Shown: piece after piece, positions 1-64,000 of the stretch
Numbering within the stretch: the stretch's first letter is position 1
Layout of the letters: each line of letters begins with the position of its first letter
DNA from: Rhodothermus marinus DSM 4252
GTDB lineage: Bacteria > Bacteroidota > Rhodothermia > Rhodothermales > Rhodothermaceae
NCBI RefSeq assembly: GCF_000024845.1
Contig: NC_013501.1
Location: 2,708,874 to 2,772,873, forward strand
Length of the DNA stretch: 64,000 nucleotides
Direction: 5' to 3'
Translations under genes and position numbers: made by a program
Notes under the pieces: generated by a model
Told to the model about the DNA's origin: nothing
Seen by the model: only the letters and a program-made list of their open reading frames with translations
The model's database searches: none

Positions 1-269
1 ACCGGCACAATCCGGTCCCCTTTCACCTGGAAGAACTGTCCGTTCAGGGAAAAGACCGGGCTTTCGTCACCGAAGAACTGAAGCTGCAACGACAGGTCCG
101 ACGTGATTGTCGCTCGTTCGGCCTGCAGGTCGAATGCGACCGGCTGGCCATCCAGCCAGACCTTTCCGTTCCGGATCTCGAGCGTGCGCTGCGCAAGCGC
201 ACCGCCGGCGCCGAGCGCCAGCATCAACCCGATCAACAAGCAGCACCGGACAGGTCCGCGACGGTTCAT
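1..269 (-). CDS. Secreted protein of unknown function, N-terminal part
   Basis: The gene reads leftwards off the window edge, so only about 89 N-terminal residues are visible. The ATG at 269 opens a typical signal peptide: a basic start (MNRRGPVR), a hydrophobic core and an Ala-rich cleavage region ending near ALAQ. The mature part begins RTLEIRNGKVWLDG and looks rich in beta strands. It starts 24 bases after the anti-sigma-like gene ends on the same strand, so it is probably the third gene of the sigma/anti-sigma operon and may be part of that envelope-stress unit. I do not recognise the family and the C-terminus is not visible. Confidence 0.6.
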   Translation of the reverse strand, partial: MNRRGPVRCCLLIGLMLALGAGGALAQRTLEIRNGKVWLDGQPVAFDLQAERATITSDLSLQLQFFGDESPVFSLNGQFFQVKGDRIVP

Positions 270-293
270 GGCGATCCACCCCGGGTTTGCGGT

Positions 294-944
294 TCAGTGG
301 TTGCGCCGGGAAGCAGGGACCAGACCCGGTCGGCCACTGCCGGTCGGCCATGCCTCGAGCGGCAAAGCCGGCTCCCATTCGGGCGTGCTCCGGGCCTCCA
401 GCAATTGCAGCTGACGGTAGATCTGCTGCACCGCCTCCCGGTCATCCCACCGGAGCAACATCTGTGGCGGTTCGGAGCGGGCAGCGGCTTCCGTCCGCGC
501 GATCAGGTGGAGCCAGGCTTGCAGTTCGACGGGTTCCGGCGTGGTAGGAACCTGCTCGGCCACCACCACGCCCGGCCGATCCAGCGGCTGGTCGGTCCAG
601 AACCGGTACCAGACGCCGCCGACCATCACCAGCAGTGTCAGGGCCCCGGCGGCCACACGCCAGCGCCAGCGACGTAGCCCCCGGCGTACCGGCCGGTCGG
701 CGGCCACCGGCCGGGCGGCCGCCGCCACGATTCGGTCGATGACGGCCGGATCGGGCCGACGGCGCGGCCGCGTATCCAGCCAGCCCTTCACCTCCTGCAA
801 CGCCCGCCATTCGGCCGCCAGCTCCGGATCCTCCTCGGGCGCCACGCCGTTGGGCAGTGCCTCGCCGTAGAGCAGGCGGATCAGATGCAGCCGCTTGTCT
901 TCCATCGAACCCGGTACTTCCTGCCGTGGTAGCCGTTTGCTCAT
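294..944 (-). CDS. Membrane-bound anti-sigma-like protein
   Basis: 216 residues. A charged N-terminal cytoplasmic part of about 95 residues is followed by one membrane segment (around AAGALTLLVMVGGVWY) and an outer domain of about 100 residues. This one-pass layout and its place directly behind an ECF sigma factor make it the probable anti-sigma partner. Its ATG at 944 overlaps the sigma stop codon (ATGA), which suggests translational coupling. I see no HxxxCxxC zinc anti-sigma motif in the N-terminal part, so it is not a classical ZAS protein. An internal ATG at 905 is an alternative start. The role is inferred from context and topology. Confidence 0.65.
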   Translation of the reverse strand: MSKRLPRQEVPGSMEDKRLHLIRLLYGEALPNGVAPEEDPELAAEWRALQEVKGWLDTRPRRRPDPAVIDRIVAAAARPVAADRPVRRGLRRWRWRVAAGALTLLVMVGGVWYRFWTDQPLDRPGVVVAEQVPTTPEPVELQAWLHLIARTEAAARSEPPQMLLRWDDREAVQQIYRQLQLLEARSTPEWEPALPLEAWPTGSGRPGLVPASRRNH

Positions 945-1537
945 TCCGAAGCCGGTTGTTTCTGAGGCTGCAGCATCATTTTGCGCAGATTGATCAGCGC
1001 GTAGCGCATGCGTCCCAGCGCCGTGTTGATCGAGACGCCGGTCAGCTCGGCGATCTCCCGGAAGGTCAGCTCCGCCTCCTGGCGCAGCAACAGCACCTCG
1101 CGTTGCTCGGGCGGCAGGCGTTCGATGCAGGCGGCCAGGCGTTCCTGCAGCTCGGCTTCTTCCAGCAGCTCGTCGGCGCCGGGCGCCTCGTCCGGCAACC
1201 GATCCCAGAAGTTTCCGCCCTCTTCGCCGTCGTCCGGCGTCACGTCCTGCCAGCGCCGTCGGCTGCGCAGGTAATCGAGCGCCGCATTGCGGGCAATGCG
1301 CAGCACCCAGGCCAGCCAGCGTCCCTGGCGCGTGTAGGAGGCCCGCTCCTGACGGAGTGCCGCCAGCACACGCAGAAACGTCTCCTGAAACAGGTCGCTG
1401 GCCACCTCCGGGTCGCGCACCATCCCGAGCAGATAGCCGTAGATCCGCTCCTGATGGCGCTCGACCAGCCGGCGGAACGCCTGCGCGTCGCCCCGCTCCA
1501 GGTAGGCCGCGACCAGTTGATCGTCGGTAGGATGCAT
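941..1537 (-). CDS. ECF-type RNA polymerase sigma factor
   Basis: 198 residues, normal for the ECF (sigma-70 group 4) family. Region 2 is clear: an RHQERIYGYLLGMV stretch followed by the A-x-DLFQETFLRV core-binding/-10 recognition helix. Region 4 follows after an acidic linker, with LPPEQREVLLLR and the helix-turn-helix LTFREIAELTGVSINTALGRM near the C-terminus. It would direct RNA polymerase to a small regulon, probably held in check by the overlapping downstream membrane protein. It is divergent from metY. The intergenic gap carries two 11-bp direct repeats that could be part of its own promoter. Confidence 0.93.
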   Translation of the reverse strand: MHPTDDQLVAAYLERGDAQAFRRLVERHQERIYGYLLGMVRDPEVASDLFQETFLRVLAALRQERASYTRQGRWLAWVLRIARNAALDYLRSRRRWQDVTPDDGEEGGNFWDRLPDEAPGADELLEEAELQERLAACIERLPPEQREVLLLRQEAELTFREIAELTGVSINTALGRMRYALINLRKMMLQPQKQPASE

Positions 1538-1590
1538 CCGAAGGTCTGACTTCCGGAAGACGCCTGCGCAGACACCTTCCTTAACGAAGA

Positions 1591-1653
1591 ATCCCGGGGT
1601 TTTATTGTTTGCCCGAGCCTGAGTTCGCGAAACACGAAAAACATCCCGGGGTT
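1591..1653. repeat. Two 11-bp direct repeats between the sigma gene and metY
   Basis: The sequence ATCCCGGGGTT occurs at 1591-1601 and again at 1643-1653, 52 bp apart (about five helical turns), in the 152-bp gap between the divergent sigma gene and metY. Read on the sigma-gene strand the unit is AACCCCGGGAT. It may be a promoter or operator element, possibly an autoregulated -35-type site. No function is shown. Confidence 0.45.
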
Positions 1654-1689
1654 AGTGCTACGCCCTGAAGCAACCGACGTAAAAAGGCG

Positions 1690-3021
1690 ATGGCGGAACG
1701 TTCGACCCCGGCAACTCAGCCCCGCACCAACGGCCAGACGGGCCGCACCTTCGGCTTCGAGACGCGCATGCTGCACGCGGGCCACATCCCCGACGCCGTC
1801 ACGGGCGCCCGCGCCGTGCCGATCTACCAGACGACCTCCTACGTCTTCGACGACGTGGACTACGCGGCCCAGCTCTTCGAACTCAAGCAGTACGGCAACA
1901 TCTACACGCGCATCAACAATCCCACGACAGCCGTTTTCGAGGAGCGCATGGCCTCGCTCGAAAACGGCACCGGCGCCGTGGCCACCTCCAGCGGCATGGC
2001 GGCCCAGTTTCTGACGTTGATGACGCTGCTGCAACCGGGCGACGAGGTCGTCGCCTCCAAGCACCTGTACGGCGGCACCAAGACCCAGCTCACCCACACC
2101 ATCAAGAAGCTGGGCGTGACGGTCCACTTCGTCGATCCGACCGACTTCGACGCCTGGGAGGCCGCCATCACACCGCGCACGCGGGCCTTCTACGGCGAGA
2201 CGATCGGCAACCCGCAGGGCAGCATCCTTGACATCGAGCGGCTGGCCGAACTGGCCCACGCACACCGGATTCCGCTCATCGTCGATAACACGTTCGCCAC
2301 GCCGTACCTGTGCCGGCCCATCGACTGGGGCGCCGACATCGTCGTGCACTCGGCCACCAAGTTCATCGGCGGACACGGCAACTCCATCGGCGGCGTGGTC
2401 GTCGAGGCCGGCACGTTCGACTACAGCCACTTCCCCACGATCGCCGATCCGTCGCCCTCCTACCACGGCCTGCGCTTCTACGACACGTTCGGCCATCACG
2501 GCTTTCTGATGAAATTGCGGGCCGAAACGCTGCGCGACGTGGGCGCCTGCCTGTCGCCCTTCAATGCGTTTCTGCTCATTCAGGGACTGGAGACGCTCTC
2601 GATCCGCATGGAGCGGCACGTGGCCAACGCCCGCGCCGTGGCCGAATTTCTGAAGGATCATCCGAAAGTGGCCTGGGTGGCCTATGCCGGCCTGCCCGAC
2701 AGCCCCTACTACGAACTGGCCCAGAAGTACACGCCGCTGGGTCCGGGCGCCGTCTTCACGTTCGGGCTCAAGTACGGCAGCGAAGGGCCGCGCGCGGCCG
2801 GCAAGAAGTTCATCGAATCGCTCCAGCTCTTTTCGCATCTGGCCAACGTGGGCGACGTGCGCAGCCTGGTCATCCACCCGGCCACGACCACCCACCAGCA
2901 GCTTTCGGACGAAGAGCTGGAGGAAGCGGGCATCAAGCCCGAAATGATTCGCCTGTCGATCGGACTGGAAACCCTGGAGGACCTGCTATGGGATTTGGAT
3001 CAGGCCCTGCATGCGATCTGA
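1690..3021 (+). CDS. metY: O-acetylhomoserine sulfhydrylase (PLP enzyme)
   Basis: 443 residues, the usual size for the MetY branch of the Cys/Met-metabolism PLP family. It makes homocysteine from O-acetylhomoserine and sulfide in the cytoplasm. The internal-aldimine lysine is Lys224 in [11 protein letters not shown]. The N-terminal TLHAG-like region (ETRMLHAGH), the YTRINNPTT motif and the SSGMAAQ stretch are all present. The ATG at 1690 gives a complete N-terminus. The downstream CoA-binding gene overlaps its 3' end. MetY enzymes take free sulfide or, in some bacteria, sulfur from a protein thiocarboxylate. The latter is relevant here because a sulfite reductase with a carrier domain lies 16 kb away. 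Confidence 0.93.
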
Positions 3022-3527
3022 CGCTGAACTCGATCCTGCCGCCTGAGCTGCGGGAAAAGTACCAGAATCCGGCCGTCATCCGGAAAGTGCTGGCCGAGTC
3101 GCGGACGATCGCGATCGTCGGGCTTTCGACGGACCGGCAGAAGGCCAGCCACTTCGTGGCCACTTACCTGCAGTATGCCGGCTACCGGATCATTCCGGTC
3201 AACCCCCGCGCCGAGGAAATTCTGGGCGAGCGGGCCTACCCGGACCTGCTGAGCATCCCGGAGCCGGTCGATGTGGTGGACGTGTTCCGTCCGGCCCACG
3301 AGTGCCCCGAGTACGCCCGCCAGGCCGTGGAGATCGGCGCCAGGACGCTCTGGCTACAGCTCCGCATCGTGAGCCTCGAGGCGGCACAGATCGCCGAAGC
3401 GGGCGGGCTGCAGGTGGTGATGGACCGGTGCATCAAGATGGAGCACGGCCGCTACAACGGTAGCATGCACTGGGTGGGCATGAACACGGGCATCATCACG
3501 GCCCGCCGCGCCCGTCGCTGGTTCTAA
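2988..3527 (+). CDS. CoA-binding domain protein (YccU-like)
   Basis: 179 residues with a Rossmann-type CoA-binding domain: RTIAIVGLSTDRQKASH near the N-terminus, YRIIPVNPRAEEILGE, then DVVDVFRP and a C-terminal VMDRCIKMEH. I place the start at the ATG at 2988, inside the end of metY, because GGAGG lies seven bases before it (2976-2980). The two genes overlap by 34 bp in different frames, so translation is probably coupled. Small proteins of this type bind CoA or acyl-CoA and their cellular role is not settled. The stop codon overlaps the convergent radA stop. Confidence 0.85.
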   Translation: MGFGSGPACDLTLNSILPPELREKYQNPAVIRKVLAESRTIAIVGLSTDRQKASHFVATYLQYAGYRIIPVNPRAEEILGERAYPDLLSIPEPVDVVDVFRPAHECPEYARQAVEIGARTLWLQLRIVSLEAAQIAEAGGLQVVMDRCIKMEHGRYNGSMHWVGMNTGIITARRARRWF

Positions 3528-4885
3528 AGCACCAGGTCCAGCGCTTCGTGGAGCGAGCGCACGCCCACGACCTCCAGGCCGTCGGGGCGCAGCAGGCCCT
3601 TCAGGTGATGGGCGGGCACGAGCGCCTGTCGGAAGCCCAGTCGGGCGGCCTCGCGCAGGCGAACGTCCAGCTGTCCCACGCCCCGGATCTCGCCGCCCAG
3701 CCCGACTTCGCCGATCAGCACCGTGCCGGTGTCGGCCGGGATGTCCCGGAACGACGAGGCCACGGCCACCAGCACGCCCAGATCGGCGGCTGGCTCCTCC
3801 AGCCGCAGCCCGCCCACCACGTTCACGAACACGTCGTGGGCGGCCAGCCGCAAGCCTTCCCGCTTTTCGAGCACGGCCAGCAGCATCTGGAGCCGCCGGT
3901 AGTCGAAGCCGGTCGCGTTGCGCTGGGGCGTGCCGTACGCGGTGGGTGTCACGAGCGCCTGGATCTCGACGAGCACCGGCCGCGTGCCTTCGAGCGTGCA
4001 GACCACCGTCGAGCCGCTCGTGCCGTAGCGCCGCTCCGACAGAAACAGCGCGCTGGGGTTGTCGACGGCCCGCAGGCCGGTTTCGTGCATCTCGAAGACG
4101 CCGATCTCGTGCGTGGCGCCAAAGCGATTCTTGACGGCCCGCAGAATCCGATAGGCGTGGTGGCGGTCGCCCTCGAAGTAGAGCACCGTATCGACCATGT
4201 GCTCCAGCACGCGCGGGCCCGCAATGGCGCCCTCTTTGGTCACGTGCCCCACCAGAAAGACCGGCACGTGCGTCGTCTTGGCATAATGCATGAGCAGCGC
4301 AGCGCTTTCGCGCACCTGACTGACCGAACCCGGCGCGCTTTCCAGCTCGGGCCGATAGACGGTCTGAATCGAATCGACCACGAGCACATCCGGCGCGACC
4401 CGGCGGGCGGCCTCCAGGATCGCCTCCAGGTTCGTTTCGGCCAGCAGCAGCAGGTTGTCGCCTTCGACGCCCAGCCGTCGGGCCCGCAGCCGCACCTGGC
4501 GGACGGATTCCTCGCCCGTCACGTAGAGCACGCGCCGATCGGGCAGGTAGCGGGCCAGTTCGGTCATGAGCGTGCTTTTGCCGATACCGGGATCGCCTGC
4601 CAGCAGGATCAGCGAGCCCGGCACGATGCCGCCACCGAGCACCCGGTCCAGCTCGGCCACGCCGGTCACCAGCCGCGCCTCTGCTTCGAGCGGCACGGCC
4701 GAGAGCGGCACCGGATCGGCGCCGGGCGCCTCCGCCACACGGCGCGGCACGCGCGCCTTCACCGGCGTCGGTACCGTCTCCTCCACCATCGTATTCCACC
4801 CGCCACAGTCCGGGCAGCGGCCCATCCAGCGCGGCGCTTCGTAGCCGCAGGCCTGGCAGACGTATCGCGTCGATGAACGCGCCAT
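3524..4885 (-). CDS. radA: DNA repair protein RadA (Sms)
   Basis: 453 residues, the normal length. It is a RecA-like ATPase that promotes branch migration during recombinational repair. The N-terminal zinc finger has four cysteines (C10, C13, C24, C27 in YVCQACGYEAPRWMGRCPDC). Walker A is GDPGIGKST, followed by the RadA-specific KNRFG motif and a C-terminal Lon-protease-like domain (DVFVNVVGGLRLEEPAADLGV). An open frame extends 25 codons upstream, but the ATG at 4885 gives the conserved MARSSTRYVC start. It is convergent with the CoA-binding gene and divergent from the Mla operon. Confidence 0.95.
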   Translation of the reverse strand: MARSSTRYVCQACGYEAPRWMGRCPDCGGWNTMVEETVPTPVKARVPRRVAEAPGADPVPLSAVPLEAEARLVTGVAELDRVLGGGIVPGSLILLAGDPGIGKSTLMTELARYLPDRRVLYVTGEESVRQVRLRARRLGVEGDNLLLLAETNLEAILEAARRVAPDVLVVDSIQTVYRPELESAPGSVSQVRESAALLMHYAKTTHVPVFLVGHVTKEGAIAGPRVLEHMVDTVLYFEGDRHHAYRILRAVKNRFGATHEIGVFEMHETGLRAVDNPSALFLSERRYGTSGSTVVCTLEGTRPVLVEIQALVTPTAYGTPQRNATGFDYRRLQMLLAVLEKREGLRLAAHDVFVNVVGGLRLEEPAADLGVLVAVASSFRDIPADTGTVLIGEVGLGGEIRGVGQLDVRLREAARLGFRQALVPAHHLKGLLRPDGLEVVGVRSLHEALDLVL

Positions 4886-5006
4886 GAGATTTGTCCCCGG
4901 GTGAAACCCCTTCTTCGTTCCTCGTGTTACGTTCGCCTGGCTACCGGCGGCTTCCTGCACGGAAGCCCTGCCTGCACACGCTCACGGGCTGGCGAAGTTG
5001 CGTCGC

Positions 5007-5768
5007 ATGCAAAGCGCACTGTCACGGTTTTTGCTACCCTTCCGGGCACTGGGCCAGTACACGTTGCTGCTCGTTCACGCGTTCTCGGCCCTGGGCGAGT
5101 TCAAGACGTACCGGAAGAACCTGTTCGATCAGATGGTACGCATCGGGATCGATTCGATTCCGATCGTGTCGATGGCCGCCGCCTTCTCCGGCGCAGTGAT
5201 GACCGTGCAGACCGCCTACCAGCTCGTCTCGCCGTTCATTCCCAAAACGGTGATCGGGGCCGTCGTGGCGCCCTCGATGATCCTGGAGCTGGCCGTGGTG
5301 GTGACGGGCTTCATCCTGGCAGGACGCGTGGGCGCCCGCATCGCCGCCGAGCTGGGCACCATGCGCGTGACCGAGCAGATCGACGCGCTCGAAGCCATGG
5401 GCCTGAACTCGGTCAGCTACCTGGTGGTCCCCCGCGTGGTGGCCGGAATGGTCATGCTGCCGGTCCTGTACGTCGTCGCGTGCTTTGTCGGGATCGTGTC
5501 CGGTATCCTGGTGGCCAACCTGGGCGGCTTTCTCTCGACGGGCGAGTTTCTGCAGGGTGCCCGCCAGTTTTTCAAGCCGTTCGACCCGATTTTCGGCGTG
5601 ATCAAAGCGTTCGTGTTCGGCTTCGTGATCACCTCGATTTCCTGCTACAAAGGGTATTTCACCCAGGGCGGCGCCGAAGGCGTCGGACGCAGCACCACGC
5701 AGGCGGCCGTCTTGAGCTGTGTGTACATCCTGGTGGCCGATCTGGTCCTGGCCGTCCTCCTGCTGTAG
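5007..5768 (+). CDS. mlaE: MlaE-type ABC transporter permease
   Basis: About 253 residues with five to six hydrophobic segments and the MlaE signature region (DSIPIVSMAAAFSGAVMTVQ; later LGTMRVTEQIDALEAMG). It is the inner-membrane permease of a phospholipid transporter that works with the next two genes to move lipids between inner and outer membranes. The frame can start at a TTG at 4998 or the ATG at 5007. I chose the ATG (MQSALSRF). The stop lies four bases before the mlaF start, so the three genes form one operon. No MlaB or MlaC gene is in the window. Confidence 0.9.
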   Translation: MQSALSRFLLPFRALGQYTLLLVHAFSALGEFKTYRKNLFDQMVRIGIDSIPIVSMAAAFSGAVMTVQTAYQLVSPFIPKTVIGAVVAPSMILELAVVVTGFILAGRVGARIAAELGTMRVTEQIDALEAMGLNSVSYLVVPRVVAGMVMLPVLYVVACFVGIVSGILVANLGGFLSTGEFLQGARQFFKPFDPIFGVIKAFVFGFVITSISCYKGYFTQGGAEGVGRSTTQAAVLSCVYILVADLVLAVLLL

Positions 5769-5772
5769 CGCC

Positions 5773-6531
5773 ATGATTCGCGTAGAACATCTCTACAAGA
5801 GTTTCGACGAGCGGCCCGTGCTGGTGGACGTCTCGCTGGAGATTCGCGACGGCGAGACGCTGGCGATCATCGGGCGCTCGGGCTCGGGCAAAAGCGTCCT
5901 GATGAAACACCTGATCGGCCTGCTCAAACCCGACCGGGGCCGCGTGCTCGTCGATGGCGTGGACATCAACGCGATCTCCTACGAGGAGCTGCGCCGGATT
6001 CGTCGTCAGTTCGGCGTGCTGTTTCAGAGCGGCGCGCTGTTCGACTCGATGAACGCCTTCGAAAACGTGGCCTTCCCGCTGCGCACGTTTACCAGTCTGT
6101 CGGAAGAAGAAATCCGACGGCGCGTGCAGGAGTGTCTGGAGCTGGTGCAGTTGCCGGACGTCGGCCCCAAGATGCCCGATGAGCTTTCCGGCGGCATGAA
6201 GAAACGCGTGGCGCTGGCGCGCGCCATCGCCCTCGAACCGCGCTACATCATCTACGACGAGCCCACCACCGGACTCGATCCGGAGACGGCCAACGCGATC
6301 GACGAGCTGATCCGCGACCTGAACCATCGGCTCAACGTGACGGGCATCATGGTCACGCACGACATGCACTCGGTGCTTTCCGTGGCCGACCGCGTGGCCT
6401 TCCTCTACCAGGGACGCATGCACTGGGTGGGCACCATCGAAGAACTGCACCGCAGCGACGATCCGACCCTGCTTGCCTTCGTGAAAGCCAGCGAGTACCA
6501 GATTGGTCAACCGATCCCCCGAAGCGCATGA
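5773..6531 (+). CDS. mlaF: MlaF-type ABC transporter ATP-binding protein
   Basis: 252 residues, a single ABC ATPase domain. Walker A is GRSGSGKS, the Q-loop region is VLFQSGALFDSMNAFENV, the signature is ELSGGMKKRVALARA and Walker B is YIIYDEPTTGLDP. The DSMN stretch after the Q-loop and the signature form LSGGMKKR are typical of the Mla/Mkl subfamily. It powers the MlaE permease. The ATG at 5773 gives the normal IRVEHLYKSF start, and the stop overlaps the mlaD start (ATGA). Confidence 0.93.
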   Translation: MIRVEHLYKSFDERPVLVDVSLEIRDGETLAIIGRSGSGKSVLMKHLIGLLKPDRGRVLVDGVDINAISYEELRRIRRQFGVLFQSGALFDSMNAFENVAFPLRTFTSLSEEEIRRRVQECLELVQLPDVGPKMPDELSGGMKKRVALARAIALEPRYIIYDEPTTGLDPETANAIDELIRDLNHRLNVTGIMVTHDMHSVLSVADRVAFLYQGRMHWVGTIEELHRSDDPTLLAFVKASEYQIGQPIPRSA

Positions 6532-7472
6532 ACGCGACCATGACTTCCTATCGCAACGAAATCAAAGTAGGCGTGGCGCTGGTAGTGGCCGCGCTGATTC
6601 TGTTTTTCGGCACCCGCTTTCTGCTCAACCTGCCCCTTTTTGAACAGACGGCCACCTACGAGACGCTGCTCCCGGACGCCAGCGGGCTGGTGGACGGCAG
6701 CGTGGTCCGTCTGAAAGGCGTGGTGGTCGGTCGGGTGACGGACGTACGCTACGATCCGCAGAGCGGCATGGCCCGCGTGCGGTTTCAGATCAACGGCAGC
6801 ATTCCCCTGCCGGAAGGCTCCTACACGCGCGTGGCCGGGCTGGCCATGTTCGGCAACGTGGAAATGGAGATCGTCCCCGGTCCGGCCGGCAACCCACCGC
6901 TGCGGCCGGGTAGCCGGCTACCGGCCCAGACCGATGGCGGTCTGGACGCGCTGGTCGAAGAGGCCCCCGCCGTGCTGGAACGGCTGAACACGCTGCTGGG
7001 GCGTTTCGACGAAGCCGCCGAGGCGGCCGCCACCCAGCTCAGCGCGCCGGGCAGCGACCTGCGCCAGACGCTGCTGGCCCTTCGCCAGAGCAGCCAGACC
7101 CTGGCCGCCCTGCTTCAGCGCGAGCAGCAACACATCGCCCGCACGCTGGAGAATCTTTCGGCCACCTCCACGCAATTGCGCGACGCCACCGGTCCCACGG
7201 CCGACTCCATCCAGGCCGCCGCCGCCCAGCTTCGCCACCTGCTGCGCCGCCTGGAGGCCAGCACGGCTTCGCTGGAGCAGGCCACCGCTTCGCTCGACCT
7301 GATCCTGGCGCACATCGCCAGCGGCCAGGGCACGCTCGGCCGCCTCATCTACGACGAGACGCTCTATCTGAAGCTCGACACCACGCTCACCGGCCTGAAC
7401 CGCATCCTGCGCGACTTCGAGACGAACCCCGGCCGCTACCTGCGCGAACTCCGCCTGATCGACGTGTTCTGA
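6528..7472 (+). CDS. mlaD: MlaD-family (MCE) periplasmic lipid-binding protein
   Basis: 314 residues: a short cytoplasmic tail, one N-terminal membrane anchor (VGVALVVAALILFFGTRFLL), one MCE domain (about residues 40-120, with GLVDGSVVRLKGVVVGRVTDV) and a long helical C-terminal part rich in Ala, Gln and Leu that probably forms coiled coil. MCE proteins of this kind ring up on MlaEF and carry lipids across the periplasm. The start ATG at 6528 overlaps the mlaF stop. A second ATG four codons downstream is also possible. Confidence 0.88.
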   Translation: MNATMTSYRNEIKVGVALVVAALILFFGTRFLLNLPLFEQTATYETLLPDASGLVDGSVVRLKGVVVGRVTDVRYDPQSGMARVRFQINGSIPLPEGSYTRVAGLAMFGNVEMEIVPGPAGNPPLRPGSRLPAQTDGGLDALVEEAPAVLERLNTLLGRFDEAAEAAATQLSAPGSDLRQTLLALRQSSQTLAALLQREQQHIARTLENLSATSTQLRDATGPTADSIQAAAAQLRHLLRRLEASTASLEQATASLDLILAHIASGQGTLGRLIYDETLYLKLDTTLTGLNRILRDFETNPGRYLRELRLIDVF

Positions 7473-7496
7473 GGCGATGGGTGCCCGGCGCTTCGA

Positions 7497-9425
7497 TCAA
7501 TCCCAGATGGGCCAGTACACGCCGAAGCGCAGCCGTCGCGCCGGCAGCGGATAGACGGGGACCAGCAGAGCGCCCGGCTGCAGCGCGGTGCCGCTGGTGA
7601 GGTTTTCCCACACGAGGAACAGTTTCGCCGTGCGTAGCCCGGCCTCCACGTAGAGATCCAGCGTCCCGGAAGGTCCGAGGCGGCGTGCGTCCGGCTCGGG
7701 CAGCGCGAGCAGCCCCGTGGGAGCGTGCAGCTGGCGACTCCGGAAGGGCGTCCAGTAGCGCCCGAGCAGATACACGTCGGTGTCCAACTCCTGAAACAGC
7801 AGCAGCCGCGCCCCCAGCCGCACCTGCACCAGCCATTCAGGCAGTGCCCCGGCCTGGCGGCGGTGCCCTGTCGAAGCACCGGGGTTGTGCGTCCGGAAGG
7901 TGGTCACATGGCCCTCGGCGTAGAATCCACGTCGGACCGTGCGCCGCCAGCCAAGCCCGAACGTCAGCCCGCCCTGCACGAGCGGCCGCGGGAGCACCTG
8001 CACCAATACCGTATCGCCTGCACCGACGGCATAGAGATCCGGAACAGCCTCCAGTCGGGTCGCAAAGCCCTCGAGTCGCCAGGTGAACGGATCGGCCTCA
8101 TGCTGCACGCCAAGCCGCACGCGTACGATACGACCGCCCCGACAATCCGCACAGGGCTGGAGCAAGCCGCCCCAGCCGGTACGGAACACCCGGGGCGCTT
8201 CGGGATGGTGCAGGCTCAGGTGCAACCCGGTGCGCAGGCGGCCGCGGGTTCGCGTCAGCGCCAGCACACCGTCCAGGCCGAAGCGCCCGTCCTGCCGAAA
8301 CACCTGTCCCTGCAGAGCCAGACGCCAGAAGCGCCAGTGCAGCGTATCGGCGGCCAGCAGCCGGAGCTGCGTGCGTCCCTGCCCGGCAATCGACGTGTCA
8401 GGCCAGGCGTCGAGCCGGCGCAGCCGGTCCCACCGTCCTTCCAGCCACCAGATGATACCTCCCAGCGGTTGCTCCAGCAGGAAACCGTAGCGGTTTGTCC
8501 TCGCGGTGAGCGTGTCCAGCTCGGGATTGCGGTAGCGGAACGTCTGGGCCGTCCAGTAGATCGAGGCCGTCAGCGGAGCCGCCGATAGGCCGGTACGGGT
8601 ACGCAGCGTCAGGGTCAGATCGTTGCGGATCGTCTGACGCCGCGCGGCCGGATAGCGGACCGTCGCGCCGAAGGGTTCGTAAATCGTCTCAAACGTCCCG
8701 CCCGGATGAGGCAGCACGCCGCCATGCGCTCCCACCTGTGCCCGATGGTGCAGGTTCATCAGTTCCAGCGCCCAGTCGCGCTGCTGATAGCGCAGTCGCG
8801 TCAGCACCTGACGTCCCCGGCGCAATCGGCTTCCCGGATAGGTCCCCTGCATGGCATGGCCGCCATAGCCAAAGAGCAGCTGGAGCAAGCCCGGCCGTCC
8901 CCCGAGCGCCAGCCGCCGGTTCTGCACGTGAAGCGCCATGATGCTCTGCAGTCCGTCGCCCCCTGTGCGGTAGCGCAGCTCCGTCAGCGGCCGCGGCGCT
9001 CCGTAGGGACGCAGCTCGGTATGGACCGTCTCCGGCGCCCCATCGACAGGCGTTCCTCTCCGGATCGGGTTCAGAAAAAAAAGCGGAAGCAGCTCGTAGG
9101 ACGGGCGTCCCGTGACGGGATCTTCGAAGGGGCGGCCGTCCAGGCGCAGGCCGATCAGGTGTGGGGGCAGGCCGTCCGGACTCCACCCCTCGGGCCAGCC
9201 CAGCAGCCGAAAGGCATAGGTGAAGGTGCGCGGCTGTCGGCTCAGCAGGTCCGTCACGTGCAGCAGCGGCAGACGGGCCGGTAGCGTGTCGCTCACGGCC
9301 TCGCCCCACAGGATGCGTCCAAAGCCCACGGGCGGGCGCCCACCGGCCGTATCGGCCGGGACCTGCGCCGCGGCCGGCAACGCCAGTAGCAGCGCCAGCC
9401 CGATCCATACCGCTCGTTCATTCAT
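7497..9425 (-). CDS. Putative outer-membrane beta-barrel protein
   Basis: 642 residues with a signal peptide (MNERAVWIGLALLLALPAAAQ). The rest has the alternating polar/hydrophobic strands, many aromatic residues and Arg-rich turns expected of a large outer-membrane barrel, and ends in a strand. A porin or a receptor without its own plug are both possible. I chose the ATG at 9425 because it starts the signal peptide. It overlaps the last eight bases of the deoxynucleoside kinase gene, so the two are co-transcribed. The stop lies close to the convergent mlaD gene. The family is not identified with certainty. Confidence 0.65.
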   Translation of the reverse strand: MNERAVWIGLALLLALPAAAQVPADTAGGRPPVGFGRILWGEAVSDTLPARLPLLHVTDLLSRQPRTFTYAFRLLGWPEGWSPDGLPPHLIGLRLDGRPFEDPVTGRPSYELLPLFFLNPIRRGTPVDGAPETVHTELRPYGAPRPLTELRYRTGGDGLQSIMALHVQNRRLALGGRPGLLQLLFGYGGHAMQGTYPGSRLRRGRQVLTRLRYQQRDWALELMNLHHRAQVGAHGGVLPHPGGTFETIYEPFGATVRYPAARRQTIRNDLTLTLRTRTGLSAAPLTASIYWTAQTFRYRNPELDTLTARTNRYGFLLEQPLGGIIWWLEGRWDRLRRLDAWPDTSIAGQGRTQLRLLAADTLHWRFWRLALQGQVFRQDGRFGLDGVLALTRTRGRLRTGLHLSLHHPEAPRVFRTGWGGLLQPCADCRGGRIVRVRLGVQHEADPFTWRLEGFATRLEAVPDLYAVGAGDTVLVQVLPRPLVQGGLTFGLGWRRTVRRGFYAEGHVTTFRTHNPGASTGHRRQAGALPEWLVQVRLGARLLLFQELDTDVYLLGRYWTPFRSRQLHAPTGLLALPEPDARRLGPSGTLDLYVEAGLRTAKLFLVWENLTSGTALQPGALLVPVYPLPARRLRFGVYWPIWD

Positions 9426-10071
9426 CGGGAAACAGGCCGAACAGCCGGCTTTCCACACGACGGATCACCTCCCGCCGATCTTCCTCCCTGTTCACAAAAT
9501 CCAGCTCGTCCACGTCGATGATCATCTTGGGTCCCAGATCGTAACGGGCGATCCAGTCCTCGTAGTGCCGGTTGAGCCGCTCCAGGTATTCGATCCGGAT
9601 GGCCGTCTCGTAAGGCCGCCCGCGCGCCTGAATGTGCCGCACCAGCGTCGGCACCGATGCCCGCAGGTAGATCAGCAGATGCGGCGGCTTCAAAAACGAG
9701 GTCATGATTTCGAACAGCGCCACGTAGTTCTCGTAGTCGCGCTGCGACATCAACCCCATCTCGTACAGGTTGCGGGCGAAAATTTCGGCGTCCTCGTAAA
9801 TCGAACGGTCCTGCACCACCGAATGCGGCGAGGCTTCGATCTGGCGCTGCTGGCGAAAGCGGCTCGAGAGAAAGAAAATCTGCAGGTTGAAGGACCAGCG
9901 CCGCATGTCGTTGTAGAAATCGGCCAGATAGGGATTGTCGTCCACGCGCTCATAGACGGCTTCCCACTTGAAGTACTCGCTCAGCACTTTCGTGAGCGAA
10001 CTCTTTCCGGACCCGATATTGCCGGCGATTGCTATATGCTTTTTGCGAGAGATTGCCGCACGTTCAGCCAT
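9418..10071 (-). CDS. Deoxynucleoside kinase
   Basis: 217 residues of the dNK/dCK family, which phosphorylates deoxynucleosides in the salvage pathway. The P-loop is GNIGSGKSSLTK (about residues 17-28), followed by YERVDDNPYL, the catalytic DRS motif in VVQDRSIYED, and the lid-region arginines in ARGRPYE. Sequence alone does not show whether it prefers dA, dG or pyrimidine nucleosides. The gene starts at 10071 and is divergent from a small membrane protein gene. A dUTPase gene nearby suggests a local grouping of nucleotide functions. Confidence 0.9.
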   Translation of the reverse strand: MAERAAISRKKHIAIAGNIGSGKSSLTKVLSEYFKWEAVYERVDDNPYLADFYNDMRRWSFNLQIFFLSSRFRQQRQIEASPHSVVQDRSIYEDAEIFARNLYEMGLMSQRDYENYVALFEIMTSFLKPPHLLIYLRASVPTLVRHIQARGRPYETAIRIEYLERLNRHYEDWIARYDLGPKMIIDVDELDFVNREEDRREVIRRVESRLFGLFPDE

Positions 10072-10158
10072 AAGCCCATCGGTTCGTATCTTGGGGATCG
10101 ATCGGCTTCAAAATACGACAGGGCCGTCCTTCAAGGCGTTTCACCCGGCACGAACGCT

Positions 10159-10497
10159 ATGGCTACACCAGATCTTCGCGAACTGTACCTCTCGCTGGTC
10201 TGCCTGATCACGCTGGTGCTGATCCTCGTCGGCGGGGTGCAGGTGGTACGGCACGGGCTGAAACTGCTGTTGCCCGATCCACCACCGCCGGTTTTCGCTC
10301 CACCTCCCGAGCCGGCCGACTCGACCGCCATGCTCAAGCCGCCTCGCTCCTACGAGCAGGCGTGGCAGCAGACCGAACGACTTCGCCTGCAGCGACAGGC
10401 CATCCGGGGTCTACTGGTCAACCTGGTGCTGCTCGTGCTGGCCGGGCTGATCTACCGGGCGCACTGGCGCCGCCTGCAGATCATGCGGCGGACGTAA
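10159..10497 (+). CDS. Small two-span membrane protein, unknown function
   Basis: 112 residues with two hydrophobic segments: one near the N-terminus (LYLSLVCLITLVLILVGGV) and one near the C-terminus (GLLVNLVLLVLAGLIYRAHW). Between them lies a Pro-rich stretch (PDPPPPVFAPPPEP) and a charged helix with Gln and Arg. I chose the ATG at 10159 (MATPDLRELY). The open frame extends further upstream, but that part overlaps the opposite kinase gene. I do not recognise a family. Confidence 0.65.
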   Translation: MATPDLRELYLSLVCLITLVLILVGGVQVVRHGLKLLLPDPPPPVFAPPPEPADSTAMLKPPRSYEQAWQQTERLRLQRQAIRGLLVNLVLLVLAGLIYRAHWRRLQIMRRT

Positions 10498-10523
10498 ACG
10501 TTCCGGACTCCGCCCGCCAAACG

Positions 10524-10556
10524 GCGCGGGGGGGAGCCGTACGGCTCCCCCCGCGC
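10524..10556. terminator. Strong GC hairpin between convergent genes
   Basis: A nearly perfect inverted repeat: an arm with seven Gs followed by AGCCGT faces ACGGCT followed by six Cs, with flanking GCGC bases also pairing (stem of about 16 bp). It lies between the stop of the small membrane protein gene (10497) and the dut stop (10563) and could end transcription from both sides. There is no U-tract. Confidence 0.6.
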
Positions 10557-10562
10557 GACGCG

Positions 10563-11045
10563 TCAATGCCTGCCGGTCGAGCCGAAGCCACCGGCTCCGC
10601 GTTCGGTTTCATCCAGCGAGGCGCGCGCGTCCCACGTGACCCGTGCATGTCGCGCCACCACGAGCTGCGCGATGCGCTCGCCTCGGCGGATCACGAACGG
10701 CTCCGAGCCCAGGTTGATGAGCAGCACCTTGACCTCGCCGCGGTAGTCGGCGTCGATCGTGCCCGGACTGTTCAGCACGGTCACGCCATGTCGGGCAGCC
10801 AGCCCGCTCCGCGGCCGCACCTGGCCCTCAAAGCCGGGCGGCAGTGCCAGCACCAGCCCGGTGGGCACCAGCGCCCAGCGCCCGGGTTCCAGCACCAGCG
10901 GCTCGTCCTCCGGAACGGCCGCCCGGAGATCCATCCCGGCGCTGTAGGCCGTCGCGTAAGCGGGCAGCTCCAGCCCTTCGGCGTGCGGCAAACGCTGGAT
11001 CGGAACGACCAGCGTTTCGGCTTCGGTAAACGTTCTGGTTTCCAT
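10563..11045 (-). CDS. dut: dUTP diphosphatase
   Basis: 160 residues, the trimeric dUTPase family. It hydrolyses dUTP to dUMP, keeping uracil out of DNA and feeding thymidylate synthesis. All five motifs are visible in order: [34 protein letters not shown] (with the catalytic Asp), [10 protein letters not shown], and the C-terminal GAGGFGSTG arm that closes over the substrate. The start at 11045 gives [10 protein letters not shown]. It lies 18 bases after the transporter gene on the same strand. Confidence 0.95.
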
Positions 11046-11063
11046 CAGACGTCGGTTTTTTGC

Positions 11064-12589
11064 TCAATCCACGTGTCCCATCAGCCGACGGACGGCCGGG
11101 CTCACCAGTAGTGCGATCAGGCCGGCTGCACCGGTGAACATCGCCACGCTGCGGAAAAGTTCGGCCGGCATCAGCGTCTCGAGCTGCCCCGCCACCAGCC
11201 CGGCAAACAGATTCCCCAGCGCCGCCGCAATGAACCAGACGCCCATCATCTGCCCCACGCGGCCGCGCGGCGCCAGCTTCGTGATCGACGAAAGCCCGAC
11301 CGGCGACAGGCACAACTCGCCCACCGTATGCAGAAAATACGTCACCACGAGCCAGGCCGGCGAGACCGGATTTTCGGGCGTGGCGTGCGCCGCTCCCCAG
11401 GAAAGCACGAAAAAGCCCGCCGCCAGCCCCAGCAACCCGAGCGCGAATTTGACCGGGATCGAGGGGTTCGCATTGCGCCGCGCCAGCCAGGTCCACAGCC
11501 ATCCGAAAACCGGCGCAAAGATGATGATGAACAGCGGGTTGATGTTCTGGAGCATGCTGGCCGGCAGCTCCCAGCCGCCGAACTGACGATCCGTCAGATC
11601 ACGGGCAAACAGGTTCAGCGACGAGCCGGCCTGTTCGAAGCCCGACCAGAACAACCCGGCCAGAATCACCAGCCACAGGATCACAATCAACCGACGCTTC
11701 TCCAGGGCCGTGTGGCCGCCGAAGAAGAAGATGTAGGCGAAAAACAGCAGCGTGATGATCACCACGGCCACGCCCAGACTCTGCGCCAGCGCCTCCAGCG
11801 AAAGCGGGAAGCGTCCGGTGGCCAGCAGATAGCCGCAGAAGACCACCACGGCGGCTGCAATCCCGGCTCCCGTGTAGAAACGCCGGGCCCGCCGGGCCAG
11901 CACCGCTTCGTCCTCGCCGGGCGCCGGCCGGAAAAGTCCCGCCTCCCCCAGGTACTTTTCGCCCAGCTTGTAGGAAATCAGTCCGGCCACCATGCCGATC
12001 CCGGCCAGCGAAAAGCCCAGGTGCCAGTTGTAGCCCTCGCCCAGCAGGCCGCACAGCGTGGGCCCCAGCACGGCGCCGATGTTGATGCCCATGTAGAAGA
12101 TCGAAAAGCCGGCGTCGCGCCGCGCACCCCCTTCCGGATACAGCTCACCCACCATCGTGCTCACGTTGGGCTTGAGCAGGCCCGTGCCGACGACGATGAG
12201 TGCCAGGCCCAGGAAGAAGGTCTCATTCAGGGGAATGGCCATGGAGAAGTGCCCAGGGCGATGATGACGCCCCCGATGAAAACGGCCCGGCGCTGTCCCC
12301 AGAGCTTATCGGCCAGCCAGCCGCCGGGCAGCGAGAGCACGTACACAAAGAACGTGTACAGCCCGTAGATGGCCGTGGCCGTGCCCACGTCGAAGCCCAG
12401 CCCTGGGTTGGCGGCCGTAGCGGCCGTGGTCATGAACAGCACCAGGAGCGCCCGCATGCCGTAGTAGCTGAAGCGCTCCCAGAGTTCGGTAAAAAAGAGC
12501 GTAGCCAGGCCGCGCGGATGCCCGAAAAACGTCTTGCCGTTTACCAGCGCCGAAGCCCCCGCGGCCATACCCTCCGGTTTGCTATGCAT
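11064..12589 (-). pseudogene. POT-family peptide transporter interrupted by a frameshift
   Basis: Two overlapping frames together give a full proton-dependent oligopeptide transporter (PTR2/POT, major facilitator superfamily). The N-terminal part (from 12589) holds the [12 protein letters not shown]-type first helix and the [13 protein letters not shown] loop. The C-terminal part begins near [12 protein letters not shown] and carries FSIFYMGINIGAVLGP and the remaining helices. Adding one base at about 12250/12251 changes GTSPW to the expected GHFSMAI and restores a protein of about 508 residues. Everything else is intact, so this is either a recent loss, programmed slippage or a sequencing error. 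The start could also be the ATG at 12622. Confidence 0.8.
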
Positions 12590-12793
12590 GGTTGCAATCC
12601 CACGGTTGGTTACAGCATCCACTCATAGCCGCTAAGCTTAGCAAATCTCCGGGAAAAAAGTAAGCGAAAAGGCCGCCAAACCCGAACGCCCGGTTTTTTA
12701 GAAGGTATTCGCTATGAAATCGGCCGCCTCGGCCGTATATTCGCGCGGTTGTGTAGCTTGTCCCGGGACAAACCATCCAGCGTAGGAAATCGC

Positions 12794-14653
12794 ATGAGCG
12801 ACCAGCACGGGCACACGCTCGGCCGTGATCTGCACGGCCCGCGCACGCACACCTGTGGCGAACTCCGACGCGCGCACGTCGGCCAGGAAGTCGTGCTCAA
12901 AGGGTGGGTCGATACGCGGCGCGACCTGGGCGGCGTCATCTTCATCGACCTGCGCGACCGCTACGGGCTTACCCAGATCGTCTTTTCTCCACAGGACAAC
13001 GAGACGGCCTATCGACTGGCCGACCGTCTGCGCAGCGAGTACGTGATCTCGGTGCGGGGCGTGGTGCGCGAGCGCTCGCCGGAGACCGTCAACCCCAAGC
13101 TCGCCACCGGTGAAGTCGAGGTCCGCGCCCATGACCTGATCATTCTCAACACCTCCGAGCCGCTGCCGTTTCCGGTTTCGGCCCACGAGGAAAAGCGCAC
13201 CACGACCAGCGAAGAGCTGCGCCTGAAGTACCGCTACCTTGACCTGAGGCGGCCCGAACTGCAGCGCAACCTGCTGCTGCGCCACCAGGTCTATCTGATC
13301 ACCCGACGCTACTTCGACGCGCATCAGTTCGTCGAAGTCGAAACGCCCGTGCTGACCAAATCGACACCGGAAGGGGCCCGTGACTTTCTGGTTCCCAGCC
13401 GCCTGCACCCGGGCAAGTTCTACGCGCTGCCCCAGTCGCCGCAGCTCTACAAACAGATTCTGATGGTGGCGGGGCTGGATCGCTACTTCCAGATCGTCAA
13501 ATGTTTCCGCGATGAGGATCTCCGCGCCGATCGCCAGCCGGAATTCACCCAGATCGATGTGGAGATGACCTTCCCCACCGAGGAGCAGATTTTTGAACTC
13601 ATCGAAGGGCTTATCCAGGCGATCTGGCGCGAGACGCTGGGCGTCGAACTGCCGCGCCCCTTCCCGCGCATGTCCTACGACGAGGCGCTGCGGCGCTTCG
13701 GCTCCGACAAGCCGGACACGCGCTTTGGCCTCGAATTGCAGGAAATCGGCGAGGTCTTTCGCGGCTCCGGCTTCCGGGTCTTCGAAAGCGTTCTGGAGCA
13801 GGGCGGCGAAATCGTGGCGCTGGTGGTGCCGGGCATGGGCGACCAGGGCCGGGGCTACATGGATCGCCTGGACAAAGACGTCGTGCGCAAGCAGATCGGC
13901 GCCGGCGGACTGGTCTACTTCAAGCTGCCTTCCGACGGCGGCCCGATCTATTCCTCGGTCAAGGAGCACGTGCTCCCGTCGGCGTACGTCCAGCGCGCCG
14001 TGGCGAAGCTCGGCGCCCGGGCGGGCGACCTGGTGCTGCTGCTGGCCGGTCCCCGGCCGCAGGTGTACCTGCAGGCCGGTGCGTTGCGCCTGCACATGGC
14101 CCGCGAGTTGAATCTGGTCCCGCCGGCCGGCCAGGCGCCCTGGCACTTCCTGTGGGTCACCGACTTTCCGCTGCTGGAATGGGACGAAGAGGCCGGGCGC
14201 TACTTCGCCATGCACCATCCGTTCACCTCGCCGCACCCGGACGATCTGGACCTGCTGGAAACCGAGCCGGGCCGCGTGCGCGCCCGCGCCTACGACCTGG
14301 TGCTGAACGGCAACGAAATTGGCGGCGGCTCGATCCGTATCCACCGGCAGGACATCCAGCGCCGGATGTTTCGTGTGCTGGGCATCGACGAGGAAGAAGC
14401 CGAGCGGCGCTTCGGTTTCCTGCTGACCGCCTTTCGCTACGGGGCCCCGCCACACGGCGGCATCGCGCTGGGCCTGGATCGCATCGTGATGCTGCTGGCC
14501 GGTGCCGGCTCGCTCCGCGACGTCATCGCCTTCCCGAAGACGCAGCGCGGGCAGGAACTGATGTCGAACGCGCCCGACGAGGTCTCGCCCGAGCAGCTCG
14601 AAGAGCTGCACATTCGCGTGGTGCTGCCGGAGACGGAAGCCTCAGGCTCCTGA
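12794..14653 (+). CDS. aspS: Aspartyl-tRNA synthetase
   Basis: 619 residues, the bacterial-type class IIb synthetase with the GAD insertion domain. An N-terminal OB-fold anticodon-binding domain (VVLKGWVDTRRDLGG) is followed by motif 2 (FRDEDLRADRQPEFTQIDVE) and motif 3 (GGIALGLDRIVMLLAG). It charges tRNA-Asp, and possibly tRNA-Asn, for translation. Whether it is discriminating cannot be read here. The ATG at 12794 gives MSDQHGHTL. The stop codon forms part of a 19-bp palindrome shared with the convergent lipoprotein gene. Confidence 0.95.
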   Translation: MSDQHGHTLGRDLHGPRTHTCGELRRAHVGQEVVLKGWVDTRRDLGGVIFIDLRDRYGLTQIVFSPQDNETAYRLADRLRSEYVISVRGVVRERSPETVNPKLATGEVEVRAHDLIILNTSEPLPFPVSAHEEKRTTTSEELRLKYRYLDLRRPELQRNLLLRHQVYLITRRYFDAHQFVEVETPVLTKSTPEGARDFLVPSRLHPGKFYALPQSPQLYKQILMVAGLDRYFQIVKCFRDEDLRADRQPEFTQIDVEMTFPTEEQIFELIEGLIQAIWRETLGVELPRPFPRMSYDEALRRFGSDKPDTRFGLELQEIGEVFRGSGFRVFESVLEQGGEIVALVVPGMGDQGRGYMDRLDKDVVRKQIGAGGLVYFKLPSDGGPIYSSVKEHVLPSAYVQRAVAKLGARAGDLVLLLAGPRPQVYLQAGALRLHMARELNLVPPAGQAPWHFLWVTDFPLLEWDEEAGRYFAMHHPFTSPHPDDLDLLETEPGRVRARAYDLVLNGNEIGGGSIRIHRQDIQRRMFRVLGIDEEEAERRFGFLLTAFRYGAPPHGGIALGLDRIVMLLAGAGSLRDVIAFPKTQRGQELMSNAPDEVSPEQLEELHIRVVLPETEASGS

Positions 14654-14663
14654 ATCAGGAGCC
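14645..14663. terminator. Palindrome spanning two convergent stop codons
   Basis: GGCTCCTGA and TCAGGAGCC face each other around one A. The aspS stop (TGA, 14651-14653) and the lipoprotein gene stop (14655-14657 on the other strand) are both inside this 9-bp stem. It could act as a compact two-way terminator. There is no T-run on either side. Confidence 0.45.
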
Positions 14664-15182
14664 CTGCAACGCCGCCTCCAGGCGAGCCACCAGCGCCCGG
14701 AGCGCGGCCCGCTCCGTGTAGCCCAGTCGAAAAGAAAGCCCTCCCACGCTGCCCGTCACCTGCTGCGCTTCGGCCAGCTGTCGCAGCACCTGCGGATTGG
14801 TCTGCACCTGTACAAGCAGACCTCGTACGGGTGTGCTTTCCGGAGCGTAGCGGGGATCCTGCGCGCTTTCCCAGCGCCAGCTGGCCCCATCGGCATTCAG
14901 CACCAGATCCCGTCGTTCCAGATAAACCGGCACCGCATCGGAGCCCGTAACCAGCCGGAGCTCCACCGTAGCCATCTCACAGTCGCCGCCCGGGCAGCGC
15001 ACCTGCGCCACCAGATAAACGGGCGTCCCGCTACCATATCCCCCGGTCCCCAGTCGGAGTCCGGTATCGATTCGGCGCGTTTCGAAATAGGCGGCCTCGT
15101 CGGACTGCCACTCGCGGACGGGCCCCGTCGAAGCGCAGCCGACCAGTAAAAGCACCCAGAGCCAGCGCAAACGTCCGTGCAT
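14655..15182 (-). CDS. Lipoprotein of unknown function
   Basis: 175 residues. The ATG at 15182 gives a lipoprotein signal peptide with a clear lipobox (LLLVGCAS), so the mature protein should be lipid-anchored at Cys. The rest looks like a mixed beta fold with no motif I recognise. Two cysteines close together (VRCPGGDCEM) could form a disulfide. It is convergent with aspS and divergent from the pyrophosphatase-like gene. Confidence 0.7.
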   Translation of the reverse strand: MHGRLRWLWVLLLVGCASTGPVREWQSDEAAYFETRRIDTGLRLGTGGYGSGTPVYLVAQVRCPGGDCEMATVELRLVTGSDAVPVYLERRDLVLNADGASWRWESAQDPRYAPESTPVRGLLVQVQTNPQVLRQLAEAQQVTGSVGGLSFRLGYTERAALRALVARLEAALQGS

Positions 15183-15243
15183 GTTCGTGAAGTGTTCTTG
15201 CTCCCGGTTGCTCGTAAGATCTGACAACCTTTAGCTTTTTGCA

Positions 15244-15681
15244 ATGGCAAAAAGCTTCACCGGCATGCTACCGACCGCCTACAGCCCCGCGTTTCTGAAA
15301 CTGTTCGCTCGCAGTTTGCACTGGGAGGCCTGGGAGCAGCTGATCCGGCAGAACGGCTGGACCATCGACCGCCCCTATCGAAGCCGACACCCGCTTTTTC
15401 CGGAAATCATCTACCCGATCGACTACGGCTACATCAACGGCACGCGCAGCAGCGACGGCGAACCGGTCGATCTGTTCGTGGGACGCGGCCACCGTGGCCT
15501 GGTGGGCGCCATTCTGACGATCGACCGGCGCCGGGGCAAACGCGAGGTCAAATTCCTCTACAACTGCACAGCCGAAGAGGTCTACCTGGTCAACGGGTTC
15601 ATCAACTTCGACCGGCGGCTGCTGGAGGGCTTTCTGGTCCTTCGCTATCCCATGTCGTCGCTGTGGAGCGACTCGGGATGA
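15244..15681 (+). CDS. Divergent family I inorganic pyrophosphatase-like protein
   Basis: 145 residues, shorter than ordinary bacterial PPases (about 175). The PPase core is clear: IIYPIDYGYINGT and then SSDGEPVDLFVG, which matches the DGDPxD active-site signature except that the middle Asp is Glu. The second acidic site (usually DxxxxDxK) reads DRRRGKREVK, again with Glu where Asp is expected. It may hydrolyse pyrophosphate with altered metal binding or act on another phosphoanhydride. The last 37 bases overlap the convergent speE gene. No good ribosome-binding site precedes the ATG at 15244. Confidence 0.75.
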   Translation: MAKSFTGMLPTAYSPAFLKLFARSLHWEAWEQLIRQNGWTIDRPYRSRHPLFPEIIYPIDYGYINGTRSSDGEPVDLFVGRGHRGLVGAILTIDRRRGKREVKFLYNCTAEEVYLVNGFINFDRRLLEGFLVLRYPMSSLWSDSG

Positions 15682-16568
15682 GCCGAGGGCGCTTCGGTAA
15701 AAAGTCGCCGCACGAAGCTCGGCAGGGCAAAGGCGGCCCGGTGCAACTCCACGTTGTAGTAGCGCAGCCGATCGGCAAACGGCGCCAGCCGACGCGCCGC
15801 CTGCTCCGGATCGAAATCCTCTACCGGATGCAGCCGCTTACTGGCCAGCGTGAACGACCAGAGACCCATCGGATAGGTGGGGATGTGCGCCAGATACATG
15901 TGCACCCGCGGGAAAATCCGCCCGAGCATGGCATGCGCCGCCTGAATGGACGCCTGGAACGTGTAGTCGAAGGGCGACTCGCTCTGCGTGACGAGCACGC
16001 CATCGTCGGTCAGGATGCGGGCGCAGTCCCGGTAGAACGACTCGCCGAACAGCCCCTCGGCAAAGTCCACCGGATCGGTCGAATCGACGATGACCAGATC
16101 GTAGGTGGCCGGGGCCGCTTCCCGCACGAAGGCCACGCCATCGGCCACGTGCAGACGGGCCCGTGGATCGTCGAAGGCGATGCTGAGTTCCGGGAAGCAG
16201 GTGCGGGCTGCTTCGATCACCACCTCGTCGATCTCGACCAGGTCCACCTGCTCGATTTCCGAATAGCGCAGCACTTCACGGAGCGTCCCGCCGTCGCCCC
16301 CGCCGACGATCAGCACGCGTCGCGGCCGCGGCAACAGGCACAGCGCCGGATGGCTGATCATCTCGTGATAGACGAACTCGTCACGCTCGGTGAGCATCAC
16401 CAGGCCGTCGAGCGTCAGCATGCGGCCAAACGCGTCGGTCTGCAGCACCTGCACGTGCTGATAGGCACTCTGCCGATTGAACAGAATGCGCTCCACACCG
16501 AAGGTCAGTCCGGTGCGTGCCTGCCAGAATTCGGTATACTGGAGCTGATGTTGCTTGGGCGATGCCAT
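15645..16568 (-). CDS. speE: Polyamine aminopropyltransferase (spermidine synthase)
   Basis: 307 residues. It transfers the aminopropyl group of decarboxylated SAM to putrescine or a related amine. The nucleotide-binding motif GGGDGGTLREVL and the following VDLVEID are present, as is the catalytic DSTDPVDFAEGLF region. It is the partner of the SAM decarboxylase gene just upstream on the same strand. Thermophiles often make longer or branched polyamines, and the exact acceptor cannot be read from the sequence. It overlaps the 3' end of the convergent pyrophosphatase-like gene. Confidence 0.93.
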   Translation of the reverse strand: MASPKQHQLQYTEFWQARTGLTFGVERILFNRQSAYQHVQVLQTDAFGRMLTLDGLVMLTERDEFVYHEMISHPALCLLPRPRRVLIVGGGDGGTLREVLRYSEIEQVDLVEIDEVVIEAARTCFPELSIAFDDPRARLHVADGVAFVREAAPATYDLVIVDSTDPVDFAEGLFGESFYRDCARILTDDGVLVTQSESPFDYTFQASIQAAHAMLGRIFPRVHMYLAHIPTYPMGLWSFTLASKRLHPVEDFDPEQAARRLAPFADRLRYYNVELHRAAFALPSFVRRLFTEAPSAHPESLHSDDMG

Positions 16569-16663
16569 GACGGTTCTCCGCTTAAAGAAAAAGCGGCGTA
16601 ATGCGCCTCTCGCGAAGAGGTCACACCACGCCGCTGGTCCATCCTGTGGAAGGCTGAGCTACT

Positions 16664-17056
16664 TCAGACGGAGGCTTCTTCGAGCACGGGCTTGTGGGGC
16701 ACGCGCTCCGGAAAGAGCCCCCGCTTGAGTTCCATGCTCGAAACGTTCCGTGCCCTGAACCGCTCCTCCAGGTACTTCTGGATGACCCAGGGATCGATGG
16801 TCTCGCCGCATGTAAAGATGTCGACGGCTGCATAGCCGTGCTCCGGCCAGGTATGGATGGCTACATGCGACTCAGCAATGACCACGACGCCACTGACGCC
16901 GTGGGGACTGAAGGAGTGAAACGTGTCGGTGATGACGGTGGCACGGGACCGACGAGCGCCCTCGATTAAGATCTCCCGGATCAGGGCCTCGTTGTTGAGC
17001 ACCTCTCGGTCGCAGTCGTAGAACTCGACCAAGATCTGCCTTCCGAGTGCTTGCAT
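16664..17056 (-). CDS. speD: S-adenosylmethionine decarboxylase proenzyme
   Basis: 130 residues, the short bacterial/archaeal SpeH-type enzyme. It cleaves itself between Glu62 and Ser63 in AESHVAIHTWPE, which converts the serine to the pyruvoyl cofactor. His68 and Cys83 (in FTCGE) match the processing and catalytic residues. It supplies decarboxylated SAM to SpeE, 95 bases downstream. A structured element lies 54 bases before its start. Confidence 0.95.
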   Translation of the reverse strand: MQALGRQILVEFYDCDREVLNNEALIREILIEGARRSRATVITDTFHSFSPHGVSGVVVIAESHVAIHTWPEHGYAAVDIFTCGETIDPWVIQKYLEERFRARNVSSMELKRGLFPERVPHKPVLEEASV

Positions 17057-17109
17057 CGGCTACCCTCCTTTTGGTTTGCACCCCCCGTCTGCCACAAACG
17101 GGGAAACAT

Positions 17110-17154
17110 TGTATGGTGAACAATCAATGCCTCCGTATGGAGGCACCCCATACA
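17110..17154 (-). promoter_or_regulatory. Candidate structured leader element upstream of speD
   Basis: TGTATGG (17110-17116) pairs with CCATACA (17148-17154), enclosing a perfect inner hairpin GCCTCC-GTAT-GGAGGC (17129-17144). In the speD transcript this would form a two-part stem in the 5' leader, ending about 54 bases before the start codon. It could be a regulatory RNA fold or a protein-binding site. I recognise no known riboswitch class in it. Confidence 0.4.
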
Positions 17155-17606
17155 ACCGCAGTCCTGGTGAGCGAAGGGTAGGAGGACGCCGGAAGACGCT
17201 CGGCCACGCTACAGACGCGTCCTCTTTAGCTTACGAACTCACCAGCCGCTAGCGCATCACGAGCGCATCCCGCTGCTGCAGGACGCCTCGTGAAAAAACG
17301 CATTCAAAGAACGCGGGCGTTGCGGTTCAGGATCGCACCTGGTGGCAGCAGGCCCTTTCCTGAAGGAGGAACAACGAAAATTACACAGCAGAACGATCTT
17401 TGTAAAACCCGGTTTTCCCCGACCTTATTTTTTCACAAACCGCCCCTCGCACCGGGGGGCTGATGAACGAGTCCACTCCACCGGGGTTCCGTTACCGGCC
17501 GTGCAGGCGTTTGCCCAGCCCCCATTTAACATTTTTTAACACACCATCCCGAGCCGGCCCGTGGAACCCGTCTGGATACCGGGCGTTGGCCGTTCCAAAC
17601 TGAACA
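17155..17606. other. Intergenic stretch without recognised genes
   Basis: About 450 bases between the speD leader and the sulfur-operon promoter. Base composition is more A/T-rich around 17380-17450 than in the flanking genes. I see no convincing open frame with a start signal, no tRNA-like fold and no repeat. It probably holds the speD promoter on the minus strand. Confidence 0.5.
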
Positions 17607-17635
17607 TTGACGAGCCGACGTTCGGTTCTTATCTT
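17607..17635 (+). promoter_or_regulatory. Sigma-70-like promoter for the sulfate-assimilation operon
   Basis: TTGACG at 17607-17612 and TATCTT at 17630-17635 are separated by 17 bp, a close match to the housekeeping -35/-10 pattern. A transcript would begin near 17642, leaving about 24 bases before a short cysteine-rich open frame and about 345 bases before the sulfite reductase start. Confidence 0.5.
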
Positions 17636-17665
17636 TAGCGCGTTCGGTTCAAACGAGCACTTGCC

Positions 17666-17770
17666 ATGACGCATCGGCCAACCACACGGCACCAGGCATT
17701 GCGGCGCTGCTGGCCTTTCCGGACCGCAGCCATGCTGCAGGTGGCTGGTCGATGTTGCTGTATGGGCTGA
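17666..17770 (+). CDS. Candidate cysteine-rich leader peptide
   Basis: A 34-codon frame opens with ATG at 17666 just behind the predicted promoter and ends at TGA 17770. It has four cysteines, three of them consecutive near the end (codons TGT TGC TGT at 17753-17761, in GRCCCMG). It lies upstream of sulfite reductase and APS/PAPS reductase genes, so ribosome stalling on the Cys codons could sense cysteine supply. Short poly-cysteine leaders that control cysteine genes are known in mycobacteria; whether this one works the same way is inference. No clear Shine-Dalgarno sequence precedes it. Small hairpins downstream at 17823-17840 (GGGAG/CTCCC) and 17854-17870 (CCGCT/AGCGG) may take part. Confidence 0.45.
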   Translation: MTHRPTTRHQALRRCWPFRTAAMLQVAGRCCCMG

Positions 17771-17986
17771 TCGCCTCTCGCTCTGCCCCGGTCTGAAGGC
17801 TTCTTCCCCTTTTTCACCACCTGCGGGAGTATTCTATCTCCCTGTACCTGTATCCGCTGACGTAAAGCGGAAACGTCGAGCCTTCCGGATCGGTGGCCTT
17901 GCGCAGGTTACGCTTCCTCTGTGCATTCCGGCGGCATAGCCGTTCGTGTGCATTTTCCCCACGGTTCACCAAAGCCCTGTAGCCTT

Positions 17987-19918
17987 ATGTCGGAGACGAA
18001 AACCTTTGTCCGTTACGGGCGACGCGCCCAGGAACTCAACTGGGAGCTGGTACTCAAGCGTAACAGCATCGAACGCCTCAAGCAGGAGCGTCCCCCGCTG
18101 CGCGTCGTCGAGGAGCTTCCGGAGCTGATCGAACGCGGCTACGAAGCCATCCCCGAAGAAGACATCGTGCGCCTCTACTGGTACGGCATCGCGCACGACA
18201 AGCCCAAGGTAGGCACCTTCATGGTGCGCCTCAAGGTGCCCGGTGGGCTGCTGCGTCCGGACCAGCTCCGGGCCATCGGGGAAATCGCCGGACGCTACGG
18301 CCGCGACTACGGCGAGCTGACCACGCGCCAGGGCATCCAGCTCCACTGGGTGGCCATGGACAAACTGCCCGAGGTGCTGGAAGCCATCGGCCGGGCCGGA
18401 CTGACCACTGTGGGTGCCGAGGGCGACACGGTGCGCAACATCACCAGCTGCCCGGTCAACGGCATCAACCCGGACGAGTTGTTCGACGTCCGGCCCGTCA
18501 TCGAAGAAGCCGCCCGCTTCTTCTGGGGCAACCCGGACTACTCCAACCTGCCCCGCAAGCACAAATTCACGATCAGCAGCTGCCCCCACCAGTGCAATGC
18601 ACCGGAAATCCACGACATCGCACTGATCGGCGTGATCAAAGACGGGCGGCCGGGCTTCGCCGTCAAGGTGGGCGGCGGCCTGTCGGCCACGCCGCGCCTG
18701 GCGCGTGACCTGGGCGTGTTCGTGCCCGTGAACGAGGCGGTCGAGGTGCTGGCCGCCATCACGGACGTATGGCAGGACAACCTGCGCTACCGCCTGAGCC
18801 GGGCCAAGTCGCGCATCAAGTTTCTGGTGGACGACTACGGCCCGGAAGGCGTGCGCGAGATGGTCGAGGAGCGCCTCGGCCGCAAACTGGAAGACTTCCG
18901 CGCGCCCGATCCCGTGCCCGGCGGCAACCATCTGGGCATCCATCGCCAGAAGCAGGAAGGCTTCTACTACGCGGGTTTCCCGGTGCCTTCGGGACGAGTG
19001 ACCGGCACGCAACTGCGCCAGATCGCCGACATCCTGGAAGACGTTGGCGGCGACATCCGCTTCACGCGCGAGCAGAACTTCATCCTGGGTAACATTCCGG
19101 AAGATCGGCTCGACCGGGTGCTCGACCAGATGCGGGCCGTGGGCTTCCCCATCGAACGCCATCGGCTCTACGGCACCTCGACGGCCTGCACCAGCCACCA
19201 GTTCTGCAACTACTCCGTCGCCGAAACCAAGGAAAAGCTCGACGAAATCATCGCCGAGCTGGAAGCCCACTTCGGCGACGAAGTGCAGGACCTGACGATC
19301 TACATGGACGGCTGCCCGCATGCCTGCGCCCATCACTGGGTGGGCGACATCGGGCTGCAGGGCACGCGCACGGCCGGCCCCAACGGCACGAAGATCGAAG
19401 CCTACGACGTGACGCTGCGGGGCGGACTGGGCGTGCACGCCGCCATCGGCCGGCCCATCCTTCGTCGCATTCCCTCCGAGGAGATCAGCCAGGCCATCGT
19501 CCGGCTGGTGGGCGCCTGGTTGCAGGAGCGCCGTCGCCTGGGCGACCACTACACGTTCCAGGCCTTCTGCGAAGCTCACACGAACGAGGAGCTGCAAGCC
19601 ATCGCCCTGGGCGAAGTGACGGCCGAGGAAGTGGAGGCGGCCGACGTGGCGCTCATCCGCATCCCCGGTCCGCTGCTGGAGCTGACCGACGGCAGCGACG
19701 TCATCGAAGTGCGCGCCCCCACCGTGCGCGTCGCGCTTGAGCAGGCCGGCCGTCGCTATCCCCGACTGAAGGAGACCGTGCTCACGCCCGACGGCCAGGT
19801 CAACGAAGCCTTTAACCTCTACGTGAACGAAGAGGACATTCAGGGCCTGCAGGGCCTCGACACCCCGCTCAAGCCGGGCGACGAGCTGCTCATTCTCATG
19901 GCAATGTCCGGTGGTTAA
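17987..19918 (+). CDS. Ferredoxin-type sulfite (or nitrite) reductase with C-terminal ThiS/MoaD-like sulfur-carrier domain
   Basis: 643 residues. The first 550 or so form a siroheme/4Fe-4S reductase: duplicated ferrodoxin-like halves, TSCPVNG and SSCPHQCNA, and the cluster-ligand cysteines C401, C407 (CTSHQFC) and C443, C447 (CPHAC). The neighbouring APS/PAPS reductase favours sulfite over nitrite as substrate. Residues about 559-643 are a separate beta-grasp domain with the MoaD/ThiS pattern (LYVNEEDIQGLQGLDTPLKPGDEL), and the protein ends exactly in Gly-Gly. A carrier with this tail can be adenylated and thiocarboxylated, so sulfide made by the reductase could be loaded onto its own tail. 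The ATG at 17987 is chosen over in-frame codons further upstream. Confidence 0.9.
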   Translation: MSETKTFVRYGRRAQELNWELVLKRNSIERLKQERPPLRVVEELPELIERGYEAIPEEDIVRLYWYGIAHDKPKVGTFMVRLKVPGGLLRPDQLRAIGEIAGRYGRDYGELTTRQGIQLHWVAMDKLPEVLEAIGRAGLTTVGAEGDTVRNITSCPVNGINPDELFDVRPVIEEAARFFWGNPDYSNLPRKHKFTISSCPHQCNAPEIHDIALIGVIKDGRPGFAVKVGGGLSATPRLARDLGVFVPVNEAVEVLAAITDVWQDNLRYRLSRAKSRIKFLVDDYGPEGVREMVEERLGRKLEDFRAPDPVPGGNHLGIHRQKQEGFYYAGFPVPSGRVTGTQLRQIADILEDVGGDIRFTREQNFILGNIPEDRLDRVLDQMRAVGFPIERHRLYGTSTACTSHQFCNYSVAETKEKLDEIIAELEAHFGDEVQDLTIYMDGCPHACAHHWVGDIGLQGTRTAGPNGTKIEAYDVTLRGGLGVHAAIGRPILRRIPSEEISQAIVRLVGAWLQERRRLGDHYTFQAFCEAHTNEELQAIALGEVTAEEVEAADVALIRIPGPLLELTDGSDVIEVRAPTVRVALEQAGRRYPRLKETVLTPDGQVNEAFNLYVNEEDIQGLQGLDTPLKPGDELLILMAMSGG

Positions 19919-19948
19919 GGAAGTCGTAGACCAAACCCGAACGAGACC

Positions 19949-20755
19949 ATGGCACGCCAGCCACTGTTTGACGACCTGGAAATCGGCGAAATCGCGCTCC
20001 AGCTCGACGATCAGGAGCCGGAGGACGTGATCGCCTGGGCGCTGGAGACCTTCGACGAAGATCGCATCGCCATTGTCACGGCGCTCCAGGCCGACGGCAT
20101 GGTGATCCTGGACATGGCCTACCGGATGAAGCCGAACATCCGGGTGATGACGGTCGATACGGGCCGTCTGCCCCAGGCCACCTACGATTTCTACGAGCAG
20201 GTGCGCGAGCGCTATCCGGAGGCGCGCTTCGAGGTGCTCTTCCCGGACTACCGGGAGGTGGAGGAAATGGTGCGCCGCCATGGCATCAACCTTTTCTACA
20301 AGTCGGTCCCGATGCGCCTGCTCTGCTGCCACGTGCGCAAGGTGCGGCCGCTCATCCGGGCGCTCAACCAGCTCGACGCCTGGTTCACGGGGCTGCGGCG
20401 TGACCAGTGGGCCTCGCGGGCGGCCATCCGCAAGGTGGAAATCGACCACGACCACGATGGCGTGATCAAGATCAATCCGCTGGCCGACTGGACCAAGGAG
20501 GACGTGTGGGCCTACATCGAAGAATTCGACGTGCCCAAGCATCCGCTCTACGCCGAGGGCTACACGAGCATCGGCTGCGCGCCCTGCACCCGACCCATCC
20601 AGCCCGGCGAAGACGACCGGGCCGGCCGCTGGTGGTGGGAGACGAACGCGCCCAAGGAGTGCGGCATCCACTGCCCCATTGAAACCGGTGGCTTCGAGCA
20701 CGAAATGGAAGCCATCGTCGGCCACGGACACCACGAAAACGGCCACGCCCACTGA
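19949..20755 (+). CDS. cysH: APS/PAPS reductase (assimilatory, iron-sulfur type)
   Basis: 268 residues. It reduces adenylyl-sulfate (or PAPS) to sulfite, the substrate of the preceding gene. The substrate-binding VDTGRLPQATY motif is at about residue 69. A Cys-Cys pair (C126-C127) and a later CxxC (C210, C213) are the 4Fe-4S ligands that mark the APS-type enzyme, and the catalytic cysteine is in ECGIH (C238). The His-rich tail (GHGHHENGHAH) is unusual and might bind metal. It starts 30 bases after the reductase stop, in the same operon. No ATP sulfurylase gene is in the window. Confidence 0.92.
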   Translation: MARQPLFDDLEIGEIALQLDDQEPEDVIAWALETFDEDRIAIVTALQADGMVILDMAYRMKPNIRVMTVDTGRLPQATYDFYEQVRERYPEARFEVLFPDYREVEEMVRRHGINLFYKSVPMRLLCCHVRKVRPLIRALNQLDAWFTGLRRDQWASRAAIRKVEIDHDHDGVIKINPLADWTKEDVWAYIEEFDVPKHPLYAEGYTSIGCAPCTRPIQPGEDDRAGRWWWETNAPKECGIHCPIETGGFEHEMEAIVGHGHHENGHAH

Positions 20756-20771
20756 AACCTGTGACGCTAAC

Positions 20772-21227
20772 ATGCCGCTGACCATTCCCGAAGCAGCCCG
20801 GGAGCCGCTGGTACAGGAATTGGAAAATTTTGCCGCCTCGATGCCGGACCCGAGGGCCCGTGACCTGTACCGGCGGCTCCTGGAAGCTGTCGCCACCGGC
20901 GAGGTGGACGAAACGCTGGACGAGCCACTGGGACGCTTCCTGGAGGTGGCGCTGCAGACCGGCCGCATCCGACAGCGGCACGGCCCGCACGAAGAAAAGG
21001 CGCTGCGGGCGCTGTACCATCAGACGCAACGCGGCCGTCAGATTCTGGAGGCCATCCAGCAGGCCAACGAGGCGCTGCGGGCGCTGCAGGGTCACACGCT
21101 GCGCGAGCTGACGTTCACCCCCCACAATCCCGGCGCCTATCGGCTGACGCTCGGCACCGACCAGGTGCGCCTGACGCTGGAGATCAACGCACAGGGCGTC
21201 TGGGTCGAAAACCTTGTCGTCGGATAA
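20772..21227 (+). CDS. Conserved-looking protein of unknown function in the sulfur operon
   Basis: 151 residues from the ATG at 20772. The first 100 or so look alpha-helical, with repeated Leu, Ala and charged residues. The end looks like a small beta-sheet (TFTPHNPGAYRLTLGTDQVRLTLEINAQGVWVENLVV). No signal peptide, membrane segment or cysteine is visible. It lies 16 bases after cysH and two bases before the TrpD2-like gene, so it is probably translated with them. I do not recognise the family. A function tied to sulfur or nitrogen assimilation is inferred from position only. Confidence 0.7.
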   Translation: MPLTIPEAAREPLVQELENFAASMPDPRARDLYRRLLEAVATGEVDETLDEPLGRFLEVALQTGRIRQRHGPHEEKALRALYHQTQRGRQILEAIQQANEALRALQGHTLRELTFTPHNPGAYRLTLGTDQVRLTLEINAQGVWVENLVVG

Positions 21228-21229
21228 CC

Positions 21230-22270
21230 ATGCAGGCGTTCATCCCCTACGTGCAGGCCGTCGGGCGCGGCGAAAAGCTCAAGCGCGACCTGACCCGCGA
21301 GGAGGCCCGCGAGGCCATGCGCCTGATGCTCGACGGCACGGCCACCCCTGCCCAGATCGGCGCTTTTCTGATTACGCAGCGCGTCAAGGGCGAGACGGCC
21401 GACGAGATCGAGGGCTTCGTCGAGGCAGCCCGGACCTTCTGCCAGCAAATCCGTCCCCGCGTTCCGAATCTGCTGGATCTGGGCGTACCCTACGACGGCA
21501 AGGCGCGCACGCCCCAGCTCGCCCCGGCCATTGCGTTGATCGTGGCGGCGACCGGACAGCCCGTCGTGCTTCATGGCGCGCCCGGTGTGCCCACCAAGCA
21601 GGGTGTTACGCCAGCCCACGTACTCGAGGCGCTGGGCATTCCGGCCGAGCAGGCCCCTGAGGCCGTCGCCCACCAGCTCGAAACGCTGGGCATCGGTTAC
21701 CTGCACGCGCCCCGCTTCGCGCCGGCCTGGCACGCGCTGACGCCCGTTCGCCAGCAGTTCGGCCTCCGCACCGCACTCAATACGGTGGAAAAGCTCCTCA
21801 ACCCGGCCAATGCTTCCCGCTGCGTGGCCGGCTTCTTCCATCGCAACTACCTGCTCCGGATGCGTGCGGCCGTCCAGCGGCTCTTTCCCGGAAGCTGGCT
21901 CGTGCAGGGCATCGAGGGATCCATTGAATGCCGGGCGGGGCGCACCACGCGTCTGTATCCGGCCGATGAAGCGGCCGAGCCGCTTGTGGTCGAAGCGCCG
22001 AGGCTGGGCTTCGCCACGCCGGACGATACCGAAGTGCCCGCCGATGCCGCCATCCACGCCGAGATCACCCGGAGCATTCTGGCCGATCGGCCGAGCTCCA
22101 GTCGGGATACCGCCCTGCTGACGGCCGGCGTCCTGCTTTATGTGAGCGGCCGGGCCGATCGGCTGGCCGACGGCGTCGAACAGGCCCGTGCTGCGCTCGC
22201 CGACGGAAAAGCTTTCCGCCTGCTGCAGCAGTGGATGGAAACGGTGCGCACCTCGGCCCCGAGCTCCTGA
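21230..22270 (+). CDS. TrpD2-like (YbiB-type) glycosyltransferase family 3 protein
   Basis: 346 residues with the two-domain fold of anthranilate phosphoribosyltransferase: the helical N-terminal GT3_N domain (LTREEAREAMRLMLDGTATPAQIGAFLI) and the alpha/beta domain. The phosphoribosyl-diphosphate loop of true TrpD (GTGGDG) is replaced by LGVPYDGKA, so tryptophan synthesis is unlikely. The E. coli relative YbiB is reported to bind nucleic acid. Here it closes a sulfate-assimilation operon, two bases after the previous gene. The real reaction is unknown. Confidence 0.8.
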   Translation: MQAFIPYVQAVGRGEKLKRDLTREEAREAMRLMLDGTATPAQIGAFLITQRVKGETADEIEGFVEAARTFCQQIRPRVPNLLDLGVPYDGKARTPQLAPAIALIVAATGQPVVLHGAPGVPTKQGVTPAHVLEALGIPAEQAPEAVAHQLETLGIGYLHAPRFAPAWHALTPVRQQFGLRTALNTVEKLLNPANASRCVAGFFHRNYLLRMRAAVQRLFPGSWLVQGIEGSIECRAGRTTRLYPADEAAEPLVVEAPRLGFATPDDTEVPADAAIHAEITRSILADRPSSSRDTALLTAGVLLYVSGRADRLADGVEQARAALADGKAFRLLQQWMETVRTSAPSS

Positions 22271-22278
22271 ACGGACGT

Positions 22279-22299
22279 TATGATTTCCGGGAAATCATA
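22279..22299 (+). terminator. Hairpin after the sulfur operon
   Basis: TATGATTTC and GAAATCATA form a perfect 9-bp stem around a CGG loop, starting nine bases after the last stop codon (22270). There is no strong U-tract, so termination is plausible but not certain. Confidence 0.5.
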
Positions 22300-22311
22300 G
22301 TGAGAAAGCAC

Positions 22312-22389
22312 GGGCGCACACGGCGGTGCGCCCCTACCAGATCTCTGAAGTTTTCCCTATCCCGTAGGGGCGGACCATTGTGTCCGCCC
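22312..22389. repeat. Pair of opposed REP-like hairpins
   Basis: The first unit is GGGCGCAC-ACGGCG-GTGCGCCC followed by CTAC (22312-22337). The second is GTAG followed by GGGCGGAC-CATTGT-GTCCGCCC (22364-22389). The CTAC and GTAG tags face each other across a 26-base spacer, so the two units are in opposite orientation, the layout of a bacterial interspersed mosaic element. The GTAGGGGC head is common in REP elements mobilised by RAYT transposases. It sits between convergent transcription units. Confidence 0.55.
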
Positions 22390-22449
22390 GATCATACCCG
22401 CCGGATCACGTCCGCCACACGGGGGTGGTCCCTCATGCACCGGTAAATC

Positions 22450-23013
22450 TTACCCTTCCTGCAGCGTGGCCACCGCCTGGCGGCAGAACTGTAGCACCAG
22501 ACGCAGATGCGTGTGGAGCACCGGCACCAGCGCCAGTCGTTCCATGCGCTCCTGAGGGAGTTCCGGCAGGCCCGGTGGACTGATCCGTCCCATCCAGAGC
22601 GCCATCTTCTCCGTCAGCAGCCGCTCGCCGGGGAACTGTCCGGCCGGGAGATGCGCCTCGTAGAAGGCCTGCTTGCGCTGCAACCGGCCGTACACCTCCT
22701 GCCCGGTCGCTTCCAGCAGGGTCCGGTCTTCCTGGCTGAGCAGCATACCGCCCAGCAAATAGTCGCGGTAGGTGAACGGAAGGGCCTGCAGGGCAGGGAC
22801 GAGCGCCTGCGCCAGTTCGGTCTGCTCCCGGAGCCCCACTTCGGCCGCCCGGGCCGTCGCCGTGGCCACCAGACAGAGCGTCTCCTCGGCCACCAGCTCG
22901 GGATCGGCCATTTCGATCGATTCGAGCACACGGCCGATCAGGTCCTGCGTCGTGCTCAGCGCTCCCGTCGTCGCAAACGTTGCAATCCGGGCCGCCTGGG
23001 TAATCAAACGCAT
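22450..23013 (-). CDS. Helical protein of unknown function
   Basis: 187 residues if translation starts at the ATG at 23013 (MRLITQAARIA). The open frame runs on upstream, but that part overlaps the divergent regulator gene. The protein looks almost wholly alpha-helical, with no signal peptide or membrane span and no motif I recognise. It is divergent from the regulator of the glycosyltransferase cassette and so might share its control region. The function is unknown. Confidence 0.6.
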   Translation of the reverse strand: MRLITQAARIATFATTGALSTTQDLIGRVLESIEMADPELVAEETLCLVATATARAAEVGLREQTELAQALVPALQALPFTYRDYLLGGMLLSQEDRTLLEATGQEVYGRLQRKQAFYEAHLPAGQFPGERLLTEKMALWMGRISPPGLPELPQERMERLALVPVLHTHLRLVLQFCRQAVATLQEG

Positions 23014-23086
23014 TGAATCGACGGTATAACCTTTGCTGTATGGTTGTTGTCCTACCGGAATGCCCAGGCATTGTGTTCCGCAAAAG

Positions 23087-24658
23087 ATGCCCTCACTGCT
23101 CCCCACTACCCAGGAGGGAATTGTTGCCCTCCTTGATAGTCTGGAAGTAACCCTGCTTAATCTGGAAAATGGTTCACCGCAGGCGGTGATTACCGGGCTG
23201 CGCCTGCTGGTGCGCACTACCCAGCTACTGGCTCCCTTTGCCAATCAACCCGAAGTTGCTGCGCTGCAACGGGAAATTCAGCAAATTCTTGCTTACTCAG
23301 AGTTCTCTCAGCCCCAGCCGATCCGAGAAATTCTTGTCGAAACCAAAAAGGTTCTGGAGCAACTCGCTGTCCGCATGTCCGGGGTTCAGGTACGCCTCCT
23401 GCTTGTAGAACCGGATGACGGGCTGGCGGACCTTTTAACCGCCATGCTACAGACCCCGTATCGTCAGATCCACCGCGTTGCCACTGCTGCGGAAGCCCAG
23501 CAATGGTTGCAGCAGCAACGGTCGGCCCATCTGATCATCACCGAGCTTTTTCTGCCGGATCTGGACGGACGCTCGCTGATCCTGTGGATTCGCCAACAGC
23601 CGCAAACGCAACAGATGCCCATTCTGGTGCTGTCGGCGCATCTTTCGTCGGCCGTCAAAGCAGAATGCTATGCACTGGGCGCCGACGACGTGCTGGAAAA
23701 ACCCTTTGATCCTGCCGAATTGTCGCTCATCGTCGCCTCGCTCCTGCAGCGCATGATTCTACAGCAGGGGAGCGATCCCTTAACCGGATTACCGGGCCGG
23801 GCATTGCTGGAAGAAACGTTCGCGCGGCTGCAACAGCTGCATCGCCAGACCGGGGCCCCCTTTCTCGTCGCATTTGTCGATCTGGATCGCTTTGCCGAAA
23901 TCAACGAACGCTACGGTACGGCCATTGCCGATGCCATCCTGCGTCAGGTTGCCTGGCATTTCGGACGGCTGTTACGACCTGGAGATGTGGTGGGCCGCTG
24001 GGAGGCCGATACCTTCTGTCTTTTGCTGCCGGATACGTCCGAAACCCAGGCCCGTCTGCTGCTGGAACGTATCCTGGAAGCCCTGCAGACGGAGCCGATC
24101 AAACTGGCAGAGGCGCCGCCCCTCACCCTGTCGTTTTCAGCCTGCATCTTTCCACTTTCCGGAAATAAGCCGGCACGTCTGATGGATCTGCATCAACAGA
24201 GCCAGCAATGCCTGCAGCGACGGCGTGCGGATGCGCCTGTTCAGTCGATTCATGAGTATCTCGCCCATAAACGCCGCATTCTGCTGGTCGAAGATGATCC
24301 CGACATTGCCGCGCTCATCCAGATACGACTGCAGCGCGATGGTTACGAAGTCGTGCACCTGGCTAACGGCCGCGAAGCTGCCGAATGGGCCCGACAGCAC
24401 ACGGCCGATCTGGTCATTCTCGATGTCAAACTACCCGGAATGGACGGCTTTGAGCTGCTCGCTTTTCTGCGAGCGCAGCCCGCTTTTGCCGAAGTGCCCA
24501 TTGTGATGCTGACCAGCCTGAGCCAGGAACAGCATGTCGTTCGGGGTTTTGAGCTAGGGGCTGACGATTACGTGGTGAAGCCCTTCTCGCCGGTTGAATT
24601 GAGTGCCCGGGTGCGCCGGCTGCTGCATCGACAGACGCCGCAACTGGTTACGCTCTGA
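23087..24658 (+). CDS. Double-receiver regulator with degenerate GGDEF domain
   Basis: About 523 residues: a helical N-terminal part (1-98), a first receiver domain (about 102-222), a GGDEF-family domain (about 229-335) and a second receiver (about 397-515). The second receiver has a normal phospho-acceptor, Asp446 in LVILDVKLPGMDG. In the first, the acceptor is Glu153 (ITELFLPDLDG), which may mimic phosphorylation. The cyclase motif reads EADTF (306-310) instead of GGDEF, so c-di-GMP synthesis is unlikely. It leads an operon with a HEAT protein, a glycosyltransferase and a YaiO-like protein, and probably controls their activity. In-frame starts at 23033 (TTG) and 23060 (ATG) are also possible. 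Confidence 0.88.
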   Translation: MPSLLPTTQEGIVALLDSLEVTLLNLENGSPQAVITGLRLLVRTTQLLAPFANQPEVAALQREIQQILAYSEFSQPQPIREILVETKKVLEQLAVRMSGVQVRLLLVEPDDGLADLLTAMLQTPYRQIHRVATAAEAQQWLQQQRSAHLIITELFLPDLDGRSLILWIRQQPQTQQMPILVLSAHLSSAVKAECYALGADDVLEKPFDPAELSLIVASLLQRMILQQGSDPLTGLPGRALLEETFARLQQLHRQTGAPFLVAFVDLDRFAEINERYGTAIADAILRQVAWHFGRLLRPGDVVGRWEADTFCLLLPDTSETQARLLLERILEALQTEPIKLAEAPPLTLSFSACIFPLSGNKPARLMDLHQQSQQCLQRRRADAPVQSIHEYLAHKRRILLVEDDPDIAALIQIRLQRDGYEVVHLANGREAAEWARQHTADLVILDVKLPGMDGFELLAFLRAQPAFAEVPIVMLTSLSQEQHVVRGFELGADDYVVKPFSPVELSARVRRLLHRQTPQLVTL

Positions 24659-24665
24659 CGCCTGT

Positions 24666-25754
24666 ATGCTGGAGACCCTCCTGCAGAAGTTACTGGAGTT
24701 TACATTCGGGGATCGGCTCTTTCGGGTGGCGCTACTCATGCTCTACGGGCTGAGTACGCTGGCCGGCTTGCTCCTCATTACCGCCGTGCTGCTACGTGTC
24801 CTGCGCGACCATCAGCAACGGCAACGCCAGAAGCGAGAGCAGCGCTGGCGTTCTCTTTTGCTGGCTGTCTTAACCGAAGCACAACCGCCCCAGGCACTAT
24901 GGGCCCAGGTATCTCCCAAGGAGGCCATGGATTTCTGTGCATTCCTGTACCGATTTGCTCGGCTTGTAACCGGAAGCGAGCTGGAACAACTGCACGCGCT
25001 GGCAGCCCCGTATTTGCCCCGACTGGAACGGCAAGTGTTTCGGGGAACCCCGGAAGAGCGGGCCTTCCGCCTCCAGATTCTTGGCGTGTTAGGCCGACGT
25101 ACACAGACCGAGCTGCTGGTTCAGGCGCTGGACGATCCGGCCCCGCTCGTGGTCCTGGTCGCGTTTCGCCAACTGGCCCATCCAGAAACGGCCCATCTTG
25201 CACCGATTCTTATCGATCAGATGCCTCGTTTGTATCAGACATCACCAGCGCTCTTAGGCGCATTACTGGCCCGGCTTGGCTTTGAGGCCCTGCCCGCCCT
25301 GCGTCAGGCGCTGTTGGACGAACACCGCCCTGTATGGGTGCGCGTCGTGCTGGCCGACGCCCTGCACCGCCTGAACGATCCCAAGGGGGCACATCTGGCG
25401 GCCGATCTGCTGCAGCATCCCGACCTCCCTGCCGAGCTGGTGCAGGCGTTGCTCCGGTTGATCGCGGCGGCTGGCACGCCTGCGCATCAGGGAGTCATCC
25501 TTCCTTACCTGCAACACCCGGACGAAGCCGTTCGGGTGGAAGCAGTCCGCGCCCTAGGCGTCGTCGGCAGCGAAGCACAACTTCCACGGCTGGCGGCGGC
25601 CCTTCAGGATCCCTCGCCATGGGTCGCCATGGCTGCGGCCCGTGCCCTCAAACAGCGCCAGGCCCTCACCCTGCTACAGGAGGCCGCCCGCCAGCCAGCC
25701 CTGCGTCCTCTGATCGAACAAGTGCTGCACGAAGACCCGGCACGTATCCTATGA
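24666..25754 (+). CDS. Membrane-anchored HEAT-repeat protein
   Basis: 362 residues. One N-terminal membrane segment (FRVALLMLYGLSTLAGLLLITAVLL, about residues 19-43) and a basic stop-transfer region are followed by a long cytoplasmic solenoid of HEAT/PBS-like helical pairs (for example HPDEAVRVEAVRALGVVG, DPSPWVAMAAARALK). Such solenoids are scaffolds for protein contacts. The gene starts seven bases after the regulator stop and its own stop overlaps the glycosyltransferase start, so it probably links the regulator to the membrane enzyme. This is inference from operon order. Confidence 0.82.
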   Translation: MLETLLQKLLEFTFGDRLFRVALLMLYGLSTLAGLLLITAVLLRVLRDHQQRQRQKREQRWRSLLLAVLTEAQPPQALWAQVSPKEAMDFCAFLYRFARLVTGSELEQLHALAAPYLPRLERQVFRGTPEERAFRLQILGVLGRRTQTELLVQALDDPAPLVVLVAFRQLAHPETAHLAPILIDQMPRLYQTSPALLGALLARLGFEALPALRQALLDEHRPVWVRVVLADALHRLNDPKGAHLAADLLQHPDLPAELVQALLRLIAAAGTPAHQGVILPYLQHPDEAVRVEAVRALGVVGSEAQLPRLAAALQDPSPWVAMAAARALKQRQALTLLQEAARQPALRPLIEQVLHEDPARIL

Positions 25755-27160
25755 GCCAGGCATTGCTTGCCCTGCTTGCTGTTCACCAGCTGTGCGTGCT
25801 GCTGTACTTCATGCTGTGGAACAGCTACTATCTGGTCACCAGCCTCTTTTCCTTTCGGGCGCTGCACCGCTACAGTCGGAGGCTGGCCTCCATCGACATC
25901 GATGACCTGATCGCCACAGCCGGAGCACCTCCGGTGACGGTCATCGTGCCGGCCTATAACGAAGCCGCCACCATTGTTGAGGCTTCCCGCTCGCTACTGA
26001 CGCTACGCTATCCCGACTATGAGATACTCATCGTCAACGATGGCTCAACCGATGCAACGCTGGAAGTGCTCCGCTCCACGTATCGGTTGCAGCCCGCGCC
26101 GCGCTTCCCCCTGGCCAGTATTCCAACCGCGCCGGTGCGCGCCATTTATCAGAGCCAGACCCATTCCAACCTGTGGGTGATCGATAAGGAAAACGGTAAG
26201 CGGGCCGATGCGATCAATGCCGGGATCAACTACTGCCAGACGCCTCTGCTGGCCATTGTGGACGCCGATGGCATCATGGAACCCGATGCGCTGATGCGGA
26301 TCGTCCGCCCTTTCCTGGAAGATGCCCACACGGTCGCCTCGGGTGGGATTATCCGGGTGGTGAACGGCTGCAACGTAGAGGACGGGCTGGTACAGGAAGT
26401 GCGGTTGCCTCGCAACTGGCTGGCGCGTTTTCAGGTGGTGGAATACCTGCGCTCGTTTCTTGCCGGTCGAGTAGGCTGGGATGCTTTGAAAATCATGCTG
26501 CTGATCTCCGGCGCCTTCGGCCTGTTTCGCCGGGATCTTGTGGTAGCTGTTGGAGGTCTGGCCCACGATAGCATCGGGGAAGATTTTGAATTGACCGTAC
26601 GCCTTCACCGCTACTGTCGGGAGTGGCGCATCCCCTACGCCATTCATTTCGTTCCGGACCCTGTCGCCTGGACGGAAGTGCCGGAAACGGTGGCCGTACT
26701 CGGCCGCCAGCGCAATCGATGGCAACGCGGCCTGATCGACACCCTGCGTCGTCACCTTCGCCTGCTGCTCAATCCGCGCTACGGGCGCATTGGGCTGCTC
26801 GCCTTTCCGTATTTCTTCTTTTTTGAAATGCTGGGGCCCCTGGTGGAATTTTCCGGCTACATTGTAGTGCTGTTTCTTCTGATGACCGGATGGGCTTCGC
26901 TCACCTATTTCTGGGCGTTTTTGATGGTGGCCCTGCTTTTCGGAGCCATCCTGTCGCTTGCCGCCGTAGGCCTGGAAGAACTCTCGTTTCGTCGCTACAC
27001 CCGTCTGCAAGATCTGCTCTGGCTGCTGGCACTTTCGCTGCTGGAAAATCTGGGGTATCGACAGCTGATTACCTATTATCGCCTGCAGGGAACGCTGGAC
27101 TACCTGCGCGGACAGACCGGCTGGGGACACATGGAACGCAAAGGATTCCAGAAAGCCTGA
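25751..27160 (+). CDS. Processive family 2 glycosyltransferase, membrane-bound
   Basis: 469 residues. An N-terminal membrane helix, the GT-A domain and at least three C-terminal helices match the cellulose/PNAG/hyaluronan synthase type. Motifs: IVPAYNEA, VNDGSTD (about 96-101), the metal-binding DAD (171-173), the base GED (276-278) and RQRNRW (319-324), the QxxRW motif of processive enzymes. It would polymerise and extrude a polysaccharide across the inner membrane, but the sugar is unknown. Its ATG at 25751 overlaps the HEAT gene stop. There is no PilZ domain, so direct c-di-GMP control is not evident. Confidence 0.9.
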   Translation: MSQALLALLAVHQLCVLLYFMLWNSYYLVTSLFSFRALHRYSRRLASIDIDDLIATAGAPPVTVIVPAYNEAATIVEASRSLLTLRYPDYEILIVNDGSTDATLEVLRSTYRLQPAPRFPLASIPTAPVRAIYQSQTHSNLWVIDKENGKRADAINAGINYCQTPLLAIVDADGIMEPDALMRIVRPFLEDAHTVASGGIIRVVNGCNVEDGLVQEVRLPRNWLARFQVVEYLRSFLAGRVGWDALKIMLLISGAFGLFRRDLVVAVGGLAHDSIGEDFELTVRLHRYCREWRIPYAIHFVPDPVAWTEVPETVAVLGRQRNRWQRGLIDTLRRHLRLLLNPRYGRIGLLAFPYFFFFEMLGPLVEFSGYIVVLFLLMTGWASLTYFWAFLMVALLFGAILSLAAVGLEELSFRRYTRLQDLLWLLALSLLENLGYRQLITYYRLQGTLDYLRGQTGWGHMERKGFQKA

Positions 27161-27165
27161 ACACG

Positions 27166-27915
27166 ATGCGCACGCTGCTGACCATCGGCTGCTGCTGGCT
27201 GCTGACGCTCCCGGCCGCTGCCCAGACGCTCCCGCGCTGGGGCCTGACGACTTTCTACACCTACGAGGCGCTGAACGAGCAGCACCCGGCCTGGCACGTG
27301 GGTTACCTGGGGCTCCAGCGACGGTTTGCCCGGCAAACGCTGATCGCCGACGTGACCACCCACCGTCGATTCAACCGAAACGACGTGGCGCTGGGTCTGG
27401 AGGGCTGGTCGGATCTCTGGTCGGGCGCCTACGGCAATCTGCGGCTGCAGTACACGCCGGAAGCCCGCTTTCTGCCCGACGTCGAAGCCTACGTCGAAGT
27501 GTACCAGACCGTAGGGGCCTGGGAGCTGGCTCTCTCGGCCCGCCCGCGCTTCTTTCCGGACGACACGGTGCCCACCTTCGGGCTGGCGCTGGCCCGCTAC
27601 GAAGGCAACTGGTACCTGCGCACGCGCACGCTGCTGACCGCGCTGGCGGGTCATCTGAACTGGACGCAGACCTTCATGGCCCGACGCTACCGGCAACCCC
27701 CGCTGGACTTCATCGACCTGCAGGCCGGCTTCGGGCGCGGTGTAGAGATTGTCGATGTGGGACCGGTGCTGCAGGCCGTACGCACCTACTTCGTGGCCGC
27801 TCGCGTGCAGCGGTTCGTCACCCGCACGCTGGGCCTGTCGGTCGGCCTCAGCTACAGCAACGACGATCTATTCACGCGGCGGGGTCTTTCGCTCGGGCTG
27901 CTGCACCGCTGGTAG
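27166..27915 (+). CDS. YaiO-like outer-membrane beta-barrel protein
   Basis: 249 residues: a signal peptide (MRTLLTIGCCWLLTLPAAAQ), then a barrel of amphipathic strands ending in GLSLGLLHRW. Layout and strand pattern resemble the YaiO family, which in E. coli sits beside the glycosyltransferase gene yaiP. It starts six bases after the glycosyltransferase stop and probably forms the outer-membrane exit or a surface docking site for the polymer. The family call is by resemblance. Confidence 0.7.
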   Translation: MRTLLTIGCCWLLTLPAAAQTLPRWGLTTFYTYEALNEQHPAWHVGYLGLQRRFARQTLIADVTTHRRFNRNDVALGLEGWSDLWSGAYGNLRLQYTPEARFLPDVEAYVEVYQTVGAWELALSARPRFFPDDTVPTFGLALARYEGNWYLRTRTLLTALAGHLNWTQTFMARRYRQPPLDFIDLQAGFGRGVEIVDVGPVLQAVRTYFVAARVQRFVTRTLGLSVGLSYSNDDLFTRRGLSLGLLHRW

Positions 27916-27918
27916 GGC

Positions 27919-28908
27919 TCAGGCGCCGTCCGCGTCCTCCTCGGTCGCGCCGCTGATGGCCCGGCGCATCTCGGTGTCGGCCTGGATGTTGCGCAGGTTG
28001 TAGTAGTCGAGCACGCCCAGGTTGCCGTTGCGCAGCGCCTCGGCAATCGCCTTCGGGATCTCGGCCTCGGCCTCGACCACCTTGGCCCGCATCTCCTGCA
28101 CGAGCGCCCGCATTTCCTGCTCCCGCGCCACGGCGGCCGCCCGCCGCTCTTCGGCCTTGGCGCGTGCCACGCGCAGGTCGGCCTCGGCCTGGTCGGTCTG
28201 CAGCTTGGCCCCGATGTTTTCGCCGACATCCACGTCGGCAATGTCGATCGACAGGATCTCGAAGGCGGTGCCGGCATCCAGCCCCTTCTCGAGCACGGTC
28301 TTCGAAATGCGGTCCGGATTTTCCAGCACCTCCTTGTGCGAATCGGCCGAGCCGATCGTCGAGACGATACCCTCACCCACGCGCGCGATGATCGTCTCCT
28401 CGCCGGCGCCACCCACCAGGCGTTCGATGTTCGCCCGCACGGTCACGCGGGCGATGGCCCGCACCTGAATGCCGTCCTTGGCCACGGCCGAGACGGGCGG
28501 CGTTTCGATCACCTTGGGGTTGACCGACACCTGCACTGCCTCGTACACGTCGCGTCCGGCCAGATCGATGGCGGCCGCCCGCTCGAAGGTCAGGTCGATG
28601 TTGGCCTTGTCGGCGGAGATGAGGGCGTTGACCACCTTCTGCACGTTACCGCCCGCCAGGTAGTGCGCTTCGAGCTGGGCCGTCTCCAGATAGATGCCCG
28701 CCTTGTGCGCCGTGATGAGCGGCTTGACGATCAGATGCGGCGGCACCTTGCGCAGCCGCATGCCCACCAGATCGCGCAGCAGCTTGAGCCGGACGCCCGA
28801 GAAATAGGCCGTAATCCAGAGGCCGACCGGCACAAAGTAGAAGAACAGCGCCAGTCCGGCCACGATGAGCACCAGCAGAATCAGGCCGGAAGAGAACAGG
28901 AATTCCAT
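27919..28908 (-). CDS. floA: Flotillin-like protein FloA
   Basis: 329 residues, the typical length of the UPF0365/FloA family. An N-terminal hairpin membrane anchor ([25 protein letters not shown]) is followed by the SPFH-like core ([19 protein letters not shown]) and an Ala/Glu-rich coiled coil ([35 protein letters not shown]). It scaffolds membrane microdomains. No NfeD partner gene lies beside it. It is convergent with the YaiO-like gene with only three bases between stops. Confidence 0.93.
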
Positions 28909-28920
28909 GGCGATCTCCAG

Positions 28921-28960
28921 AAAAAATTTAGCCGCGTGGTGCTACAAGGTACCACGCGGC
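28921..28960 (-). terminator. Intrinsic terminator after moaC
   Basis: On the minus strand GCCGCGTGGT and ACCACGCGGC form a 10-bp stem with a 10-base loop, followed by CTAAA and six Ts. It stands between moaC and floA, so the two are separate transcripts. Confidence 0.8.
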
Positions 28961-28985
28961 GTGTACGTGCGCAACCGGCCGGAAG

Positions 28986-29501
28986 TTACTCAGCGCGGGA
29001 TGGCGTCTTCCGGTAATCCCCGCTGGCGCCTCCGGTTTTGGCCAATAGCTGGATGTCGGTAATAACAATTTCTTTCGAGAGCGATTTGCACATGTCGTAG
29101 ATGGTCAGCGCCGCGATCGAGACGGCCGTCAGCGCCTCCATCTCGACGCCGGTCGGACCGGTGGCTTTCGTGTAGGCGCGAATTTCGATGCTGTTCGTTT
29201 CTTCGTTGGGTTTCAGTTCCAGGTCGACAGCCGTCAGGTTCACGTGATGGCAGAGCGGGATGAGCAGGCTGGTCTGCTTGGCGCCCATGATGCCCGCAAT
29301 CTGGGCCACCGTCAGCACGTCGCCCTTGCGCACCTGATTTTCGGTGATGGCTCGGAGCACCTCCGGCGGTACGATCACGCGTCCGCTGGCCACGGCCGTC
29401 CGCACGGTCAGTCCTTTAACCGAGACGTCCACCATGCGCACGCCCCCTTCCGGATTCAGGTGCGTCAGCGCGTAGGCCGGTGTCTGCAGTTCGTCGGTCA
29501 T
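28986..29501 (-). CDS. moaC: Cyclic pyranopterin monophosphate synthase
   Basis: 171 residues. It carries out the second step of molybdenum cofactor synthesis, forming cyclic pyranopterin monophosphate after MoaA. Family hallmarks: RMVDVS near the N-terminus, LLIPLCHHV, and KATGPTGVEMEALTAVSIAALTIYDMCK with catalytic lysine and conserved Asp. No other moa genes are in the window. The terminator behind it suggests a single-gene unit. Confidence 0.95.
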   Translation of the reverse strand: MTDELQTPAYALTHLNPEGGVRMVDVSVKGLTVRTAVASGRVIVPPEVLRAITENQVRKGDVLTVAQIAGIMGAKQTSLLIPLCHHVNLTAVDLELKPNEETNSIEIRAYTKATGPTGVEMEALTAVSIAALTIYDMCKSLSKEIVITDIQLLAKTGGASGDYRKTPSRAE

Positions 29502-29577
29502 CGTTACGACACTTGATGCTTAGATAAGGTATCGGCTTGCAATCCGGCCGAATAAACGGTCCGATTCGCAAGGAAGT

Positions 29578-31272
29578 TCACGGCGAAGCCGGGCACAGGC
29601 CGGCGGCTTCAGGGTCGTGGTAGACGCACCGCCCCCCGAAAAAGGTGGCCAGCACCCGGGTTTGCAGGATTTGCTCCGGCGGCACGGTCATGATGTCGTG
29701 TGAAAGCACGACGAAATCGGCATACTTGCCGGGCGTCAGCGAGCCCAGCTCGTGCTCCTGAAAGGCGGCATAGGCGGCGTCGAGCGTAAAGGCGCGGAGC
29801 GCTTCCTCGCGGGTGAGTCGCTGCTCGGGATACCAGCCACCTTCCGGCCAGCCCTCGGCGTCCTGCCGCGTGATCGCCGCATAGAAGCCCAGCAGCGGAT
29901 TGGCCAACTCGACGGGGAAATCAGAGCCGAAAGCCAGCCGCACGCCGTGCTCCAGGAACGTGCGCCAGGCGTAGGCGCCGCGCACGCGCTCGGGCCCCAG
30001 TCGGTCTTCGGCCCAGTACATGTCGCTGGTGGCGTGCGTCGGTTGCATCGACGCGATCAGGTCCAGCTCGGCAAAACGCGCAAAATCCTCCGGCGCCACC
30101 ACCTGGGCATGCTCCACGCGGTGCCGCCCCACCGTGCGTCCCAGCGTGCGCAGCGCTTTCTCGTAGGCATCCAGCACCACGCGCACGCCCCGGTCGCCGA
30201 TGGCGTGCGTGTTGACCTGGAAGCCGCACTTCATCGCTCGCTGCACCATGTCAGCAAACACCTCGGGCTCGTGGCGCAGCAATCCACGGTTACCCGGATC
30301 GTCGCTGTAATCCGCCAGCAGTGCAGCCCCCCGACTGCCCAGGGCCCCGTCGATGTAGAACTTGACGGAGCGCACGGTCAGCCGCCCGCCGTAGTCCAGC
30401 AGGGGCCCGTGCTCACAGAAGTAGTCGAACGCCTCCCCGAGACCGTCCACCATCACGTAAAGCCGAAGCGTCAGCGTCCCGTCGTCCACGGCTCGCCGAT
30501 AGCCCTGGATGGTCTTCAGGCTGGCCCCGGCGTCGTGCACGCCCGTCAGTCCGAAGCGGTTGGCCTCGGCCACGGCCCGGCGCAAGGCTTCTTCCAGCTC
30601 GGCCTCCGAAGGCGGCGGGATGTGGCGGGCGATCAGGTCCATCGCCTCGTCGATGAACACGCCCGTGAGACGCCCTTCGGCATCGCGCACAATGTGTCCG
30701 CCCTCGGGATCGGGAATCTGCTCGGTGAGCAGTGCCGGATTGGCCCGTCGGATGGCGGCCGTGTTGGCCCAGGCGGCGTGTCCGTCGATGCGCACCAGCC
30801 AGACCGGCCGCTCCGGAAAGATCTCGTCTAGCATCTGTCGCGTGGGGAATTCCTTCACGGGCCAGTCGTTCTGGTCCCAGCCCCGGCCCAGCAGCCAGGC
30901 ACCTTCGGGAAGCTGACGGGCGAACTCCCGCAAACGCTCCAGGATTTCCTCGACGGAGCGCGTGCCGGTCAGATCGGCCCGCAGGCGACTCAGGCCCAGC
31001 CCCATCAGGTGGGCATGTGCGTCGATGAATCCCGGCACGACGGCGCGGCCCTGCAGGTCGATGTGCGGCGCGTCGGGATAGGCGGCCGTCAGTTGCGCGG
31101 TAGTACCTACCATCAGGATGCGATCGCCCCGCACGGCCATGGCCTCGGCCACCGGCTGTGCGGGATCGACCGTGTAGAGCCGTCCGTTGACCAGCACGTA
31201 GTCGGCCTGTCCGCGCGCCTGCATGGGAAGTAGCAGCATAGCTGCCAGAAGTACAGCCCCTCCGCCTTTCAT
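29578..31272 (-). CDS. Secreted amidohydrolase, YtcJ-like
   Basis: 564 residues of the amidohydrolase 3 family. A signal peptide ([22 protein letters not shown]) sends it out of the cytoplasm. The metal-binding HxH is in [10 protein letters not shown], followed by the conserved GWDQNDW, further His residues ([17 protein letters not shown]) and the C-terminal [16 protein letters not shown] region. The substrate (an amide, ester or urea-like bond) cannot be told. Its ATG overlaps the stop of the dtd gene on the same strand (ATGA), forming an operon rdgB-dtd-amidohydrolase. Confidence 0.88.
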
Positions 31273-31730
31273 GACAACGCGTTCTTCGGTTTACGTTCCA
31301 CCCAGAGCGTGACGGGCCCGTCGTTGACCAGCCGCACACGCATCATGGCGCCAAAGACGCCCGTCGGCACCGGCCGTCCCAGCTCCTTCGAAAGCTGCGC
31401 CACAAAGTACCGATAGAGCGGCTCGGCCTTTTCGGGCGGAGCCGATTCGGTAAACGAGGGCCGGTGCCCACGCGAGGCGTCGCCGTAGAGCGTGAATTGC
31501 GACACGACGAGCGCCTCGCCGCCGATGTCGCGCAGCGACCGGTTCATTTTGCCCGCCTCATCCGGAAAGATCCGGAGGTTGGCGCACTTGCGGGCCAGCC
31601 AGTCGGCCTCGGCCTCTGTATCGTCACGATGCACGCCCAGCAGAATCAGCAGGCCCGTTCCGATGGCCCCGGTGATCTGGCCATCCACTTCCACCGAAGC
31701 TTCCGAAACGCGCTGCACTAATGCAACCAT
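31269..31730 (-). CDS. dtd: D-aminoacyl-tRNA deacylase
   Basis: 153 residues, the standard Dtd size. It removes D-amino acids, and glycine mischarged on tRNA-Ala, to protect translation. The two catalytic signatures are present: SQFTLYGD and [11 protein letters not shown] (the Gly-cisPro region). The open frame extends nine codons upstream, but the ATG at 31730 gives the conserved [13 protein letters not shown]. It starts two bases after the rdgB stop. Confidence 0.95.
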
Positions 31731-31732
31731 CT

Positions 31733-32353
31733 TCAGCGCTCCTGTTCGTTCAGCCATTCACGGAGAAAGCTAACAAACGCCCGCAACGCCTGCCCGCGAT
31801 GGCTGATGCGGTTTTTCTCTTCCATGGACATTTCGGCGAACGTCTGCGTGTGCCCTTCCGGCACGAAGAGCGGGTCGTAGCCGAAGCCGCCACTGCCCCG
31901 CTCTTCTTCCAGAATCCACCCGGGACAGATGCCCTCGAACAGATGGAGCGTGCGGGCATCCGGCGCGAAGGCCAGTACCGTCCGGAAGCGGGCCCGGCGG
32001 TTCTCGACACCTTTCAGGCGCTCCAGGAGCAGCGCCCGGTTGTCGGCGTCGGTAGCCGTCGGTCCGGCAAAGCGGGCCGAATGAACGCCCGGTGCGCCGC
32101 CCAGCGCCTCGACTTCCAGGCCCGTATCGTCGGCCAGTGCGGGCAGGCCGGTGAATTCCTGCAACGCCCGGGCCTTGCGCGCCGCATTGCCTTCGAGCGT
32201 GGCCGCATCTTCCTTCACTTCGGGAGCACCGGGAAAATCGGTGGCTGCGCGAAGCTGAACCGGCAGATCGGCCAGCATCGCCTGCAACTCGGCCAGCTTG
32301 CCGGGATTGCGCGTGGCCAGTACCAGCGTGATAGGCTGCGAAGCTTTTTCCAT
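31733..32353 (-). CDS. rdgB: XTP/dITP pyrophosphatase (Ham1/RdgB)
   Basis: 206 residues. It hydrolyses non-canonical purine triphosphates (ITP, XTP and their deoxy forms). Motifs: [12 protein letters not shown] at the start, [32 protein letters not shown], and the C-terminal [12 protein letters not shown] and SHRGQALRA. The ATG at 32353 is chosen because upstream codons overlap the rpsU control region. It begins the rdgB-dtd-amidohydrolase operon and is divergent from rpsU. Confidence 0.94.
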
Positions 32354-32499
32354 AAACAACCGAACAACCTGTCGTTTAACAGAGGTTTCACAGCAGTTGA
32401 GACGAAACCTCCGGACGCTTTGCTTGTTGCAGCACCTGCTGCTTTCGAGCGGCTTTAATTTAACGAACGAATCCCTGAAACCAAACCAGAGGAGCAACC

Positions 32500-32703
32500 T
32501 TGGCACGCCCGGGTGTAGGCATCAAAGTACGCGAGAACGAGCCGATCGACCGTGTGCTGCGGCGCTTCAAGCGCGCCGTCAACCGCAGCAAGATTCTGCG
32601 CGAGTACCGCCAGCACATGTTCTATATCAAGCCTTCCGAGCAGCGTCGCATCGAGCGTCAGAAGGCGCTGCGCAACGCCCGCCGGCATTCGCACCAGTCG
32701 TAA
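32500..32703 (+). CDS. rpsU: 30S ribosomal protein S21
   Basis: 67 residues. Basic small-subunit protein with the S21 signature (VRENEPIDRVLRRFKRAVNRSKILREYRQH). The start is TTG at 32500, supported by a good ribosome-binding site (AGAGGAG) seven bases before it. There is no nearer in-frame ATG that keeps the conserved start. Unlike the common rpsU-dnaG arrangement, it stands alone, followed by terminators. Confidence 0.93.
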   Translation: MARPGVGIKVRENEPIDRVLRRFKRAVNRSKILREYRQHMFYIKPSEQRRIERQKALRNARRHSHQS

Positions 32704-32761
32704 ACCGGCGGCCGGTTTTCGGATTTTTTCGGGCGACCTGCAAACGGTGGGTCGCTTTTTT
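32702..32761 (+). terminator. Tandem terminators after rpsU
   Basis: The first is AAACCGGC-G-GCCGGTTT, partly overlapping the stop codon (about 32702-32719). The second is GCGACC (32733-32738) pairing with GGTCGC (32750-32755), followed by six Ts. The second is a textbook intrinsic terminator. Confidence 0.85.
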
Positions 32762-32838
32762 GTTGACCCTCTGCATCCTGACGCCGCGGCGGGCCTTTCG
32801 GCGGGCGCGGCATCCTTATCCGGAAACGATCGCATCTT

Positions 32839-32878
32839 AAAAAAACCGGCGGCTCCCGGTCTTCTCCGGAAGCCGCCG
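32839..32878 (-). terminator. Intrinsic terminator after the kgd gene
   Basis: On the minus strand CGGCGGCT-TCCGG faces CCGGG-AGCCGCCG with a short loop, and the stem is followed by a run of seven Ts. It lies 26 bases beyond the kgd stop codon. Confidence 0.85.
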
Positions 32879-32903
32879 TATCGCGTCGTCCAGGTCCGGG
32901 ATT

Positions 32904-36566
<3,663 letters not shown>

Positions 36567-36654
36567 GGTTCGATTCGGCTGGGTTGCGTTCGCGAAAAAA
36601 CACCGGCTACTGCCGTAGCTCGAACGATACGCCGGCAAGAAGGATTCCAGAAAA

Positions 36655-37974
36655 TCAGCGGATCCGCGAAGGGCTTTCCCAGATGGGTTCGAGCAGTTCG
36701 AAGTCGCCCCGACCGGTGCGGTCGATAAAGATGAAGCGGCGTCCCAGTCGCTGATAGTGCCAGATTTCCAGCGGCTGCGAGCTTTCGCGACGCTCGACGA
36801 AATCCGGCTCGCCGAAAAGCACGACGATGTGTCCCCGATCGGTCTGCCAGCCCGGCCGACGCCCGCCGAACTTCCGATTGGCCAGCGCCACCCGGTAGTA
36901 AAACTCTTCCATCTGTTCGTTGCGGGGCGTACCGGGCGTGGGATCGCGCTTTTTCCAGAAGCTCAGAAAACGTTGCCAGCGCTCTTCGGGCGTCTTGCCC
37001 GCTTTGATGTAGTCGATGTCTTTCTGCTTGGCGATGTAGCGGAGCTGTTCGATGGCTTCGTCGAGATCCTGCACCTGCGCCAGCAGCCCGCTCCAGACGG
37101 CCGTAAACGGTTTTTCGACCACGGCCAGCTCTTCGCCTTCCGGATTCAGCGCCCGGATGCGGAGCAGGTAGGCGCCGGCCTCCAGACCTTCCGGCAGTGG
37201 AATGGTGTGCACCTGCGCGAGGCTACCGGCCGTGAGCGTCTTCCAGACGGCGTGCTGGTAGATCACCCGGTATTCCTCGCCGCGACCGATGCCCAGCAGC
37301 GGACCGATCAGCGGCCAGCCGCTGCGCCGTTCGGGACGCACCAGTTCATGCACGAGCTGCACGCGCTGCGGCTGGCGCACGGCCAGTTCGTAAAAGACCG
37401 GAAGGCTTGAACGGTCGGTGGACACCGTCTGACCCACGTGGGGCACCATCGCTTGCTGCGTGGAATCGTAGCGATCCAGCAGAAGCGGATCGCTCAGCGC
37501 CACCGACGCATCCAGGCTGCGCACGCGCGCCTCCAACGTCCGGCTGAGCAATCGTCGCGTGGCCAGATCTTCGAGTTGCACGACCAGCTCGTAGCGACCG
37601 GGCGCCAGGTTGAACGTGTACATCGAAAGGTCCCGGGTCTCGGCGCTGCGCGTGGCTGCAAAGTCGGTCACCGCCACCTGACGCTGCCAGCCAGCCCGCC
37701 GGACAAACCGCCGCTGATCGGCTCCCTCGAGCCGGTAGATCTCTACCTGCAGGTTGTAGGTCGCCCGAAAGCCGCGCTCGACCTGCAGGAATTGAAGTGT
37801 CTGATAGGGAACGGCCACGTACAGATCGACCCGCGTCTGGCCGGGCGGTGCGGTGGCCGGGACGTTGATCGCCTCCAGAAAGAAGGGAAGCTCCGCCTGC
37901 GCATGCGCCTTCCCCGCCAGCAGCAACAGGCCGACGACGAAGTGCCAGCACGTCTTTGCGAATGGCAAACGCAT
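36655..37974 (-). CDS. GWxTD-domain secreted protein
   Basis: 439 residues: a signal peptide (ending near LAGKAHAQ), a beta-rich N-terminal half and a C-terminal GWxTD domain with the diagnostic RRPGWQTDRGHIVVLFGEPD and a final LEIWHYQRLGRRFIFIDRTGRGDFEL. Proteins with this domain occur in Bacteroidota and related phyla. Their function is unknown, possibly structural or protease-related in the envelope. The gene is separate from ftsY, which ends with a terminator upstream of it. Confidence 0.85.
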   Translation of the reverse strand: MRLPFAKTCWHFVVGLLLLAGKAHAQAELPFFLEAINVPATAPPGQTRVDLYVAVPYQTLQFLQVERGFRATYNLQVEIYRLEGADQRRFVRRAGWQRQVAVTDFAATRSAETRDLSMYTFNLAPGRYELVVQLEDLATRRLLSRTLEARVRSLDASVALSDPLLLDRYDSTQQAMVPHVGQTVSTDRSSLPVFYELAVRQPQRVQLVHELVRPERRSGWPLIGPLLGIGRGEEYRVIYQHAVWKTLTAGSLAQVHTIPLPEGLEAGAYLLRIRALNPEGEELAVVEKPFTAVWSGLLAQVQDLDEAIEQLRYIAKQKDIDYIKAGKTPEERWQRFLSFWKKRDPTPGTPRNEQMEEFYYRVALANRKFGGRRPGWQTDRGHIVVLFGEPDFVERRESSQPLEIWHYQRLGRRFIFIDRTGRGDFELLEPIWESPSRIR

Positions 37975-38140
37975 CTTTCCGATACGAACAGCTGCGCCCT
38001 GTCTCTGTATCTTTCAAACGATGTCACGTGGCTTCTATTGTGGCAATGATCGACGGTTGAAGGCTTTCATTTTCAAAAAATCACCCCAACGGGCGCCAGG
38101 GCGCCGCCAACGGGAAAAAAGCGCTGCCGAACGGAAAACA

Positions 38141-38162
38141 TCGGGGATTTTTCCGTCCCCGA
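38141..38162 (-). terminator. Terminator after ftsY
   Basis: On the minus strand TCGGGG and CCCCGA form a six-base stem with a 10-base loop, followed by TGTTTTCC. It starts two bases after the ftsY stop. Confidence 0.6.
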
Positions 38163-38164
38163 CC

Positions 38165-39127
38165 TCAGACCAGCTCTTTTCCGAACAGGGCTTCGACAAA
38201 GGCGCGGCGGTCGAAGATCTGCAGGTCCTCGATCTTCTCCCCCACGCCGATGTACTTGACAGGGATCTTGAACTCGTTGGAGATACCGATCACGATGCCG
38301 CCTTTGGCCGTGCCGTCGAGCTTGGTCAGCACCAGACCGGTTACCTCGACGCTCTTCGTGAACTCTTCGGCCTGACGGATGGCATTCTGGCCGGTCGAGG
38401 CGTCAAGCACAAGCAGCACTTCGTGCGGTGCGCCTTCCACCTGGCGGCCCATCACGCGCCGGATCTTGGCCAGTTCTTCCATGAGGCCGCCTTTGGTGTG
38501 CAGCCGGCCGGCCGTGTCGATGATGACCACATCGACCCCCCGACTTTTGGCGGCGGCCAGCGTGTCGAAGGCCACGGCGGCCGGATCGGCGCCCGGATGC
38601 TGCTTGATGAGCGGCACGCCAGCCCGCTCCGCCCAGATCTCGAGTTGCTCGATGGCTGCCGCCCGGAACGTATCGGCCGCGCCCAGCAACACGCTTTTGC
38701 CCGCCTCCCGGTAACGGTAGGCCAGCTTGCCGATCGTGGTGGTCTTCCCCACGCCGTTGACGCCCACCACCATGATCACGTAGGGTTTGTGGGGCAGCGG
38801 GGCGTCGAAGTCGGCCGGACGCTCCGGCGCGTGGTCCAGCAGGAGCTGGGCGATCTCGTCGCGAATGATGGCGTTGAGTTCTCTGGTCGAAACGTACTTG
38901 TCGCGCGCCACGCGCGCTTCGACGCGGCGGATGATCTCCAGCGTGGTCTTGACACCCACGTCGCTGGTGATCAACAGCTCTTCGAGCTGGTCCAGCACCT
39001 CGTCATCGACCTGATCCTTGCCCCGGATCAGGCGATCGAGTTTGCCCAGCAGGCTCGTGCGCGTCTTTTCCAGCCCTTCTTCCAGACGCTCTTTGTCCCT
39101 CTTCCGAAAACGATCAAAAAATCCCAT
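38165..39127 (-). CDS. ftsY: Signal recognition particle receptor FtsY
   Basis: 320 residues, a compact FtsY without the long acidic A domain of E. coli. The N and G domains are complete: [15 protein letters not shown] (P-loop), [12 protein letters not shown], the DTAGRLH switch and [11 protein letters not shown]. It docks ribosome-SRP complexes at the membrane for co-translational insertion. I chose the ATG at 39127 ([12 protein letters not shown]) over one four codons upstream. It follows the phosphatidyltransferase gene on the same strand by 24 bases. Confidence 0.95.
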
Positions 39128-39151
39128 CACGCTCCTCACGTTTTTCTTCGC

Positions 39152-39778
39152 TCAGGTTGACGACGGTACCGTCTGGCCCGAAACGACCGGGCCTTCCGGT
39201 TCGGGTTGGCCGCGCCAGGCCCGCACGAAACGGACCACGTAGCGCAGGAACGAATAGCTCAGCAGCACGATCGACGACCAGAGCAGCACCCGAAACACGG
39301 GCGGATCGGCCTCCAGCAGGGCGGCCAGGATAGTCAGGGCCAGCACCGTCACGGCCACCTTGCCGGACCACAGGCTCATGTACACGCGCCGCGTGCGGTG
39401 CGCCAGCAGGGCGCCGCCCAGCACGATCAGCGCGTCTCGCACCACCACGAACGCAAAAAACCAGAGCGGCAGATCTCCCCGTGCTACCAGCGCCATCGAG
39501 ACCAGTCCGGCCGTGACCTTGTCGGCCAGCGGGTCGAGCACCTTGCCCCAGTCCGAGACCGTATGGGACCAGCGGGCCACCTGTCCGTCGAACCAGTCCG
39601 TCACGATGGCCAGCAGGGCCAGCGCCAGCACCCACCGCAACGGCCCGTGCGTCAGCACCAGGTAGGCCAGCGGGAAGGCCAGCACCAGCCGCAACAGACT
39701 GAGCATATTAGGGATGGTCCAGAACCGCCCCAGCGGCAACAGCCGCCCGCCCGGCCGTGTGGTGCTTTGCTCCGGCAT
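39152..39778 (-). CDS. CDP-alcohol phosphatidyltransferase
   Basis: 208 residues from the ATG at 39778; an ATG at 39820 adds 14 residues. An integral membrane enzyme with about six helices and the family motif DG-x2-AR-x8-G-x3-D-x3-D, seen as TDWFDGQVARWSHTVSDWGKVLDPLADK. It joins a CDP-diacylglycerol (or CDP-alcohol) to an alcohol. Phosphatidylglycerophosphate synthase (PgsA) is the likeliest identity, but the substrate is not proven. It is upstream of ftsY and may be co-transcribed with it. Confidence 0.85.
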   Translation of the reverse strand: MPEQSTTRPGGRLLPLGRFWTIPNMLSLLRLVLAFPLAYLVLTHGPLRWVLALALLAIVTDWFDGQVARWSHTVSDWGKVLDPLADKVTAGLVSMALVARGDLPLWFFAFVVVRDALIVLGGALLAHRTRRVYMSLWSGKVAVTVLALTILAALLEADPPVFRVLLWSSIVLLSYSFLRYVVRFVRAWRGQPEPEGPVVSGQTVPSST

Positions 39779-39857
39779 CAGATGCTCCCGGTCGTCTTGC
39801 GTGGATGGCGCCGGGAGCATACGCCCGAAAGCGTCTCAGGTTTGAAGCAGCGGAAGG

Positions 39858-41120
39858 CTACCCCGCCGACGTGGCGTGCACCTGCTCGAACAGGGCGGCA
39901 AGCACGGCGCGCTCGGCTTCATCGAGCACGTGCCCGCGACGGGCCATGACGGCCTCGGCCACGCGCAGCGCCTTCTCCAACCGGAAGGGTACGTACCCGT
40001 CGGCCGGCGATCCCCACGAAAACGACGGCACGTAGCGGGCATGAAAGCCGGGGCCGTACAGGTTGCAGCTCACGCCCACCACGGTGCCGGTGTTGAACGT
40101 GGTGCCGATGCTGGTCTTCGTATGGTCGCCCATGAACAGCCCCAGAAACTGGCGGCCGGTCTGTTCGAAAGCACCCAGCGCTTCGTTGTAAAGCGTCACG
40201 GGCCCGTAGTCGTTGCGCAGGTTCGAGCAGGTGGTACCGGCGCCCAGGTTGCACCAGCGGCCGATGTAGGCATGGCCCAGAAAACCGTCGTGTGCTTTGT
40301 TCGAGTAGCTGTGCACGATCGTGGTATGCACCTCGCCGCCCAGCTTGACCCCCGGCCCCACCACACAGTTGCGCAGATGCGCGCCCACGCGCACCTCGGC
40401 CCGCTCGCCGACGGCTACCGGCCCTACCAGCACGGCCCCTTCCGAGACGACGGCACCCGGCCCCACGTAGATCGGTCCGTCGCTGGCGTTGAGAATGGCA
40501 CCGGCCCGGATCGTCGCACCGGGCGCCAGCCGGATCCGCTCGCGGGCCACCAGCACGGCGCCCGGCTGCACCACGGCCTGATCGGTGGCGTCCTCCGAAC
40601 GCTCCCAGGTGGCCGGATCCGCGGCAAAGGCCTGCTCCATCCAGTCGATCAGGTGCCAGAGCCGTCCGATCAGCCGCACGCCTTCGACCCGCTCTTCGGG
40701 CAGTTCGTCCAGAAAGCTTGCGGCCAGCAGCGTGTCGGGCAGCGGATGCGGCAGTCCTTCCGGAAGCCAGGCGGCCACCGTCACGCCATCCTGGACGAAA
40801 CGGCGGGGCGGCTCGCGATCAGTAGCCGCCCGCCGGATGCGCGTCAGCACCTCGCCGGGCTCGGCCAGCGCCCGCCCGTTCCAAAGCAGCAGCCCGCCCT
40901 CGAGCGGCGCCGGATTCACCGGCAACCCGTAGAGCCGGGCGGCCACCGGCGCCACGGTGGCGCGGGCGTGCAGGCAGGCCTCCGGCGGCCGCAGCGCCCA
41001 CAGCGCCCGCTCCAGGAGCGTGGGCAATCCCAGCCGCAGATCGTACACGGGCCGCGTATGCACCAGCGGTGCCAGATGAAGGGTTTCCCGGTCTTCGAAG
41101 ACGCAGAGCTTCCACGACAT
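39858..41120 (-). CDS. GlmU-like nucleotidyltransferase/left-handed beta-helix protein
   Basis: 420 residues. The C-terminal half is a left-handed beta-helix of hexapeptide repeats (for example IYVGPGAVVSEGAVLVGPVAVGERAEVRVGAHL) with the LGAGTTCSNLRNDYG motif of the GlmU acetyltransferase family. The N-terminal half lacks the usual nucleotidyltransferase loop (LAAGxGTRM); it begins KLCVFEDRETLHLAPLVHTRPVYDLRLG, as in the GlmU-family proteins of Bacteroidota. A role in sugar-nucleotide synthesis is likely, but the reaction is not shown. Confidence 0.8.
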   Translation of the reverse strand: MSWKLCVFEDRETLHLAPLVHTRPVYDLRLGLPTLLERALWALRPPEACLHARATVAPVAARLYGLPVNPAPLEGGLLLWNGRALAEPGEVLTRIRRAATDREPPRRFVQDGVTVAAWLPEGLPHPLPDTLLAASFLDELPEERVEGVRLIGRLWHLIDWMEQAFAADPATWERSEDATDQAVVQPGAVLVARERIRLAPGATIRAGAILNASDGPIYVGPGAVVSEGAVLVGPVAVGERAEVRVGAHLRNCVVGPGVKLGGEVHTTIVHSYSNKAHDGFLGHAYIGRWCNLGAGTTCSNLRNDYGPVTLYNEALGAFEQTGRQFLGLFMGDHTKTSIGTTFNTGTVVGVSCNLYGPGFHARYVPSFSWGSPADGYVPFRLEKALRVAEAVMARRGHVLDEAERAVLAALFEQVHATSAG

Positions 41121-41280
41121 GGCTTCGGCTTCCTCCGGCTGCTTTCAGGATCGGCTGCTTCGATCCCAAGATACGAAAGGCGAAAGACTCCCCGGATAGA
41201 AACATCTTGATTCAGTTGATCACTCCCTCAGGCCCTTCGGACCACTTCCCCGCAAGAGAAGCCATCTATTCAGTATCCCA

Positions 41281-42561
41281 TCAGTACCCCAGCAGCCGGC
41301 GCAGATTGAGCACCACGCTCAGCTCCGGACCGCCGCCCACCAGATCGACGCCGCCGATCAGCACGATCGGATCAGCCCGAAACACCACCGCCGGCACCAT
41401 GACCGGATGCGTCGTGCGCCGGCCCCGATGCTCCCGCCAGCGCAGGCCGAGCGCCAGCGCCGGCTGAAGTCGGCCGGTCAGCCACCCGCTGAACCCCAGC
41501 AGACGCACGGCCAGCTCCTCCGGCTCGGTGCGCGAGCGCTCCATGACGGCCTCGTTCATGCTCACCTGCAACAGCACGCCCCAGTCGGGGCGCAGCACCC
41601 CTCCGGTCACGCCGATCGGCGTGCGCTTCAGGTTGCCACTGTAGCCAAAGCCCCCGCCGGCCACGGCCACGATCGCCACCACGGCCACCCCGGCCAGCGC
41701 GGCCGGCAGTAGCGTCTCGTGCTTTTCGTCCTCGTCGTCTTCGTCCTTTTCGCCTCCCCGAAGCCATCCACGGCCGCCGCTTCTTCCGGTCCGGCGACCC
41801 TCCGTGGCGCGCGTGCGCGTGGCCGAGCGCCCGGTGCGGCGCGGTTTCCGACCGACGGTCGTGCCGCCCCGCTTGCCGGCCCCTTCCACGACGATCACTT
41901 CAGGATCGAAGATCACGTCGATGAAAGGCGGACCGGGACGCGCCCGCACGATCGATCGGGCCGTAATACGTCCGCCTTCCGCCACCGAAAAGGCGATCCA
42001 ATCGAGCGACAGGCTGTCGGGAGCCAGACCGGCCTGCAGCCAGGCGGCGAGCGAGTCGCGGGGGACCGGGCCGAAGACTTCCTCGATCGGAAACGCGTAG
42101 GTGGCCGATTCGAACACCTCGGGCCACGGTCCCAGCGCCAGGCTGTCGAAGCGCAGCGGCCACGTCGTCACCGGACGTCCGCCAGCAGCAAACCGGATGC
42201 GCACGTGCATGGCCTGCAACTGCACGCTGTCGGGCATCTGGTCCCAGAGCACCCGGTGCCCCCGGTACAGACCCCAGGTGGCCGGATACCAGACCAGCGT
42301 GAAGCCGGCATAAACCGTATCGGCCACCACCTCGTAGCGATAGCCCAGCACCAGCGAGTCCAGAAACGGCAACACCTCGATACGGGACCAGGGCCCCACC
42401 TCGTCGCCGACGACCCGGGCCAGTTCGGCTTCCGAAGCGGGCCAGTCCACGATGCGAAGCGTACCCTGCTGCTGCGCGCGCAGCGGCCCGGTCGCCAGCA
42501 GCATCAGCAACCCGAAGCGCAGCAGGTGTCGCCGGAGATGAACGGGGGTGATCGCGGTCAT
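41281..42561 (-). CDS. Secreted protein of unknown function with a basic/acidic linker and one membrane span
   Basis: 426 residues from the ATG at 42561, which opens a signal peptide (RRHLLRFGLLMLLATGPLRAQ). About 210 beta-rich residues follow, then a strongly basic stretch (RKPRRTGRSATRTRATEGRR), an acidic one (EKDEDDEDEKHE), a hydrophobic segment (LPAALAGVAVVAIVAVAGGG) and a C-terminal part that looks like barrel strands. Charge patches around a membrane span suggest a two-domain envelope protein. I do not recognise a family. Confidence 0.65.
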   Translation of the reverse strand: MTAITPVHLRRHLLRFGLLMLLATGPLRAQQQGTLRIVDWPASEAELARVVGDEVGPWSRIEVLPFLDSLVLGYRYEVVADTVYAGFTLVWYPATWGLYRGHRVLWDQMPDSVQLQAMHVRIRFAAGGRPVTTWPLRFDSLALGPWPEVFESATYAFPIEEVFGPVPRDSLAAWLQAGLAPDSLSLDWIAFSVAEGGRITARSIVRARPGPPFIDVIFDPEVIVVEGAGKRGGTTVGRKPRRTGRSATRTRATEGRRTGRSGGRGWLRGGEKDEDDEDEKHETLLPAALAGVAVVAIVAVAGGGFGYSGNLKRTPIGVTGGVLRPDWGVLLQVSMNEAVMERSRTEPEELAVRLLGFSGWLTGRLQPALALGLRWREHRGRRTTHPVMVPAVVFRADPIVLIGGVDLVGGGPELSVVLNLRRLLGY

Positions 42562-42626
42562 GGACGGTCGGCGTGCGTCTGTTGGGCCGAATGCTTCGTT
42601 CAGGAGCGAAGGGGGTTCCCGCAGCC

Positions 42627-43808
42627 TTATTCCGCAACAACGGTGCCGGGCGTCCGTCGATCCAGCGAAGCCAGCAACCGGCCGAGCTGCTCCAGCGAGG
42701 CCAGGTTGTGCACGGGCAGGAAGTGGTCGATGTAAGGCAGGGCCGCCCGCATCCCGCGCGTGAGCGGCCGATAGTGCTCGTAGCGTAGCAGCGGATTGAG
42801 CCAGATGAGCCGATAGCAACTGCGCGACAGGCGGGCCATCTCGCGCGCGAGCAGTTCCGGATCGCCCCGGTCCAGGCCGTCGCTGATGATGAGCACGACG
42901 CCGCTGGCGGGCAGCACGCGCCGGAGCCAGCGGTAGTTGAACGTGCGCAGCGCCTCGCCGATACGGGTGCCGCCGGACCAGTCCTGCACGGTGCGACCCA
43001 CCTCGGCCAGCGCCACGTCCACGTCGCGCAGCCGGAGCTGGCGTGTGATGCGCGTCAGGCGCGTGCCGAACACGAAGCTTTCGACGCGGCGCAACCCGCC
43101 CGTGATCGCATGCAGAAAGTGCAGCAGCAGCCGGCTGTAGCGTTCCATCGAGCCGCTGATGTCGCAGAGCACGACCAGCGGCCGCGGTTTGTAGCGGGGC
43201 AGCCGCATGGCCAGCCGCAGCACCTCGCCCTGATGACGCAGCGCCCGGCGGAGCGTCCGGCGCAGATCGGGGCGTCCGCGCCGCGCACCCGGCTGCCAGC
43301 GTCGCGTACGGCGGGGCGGCAACGGCCAGCGCAGCGTGCGCAGAAAAGCCCGCACCGCGGCCTCCTCTTCGGCCGTCATCTGGGCGAAATCCTTGTGGCG
43401 CAGCACCTCGTCGGCGCTGTAGGTGAGCACCAGCTCCACCTCCTCGTCGGCCTCGGAGACCCCGGCGCGGGGACGCTCCGGACGCAACGCCTCCAGCGCC
43501 CGGGCCATGCCCGGCGGTGGGGTGGGCGGCACAGGCGAGCGGGGCAACAGCGCGGCCAGTTCTTCCGGAATCGGCGAGCGCCCCTGCCAGAACAATCGGA
43601 ACAGCTGATCGAACAGGGCCGCCTCGCTCTGCCGCCGCACGAACACGCTGAAAAGTGCCTGTCGCACATCCTCACGACGCGCCACGCCGACCAGCGCGAC
43701 GGCCTGCAGGGCGTCGAGCACCTGATCGGTGCCGATGACCAGCCCGGCCCGCCGCAACGCCTGCGCAAAGGCCACAATGCGCGCGGAAATATCCTCACCG
43801 GTGCGCAT
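42627..43808 (-). CDS. VWA-domain protein (CoxE-like)
   Basis: 393 residues. The C-terminal half is a von Willebrand factor A domain with the metal-ion site DISGS (in PLVVLCDISGSMERYS). The N-terminal half is helical with Arg/Pro-rich linkers. CoxE-type proteins work with MoxR AAA+ ATPases to mature or remodel metal enzymes or other complexes. The MoxR gene is directly upstream, three bases away. The client protein is not apparent from neighbours. Confidence 0.88.
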   Translation of the reverse strand: MRTGEDISARIVAFAQALRRAGLVIGTDQVLDALQAVALVGVARREDVRQALFSVFVRRQSEAALFDQLFRLFWQGRSPIPEELAALLPRSPVPPTPPPGMARALEALRPERPRAGVSEADEEVELVLTYSADEVLRHKDFAQMTAEEEAAVRAFLRTLRWPLPPRRTRRWQPGARRGRPDLRRTLRRALRHQGEVLRLAMRLPRYKPRPLVVLCDISGSMERYSRLLLHFLHAITGGLRRVESFVFGTRLTRITRQLRLRDVDVALAEVGRTVQDWSGGTRIGEALRTFNYRWLRRVLPASGVVLIISDGLDRGDPELLAREMARLSRSCYRLIWLNPLLRYEHYRPLTRGMRAALPYIDHFLPVHNLASLEQLGRLLASLDRRTPGTVVAE

Positions 43809-43811
43809 GGC

Positions 43812-44729
43812 TCAGGCTCCCCGGGCACGTGCCGTCTCCAGCAGGCGCGCCTGCACCTCCGGCCGCTGCACCAGCTCCACGTCGTCCCGGTATTTGAGCA
43901 GGGCGCCGAGCGTTTCCGAAACCGTTGCCGCGTCCAGTTCGCTGCGATCCAGCGCCAGCAGCGCCTCGGCCCAGTCGAGCGTTTCGGCCACACCCGGCGG
44001 CTTGTACAGATCCTCCCGCCGCAGCGCCTGCACGAAGGCCACCACCTGACGGGCCAGCTGCTCGGCCAGACCGGGCACGCGCCGCCGCACGATCGCCAGC
44101 TCTTTTTCAAACGACGGATATTCGACCCAGTAGTAAAGGCACCGGCGCTTGAGCGCGTCGTGAATTTCGCGCGTGCGGTTCGACGTGATCACGACGACCG
44201 GCGGCACCTCGGCGCGCACGGTGCCCAGCTCGGGAATCGAGATCTGAAAATCCGAAAGCAGCTCCAGCAGAAACGCCTCGAATTCCTCATCGCTGCGGTC
44301 CAGTTCGTCGATGAGCAGCACGGGCGCCTGTCCGTCCCGGCTCTGCTGCACGGCCTGTAGCAGCGGCCGCGCGATCAGAAAGTCCGGACTGAAAATTTCG
44401 GCCAGCAGTCGGTTGCGATCGACCTGTCCGCTCGCCTCGGCCAGCCGAATCTCGAGCAACTGGCGGGCATAGTTCCACTCGTAGACGGCCGTGTGCACGT
44501 CGAGCCCCTCGTAGCACTGCAGGCGGATGAGCGGCACCCGCAGCATACGGGCCAGCACCTTGGCCACTTCCGTCTTGCCGACGCCCGGCTCGCCCTCCAG
44601 AAAGAGCGGACGCCGCATCCGAAGCGCCAGAAAGATCGTCGTGGCCAGACCCCGCTCGGCCACGTAGTCGTGCGCGGCCAGCGCCTGCTGCACCGCCTCG
44701 ATCGACTCCGGAAACTTTCCGTCCGACAT
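43812..44729 (-). CDS. MoxR-family AAA+ ATPase
   Basis: 305 residues. Walker A is GEPGVGKTEVAKVLA (about residues 43-57), Walker B is PVLLIDELDRSDEEFE and the sensor region is VVITSNRTREIHDALKRRC. Chaperone-like ATPase that acts with VWA proteins, here the CoxE-like product encoded three bases downstream. The usual third member (DUF58) is absent. The function in this organism is unknown. Confidence 0.92.
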   Translation of the reverse strand: MSDGKFPESIEAVQQALAAHDYVAERGLATTIFLALRMRRPLFLEGEPGVGKTEVAKVLARMLRVPLIRLQCYEGLDVHTAVYEWNYARQLLEIRLAEASGQVDRNRLLAEIFSPDFLIARPLLQAVQQSRDGQAPVLLIDELDRSDEEFEAFLLELLSDFQISIPELGTVRAEVPPVVVITSNRTREIHDALKRRCLYYWVEYPSFEKELAIVRRRVPGLAEQLARQVVAFVQALRREDLYKPPGVAETLDWAEALLALDRSELDAATVSETLGALLKYRDDVELVQRPEVQARLLETARARGA

Positions 44730-44788
44730 CGGCTCCTCCGTCTGACTTCAGCGGAAGGGACACGCGGCTGCGGCGCGAACGTTTCCCG

Positions 44789-45109
44789 TCAGCCCGGCAC
44801 CTGCAGGTAACGCCGCCCCCAGGCCTCGATGGCCTGCACCACGTCTTCCAGCGCGCGGCCGGCTTCGGTCAGGCTGTAGCGCGTGCGGGGCGGCATGTGC
44901 GAGGTCACTTCCTTTTCGATCACCCCCAGCTCCACAAGCCGCTCCAGCCGCTGCGCCAGCGTGGCCGAATTGCACCCGCCGATGGCCCGCGCCAGCTCGT
45001 TGAAGCCCCGGGGCGCCTCCAGCAGCGCCCGGATGATGTGCAGCGTCCATTTCTCCTGCAGCAACTCAATGGCCGCATAGACCGGACAGAACCGCTCTTC
45101 TCCGTTCAT
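44789..45109 (-). CDS. HxlR-family transcriptional regulator
   Basis: 106 residues from the ATG at 45109; a GTG one codon upstream is possible. Winged-helix DNA-binding protein with the HxlR pattern (EKWTLHIIRALLEAPRGFNELARAIGGCNSATLAQRLERL, then RYSLTEAGRAL). The N-terminal Cys in ERFCPVYA sits where HxlR regulators such as QorR carry their redox-sensing cysteine. It is divergent from doxX and a QorB-like gene, the arrangement of a quinone/aldehyde-stress repressor and its targets. Confidence 0.9.
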   Translation of the reverse strand: MNGEERFCPVYAAIELLQEKWTLHIIRALLEAPRGFNELARAIGGCNSATLAQRLERLVELGVIEKEVTSHMPPRTRYSLTEAGRALEDVVQAIEAWGRRYLQVPG

Positions 45110-45116
45110 CACACGT

Positions 45117-45192
45117 TAACACTTTGTTACACACTTTACAAACTAAAGCGCTTGACTTTTCAAAGCAATAGGCGTTTATTTGTTGGAACAAA
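45117..45192. promoter_or_regulatory. Divergent control region: promoter and candidate HxlR sites
   Basis: A sigma-70-like promoter for doxX reads TTGACT (45152-45157), 17 bp, TTTATT (45175-45180). A perfect inverted repeat TTTGTT-GG-AACAAA (45179-45192) overlaps its -10 and start region. A second, TAACA-CTT-TGTTA (45117-45129), lies close to the regulator's own start. Both are candidate operators for the HxlR protein. The region is A/T-rich against its surroundings. Confidence 0.5.
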
Positions 45193-45213
45193 CAACCAAC
45201 CGGAGGGTGCCCT

Positions 45214-45579
45214 ATGGAGGTCGTGTTCTGGATCGGACGCATCCTGTTCGGCGGCTACTTCATCCTGAGCGGGCTCAACCACTTCATCATGCTGAACCAG
45301 ATGGCGCCGTACGCGGCCGCCAAGAAGGTGCCGGCGCCCAAGCTGGCCGTCATCGTGACGGGTCTGATGCTGCTGACCGGCGGCCTGGCCGTGCTGACCG
45401 GCCTGTACGTACGGCTCGGCCTGTGGCTGCTGGTCATCTTTCTGGTGTTCGTGACGCCCTGGATGCACAACTTCTGGGCCGTGGAGGATCCCATGCAGCG
45501 CATGGGCGAGCAGGTGAACTTTTTCAAGAATATCGGCCTGCTGGGCGCGGTCCTGCTGCTGCTGTACTTCTGGAGCTGA
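45214..45579 (+). CDS. DoxX-family membrane protein
   Basis: 121 residues, four hydrophobic segments, with the DoxX pattern (GRILFGGYFILSGLNHF near the N-terminus). A strong ribosome-binding site (GGAGGG, 45202-45207) stands seven bases before the ATG. DoxX-like proteins are linked to redox and thiol stress, though the exact reaction differs between branches. It shares a probable operon with the QorB-like gene 68 bases downstream and is likely repressed by the divergent HxlR regulator. Confidence 0.88.
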   Translation: MEVVFWIGRILFGGYFILSGLNHFIMLNQMAPYAAAKKVPAPKLAVIVTGLMLLTGGLAVLTGLYVRLGLWLLVIFLVFVTPWMHNFWAVEDPMQRMGEQVNFFKNIGLLGAVLLLLYFWS

Positions 45580-45647
45580 AGCACGATAAGCGCCCGGCCC
45601 ATCCGGGCGGGCGTCTGTTTTTAACCTGAAAAAAATCGGAGCATGCT

Positions 45648-46532
45648 ATGGCTGGAATCATCGGTGTAACCGGCGCAAGCGGTCATCTGGGCCGCCGCGT
45701 GGTGGAACTGTTGCTGGAAAACGTGTCGGCCGAACGGATCCGGGCGCTGACGCGCCATCCGGAAAAGATCGCCGACCTGGCGGAGCGAGGCGTTTCGGTC
45801 GGTGCCGGCGACTTCGCGCGACCGGACGAGCTGGCCCGGGCGCTGGAGAGCGTCGAGCGGCTGCTGCTCGTCAGCACCGACGACCTGCATCCCGGAGCGC
45901 GGGTCAGGCTGCACCGCCAGGCCATCGAAGCCGCCCGAAAAGCAGGGGTGCGCTACGTGGCCTACACTTCGGCCACGCGCGCCGACACCAACCCGGTGAG
46001 CTTCATGCGCGATCACGCGGAGACCGAGGCGGCCCTCCGTGAAAGCGGCCTGGCCTGGACGTTCCTGCGCAACAACCTCTACGCCGAGACGCTGCTCATG
46101 GTGGCGCCGGTGGCGCTCCAGACCGGCGTGTTGCAACTTCCGGCCGGCGACGGGCGCGTCGGGTTCGTGGCCCGCGAGGACTGCGCCCGGATGGCGGTGG
46201 CCGTCCTGCTCGACCCGGCCCACGAAGGCAAAATCTACGAGGTGACGGGGCCGGAGGCGCTCGGCTACGCCGAGGCGGCCGCGATCCTGTCGGAGCTGAG
46301 CGGGCGGTCGGTCCGCTACGAGCCGGTCTCGCCGGAAGCCTACCGTCAGGCCATGGCGGCCGCCGGCCTGCCCGACTTCGTCGTCGACGCCATGACGTCG
46401 ATGTATCAGGGCGTGGCCCGGGGCGCTTTCGACCTGGTCACGTCGGCCGTGCAGGAGGTGACCGGTCGGGCGCCGCTGACCGTGCGTCAGGCGCTCGAGG
46501 CACAGCGGGCGGCCCTGCAACCGGCCGGATGA
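45648..46532 (+). CDS. QorB-like NAD(P)H:quinone oxidoreductase (atypical SDR)
   Basis: 294 residues with the NmrA-like Rossmann fold: [13 protein letters not shown] at the N-terminus, a short ALTRHPEK cofactor loop, [14 protein letters not shown] and the [14 protein letters not shown] region of the QorB/azoreductase branch (SDR_a5). It would reduce quinones or similar electrophiles with NADPH. QorB genes are often paired with HxlR regulators of the QorR type, as here. A terminator-like hairpin follows the gene. Confidence 0.88.
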
Positions 46533-46553
46533 GCCGTCGCGGCCATTGCCCGG

Positions 46554-46580
46554 AACGCCCGGGTCGATGACCCGGGCGTT
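46554..46580 (+). terminator. Hairpin after the QorB-like gene
   Basis: AACGCCCGGGTC and GACCCGGGCGTT form a perfect 12-bp stem around a GAT loop, 21 bases after the stop codon. There is only a weak T-tract (GTTCATGT). Confidence 0.65.
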
Positions 46581-46689
46581 CATGTCCGCATTGAGCGAAG
46601 GCGAACGCGATGGGTCGAGGTGCCCCGGCGCAGGCCAGGAGCTGAAATCCAGTAGTTCTGAGCACAGGTCACCAAGCGACTCCGTTGTC

Positions 46690-47757
46690 ATGGAAATCGG
46701 CCTGTACAGCTTCGGTGAGCGCACGGTCGATCCGGAGACCGGTCGGCTCATTTCGCCGGCCGAGCGCATGCGGCGGCTGCTGGAAGAGATCGAGCTGGCC
46801 GATCAGGTGGGACTGGACGTGTTCGGCGTCGGGGAGCACCACCGGCCGGACTACATCGTCTCGGCGCCGGCCGTGGTGCTGGCGGCGGCTGCCGCGCGCA
46901 CGCGGCGCATCCGGCTCACCAGCGCGGTGAACGTGCTGAGTTCGGACGATCCGATCCGCGTCTTTCAGCAGTTTGCCACGCTGGATCTCATCTCCGACGG
47001 ACGGGCCGAGATCATGCTCGGGCGGGGTTCGTTCATCGAGTCGTTCCCGCTCTTCGGTTACGATCTGAACGACTACGACGCGCTCTTCGAGGAGAAGCTG
47101 GCCCTGCTGCTCCGCCTTCGGGAATCGGAGCAGGTCACCTGGCCGGGCGGCCGTTTCACGCACCCGATTCCCGGGCTGGGCGTCTATCCGCGCCCCATTC
47201 AGAACCCCCTGCCGGTCTGGATCGCGGTGGGCGGCACGCCGGCCTCGGCGGTTCGGGCCGGTCGGCTGGGCCTGCCCATGGCCCTGGGGATCATCGGCGG
47301 GCTGCCCGAGCGCTTCGTCCCGCTGGTGGAACTGTATCGCCAGACGGCCCGTCAGGCCGGCCACACGCCCCGGGTGAGCATCAATTCGCACGGCTTTCTG
47401 GCCGACACTTCGCAGGAGGCGCGCGACACGGCTTTCCCGGCCTTCAAGCTCCAGATGGACAGGATCGGCCGCGAGCGTGGCTGGCCGCCCATGACGCGCG
47501 AGCAGTTCGAGGCCTCCTGCACCCTACGCGGGGCCAACTTCGTGGGGAGTCCGCAGGAAGTGATCGAAAAGCTTCTGTACCAGTACGAGCTGTTCGGGCA
47601 CGATCGGTTTCTGCTGCAGCTCACGGTGGGCACGCTGCCTCACCGGAAGGTGCTGCACGCGATCGAACTGCTGGGCACGAAGGTCGCGCCCGTCGTGCGC
47701 CGAGAGATTGCCCGTCGGCGGGCGGCCGCCTCCACCGAAATCAGTTCATCGCCATGA
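46690..47757 (+). CDS. Luciferase-like (LLM) flavin-dependent oxidoreductase
   Basis: 355 residues of the bacterial luciferase-like family. The start [15 protein letters not shown], the [30 protein letters not shown] region and the [30 protein letters not shown] stretch are typical of flavin-binding members. The ATG at 46690 is chosen; upstream codons cover the hairpin. The substrate is unknown. The last 17 bases overlap the convergent HAF-repeat gene. Confidence 0.88.
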
Positions 47758-48802
47758 GCAGCCCGGCCGCATCCAGCAGAAAGACTTCGACGCGATGATG
47801 CGCGGCGTTGTAGCCGGTGCCGGCCATGTAGCGGCCGTTGTACGAGACGACCGGCGCGCCCCAGAACGAAGAGCCGCGCGACAGCAGTCCGTCGTAGACC
47901 TTCTTCAGCCGGCGCATCTTGCCTTCCTGCCAGTGGAAGGTATGCCAGACGCCTTCTTTGTCCTGAGCCACGCCGACAATGACCGTCCCGTCTTCGGACA
48001 CCCAGACGGCCTTGCTGTCCCAACCGCCGAGTGTGCCCAGGTCTTCCATGCCGGTTTCGGCCGTCCAGCGGAAGGCCCGACGCCGGCCCCGGGCATCTTC
48101 GGCCATTCCGACAACAACCCTGCCGTCGGCCGACACGGCCAGCGCCTGGCTCCAGCTGCCGCCCAGCGTGCCCAGATCCTCCATGCCACCTTCCGGCGTC
48201 CACCGAAAGGCCCGACGCTGCCCGCGTTCGTCTTCGGCCATGCCCACGACGACGCGTCCGTCGGCCGACACGGCCAGCGCCTCGCTTTCCGAGCCGCCCA
48301 GCGTGCCCAGATCCGCCATGCCGCCCTCCGGCGTCCATCGGAAGGCCCGGAAGCGTCCGTAGCCATCTTCGGCCGTGCCCACGACCACCTGACCGCTGGC
48401 CGAGACGGCCATGGCTTCGCTTTCCGAGCCACCGAGCGTGCCCAGGTCCGCCATGCCGGTTTCGGCCGTCCACCGAAACGCCCGCGTGTGGCCGTGGCCG
48501 TTTTCGGCCATCCCCACCACGACGCGACCGTCTCCCGACACGGCCAGCGCCTGGCTCCGCAGTCCTCCCAGCGTGCCCAGATCCTGCCGCCCTTCCCACA
48601 CCGTCCACCGGAATGCCCGGCTGCGTCCCTGCGCATCACGGGCAACGCCCACAACCACCCCCCCGTTGGCCGAAACGCCCGTCAGCCGGTGTACTTCGGT
48701 TTCCTTCAGATCTACCCACGTAAAGGACTGCGCATGGGTGGTGCTCCCGATCCACCAGGCAAAACCCAGAAAAGCCAGCCCGAGCCACGTAAGACGCTTC
48801 AT
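47741..48802 (-). CDS. HAF-repeat secreted protein
   Basis: 353 residues: a signal peptide from the ATG at 48802 ([25 protein letters not shown]), then about six tandem repeats of 41-42 residues with the pattern RAFRWT-x-DLGTLGG-x-S-x-A-x-AVS-x-DG-x-VVVG-x-AED. HAF repeats probably fold as a beta-propeller-like extracellular domain. The DNA repeats are very similar, so the copy number could vary by recombination. The binding partner is unknown. It is convergent with the luciferase-like gene. Confidence 0.85.
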
Positions 48803-48930
48803 GACGGATACTTCCGGTTTGTCGTTCACAGCCATCGAAAGGCCGAGATGCCCTGTACAGGTATCGGCGGCCTCCCGGAAAACTTTAGCGACTTTTTGGG
48901 TGGGGCTGTACAACATATGAGAAGAACACC

Positions 48931-49713
48931 ATGCATGCAACCTTTCCGCTGCGCATTCGCGCGCTGACGCTGCGCGTGCGCGACCTGAACGTACAGCGCG
49001 CTTTTTACCATGAGCTGCTGGGCCTGTCGGTACGTGAACCCGCTGCCGATCGGCTCGTGCTGGCTCCGGAAAGCGGTACGTTCACGCTGGAGCTGATCGC
49101 CGATCCCTCGGCACCGTTGCGCCCCTGGCCCACGATCGGGCTCTACCATTTTGCGCTATTACTGCCCGACCGAACCGCTCTGGCGGCGGTGGCCGCGCGG
49201 TTGCTGGCGCAGAGCGTCTTTTTCGAAGGGGCCGCCGATCACGCCGTCTCCGAAGCGCTCTATTTTCGGGACCCGGAAGGCAACGGACTGGAGCTGTACA
49301 CGGACCGCCCCCCCGAACAATGGCCACGCCGGGGCCCGCTCATGGTGACCGAACCGCTGGACCTTGAGGCGCTGCTGCGCGGGGCCCGACCGGCCCCGCT
49401 CCCTCCGGACGTGCGCATCGGACACCTGCACCTGCACGTGCCCGATCTGGACGAAGCCGAGCGCTTTTTTGCCGGCCGGCTGGGGATGACCGTGACGCTG
49501 CGCACCTATCCCGGCGCCCGCTTCTTCGCCTACGACGGCTATCACCACCACGTCGGCGCCAACATCTGGGCCCGCGGGCGCCGTGCACCGGAGCATGCTA
49601 CCGGTCTGCTGGCCTACACGCTGCAGGTCCCGGAAGCAATAGCCCGCACGCTCCCGCCCGCGCTCCAGGATCCGGCCGGCATCACCGTACACATCCGGAC
49701 GGCCAGCACATAG
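48931..49713 (+). CDS. VOC-family dioxygenase (CatE-like)
   Basis: 260 residues in two vicinal-oxygen-chelate halves. The C-terminal half has IGHLHLHVPDLDEAERFFAGRLGM and the YHHHVGANIW motif typical of CatE-like ring-cleavage or glyoxalase-type enzymes. In the first half the usual metal His reads as Leu (RALTLRVRDL), so metal binding may involve other residues. It is divergent from the HAF-repeat gene. The substrate is unknown. Confidence 0.8.
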   Translation: MHATFPLRIRALTLRVRDLNVQRAFYHELLGLSVREPAADRLVLAPESGTFTLELIADPSAPLRPWPTIGLYHFALLLPDRTALAAVAARLLAQSVFFEGAADHAVSEALYFRDPEGNGLELYTDRPPEQWPRRGPLMVTEPLDLEALLRGARPAPLPPDVRIGHLHLHVPDLDEAERFFAGRLGMTVTLRTYPGARFFAYDGYHHHVGANIWARGRRAPEHATGLLAYTLQVPEAIARTLPPALQDPAGITVHIRTAST

Positions 49714-49955
49714 CCTTCAGCCGCACAAGCAGGAGCACCGGGCGGGTCTTCAGGATCAATCCTCCTTCCTCAGGCCGCTTCCAGCCGTTCACGACCGAAG
49801 CCGTCTGTGGCTCTCGTCCTGGTGCCGCCCCGGACGGTCGCCTTGATCGCATGCCCGAGAGCCAACGCTTCCGACCCGACGGCTACCGGCGGCCTGGCCT
49901 ACGAGGCGCTCCAGCGCAAGGCGGTCCGGGCTTCCTAAGGAATGCTTGTTTCCAT
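49714..49955. other. Possible degenerate coding remnant
   Basis: 242 bases between convergent genes. One plus-strand frame ends with a protein-like stretch (AYEALQRKAVRAS, stop near 49937) but has no start signal that I trust and no recognised family. It may be a gene remnant or spacer. Confidence 0.25.
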
Positions 49956-51548
49956 TCAGGTAAGCCAGCGTCCCAAATGGCCCAGCGCCCATGAAATCAA
50001 CACGATGAGCACAAAATAGGCTGTCAGCGTCCCGTAGGTATGCGCGTTACGGCGTAGCTCCCGCCACAACTCGCGACCGACCGGTTCCTCCTCAATCGGG
50101 GAGGCCTGGCGCCCCAGCAGTACCGCGACGCCCAGCGTTACGATACAGCCAATCGCATTCCACCAGAGCCAGGACACCTCGGCCTCGAAGCACAGCCAGA
50201 GCACCAGGTTGACGCCCACGCCGGCCAGCAGTCCGGCAATCACGCCGACGCCGGTAGCGCGTCGGCTCAGGATCGCCAGCAGGAAGGCGGCCAGAATGGG
50301 GCCGTAGAAGACCGAGCCGATCTTGTTGATCCCCTCAATGACGGTCGGCGCCAGTCCACCGGCCAGAAAGGCAAAACCGGTGCAGAGCAGGCCCCAGACC
50401 ACCGTCATCAGGCGGGAGATATTCAGATAATGCCGATCGCTCGCTTCGGGCCGTACGTAGCGCGCGTAGATATCCTGCACGGTAGCCGCTGCCAGCGAGT
50501 TGAACGCCGAGTCAATGCTTGACATCACGGCGGCAAACATGGCAGCCAGCAGCACACCCGTGATGCCCGTTGGCACATAGTGCTTGATGAAAACCGGAAT
50601 CATGTAGTCCGGGTGTTCGGGCGGAACCAGCGCCGCAAACTCGGGGACTGCCTTCAGAAACCCTGCAAAGAAAAACCCGACCAGGATGTAGGAGAGCACC
50701 AGCGGAAAACGCCCGATCCCGTTGATAAACAGCGCCCGACGGGCCGTCTCAAGCGACGGCGTCGAGAGTACCCGTTGAATCTGGCTCTGATCGCAGCCGT
50801 AGTAGGAACTGTAGAGAAAGAACCCGCCCAGCACCATGGGCCAGAAGCCAAACGTGGCGCCGTCGCCCAGGCCATGCGCCCAGTTCAGGGCGTGTACACG
50901 CTCTTCAGGAATGAGCGGAAGCAGATTTTCCCAACCGCCTCCATAGTGAATCACATAGCCCAGCACGATAAAAATGCCAATCCACAGAACAAACAACTGT
51001 ACAACGTCGCTCCATACATCGGCCGCAATGCCGCCCATGGTCGTGTAGAGTAACGAGATCCCCCCCACCAGGAGAATGGCCACCGTCAGCGATGTCCCCA
51101 GAATCGTCGAAAGCAAAATGGCTGCTGCGTAAATACTGACCCCCGTGGCCAGTCCCCGGCTGACCTGAAAGATCGCGCTAAAAGCCAGGCGCGTTCCGGC
51201 GCCGAAGCGGCGTTCCAGGTATTCATAAACCGTAATCACGTTGGCCCGATAGAACGTCCGAGCCAGTACGGCCATCACCAGAATCATAGCCAGCGGTACA
51301 GCAAACTCGTACTGCAACCACTGGAGCCCCCCTCCCGGCCGCAGCGCCACAAATGCCGGTGCACTGATCATGCTGATCACGCCGGCCTGCGTGGCCATCA
51401 TCGAAGCCCCGATGGCCCAGGCGGGCATCCGGCGCCCACCCAGGAAATAATCGGCGCGCCCGGCATATCGGCGCCCGATTACGTAGGAAAACAGTACCAA
51501 TCCCAGGAAATATCCCCCGATGATAAGGTAATCCAAGATAGTAATCAT
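49956..51548 (-). CDS. Sodium/solute symporter (SSS family)
   Basis: 530 residues, about 13 membrane segments. The family signature appears as GRRYAGRADYFLGGRRMPAWAIGASMMATQAG near the N-terminus and LAAMFAAVMSSIDSAFNSLAAATVQDIYARY further on. It imports a small organic solute with sodium. The solute cannot be read from sequence. It lies downstream of a cysteine hydrolase and an asparagine synthetase gene on the same strand, so an amide- or amino-acid-related compound is possible. Confidence 0.9.
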   Translation of the reverse strand: MITILDYLIIGGYFLGLVLFSYVIGRRYAGRADYFLGGRRMPAWAIGASMMATQAGVISMISAPAFVALRPGGGLQWLQYEFAVPLAMILVMAVLARTFYRANVITVYEYLERRFGAGTRLAFSAIFQVSRGLATGVSIYAAAILLSTILGTSLTVAILLVGGISLLYTTMGGIAADVWSDVVQLFVLWIGIFIVLGYVIHYGGGWENLLPLIPEERVHALNWAHGLGDGATFGFWPMVLGGFFLYSSYYGCDQSQIQRVLSTPSLETARRALFINGIGRFPLVLSYILVGFFFAGFLKAVPEFAALVPPEHPDYMIPVFIKHYVPTGITGVLLAAMFAAVMSSIDSAFNSLAAATVQDIYARYVRPEASDRHYLNISRLMTVVWGLLCTGFAFLAGGLAPTVIEGINKIGSVFYGPILAAFLLAILSRRATGVGVIAGLLAGVGVNLVLWLCFEAEVSWLWWNAIGCIVTLGVAVLLGRQASPIEEEPVGRELWRELRRNAHTYGTLTAYFVLIVLISWALGHLGRWLT

Positions 51549-51597
51549 GGGGCATGGCGTTCGGTTGGTTCCGCCGAAAACACGATCCCCGCGTCTC

Positions 51598-52263
51598 CTA
51601 TGCAAAGGTTGTTGGCCGTTGCAACAGAAACCGTCCATTGCGCTGGCGCTCCAGCCGATCAAAAAACTGGGACACCTGCAGCACCAGCCCGAAATTATCC
51701 TGCACCTCCCGCAGCGTCGTCTCGTAAAAATCAGCCTCCCGCGACGCCGTCGCGTCGGCCAGCAGGACAACATCGTAGCCCCGATTGAACGCATCCCGCA
51801 GGGAAGACTCCACGCAGATGGCCGTATCGATCCCGGTAAATACCAGGGTATCCACCCGCATCGCGCGCAGCCAGAGTTCCAGTTCGGTATCCTGAAAGAT
51901 TGAGTCCCGACGTTTTTCCACAATCAGATCATCCGAGGCCGGCTGCAGCGCTTCGATAATATCGGCATCCCAGGTATCCCGGATGGCAATATGTGCGCGG
52001 CGAATGCGCTCCAGCCGCTTGGGAGGCAAGATGCGGTGCACGCGATCGAGCAGATCGATGCCCGAGCGTTCGCGGACGGCTTTGGAAAAAATGACCGGTA
52101 TGCGAAGCGCCCGCGCCCGCCGATACGCCTCCTGCACGGCTGGAATAATCTGCTGGTAATGATCCCGCCGGTATCCCAGCTTGTGGAACGAGCCGCCCTC
52201 GGCCATAAAACAGTTCTGCATATCGACAATCACCAGGGCGGGACGTAGCGAATAAGTCTGCAT
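51598..52263 (-). CDS. Isochorismatase-like cysteine hydrolase
   Basis: 221 residues. The catalytic triad of the family is visible: Asp in LVIVDMQNCF, Lys in VEKRRDS, and Cys in FTGIDTAICVESS. Members hydrolyse amides such as nicotinamide or N-carbamoyl compounds, or enol ethers. With an asparagine synthetase upstream and a symporter downstream, an amide-handling role is plausible. It starts 16 bases after the asparagine synthetase gene. Confidence 0.88.
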   Translation of the reverse strand: MQTYSLRPALVIVDMQNCFMAEGGSFHKLGYRRDHYQQIIPAVQEAYRRARALRIPVIFSKAVRERSGIDLLDRVHRILPPKRLERIRRAHIAIRDTWDADIIEALQPASDDLIVEKRRDSIFQDTELELWLRAMRVDTLVFTGIDTAICVESSLRDAFNRGYDVVLLADATASREADFYETTLREVQDNFGLVLQVSQFFDRLERQRNGRFLLQRPTTFA

Positions 52264-52279
52264 AGCCTCTATTTTTTGA

Positions 52280-53944
52280 TCAGTTACCGGTCAGGGCGAC
52301 AACCCTGGCTTTCCGATCGCGCGTAAGCGAGACCGAACCGGGCCGGGCATCCTGCACGCGGGGAATCGCAATGCGATGCGTCCGCGTCACCTGATAGAGC
52401 AGGCTGGCAATGGCCGGACTGCTGTCCGGATCGACGCCGTAGCGATAGTTACTCCCATAGTCGCACAACATTTCCCGCTTGCCGGGCAACGCACTGCGCA
52501 GGTTTTGCCGGGCGACCTCCTCCAGCACATCGCCCACAGAGGCCCCGTCCTGGGCCCGCACCTTGGCGCCAAAGGCAATCCATTCCGGCACACCACGACG
52601 CGCCGCCAGCCGCCGATGTATCCACTTCCCTTCGGCCCTGGCGTCCGGCAACTTCAGCCGCGGATCCATCCGCATGGCCACCCGCAGCAGATCGCGATCC
52701 AGGAAGGGGGCGCGCAGCTCGACACTGTGCGCCATTGAGGTACGGTCCTCGCGCTCGAGCGTGTCGACATATAGCGCATCGATGTCCTCCCAGAGCCGGG
52801 CATGCAGGGCCAGTGGGCCTTCGCGCTGTAGCACCTCCCGATACCAGTCGTAGCCAGCGAACAATTCGTCAGCCGCCTGTCCGGAATAAAGCACGCGATG
52901 ACCATCCCGGGCGGCGGTCTTCGTGGCCAGATACATCGGAATGGCCGCTCCGACCTGGACCGGACCGTTCATTTCGATCGCGCGGATGATCTCCGGCAGT
53001 TCGGCGGCCACCAGCTCGGGCGTCAGTTCCGTCACGTGCACCGATAGCCCCAGCGTGCGCGCCAGCCGTTTCACCAGTTGCACATCCGAGGCCTCGGGCT
53101 GCCCCACGCAGTAGCCGGTCACCTCCAGGCCCCGATCCACCAGCGCCTTGGCCAGCAACGTGCTGTCCACTCCGCCGGAAAGCAATACGGCCACCCGCCG
53201 CTGTCCGATCGTACGTTTGGCGATCGCCTGATCGAATGCGTCGGCATAGGCCTCCAGGGCCTCGCTCTCCTCTTGAATGTTGATGGGCGGGCGCTCCAGC
53301 GTTACCCCCTGCCGCACCTGCACTTCGTTCTCCTGGATAACCAGCAAATGCCCGGGCGGCAACCGCAGAACGGACGACGTGTGCGCGACCAGTGCCTTGG
53401 CTTCCGAAGCAAAACGCACCGGCCAGGTAGGCGTGAAATAGACCGGCTTCTTCCCGAAAGGATCACGGGCCACTACGACCGCCTGCCCGTCCGTTACCGC
53501 AAAGGCATACATGCCATCAAGCAGTGGCAGCACAGCCTGCACCGCCTCGGCCAGATCTCCCCTGTAATAGGTTTCGATCAAGTGGACCAGCACCTCGCTG
53601 TCACTCCGGGTCTGCAGACGATGTCCCTTCAACAGCGCACGCAGCTCCTGATAATTATAGATTTCCCCATTATGGATGAGCCGCAACCGCCCGTCGCAAC
53701 TGGCCATCGGCTGGCGCGCAGCCGGCCCCCCGACAATTTCCAGTCGACAATGTCCCAGACTGATGCGGGCTTTCTGTCCCTGCACACGCGCGGCCAGGCC
53801 TTCCAACCGCACGTCCTGAATCACCTCGCCATCGGCATACAGGCCCACTGCATCCGGACCACGATGACGCGTGTGTCGCAGCAAGAACAGGGTTTCTTCA
53901 ACAGAGGACGACTCCGAGGCTACACAGCCAACAATCGAGCACAT
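52280..53944 (-). CDS. asnB: Asparagine synthetase (glutamine-hydrolysing)
   Basis: 554 residues. The N-terminal glutaminase domain begins with the nucleophile Cys2 (MCSIVGCVA), followed by RHRGPDAVG and the NGEIYNYQELR loop. The C-terminal synthetase domain has the ATP pyrophosphatase loop LSGGVDSTLLA and the YSGQAADELFAGYDWY motif. It makes asparagine from aspartate and glutamine. The length matches housekeeping AsnB-type enzymes rather than lasso or antibiotic enzymes, and there is no precursor peptide gene nearby. TAACGGTTAC, also found before the GH28 gene, lies 12 bases upstream of the start. Confidence 0.93.
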   Translation of the reverse strand: MCSIVGCVASESSSVEETLFLLRHTRHRGPDAVGLYADGEVIQDVRLEGLAARVQGQKARISLGHCRLEIVGGPAARQPMASCDGRLRLIHNGEIYNYQELRALLKGHRLQTRSDSEVLVHLIETYYRGDLAEAVQAVLPLLDGMYAFAVTDGQAVVVARDPFGKKPVYFTPTWPVRFASEAKALVAHTSSVLRLPPGHLLVIQENEVQVRQGVTLERPPINIQEESEALEAYADAFDQAIAKRTIGQRRVAVLLSGGVDSTLLAKALVDRGLEVTGYCVGQPEASDVQLVKRLARTLGLSVHVTELTPELVAAELPEIIRAIEMNGPVQVGAAIPMYLATKTAARDGHRVLYSGQAADELFAGYDWYREVLQREGPLALHARLWEDIDALYVDTLEREDRTSMAHSVELRAPFLDRDLLRVAMRMDPRLKLPDARAEGKWIHRRLAARRGVPEWIAFGAKVRAQDGASVGDVLEEVARQNLRSALPGKREMLCDYGSNYRYGVDPDSSPAIASLLYQVTRTHRIAIPRVQDARPGSVSLTRDRKARVVALTGN

Positions 53945-53956
53945 GGCAATTTTGCG

Positions 53957-53966
53957 TAACGGTTAC
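53957..53966. promoter_or_regulatory. TAACGGTTAC element before asnB
   Basis: The decamer TAACGGTTAC lies 12 bases upstream of the asnB start and recurs at 60884-60893, 10 bases upstream of the GH28 start, in the same orientation to the gene. Here it is part of a near-palindrome GTAAC-G-GTTAC. It may be a shared regulatory site. Confidence 0.3.
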
Positions 53967-54174
53967 TTCGAGGATCAGACAGGTTCTTCCTTTCCCGCGA
54001 ATTAGTAGATCAGCAACGCGGGCGGAGGACGACGCGCAAGCCCGAAGTAGTAACCGTCCGCAAGCATCAGTTGCCTCGCAGGGCCATTCAGATAGGACGC
54101 GAACGCATATGGTTATGAATAACGGCTATCGAATGTTTCGAATCTGGCGATTTTTGCAATAAAAGATCTGTCTT

Positions 54175-55173
54175 TCAGAAGGTTACATAAAACGTCCAGC
54201 GCAGGTACACGTCGGTATCCAGCGCGTCCGCATCGTAGGTAACCAGCTCGATGTTGGGCATAAAGTGGACCCGATCGTTCATCGCCAGATCCAGCCCGGC
54301 AATCCAGAGCGTGGCTTTCGAGGTGGTGGCAAACGGAATGTAGGCAATCGAAGCGCCTCGGGGATTCGGATCCAGCAGGCGGTCGACGCGCCCGAACAGG
54401 TTCAGCCGCTCCCCGGCACGCCCCACTACAAAACCCGATACGTAGCGCAGGGTACGATCCCGGCCCTGTTCCACGTCGACCTGCTGCGCCTCGTAGACCA
54501 GTCCGGCGCGAAGCGCCTCGGTCTGATAAGCCCCGAACGCATGCCAGGTGGTGGTTACGGCATCCGCAGCCGTACGGGCATAATCCACATATCCCTCTAC
54601 CACGAAGGCTTCATTCGGGAAGAACTGCAACGCCAGCGCCAGTTTTTTACCACGGTAGCCCTCCGATCGAGTCCCCTCGCCATTGCCAAACGTAGCATGA
54701 TAACGCACCACACCGTCGCCGGTCAGGTCACCTCGAAGCGCCACGCCGAACTCGCGGGAAGAGCCCAGCTTCTGCAGGTCGGCCGGCGCCTTTTCCACGG
54801 GGCGATAGCCCCAGACCGATTCGATCAGATTGAACAGCGCCGAGGGCGAAATCCCCAGATAGAGCTCGTGCCGATCACTGAACCGCCAGCGCAGGTAGGC
54901 ATCCTTCACGAAAGGCACGGCATCGCCCGCCGTAAAATTCCCGGGCGAATTCATTTCGAGCCGCAGCCGGAAGGCGAAGTCGTCGCCCAGATCGTGATCA
55001 TAAGTGAAATAAATCCGGCGAAACCAGAAACCATTCTGATCCTTCAGCGCCTCGTCGTGATGGCTGGCGATGTAGTAGAAATCGCCAAACGCCAGGCCAC
55101 TGATGCGTCCCTGTCCGAGGACGACGGTCGGCCATAGCAGGCACGCCAGAAGCAGTCCCGATACGTAACGCAT
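54175..55173 (-). CDS. Porin-like outer-membrane beta-barrel protein
   Basis: 332 residues from the ATG at 55173; an ATG at 55194 adds seven residues. Signal peptide (MRYVSGLLLACLLWPTVVLGQ) and a barrel of strands with the pattern of phosphate-selective/OprO-like or short alginate-type porins: GFWFRRIYFTYDHDLGDDFAFRLRLEMN and a terminal YLRWTFYVTF ending in Phe. It would let solutes cross the outer membrane. Which solute is unknown, but symporters on both sides make sugar acids or amino-acid derivatives plausible. Confidence 0.75.
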   Translation of the reverse strand: MRYVSGLLLACLLWPTVVLGQGRISGLAFGDFYYIASHHDEALKDQNGFWFRRIYFTYDHDLGDDFAFRLRLEMNSPGNFTAGDAVPFVKDAYLRWRFSDRHELYLGISPSALFNLIESVWGYRPVEKAPADLQKLGSSREFGVALRGDLTGDGVVRYHATFGNGEGTRSEGYRGKKLALALQFFPNEAFVVEGYVDYARTAADAVTTTWHAFGAYQTEALRAGLVYEAQQVDVEQGRDRTLRYVSGFVVGRAGERLNLFGRVDRLLDPNPRGASIAYIPFATTSKATLWIAGLDLAMNDRVHFMPNIELVTYDADALDTDVYLRWTFYVTF

Positions 55174-55227
55174 ACGGATCGATCCGATTGGCATTGCGCA
55201 CAGGGCGGCCGCATGTTACGTAATCAA

Positions 55228-55255
55228 AACATAATCTTTTGTTAACTTCGACCAA
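55228..55255 (-). promoter_or_regulatory. Promoter candidate for the porin-like gene
   Basis: On the minus strand TTGGTC (55255-55250) and TATGTT (55233-55228) are 16 bp apart in an A/T-rich stretch. The same region also resembles the Bacteroidota pattern TTTG/TAnnTTTG (TTTG, 19 bp, TATGTTTTG). Confidence 0.4.
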
Positions 55256-55363
55256 ATTCTGCATGGTACATGCGCGCGGAATTCTATGCCCCTGTTTTCT
55301 TCCCCGAACTGCAAGCTGCGTCCGCCCTGCCGCAGCCGCCGGACATGCCCCGGGTAAGTCCCC

Positions 55364-57019
55364 TCACCGGAACCAGATCAGAATCCATGCAATGAGCACG
55401 AGCAGGCCCAGCGCCTGGATGCGGTAGTTCTGGTACCAGGGCAGGCCGGCCAGTTCGCGGGACTCCTGGCGGAAGAATTCCGGCGACCAGGTCAACCCTT
55501 CCACCTCTTCGGGTGCCGGCGGCGGCTGGAGCAGGCTGGTCACAACCATCGCGATCACGCTGATCGCCAGCAGAATGGGCGGCAGGTAGAGAAAGTGCAG
55601 CACGGGCACGCCGGCGGCCACCAGTGCCTGCTGCGCGGGCGAAAGCGGTCCGGTCTGCACGATGAGCCGATCCGTCAGATTCAGCCCCAGAAACACCGCG
55701 GCGGCCAGGTGCCCCACCACCAGCCCGGCAAACGCGCTGCTGCGCGTGGCCCGCTTCCAGAAGATGCCCACCAGGAAGCAGGCCACCACCGGCGGCGCCA
55801 GGTAGGCGAGCATGGCCTGCAGGTAGGTCCACAGGTTCGGAAAACGCACGATCTGTGGCGCCCAGAGGATGGCCAGCGCCATGAAGACCACCGTCACCCA
55901 GCGTCCGGCCCCGACCAGTTCATGGCTGTCGCGGCGTTTAAGGCGGCGAATGAAGTCCATCGTCACGAGCGTCGAGGCCGAGTTCAGCGTCGAGTCGACG
56001 CTCGACATGATGGCGGCCACCAGCGCCGTGATCACCAGCCCGCGGATACCCGCCGGAAGCAGATCGAACAGCAGCGTCGGAAAGACCAGGTCCGTGTTGG
56101 CCGCCAGCATGGGATACTGCTCGGGCGGATACAGGATGCGGGCGAAAATGCCCGGCAGTACCATGATGAACAGCACGGGCAGCTTCAGCAGTCCGGCAAA
56201 GAGCGAACCCCAGCGGCCGTGGTTCAGGTCGCGCGCGCCCAGCACGCGTTGCACCATGAACTGGTTCGTGCACCAGAAATAGAAGCCCAGCAGAAAGACG
56301 CCCGTCACCAGCCCCGGCCACGGCAGCACCGGATCGTCGGCCGGGCGGATGATGCTCAGGTCGCCCACCGGGATCTGTGCTTCGACCACTTCCCAGGAAC
56401 CCACCGCCTTGAACGAGAGCACGGCCACCAGCACGGCCCCCAGCAACAGCAGCACGGCCTGCACGGCGTCGGTGTAGACGACGGCCTTCAGGCCGCCCGC
56501 CACCGTGTAGAGTCCGGCCAGCAGGCCAAGCACGGCCACCGCCAGCCACATGGGCACCTGCGGGTAGAGGATCTGCACGACCAGCGCCCCGGCGTACAGC
56601 GCCCCGGCCGTGTCCACCATGATGTTGAGTACGATGAGCAGCCCGGAAAAGTACACGCGGGCGCGCCCGTCGAAGCGCCGCTCCAGAAATTCCGGGATCG
56701 TGTAGATGCGCGTGCGCAGGTAGAACGGCAGAATGAAGATCACGAAAAAGATGAGCACGAGCGTGGCCATCCACTCGTAGTTGTAGACCGAGATGCCCGT
56801 GCCGTAGGCGCTCGAGGCCAGTCCGAGCAGCGTGCTGGAAGACACGTTCGAGGCGAACAGCGAAAAGCCGATCAGCCACCAGGTAAGCGAGCGACCGGCC
56901 AGGAAGTAATCGTCGGCCGTTTCCATGCGGCGGGCCAGGTAGAGCCCCAGCCAGACGATGAAGACCACGTAGAGGCCGACGGCGGCCAGATCGAGCCAGG
57001 CAAATTCAAAAGCAGGCAT
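55364..57019 (-). CDS. Sodium/solute symporter of the pectin locus (SSS family)
   Basis: 551 residues with about 14 membrane segments of the SGLT-type branch: YLARRMETADDYFLAGRSLTWWLIGFSLFASNVSSSTLLGLASSAYG near the N-terminus and TALVAAIMSSVDSTLNSASTLVTMDF later. It lies downstream of kduD and pectinase genes on the same strand, so it probably imports galacturonate or unsaturated pectin oligomers with sodium. A LacI-family-like operator lies 19 bases before the start. Confidence 0.9.
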   Translation of the reverse strand: MPAFEFAWLDLAAVGLYVVFIVWLGLYLARRMETADDYFLAGRSLTWWLIGFSLFASNVSSSTLLGLASSAYGTGISVYNYEWMATLVLIFFVIFILPFYLRTRIYTIPEFLERRFDGRARVYFSGLLIVLNIMVDTAGALYAGALVVQILYPQVPMWLAVAVLGLLAGLYTVAGGLKAVVYTDAVQAVLLLLGAVLVAVLSFKAVGSWEVVEAQIPVGDLSIIRPADDPVLPWPGLVTGVFLLGFYFWCTNQFMVQRVLGARDLNHGRWGSLFAGLLKLPVLFIMVLPGIFARILYPPEQYPMLAANTDLVFPTLLFDLLPAGIRGLVITALVAAIMSSVDSTLNSASTLVTMDFIRRLKRRDSHELVGAGRWVTVVFMALAILWAPQIVRFPNLWTYLQAMLAYLAPPVVACFLVGIFWKRATRSSAFAGLVVGHLAAAVFLGLNLTDRLIVQTGPLSPAQQALVAAGVPVLHFLYLPPILLAISVIAMVVTSLLQPPPAPEEVEGLTWSPEFFRQESRELAGLPWYQNYRIQALGLLVLIAWILIWFR

Positions 57020-57038
57020 GGCGTTCGACTTCCGAAAA

Positions 57039-57052
57039 TGAAAGCGCTAACA
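57039..57052. promoter_or_regulatory. LacI/CcpA-type operator-like site
   Basis: TGAAAGCGCTAACA fits the catabolite-responsive-element consensus TGWAARCGYTWNCW at every position. It is 19 bases upstream of the symporter ATG, where a repressor could block transcription. A LacI-family regulator of pectin genes is plausible; none is encoded in the window. Confidence 0.5.
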
Positions 57053-57134
57053 CCCATCGCGCCCAAAGATCGGAAATTCTGTTCGATTTCGCCAGCCCTT
57101 TCGGAAGCTCCCCGACCGTTTTTTCGTCCGAACT

Positions 57135-57902
57135 TCAGCGGGCCATCCAGCCACCATCGACCACGAGGATGTGGCCGTTCACGTAGTCGCTGGCGCTCGA
57201 GGCCAGAAAGATCACGGCGCCGGCCAGATCGGGTGGCTCGCCCCAGCGTCCGGCCGGAATGCGCGAGAGGATCTCCTGCGAACGCACGGGGTCTTCGCGC
57301 AGCGCCCGCGTGTTGTCGGTGGCAAAATAGCCCGGCGCGATGGCATTGACCTGGACGTTGTAGCGGGCCCACTCGTTGGCGAGCGCTTTTGTGAGCCCGG
57401 CCACCCCGTGCTTGCTGGCCGTGTAGGCGGGCACCAGAATTCCCCCGGAAAACGACAGCAGCGAGGCCACGTTGATGACCTTTCCCGCGCGCCGCGCGAT
57501 CATCTTGCGGCCGAAGTACTGGCACAGGAAAAACACGGCGTCCAGGTTCACGCGCAGCACTTCGTCCCAGGCTTCCAGCGGATATTCGGCCGCCGGGTAG
57601 CGCCGGATCGTGCCGGCGTTGTTCACCAGGATGTCGATCTGTCCGGCCTTTTCCTCGGCCTCCCGGGCCATGCGCTCCAGTTCATTCCGATCCGAAAAGT
57701 CGGCGGCCACCTGCCAGGCCTGCCGTCCCAGCACCCGGATGACGGCGGCCGTCTCGTCGGTACCGCTGAGCTGGCTGCTGGCGCACACCACGTCGGCACC
57801 GGCCCGCGCCAGCGCCTCGGCCATGGCGCGGCCGAGTCCCCGACTGGCCCCGGTCACCAGCGCCTTTTTGCCTTCCAGTGAAAACAACTCGAGTCCTTTC
57901 AT
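57135..57902 (-). CDS. kduD: 2-dehydro-3-deoxy-D-gluconate 5-dehydrogenase (SDR)
   Basis: 255 residues. Classical short-chain dehydrogenase: cofactor loop TGASRGLGRAMA, NNAGTIRRYPA, and the catalytic YTASK (Y-x3-K). The KduD branch is indicated by the N-terminal MKGLELFSLEGKKALVTGAS, the RRYPAAEY region and the C-terminal VNGHILVVDGGW. It interconverts keto forms of deoxygluconate on the way from pectin to central metabolism. It lies between the pectinase genes and the symporter on the same strand. Confidence 0.88.
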   Translation of the reverse strand: MKGLELFSLEGKKALVTGASRGLGRAMAEALARAGADVVCASSQLSGTDETAAVIRVLGRQAWQVAADFSDRNELERMAREAEEKAGQIDILVNNAGTIRRYPAAEYPLEAWDEVLRVNLDAVFFLCQYFGRKMIARRAGKVINVASLLSFSGGILVPAYTASKHGVAGLTKALANEWARYNVQVNAIAPGYFATDNTRALREDPVRSQEILSRIPAGRWGEPPDLAGAVIFLASSASDYVNGHILVVDGGWMAR

Positions 57903-57994
57903 GACGGCTGTCTGTTTTTTTTCAAATCCCGATAGAAGTCCGTGCCTGTCCGATTGCGGAGGTCCACGCCTGGATCGCCCGGCGAACCGACGGC

Positions 57995-59464
57995 TCAACG
58001 CACGTACACCAGCGGCTGGCGTGCCCGGTAGCCGTCGGCTTCCAGCACGAGCAGGTACAGCCCGGCCGCCAGTCCGGTCGGCGGCTCCCAGCGCACTTCG
58101 TGCACTCCGGCGTGCTGCGGTGCGTCGAGCAGCACCGCCACCCGTCGCCCGGTCAGGTCCCAGACGCTCAGCGACACCACGGCCGCCGAGGCCAGCTCGA
58201 AACGCACCCGGACGGCCTGCCGGAACGGATTCGGGTAGGGTGCCAGCAGGCGGAACGCCACGGGCCGCTGCAGGGCCACCGACGTGCTCAGTCCGAATTC
58301 GTAGGCGCCCAGGTCCGGCGCCGCCCCCACGAAGGGCAGCCCTACGTCGATCCCGGCGTCGATCAGGCGGCTCCCCTCGGCCAGCCGCAGCAAGTCGAGT
58401 CGGGGCAGGCTGCCGTCGGGCTGGCGAGGCCCGCGCACGCCCGTGGTGTCGAGGCTGAGAAAATCGTCCGACGTGGGCAGAATGCCCAGATTCCAGTTGT
58501 TGTAGGCGTCGTCGATCTCGGGGTAGATCAGCTCCCGGCCCTCGACCGACAGGTTGTTGCGCAGCACGTGGGCGCTGTTGTGCTCGTCGAAATAGAAGTT
58601 ACGCCCGAGGTTACGATAAGCCGTGTTGTTGTAGAGCGTAACGCCCGTCTGGTTGCCGTTCACGTCGAAGCCGTGCGCTCGGTGGCCCCAGGCCAGGTTG
58701 CGAATGAGTACATGAGCGCCTTCGCCGTGCCCCAGCTTGAAGCCGTTCGAGTCGCCCTCGAAGCTCGGATCGTCCCAGCGGTTGTAGCCGTTGTCGAACG
58801 ACCAGCTATCCTCGACGCGCACGCCCTCGCCGGCCTCCCAGAAGTCAAACCCGTCGTCGCTGTTTTCGAAGGCACGACACCCTCGGAACACATTGCCCGG
58901 TCCCAGCCCGAATTTGGCCGCAAAGCCATCGGCATTCTCCCCGTGATTGGCCGCGTCGTAATTGCGATAGGAATCCACGTTCAGAATCAGGTTGTGCGCG
59001 GCGCCATTGTCGAGCTGCAGCCCCGAGTCGCCGTTTTCGCGCACGACGACCTGTTCGATGATGTTGTAGGAGCCGTTGATGCGAATGCCGTTGTCGCCCG
59101 CCCGCTGCACCACCAGCCCTTTAAGGTGCACGTACCAGCCCCGCAGCCGGATGCCTTCGTCGGGGTTTCCTTCGAAATTGAGCACGGGCGTCTCGCCCGG
59201 GTACGCCCAGATGTAGAGGTAGGCCTCCGGGGTTCCCGCATTGTTGATGTTGACCCGGCTGGTCCAGTTGTACTGTCCGCCGCGCAGGTAGATCGTATCG
59301 CCGGCGGTCACGCGGGCAATGGCATAGTTCAATGTGGCCCACGGCGCCGTCTTGCTGCCGTCGCCGGTGGTATCGTTGCCGTCGGGCGCCACAAAATAGG
59401 CACGCTGGCCATAGGCCACCGCAGCCCAGCTCAGGAGCAACACGCCCAGCATGTACTGCTTCAT
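57995..59464 (-). CDS. Pectate lyase family 9 with C-terminal sorting domain
   Basis: 489 residues. Signal peptide (MKQYMLGVLLLSWAAVAYGQ), then a right-handed beta-helix. The PL9 features are clear: NHGENADGFAAKFGLGPGN, whose Lys matches the catalytic base of Pel9A enzymes, and NSDDGFDFWEAGEGVRVE. The last 80 residues (YPNPFRQAVRVRFEL ... GLAAGLYLLVLEADG) form a Por/T9SS-type sorting tail. It cleaves polygalacturonate by beta-elimination outside the cell. The ATG at 59464 overlaps the GH28 stop. Confidence 0.9.
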   Translation of the reverse strand: MKQYMLGVLLLSWAAVAYGQRAYFVAPDGNDTTGDGSKTAPWATLNYAIARVTAGDTIYLRGGQYNWTSRVNINNAGTPEAYLYIWAYPGETPVLNFEGNPDEGIRLRGWYVHLKGLVVQRAGDNGIRINGSYNIIEQVVVRENGDSGLQLDNGAAHNLILNVDSYRNYDAANHGENADGFAAKFGLGPGNVFRGCRAFENSDDGFDFWEAGEGVRVEDSWSFDNGYNRWDDPSFEGDSNGFKLGHGEGAHVLIRNLAWGHRAHGFDVNGNQTGVTLYNNTAYRNLGRNFYFDEHNSAHVLRNNLSVEGRELIYPEIDDAYNNWNLGILPTSDDFLSLDTTGVRGPRQPDGSLPRLDLLRLAEGSRLIDAGIDVGLPFVGAAPDLGAYEFGLSTSVALQRPVAFRLLAPYPNPFRQAVRVRFELASAAVVSLSVWDLTGRRVAVLLDAPQHAGVHEVRWEPPTGLAAGLYLLVLEADGYRARQPLVYVR

Positions 59465-60873
59465 GAATCGATCCGTTTTCCGTTGATGCGAACGTTCTGG
59501 AGATAAAGGCCGTCCACGTGCTCGGTCAGGTTCTTCTCGACCCCGTCGAACGTGCAGTCGATCAGGCGCACGTCGCGAATGGGCGAGCGCGCATACCCGC
59601 GCAGGTAGAGCGCATAGGGGCTCTGCCGGCTGGTCAGGTTGCGCACTTCGATGTGCCGAACGATCGGATCGAACGGCCCGGCATCGCCCTCCTCGTAGTA
59701 AAAGTTGACGCGGATGACGGCGTCGGCCACCTGCCCCACTTCTACCTCCCGCATGTAGATGTGCTCGATGAGTCCGCCTCGTACCGAGTTCGTCTTGATG
59801 CGCAGCGCCCGATCCAGGTTCGGGCTGCTCATCTCGCACCGCTCCGCGTAGATGTGATGCGCCCCGCCGGAAATCTCGCTGCCGATGACCACCCCGCCAT
59901 GCCCGTCCCGCATTTTGCAGTTGCGAATGACGATGTAGGCGCTCGGCACGTTCACCCGCCGCCCGTCGGCGTTGCGGCCCGACTTGATCGCAATGCAGTC
60001 GTCGCCCGTGTCGAACAGGCAGTCTTCGATGAGCACGTAGCGACAGGATTCGGGATTACAACCGTCGTTGTTGGGACCGTGGCTGCGCACCGTTACGCCC
60101 CGCACCGTCACGTTCTCGCACAGCACCGGATGAATCTCCCACATGGGCGAGTTGACAATCGTCACGCCTTCGATGAGCACGTTCCGGCACCGGTAGAACT
60201 GGATGAAGTTGGGCCGCAGGTACGAGCCCTCGCCCAGGATGCGCTGCTCGGGCGGCACGCCGGCCTCGGCCATCTCGAACAGGCGGCGGCGCGCTTCATC
60301 CTGGGTGGGCATGCCTTCCCGCCAGCCGTATTCTTTGCGACCCTTCCAGGGCCACCAGTGGTTTTCGTCGGCCTGACCATCGAGCACCCCGCTGCCGGTG
60401 ATGGCCACATTTTCCTGCCCGAATGCATAGATGAAAGGCGAATAGTTCATGCCTTCGACCCCCTCCCAGCGCGTGAAGACGACAGGCAGGTAGGCGGCCG
60501 GATCCTGCTTGAAGCGCACGGTGGCCCCGTCGTCCAGATGCAGGTTGACGTTCGAGGCCAGATGGATCGGTCCGGTCAGGAACGTGCCCCGGGGCACCAC
60601 GACGCGCCCGCCGCCGGCCCGGTGACAGGCTTCGATGGCCTGGCGAAACGCGTCGGTGCAGTCGGTGCGTCCGTCGCCGACGGCGCCGTAGCGGGTCAGC
60701 ACAAAGTCGCGTTCCGGGAAGACGGGCGGCCGGATGTGGGCGAGGATCTCGGGCACCAGGGCCCAGCCTTCGGGGCCGTCCAGCAGCCGGCCCGGCCACA
60801 GGAGCAGGCCGCCCGTGCCGGCGGCCGCCAGTTCCAGAAAGCGGCGGCGCGGAAGGCGCGTTTCGATCTTCAT
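59461..60873 (-). CDS. Polygalacturonase-type glycoside hydrolase (GH28)
   Basis: 470 residues. A twin-arginine-like signal (LPRRRFLELAAAGTGGLLL) suggests export in folded form. The beta-helix carries the GH28 catalytic motifs NNDGCNPES, DTGDDCIAIKSG, GHGGVVIGSEI and RIKTN, with the expected Asp residues. It hydrolyses galacturonosyl links in pectin fragments. It probably works in the periplasm, whereas the two lyases carry ordinary signals. It is coupled to the PL9 gene by an ATGA overlap and preceded by the TAACGGTTAC element. Confidence 0.92.
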   Translation of the reverse strand: MKIETRLPRRRFLELAAAGTGGLLLWPGRLLDGPEGWALVPEILAHIRPPVFPERDFVLTRYGAVGDGRTDCTDAFRQAIEACHRAGGGRVVVPRGTFLTGPIHLASNVNLHLDDGATVRFKQDPAAYLPVVFTRWEGVEGMNYSPFIYAFGQENVAITGSGVLDGQADENHWWPWKGRKEYGWREGMPTQDEARRRLFEMAEAGVPPEQRILGEGSYLRPNFIQFYRCRNVLIEGVTIVNSPMWEIHPVLCENVTVRGVTVRSHGPNNDGCNPESCRYVLIEDCLFDTGDDCIAIKSGRNADGRRVNVPSAYIVIRNCKMRDGHGGVVIGSEISGGAHHIYAERCEMSSPNLDRALRIKTNSVRGGLIEHIYMREVEVGQVADAVIRVNFYYEEGDAGPFDPIVRHIEVRNLTSRQSPYALYLRGYARSPIRDVRLIDCTFDGVEKNLTEHVDGLYLQNVRINGKRIDS

Positions 60874-60883
60874 GGCGCTACTT

Positions 60884-60893
60884 TAACGGTTAC
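60884..60893. promoter_or_regulatory. TAACGGTTAC element before the GH28 gene
   Basis: Second copy of the decamer found before asnB, 10 bases from this start codon. The surrounding AACG-GTTA-CGTT (60885-60896) is also an inverted repeat. Confidence 0.3.
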
Positions 60894-60940
60894 GTTGCGT
60901 CGTTCAAAAATACGGTGCCAGCGGCTTCCGGGGTAGCCCT

Positions 60941-62995
60941 TCAGGGGGAAGGAGGCACTTTCACAAAAAAGGCGGCTGCTGTCAGCGGCTGCCAGGGTTG
61001 GCCGGGACCGGCCCAGCGCACCTGCACCGGCGACAGGTCCCATTCGCGCAACAGCAGCAGGCGCACGTGATGCCAGCCGGCCGCCAGCACCGCCGTGAAG
61101 GGACCGGCCTCCGGCGTGCGGCCGTGGGCCACCACCTGTCCGTCGATCCAGAGCCGACTGCGCGGATCGGCTTCGAGGAAGAACCGATAGCGGCCGGTCT
61201 CGGGCACCTGCAAGTAGCCCTCGAACCAGAGCGCCGTGCCCGGCTCGTCGCCCCACAGCGTCAGATCCAGGCGGCCGATCGTGTCGGTCTCCACCGGCGG
61301 AAGCGTCTCGATGGGCGGCGATTCGTCCCAGTCGGCCGCGCGGTACCGCCGCAGCAGCAGCCCCGGCCGCAGTGGTCCATTCGGGTGTTGTGCGGCCAGC
61401 ACCTCGGGCGCTTCGTAGAAGGCGAACGCACTGGTGGTCAGCGTCGCGTCGCCCGACGCCACCACCCGCGCCCGCACGTGTGCCGGCCGGCGTACCGTGA
61501 ACGGTCCGCTGTAGCGCGGATCGGCCGCCGTGGGCTCGCGGCCGTCCACGGTGTAGTGGATCGGTCCGTGCGCTCCGTGCAACGTGATGGTCAGGGTGGT
61601 GTCCGGTGGAGCAGCCAGAGGATCCGGCCGAATCACGGGCGGCGGTACCCAGCGTTCCGGACGTGCAGGATCGGTGTCGTTCAGGTACTCCTCGATGTTC
61701 GTGTAGCCGTCGCCGTCGAGGTCGCCCGCGGCGTCGGCGGGGTCCTGCGGATTCAGGCCATGGCGCTTTTCCCAGGCGTCGGGCATGCCGTCGGCGTCGG
61801 CATCCGGTGAGGGCGGGGCCGTTGCGAGCGGCGGCCAGCCGCCCACCTCTTCCTGGGAGTCGATCAGCTGCCCCTCGCCCCGGCGGATCAGCTCCACGAT
61901 GCGGCGATCGACGGCGTCGCGACGGGGTCGCATGGCCCCCGCTTCGGCCAGCAGCAGGGCCGGGACTGCTTCGGCCGGCACGGTCTGCACAGACGGCGCC
62001 GGGAAGGGCAGCGGCACGCGGGCGCGCGCCTCGATGGCTTCGGCCGTCCAGCCTTCGGGGGGACGAATCAGTCCCCAGTCGGGACGGAGCAGGCGATCGC
62101 CCAGCCGGAGCACATTGTCTTCCAGGAAAATCCGGGTATTCGTGCCCTCCAGCAGAAAAGCCCACCGGGCGTGCCGGCTGTAGGCCAGCGGGTAGATGTA
62201 GTTGCCCACGTAGTTCATGCGCGTCAGGTCGTTCCGGCTGTAGCCGGCCCGATCGCCAAAGCCGTAGATCAGGTTGTTGCGAAAATCCAGCAGCACATCT
62301 TTGGGGCGCGGGTTGCGGCTTTCGTGGAACGCGTAGATCGTGTGGTGGACGCTGATGCGGCCGCCCGAGGAAAACAGCGAGCCGTAGCCGTGGGCGCCCT
62401 TGTGGTGCACGGAACGGTTCAGGCTCTCCGCGATCAGGCACCACTGGATGGTCACCTCCGAGGCGCGGCCGCTCACGCTCAGCACCTCGTCGGTGGCCCA
62501 GCTCACGGAGCAGTGGTCGATCACCACGTAGCTGGCCCGCACGTTGATGGCGTCCTGCTCGATGTGGGCCACATCGCCGGGCCGCACGCGCAGGTAGCGA
62601 ACGACCACGTGCGGCGCGTTGATTTCCAGACCGTAGCGCCGGAGGGTGACGCCCTCACCCGGTGCCGTCTGGCCCGCAATGGTCAGGTACGGGTGGCTGA
62701 CGACGAGCGGGCGTTTCAGGTCGATGTAGCCCGCGACGCGGAACACCACGATACGCGGCCCCTCGGCCTCGACGGCCGCCCGGAGGCTGCCCGGGATCGG
62801 TGGCTCGTCGGCGTCATAGTCGGCCAGCGTCGTGACCAGATAGACGCGCCCGCCGCGTCCGCCGGGCGTAAACATGCCGAATCCTTCCGCGCCGGGAAAA
62901 GCCGGAACGGCGGCCGGCACCTGCGCCCATGCATTCGGTCCGGCCACCAGAAGCAGCAGCCCGAATCCCCACGCAATGGCCCCCTTCATGGGCAT
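60941..62995 (-). CDS. Pectate lyase family 1 with accessory domains
   Basis: 684 residues from the ATG at 62995; the next ATG two codons on is equally possible. Signal peptide, then a PL1 beta-helix (about 30-345) with VIDHCSVSWATDEVLSVSG, VTIQWCLIAESLN and RNNLIYGFG. A calcium-binding TSP3-like segment follows (DADADGMPDAWEKRHGLN, DLDGDGYTNIEEYL), then a chitobiase C-terminal-like domain (GPIHYTVDGREPT) and a C-terminal PA14-type domain (GRYRFFLEADPRSRLWIDGQ). It degrades pectate outside the cell. Unlike the PL9 enzyme it has no sorting tail, so its export route may differ. Confidence 0.9.
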   Translation of the reverse strand: MPMKGAIAWGFGLLLLVAGPNAWAQVPAAVPAFPGAEGFGMFTPGGRGGRVYLVTTLADYDADEPPIPGSLRAAVEAEGPRIVVFRVAGYIDLKRPLVVSHPYLTIAGQTAPGEGVTLRRYGLEINAPHVVVRYLRVRPGDVAHIEQDAINVRASYVVIDHCSVSWATDEVLSVSGRASEVTIQWCLIAESLNRSVHHKGAHGYGSLFSSGGRISVHHTIYAFHESRNPRPKDVLLDFRNNLIYGFGDRAGYSRNDLTRMNYVGNYIYPLAYSRHARWAFLLEGTNTRIFLEDNVLRLGDRLLRPDWGLIRPPEGWTAEAIEARARVPLPFPAPSVQTVPAEAVPALLLAEAGAMRPRRDAVDRRIVELIRRGEGQLIDSQEEVGGWPPLATAPPSPDADADGMPDAWEKRHGLNPQDPADAAGDLDGDGYTNIEEYLNDTDPARPERWVPPPVIRPDPLAAPPDTTLTITLHGAHGPIHYTVDGREPTAADPRYSGPFTVRRPAHVRARVVASGDATLTTSAFAFYEAPEVLAAQHPNGPLRPGLLLRRYRAADWDESPPIETLPPVETDTIGRLDLTLWGDEPGTALWFEGYLQVPETGRYRFFLEADPRSRLWIDGQVVAHGRTPEAGPFTAVLAAGWHHVRLLLLREWDLSPVQVRWAGPGQPWQPLTAAAFFVKVPPSP

Positions 62996-63008
62996 TTCCG
63001 GAAAGGTA

Positions 63009-63042
63009 TAAAAAGGGGCGTCGGGTCCGTGCCCGACGCCCC
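63009..63042 (-). terminator. Intrinsic terminator upstream of the PL1 gene
   Basis: On the minus strand GGGGCGTCGGG and CCCGACGCCCC form a perfect 11-bp stem with a 6-base loop followed by five Ts. It ends the transcript of the partial secreted-protein gene (stop at 63052), so PL1 starts a new transcript. Confidence 0.9.
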
Positions 63043-63051
63043 GTGACTTTT

Positions 63052-64000
63052 TCACTTCATCAGCACCAGCGTACGCACGGCCTGGAACGCCCCGGCGTCG
63101 ATCCGGCAGTAGTAGAGGCCGCTGGCCAGGCCCTGCGGACGCCACTGCACGGTGTACGTGCCGGGCTGGTGATCCCGGTTGACCAGCTCGGCCACCTCGC
63201 GGCCCATCAGGTCGTACACCTTGATCACCACACGACGCGGCGCGGCCACATCGTAGCGGATAGTGGTCGCCTGTCTGAACGGATTCGGATAACCATCATA
63301 CAGGGCGAACCGCGTGGGCACGTCCGGGGACGGCTCGTTGGCCACCGGGTGCAGCAGACTGCCCCCCTCGTAGGAAATCGACCCGTTGGGACCCAGCGTG
63401 AACGGAATCGTGTTGTCAAACACCCCCGCCTTCAACCGGAGCACGCCGTTGATCCGGGTCTCCTGCGAAAGCCTCACGCCCGCCGCATTGTCGATCACCA
63501 GATCGTTGACCACCGTGGGCATCAGCGTGCTGGTCTCCTGCGGTTCGCTGCCGTTGAAGACAAAGTTGGCGGTGGTGTCCAGCGCCACCGTCCCCAGCGT
63601 CTGGATAGAGCCGGCAACGCCACCGGGATGGGCCGTGGCCAGCGTCGCACCGCCGTTGAGAATGAAGATGTCGTCGCCGCCCAGCTCGCTGGTGCCCATG
63701 TCGAGCGTCGTGCCCTCGGCCACCTCGATCGGCAACTGCCGAATGTCGTTGCCCTCGCCCAGCACCAGACGCTGCACCCCCGCCTTCGCAAACACGAACT
63801 TCGCATTCCCGGGCGTCGGGTTCGAATTCTGCGTCGTCGCATTCGACATCTCAAAATCCCCCTCGTGCAGAATCCACGTCGTCGTGCCCGTACCACCGCC
63901 CTGCGAACCCCGGGAGATCGAGAAGTTGCCCCCCGTCACCCGGATGTTGCCGTAATGGTGCACGACAAACGTCGTGTTCGCATTACCCGTCCCGTGCGTC
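63052..64000 (-). CDS. C-terminal part of a large secreted protein with sorting domain
   Basis: The gene runs on beyond the window; the frame stays open to the last base, so at least 315 C-terminal residues are visible. They are beta-rich, with low-complexity Gly/Thr/Asn stretches and a repeating strand pattern (TLDMGTSELGGDDIFILNGGATLAT) as in parallel beta-helix or filament-like surface proteins. The last 80 residues (YPNPFRQATTIRYDV ... GLASGLYYCRIDAGAF) are a Por/T9SS-type sorting tail like that of the PL9 enzyme. It ends at a strong terminator. Neighbours suggest a role in pectin attachment or breakdown. Confidence 0.75.
   Translation of the reverse strand, partial: THGTGNANTTFVVHHYGNIRVTGGNFSISRGSQGGGTGTTTWILHEGDFEMSNATTQNSNPTPGNAKFVFAKAGVQRLVLGEGNDIRQLPIEVAEGTTLDMGTSELGGDDIFILNGGATLATAHPGGVAGSIQTLGTVALDTTANFVFNGSEPQETSTLMPTVVNDLVIDNAAGVRLSQETRINGVLRLKAGVFDNTIPFTLGPNGSISYEGGSLLHPVANEPSPDVPTRFALYDGYPNPFRQATTIRYDVAAPRRVVIKVYDLMGREVAELVNRDHQPGTYTVQWRPQGLASGLYYCRIDAGAFQAVRTLVLMK

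Follow-up and report, generated by a model that had tools for sequence, protein, structure and literature searches.

A sulfite reductase fused to a CysO-like domain with a conserved Gly-Gly in Rhodothermus and other bacteria: a likely tethered sulfur carrier

Does a sulfite reductase that is joined to its own sulfur-carrier domain hand its sulfide to that domain? The question is raised by a gene of Rhodothermus marinus DSM 4252, here called sir-thiS, at 17987..19918 on the forward strand of a 64,000-nucleotide stretch of DNA (the window, to which all coordinates without a locus label refer). The host genome comprises two contigs, of which the larger accounts for 3,261,604 of a total of 3,386,737 bases. 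In an initial annotation, made from the DNA letters, the C-terminus of the encoded protein was assigned to the MoaD/ThiS-type beta-grasp domains with a Gly-Gly end, and it was proposed that sulfur is channelled from the reductase to an acceptor enzyme such as MetY.

Translation of 17987-19918 on the forward strand yields a stop-free open reading frame of 643 residues with the C-terminus ...LLILMAMSGG*. Pfam, AlphaFold2, Foldseek and the alignment identify the product, Sir-ThiS, as a siroheme/[4Fe-4S] sulfite reductase with a C-terminal ThiS/CysO-like domain. The catalytic part, encoded at 17987..19606 on the forward strand, is of the NirA/Sir type in Pfam and in the alignment; the siroheme reductase occupies residues about 18-540 and contains two NIR_SIR_ferr and two NIR_SIR stretches (Pfam). 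The active-site set R81, R114, R150, K191 and K193 is conserved, and the K-x-K marker formed by the two lysines is found in 78 of the 83 sequences aligned. The paralogues have K-x-N, among them L020, the host's second, nitrite-reductase-like enzyme of the NirA/Sir family. We take K-x-K and K-x-N to be the marks of sulfite and nitrite reductases, respectively. In a Foldseek search with the predicted structure, the body of the protein resembled NirA of M. tuberculosis (TM 0.87 on target), and tobacco Nii3 N226K was among the structures in the result. Sir-ThiS is predicted to reduce sulfite.

The AlphaFold2 model (mean pLDDT 89.1) places the beta-grasp domain apart from the reductase, beyond a flexible linker of residues 545-552 (19619..19642, forward strand; pLDDT <50). 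The domain itself, residues 557-643 at 19655..19915 on the forward strand, matches the Pfam family PF02597 (ThiS) with E 2.6e-10 and 41.1 bits (cut-off 22.5); phmmer related it to CysO of Amycolatopsis (4n6e, 2.5e-8), a MoaD-related protein of Thermus (1v8c) and CysO of M. tuberculosis (3dwg), and the predicted fold matched CysO in Foldseek with TM values of 0.87 and 0.90. The tail domain is therefore similar to free CysO both in sequence and in predicted structure. Residues 641-643 form a flexible tail, and the Gly-Gly lies exposed at the C-terminus; Gly642 and Gly643 are encoded by GGT GGT at 19910..19915 on the forward strand and are followed by TAA. Sir-ThiS is a sulfite reductase that carries its own ThiS/MoaD/CysO-type domain with a Ser-Gly-Gly end. 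It might instead have turned out that the C-terminus is an ordinary reductase domain or that relatives lack the Gly-Gly; neither is the case, and the domain assignment of the initial annotation stands.

Sir-thiS is the first gene of an operon. The second, cysH (19949..20755, forward strand; Pfam, NCBIfam), begins 30 bases downstream and encodes an APS/PAPS reductase predicted to supply the sulfite. The third (20772..21227, forward strand) encodes a conserved protein of 151 residues, defined by comparative loci and a predicted structure; a gene for such a protein of about 150 residues follows cysH in 53 of the 63 loci that extend far enough downstream, with fused and unfused sir alike, and does so across many phyla (for example at L021, L024, L060 and L080) but not in Aquificota. 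Its product belongs to no Pfam or NCBIfam family, and its predicted structure (pLDDT 95.6), six helices followed by four strands, has no fold match in the PDB at E 0.001. The gene is a candidate component of bacterial sulfate assimilation without a known family. Upstream of sir, about 900 bases (17060-17986) contain no clear gene; no regulator was identified there, and the window gave no Rfam match.

How often the fusion occurs had been left to a survey in the initial annotation. A scan of 84,980 species genomes with two reductase peptide patterns, of which the best 80 loci were kept and which is therefore not a census, provided 35 full-length fusions for comparison, five of them from Rhodothermus. 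Among these best 80 loci the fusion occurs in at least seven phyla, namely Rhodothermota, Chloroflexota, Acidobacteriota, Armatimonadota, Actinomycetota, Candidatus Tectimicrobiota and Aquificota, and in unplaced genomes. Within the sample of the host's phylum, the fused protein is confined to the genus Rhodothermus (5 of 394 genomes), to which the relatives with 96 and 93% identity belong; two other genomes listed in that sample have unfused paralogues only (34%). The nearest reductase outside the genus among the best 80 loci is that of a Chloroflexota genome (71%), with which the Rhodothermus reductase groups in a tree of the reductase part (support 98), indicating that the gene was probably exchanged between lineages. 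Of the 40 best plasmid records listed, none extends over the carrier domain; the closest match (48%) is an unfused enzyme.

In the tree built from the reductase part, the fused enzymes fall into a clade of 29 rows (support 100), a clade of five Aquificota rows (support 100) and the lone L090. A single clade of all fused reductases was rejected by the AU test (p 1e-45, or 5e-8 without L090), so that the pairing must have arisen, been lost, or moved between lineages repeatedly. The tree does not separate gains from losses and may also be compatible with one early gain followed by several losses. Repeated origin or transfer, or retention through several losses, is what is expected of a functional link between the two domains. 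When the carrier domains are compared, those of the two main groups cluster within the CysO-like family (support 88, from few columns), separate from the free CysO proteins that these genomes also encode. The carrier domain of L090 falls on a long branch with true ThiS. L090, from an unplaced bacterium, is a separate kind of fusion (L090:1073-3478), in which a sulfite reductase is joined to a short domain resembling true ThiS with an 11-residue tail beyond the Gly-Gly; a second, truncated sulfite reductase gene follows. No free ThiS was found beside unfused reductases, whether among the open reading frames or in the forward frames immediately downstream.

Without exception, the 35 aligned fusions have the Gly-Gly, and a conserved alanine (residue 639) stands just ahead of the two glycines. 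Among the 22 rows that are less than 80% identical, the carrier domain has diverged to a mean pairwise identity of 40%, and only five of its 91 columns are invariant, the two glycine columns included. Since both glycines have been retained despite this divergence, their conservation is not due to chance. The position of the two glycines nevertheless varies. In 23 of the 35 fusions the protein ends exactly in Gly-Gly, in nine it continues for 2 to 11 further residues, and in three it continues in frame into CysH, so that 12 of the 35 have residues after the Gly-Gly and not all possess a ready tail. The three Sir-ThiS-CysH proteins are single open frames with an internal Gly-Gly and no stop before CysH: L025:9962-12742 from Anaerolineae, and L082:3858-6596 and L084:9989-12640 from Aquificota. 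L082 and L084 lie on one branch and L025 lies elsewhere, from which it follows that this arrangement arose twice. Assembly errors in metagenome contigs could have removed the stops, but they are unlikely to have done so in three genomes.

For the domain of Sir-ThiS-CysH to act as a carrier, it would have to be cut free, plausibly by the JAMM peptidase, which is encoded together with an E1 in all three genomes. A precedent for an internal Gly-Gly is the MoaD-MoaE fusion of Deinococcus radiodurans (DR0402), which is cleaved by the JAMM peptidase DRJAMM such that a C-terminal glycine remains (PMC8832034). There, too, the carrier glycine lies inside a fusion and is freed by JAMM, which makes the Deinococcus protein a model for Sir-ThiS-CysH; the partner enzyme differs, and cleavage of Sir-ThiS-CysH is proposed by analogy. 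The internal Gly-Gly is a direct test case, since the domain could act as a carrier only after cleavage. Internal Gly-Gly pairs were also seen in proteins in which CysO is fused in frame to an E1-rhodanese protein (L118:1162-2628 and L114:1153-2622 from Pyrinomonas, L104:1402-2925 from Anaerolineae; the domain make-up has Pfam support for L118 only). The genomes concerned encode JAMM, in Pyrinomonas directly upstream of the fusion.

The initial annotation had further asked whether a ThiF/MoeB-like activating enzyme co-occurs with the fusion. The host encodes a single ThiF-family E1, of the MoeZ type with a rhodanese domain, which lies far from sir-thiS in a CysM-JAMM-CysO-MoeZ operon. This E1 could in principle activate the fused domain; any charging of that domain in the host must fall to it, and it would have to serve MoaD (L004), ThiS (L005) and CysO as well; these three, the fused domain and one marginal further match are the ThiS-family members over the cut-off. 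The host CysO (L002:1477-1773) ends in GG-Arg-Leu and would therefore have to be trimmed at its C-terminus before activation, presumably by the JAMM whose gene lies just upstream. An E1 is encoded in 31 of the 33 fusion genomes, the only genomes in which it was counted; the 33 include L099 and L100, which are represented by the gene start at a contig end and in which the fusion is assumed from similarity. Neither an E1 nor a JAMM gene lies beside the fusion in any locus examined. JAMM was also considered as evidence for the fusion and was rejected: it occurs in 29 of 33 fusion genomes and is equally common where the reductase is unfused (39 of 43 genomes, p 0.72). Most of the genomes surveyed are incomplete metagenome assemblies, so single absences are soft. 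The fusion genomes examined also contain free carriers of the CysO, ThiS or MoaD type, and it may be these on which their E1 and JAMM really act.

We regard a sulfur-carrier function of the fused domain as likely and, with moderate confidence, propose that the protein is an assimilatory sulfite reductase with a covalently tethered CysO-type carrier. The scheme that follows, from the chemistry at the tethered domain to the acceptor and the cleavage, is inferred. Sulfite made by CysH would be reduced to sulfide at the siroheme centre of Sir-ThiS. On the tethered domain, the last glycine would be adenylated, in the host by its only ThiF/E1, the MoeZ-type enzyme with the rhodanese domain. The adenylate would then react either with the sulfide that Sir-ThiS itself has produced, as in HcyS of Wolinella, or with a rhodanese persulfide. 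The resulting thiocarboxylate would pass its sulfur to a PLP-dependent sulfhydrylase, and the JAMM peptidase would release the product. In fusions that continue beyond the Gly-Gly, whether by a few residues or by a whole CysH, JAMM would first have to cut after the two glycines. If the tethered domain is charged with the sulfide of the same protein, sulfur would remain protein-bound all the way from sulfate to the amino acids, which would be one answer to the handling of toxic, volatile sulfide.

As general acceptor in this scheme, the CysO-dependent CysM would be a better candidate than MetY, which the initial annotation had named as an example. The gene for MetY, an O-acetylhomoserine sulfhydrylase (1690..3021, forward strand; Pfam, NCBIfam), lies outside the sir-cysH operon, about 15 kb away. 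MetY exceeds the curated cut-off in 8 of 33 fusion genomes and, where the reductase is unfused, in 6 of 43 (Fisher p 0.37), and no PF01053 enzyme, the PLP family of MetY, was found at E 1e-20 in the five Aquificota fusion genomes. MetY as a general acceptor was therefore rejected. The DUF39 homocysteine protein was found in none of the 33 fusion genomes, so that the Aquificota with the fusion lack both of the homocysteine makers searched for. Methionine synthesis in this group has already been described as an open gap (Price et al., PMC5764234). In two of the five Aquificota fusion genomes the JAMM gene directly adjoins genes for an asd-like semialdehyde dehydrogenase and a Memo-family protein (L144:1456-2892, L148:461-1896). 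This proximity is a lead only. It brings in aspartate semialdehyde as a possible target: JAMM of Aquificota might cut Sir-ThiS or Sir-ThiS-CysH after the Gly-Gly, and the tethered thiocarboxylate might feed a new homocysteine pathway, perhaps onto aspartate semialdehyde, a proposal that we consider highly doubtful.

The source of the sulfur is the point at which a second explanation departs from the mechanism proposed above. The domain might be a true thiocarboxylate carrier that obtains its sulfur from thiosulfate or cysteine through the rhodanese domain of the E1, with tethering serving regulation or stoichiometry rather than capture of the enzyme's own sulfide. The only E1 of the host has a rhodanese domain and is encoded with CysO rather than with sir, and many of the fusion genomes have E1 frames of about 400 residues or more, long enough for such a domain. 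However, the E1s of Aquificota, with about 270 residues, have no room for it, and the fact that this carrier is repeatedly paired with sulfite reductase and cysH, of all enzymes, also speaks against a rhodanese-fed carrier. We hold this explanation to be unlikely.

Two further explanations give the domain a role other than that of a sulfur carrier. As a docking or assembly module, it would never itself hold sulfur; its Gly-Gly would insert into E1, CysM or another partner and so place the reductase where sulfide is consumed. Such docking is known between CysO and CysM (structure 3dwg), and the Gly-Gly is kept in Sir-ThiS-CysH although it is internal. Yet all fusions have both glycines with Ala639 just before them, as active carriers do, and the JAMM encoded in all three Sir-ThiS-CysH genomes means that a free tail can be made there, which renders a mere docking function distinctly improbable. 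The tail might also be a ubiquitin-like modifier that the E1 conjugates to other proteins in the manner of SAMP, or that regulates the turnover of the reductase. JAMM peptidases also act on such conjugates, and NCBIfam lists SAMP1 for the domain, below the cut-off (39.6 of 60 bits). The closest solved relatives of the domain are, however, metabolic CysO proteins, and the operon consists of sulfate-assimilation genes and the third conserved gene only, so that a modifier is scarcely probable.

The tethered-carrier mechanism has to be seen against what is known of related systems. The fusion itself is not new. Sulfite reductases with a distinct C-terminal ThiS domain were described in Nocardioides and Acidothermus, Table 1 (row 4e) of that paper lists the fusion with genes for PAPS reductase, ATP sulfurylase, E1 and JAB, and it was proposed that sulfur from sulfate or sulfite may end on such carriers (Iyer, Burroughs and Aravind 2006, PMC1779556). 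The architecture is the same as that of Rhodothermus Sir-ThiS. To the two actinobacteria of that account are now added Rhodothermus and at least six more phyla. Neither E1 nor JAMM lies in the gene neighbourhood here, and the Sir-ThiS-CysH proteins with an internal Gly-Gly are not known to feature in that account. The fusion is real, conserved and on record since 2006, and its spread is much wider than was then noted. The literature searched, from which subscription journals were mostly absent, contained no experiments on any member of the fusion.

The ferredoxin-dependent sulfite reductase NirA of M. tuberculosis (1zj8), with which the catalytic part aligns over its length at the TM of 0.87 given above, has no C-terminal carrier domain. 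In Wolinella, the carrier HcyS, which is associated with a sulfite reductase as is the domain studied here, reportedly takes up bisulfide as a thiocarboxylate and is trimmed and released by JAMM. It is said to be a separate protein, encoded in a cluster with E1, JAMM and MetY. The likeness to that setting drawn in the initial annotation extends to the kind of carrier and not to the genes around it, since none of the three is linked to sir here and no dedicated E1 or JAMM accompanies the fusion; most fusion genomes, moreover, lack MetY. In both fold and sequence the tethered domain comes nearest to CysO, the carrier of the CysO-CysM-Mec+ route to cysteine of M. tuberculosis, and the host likewise has its CysM-JAMM-CysO-MoeZ operon. 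CysO of M. tuberculosis is a free protein, whereas Rhodothermus has a second, distinct CysO-like domain that is joined to the reductase.
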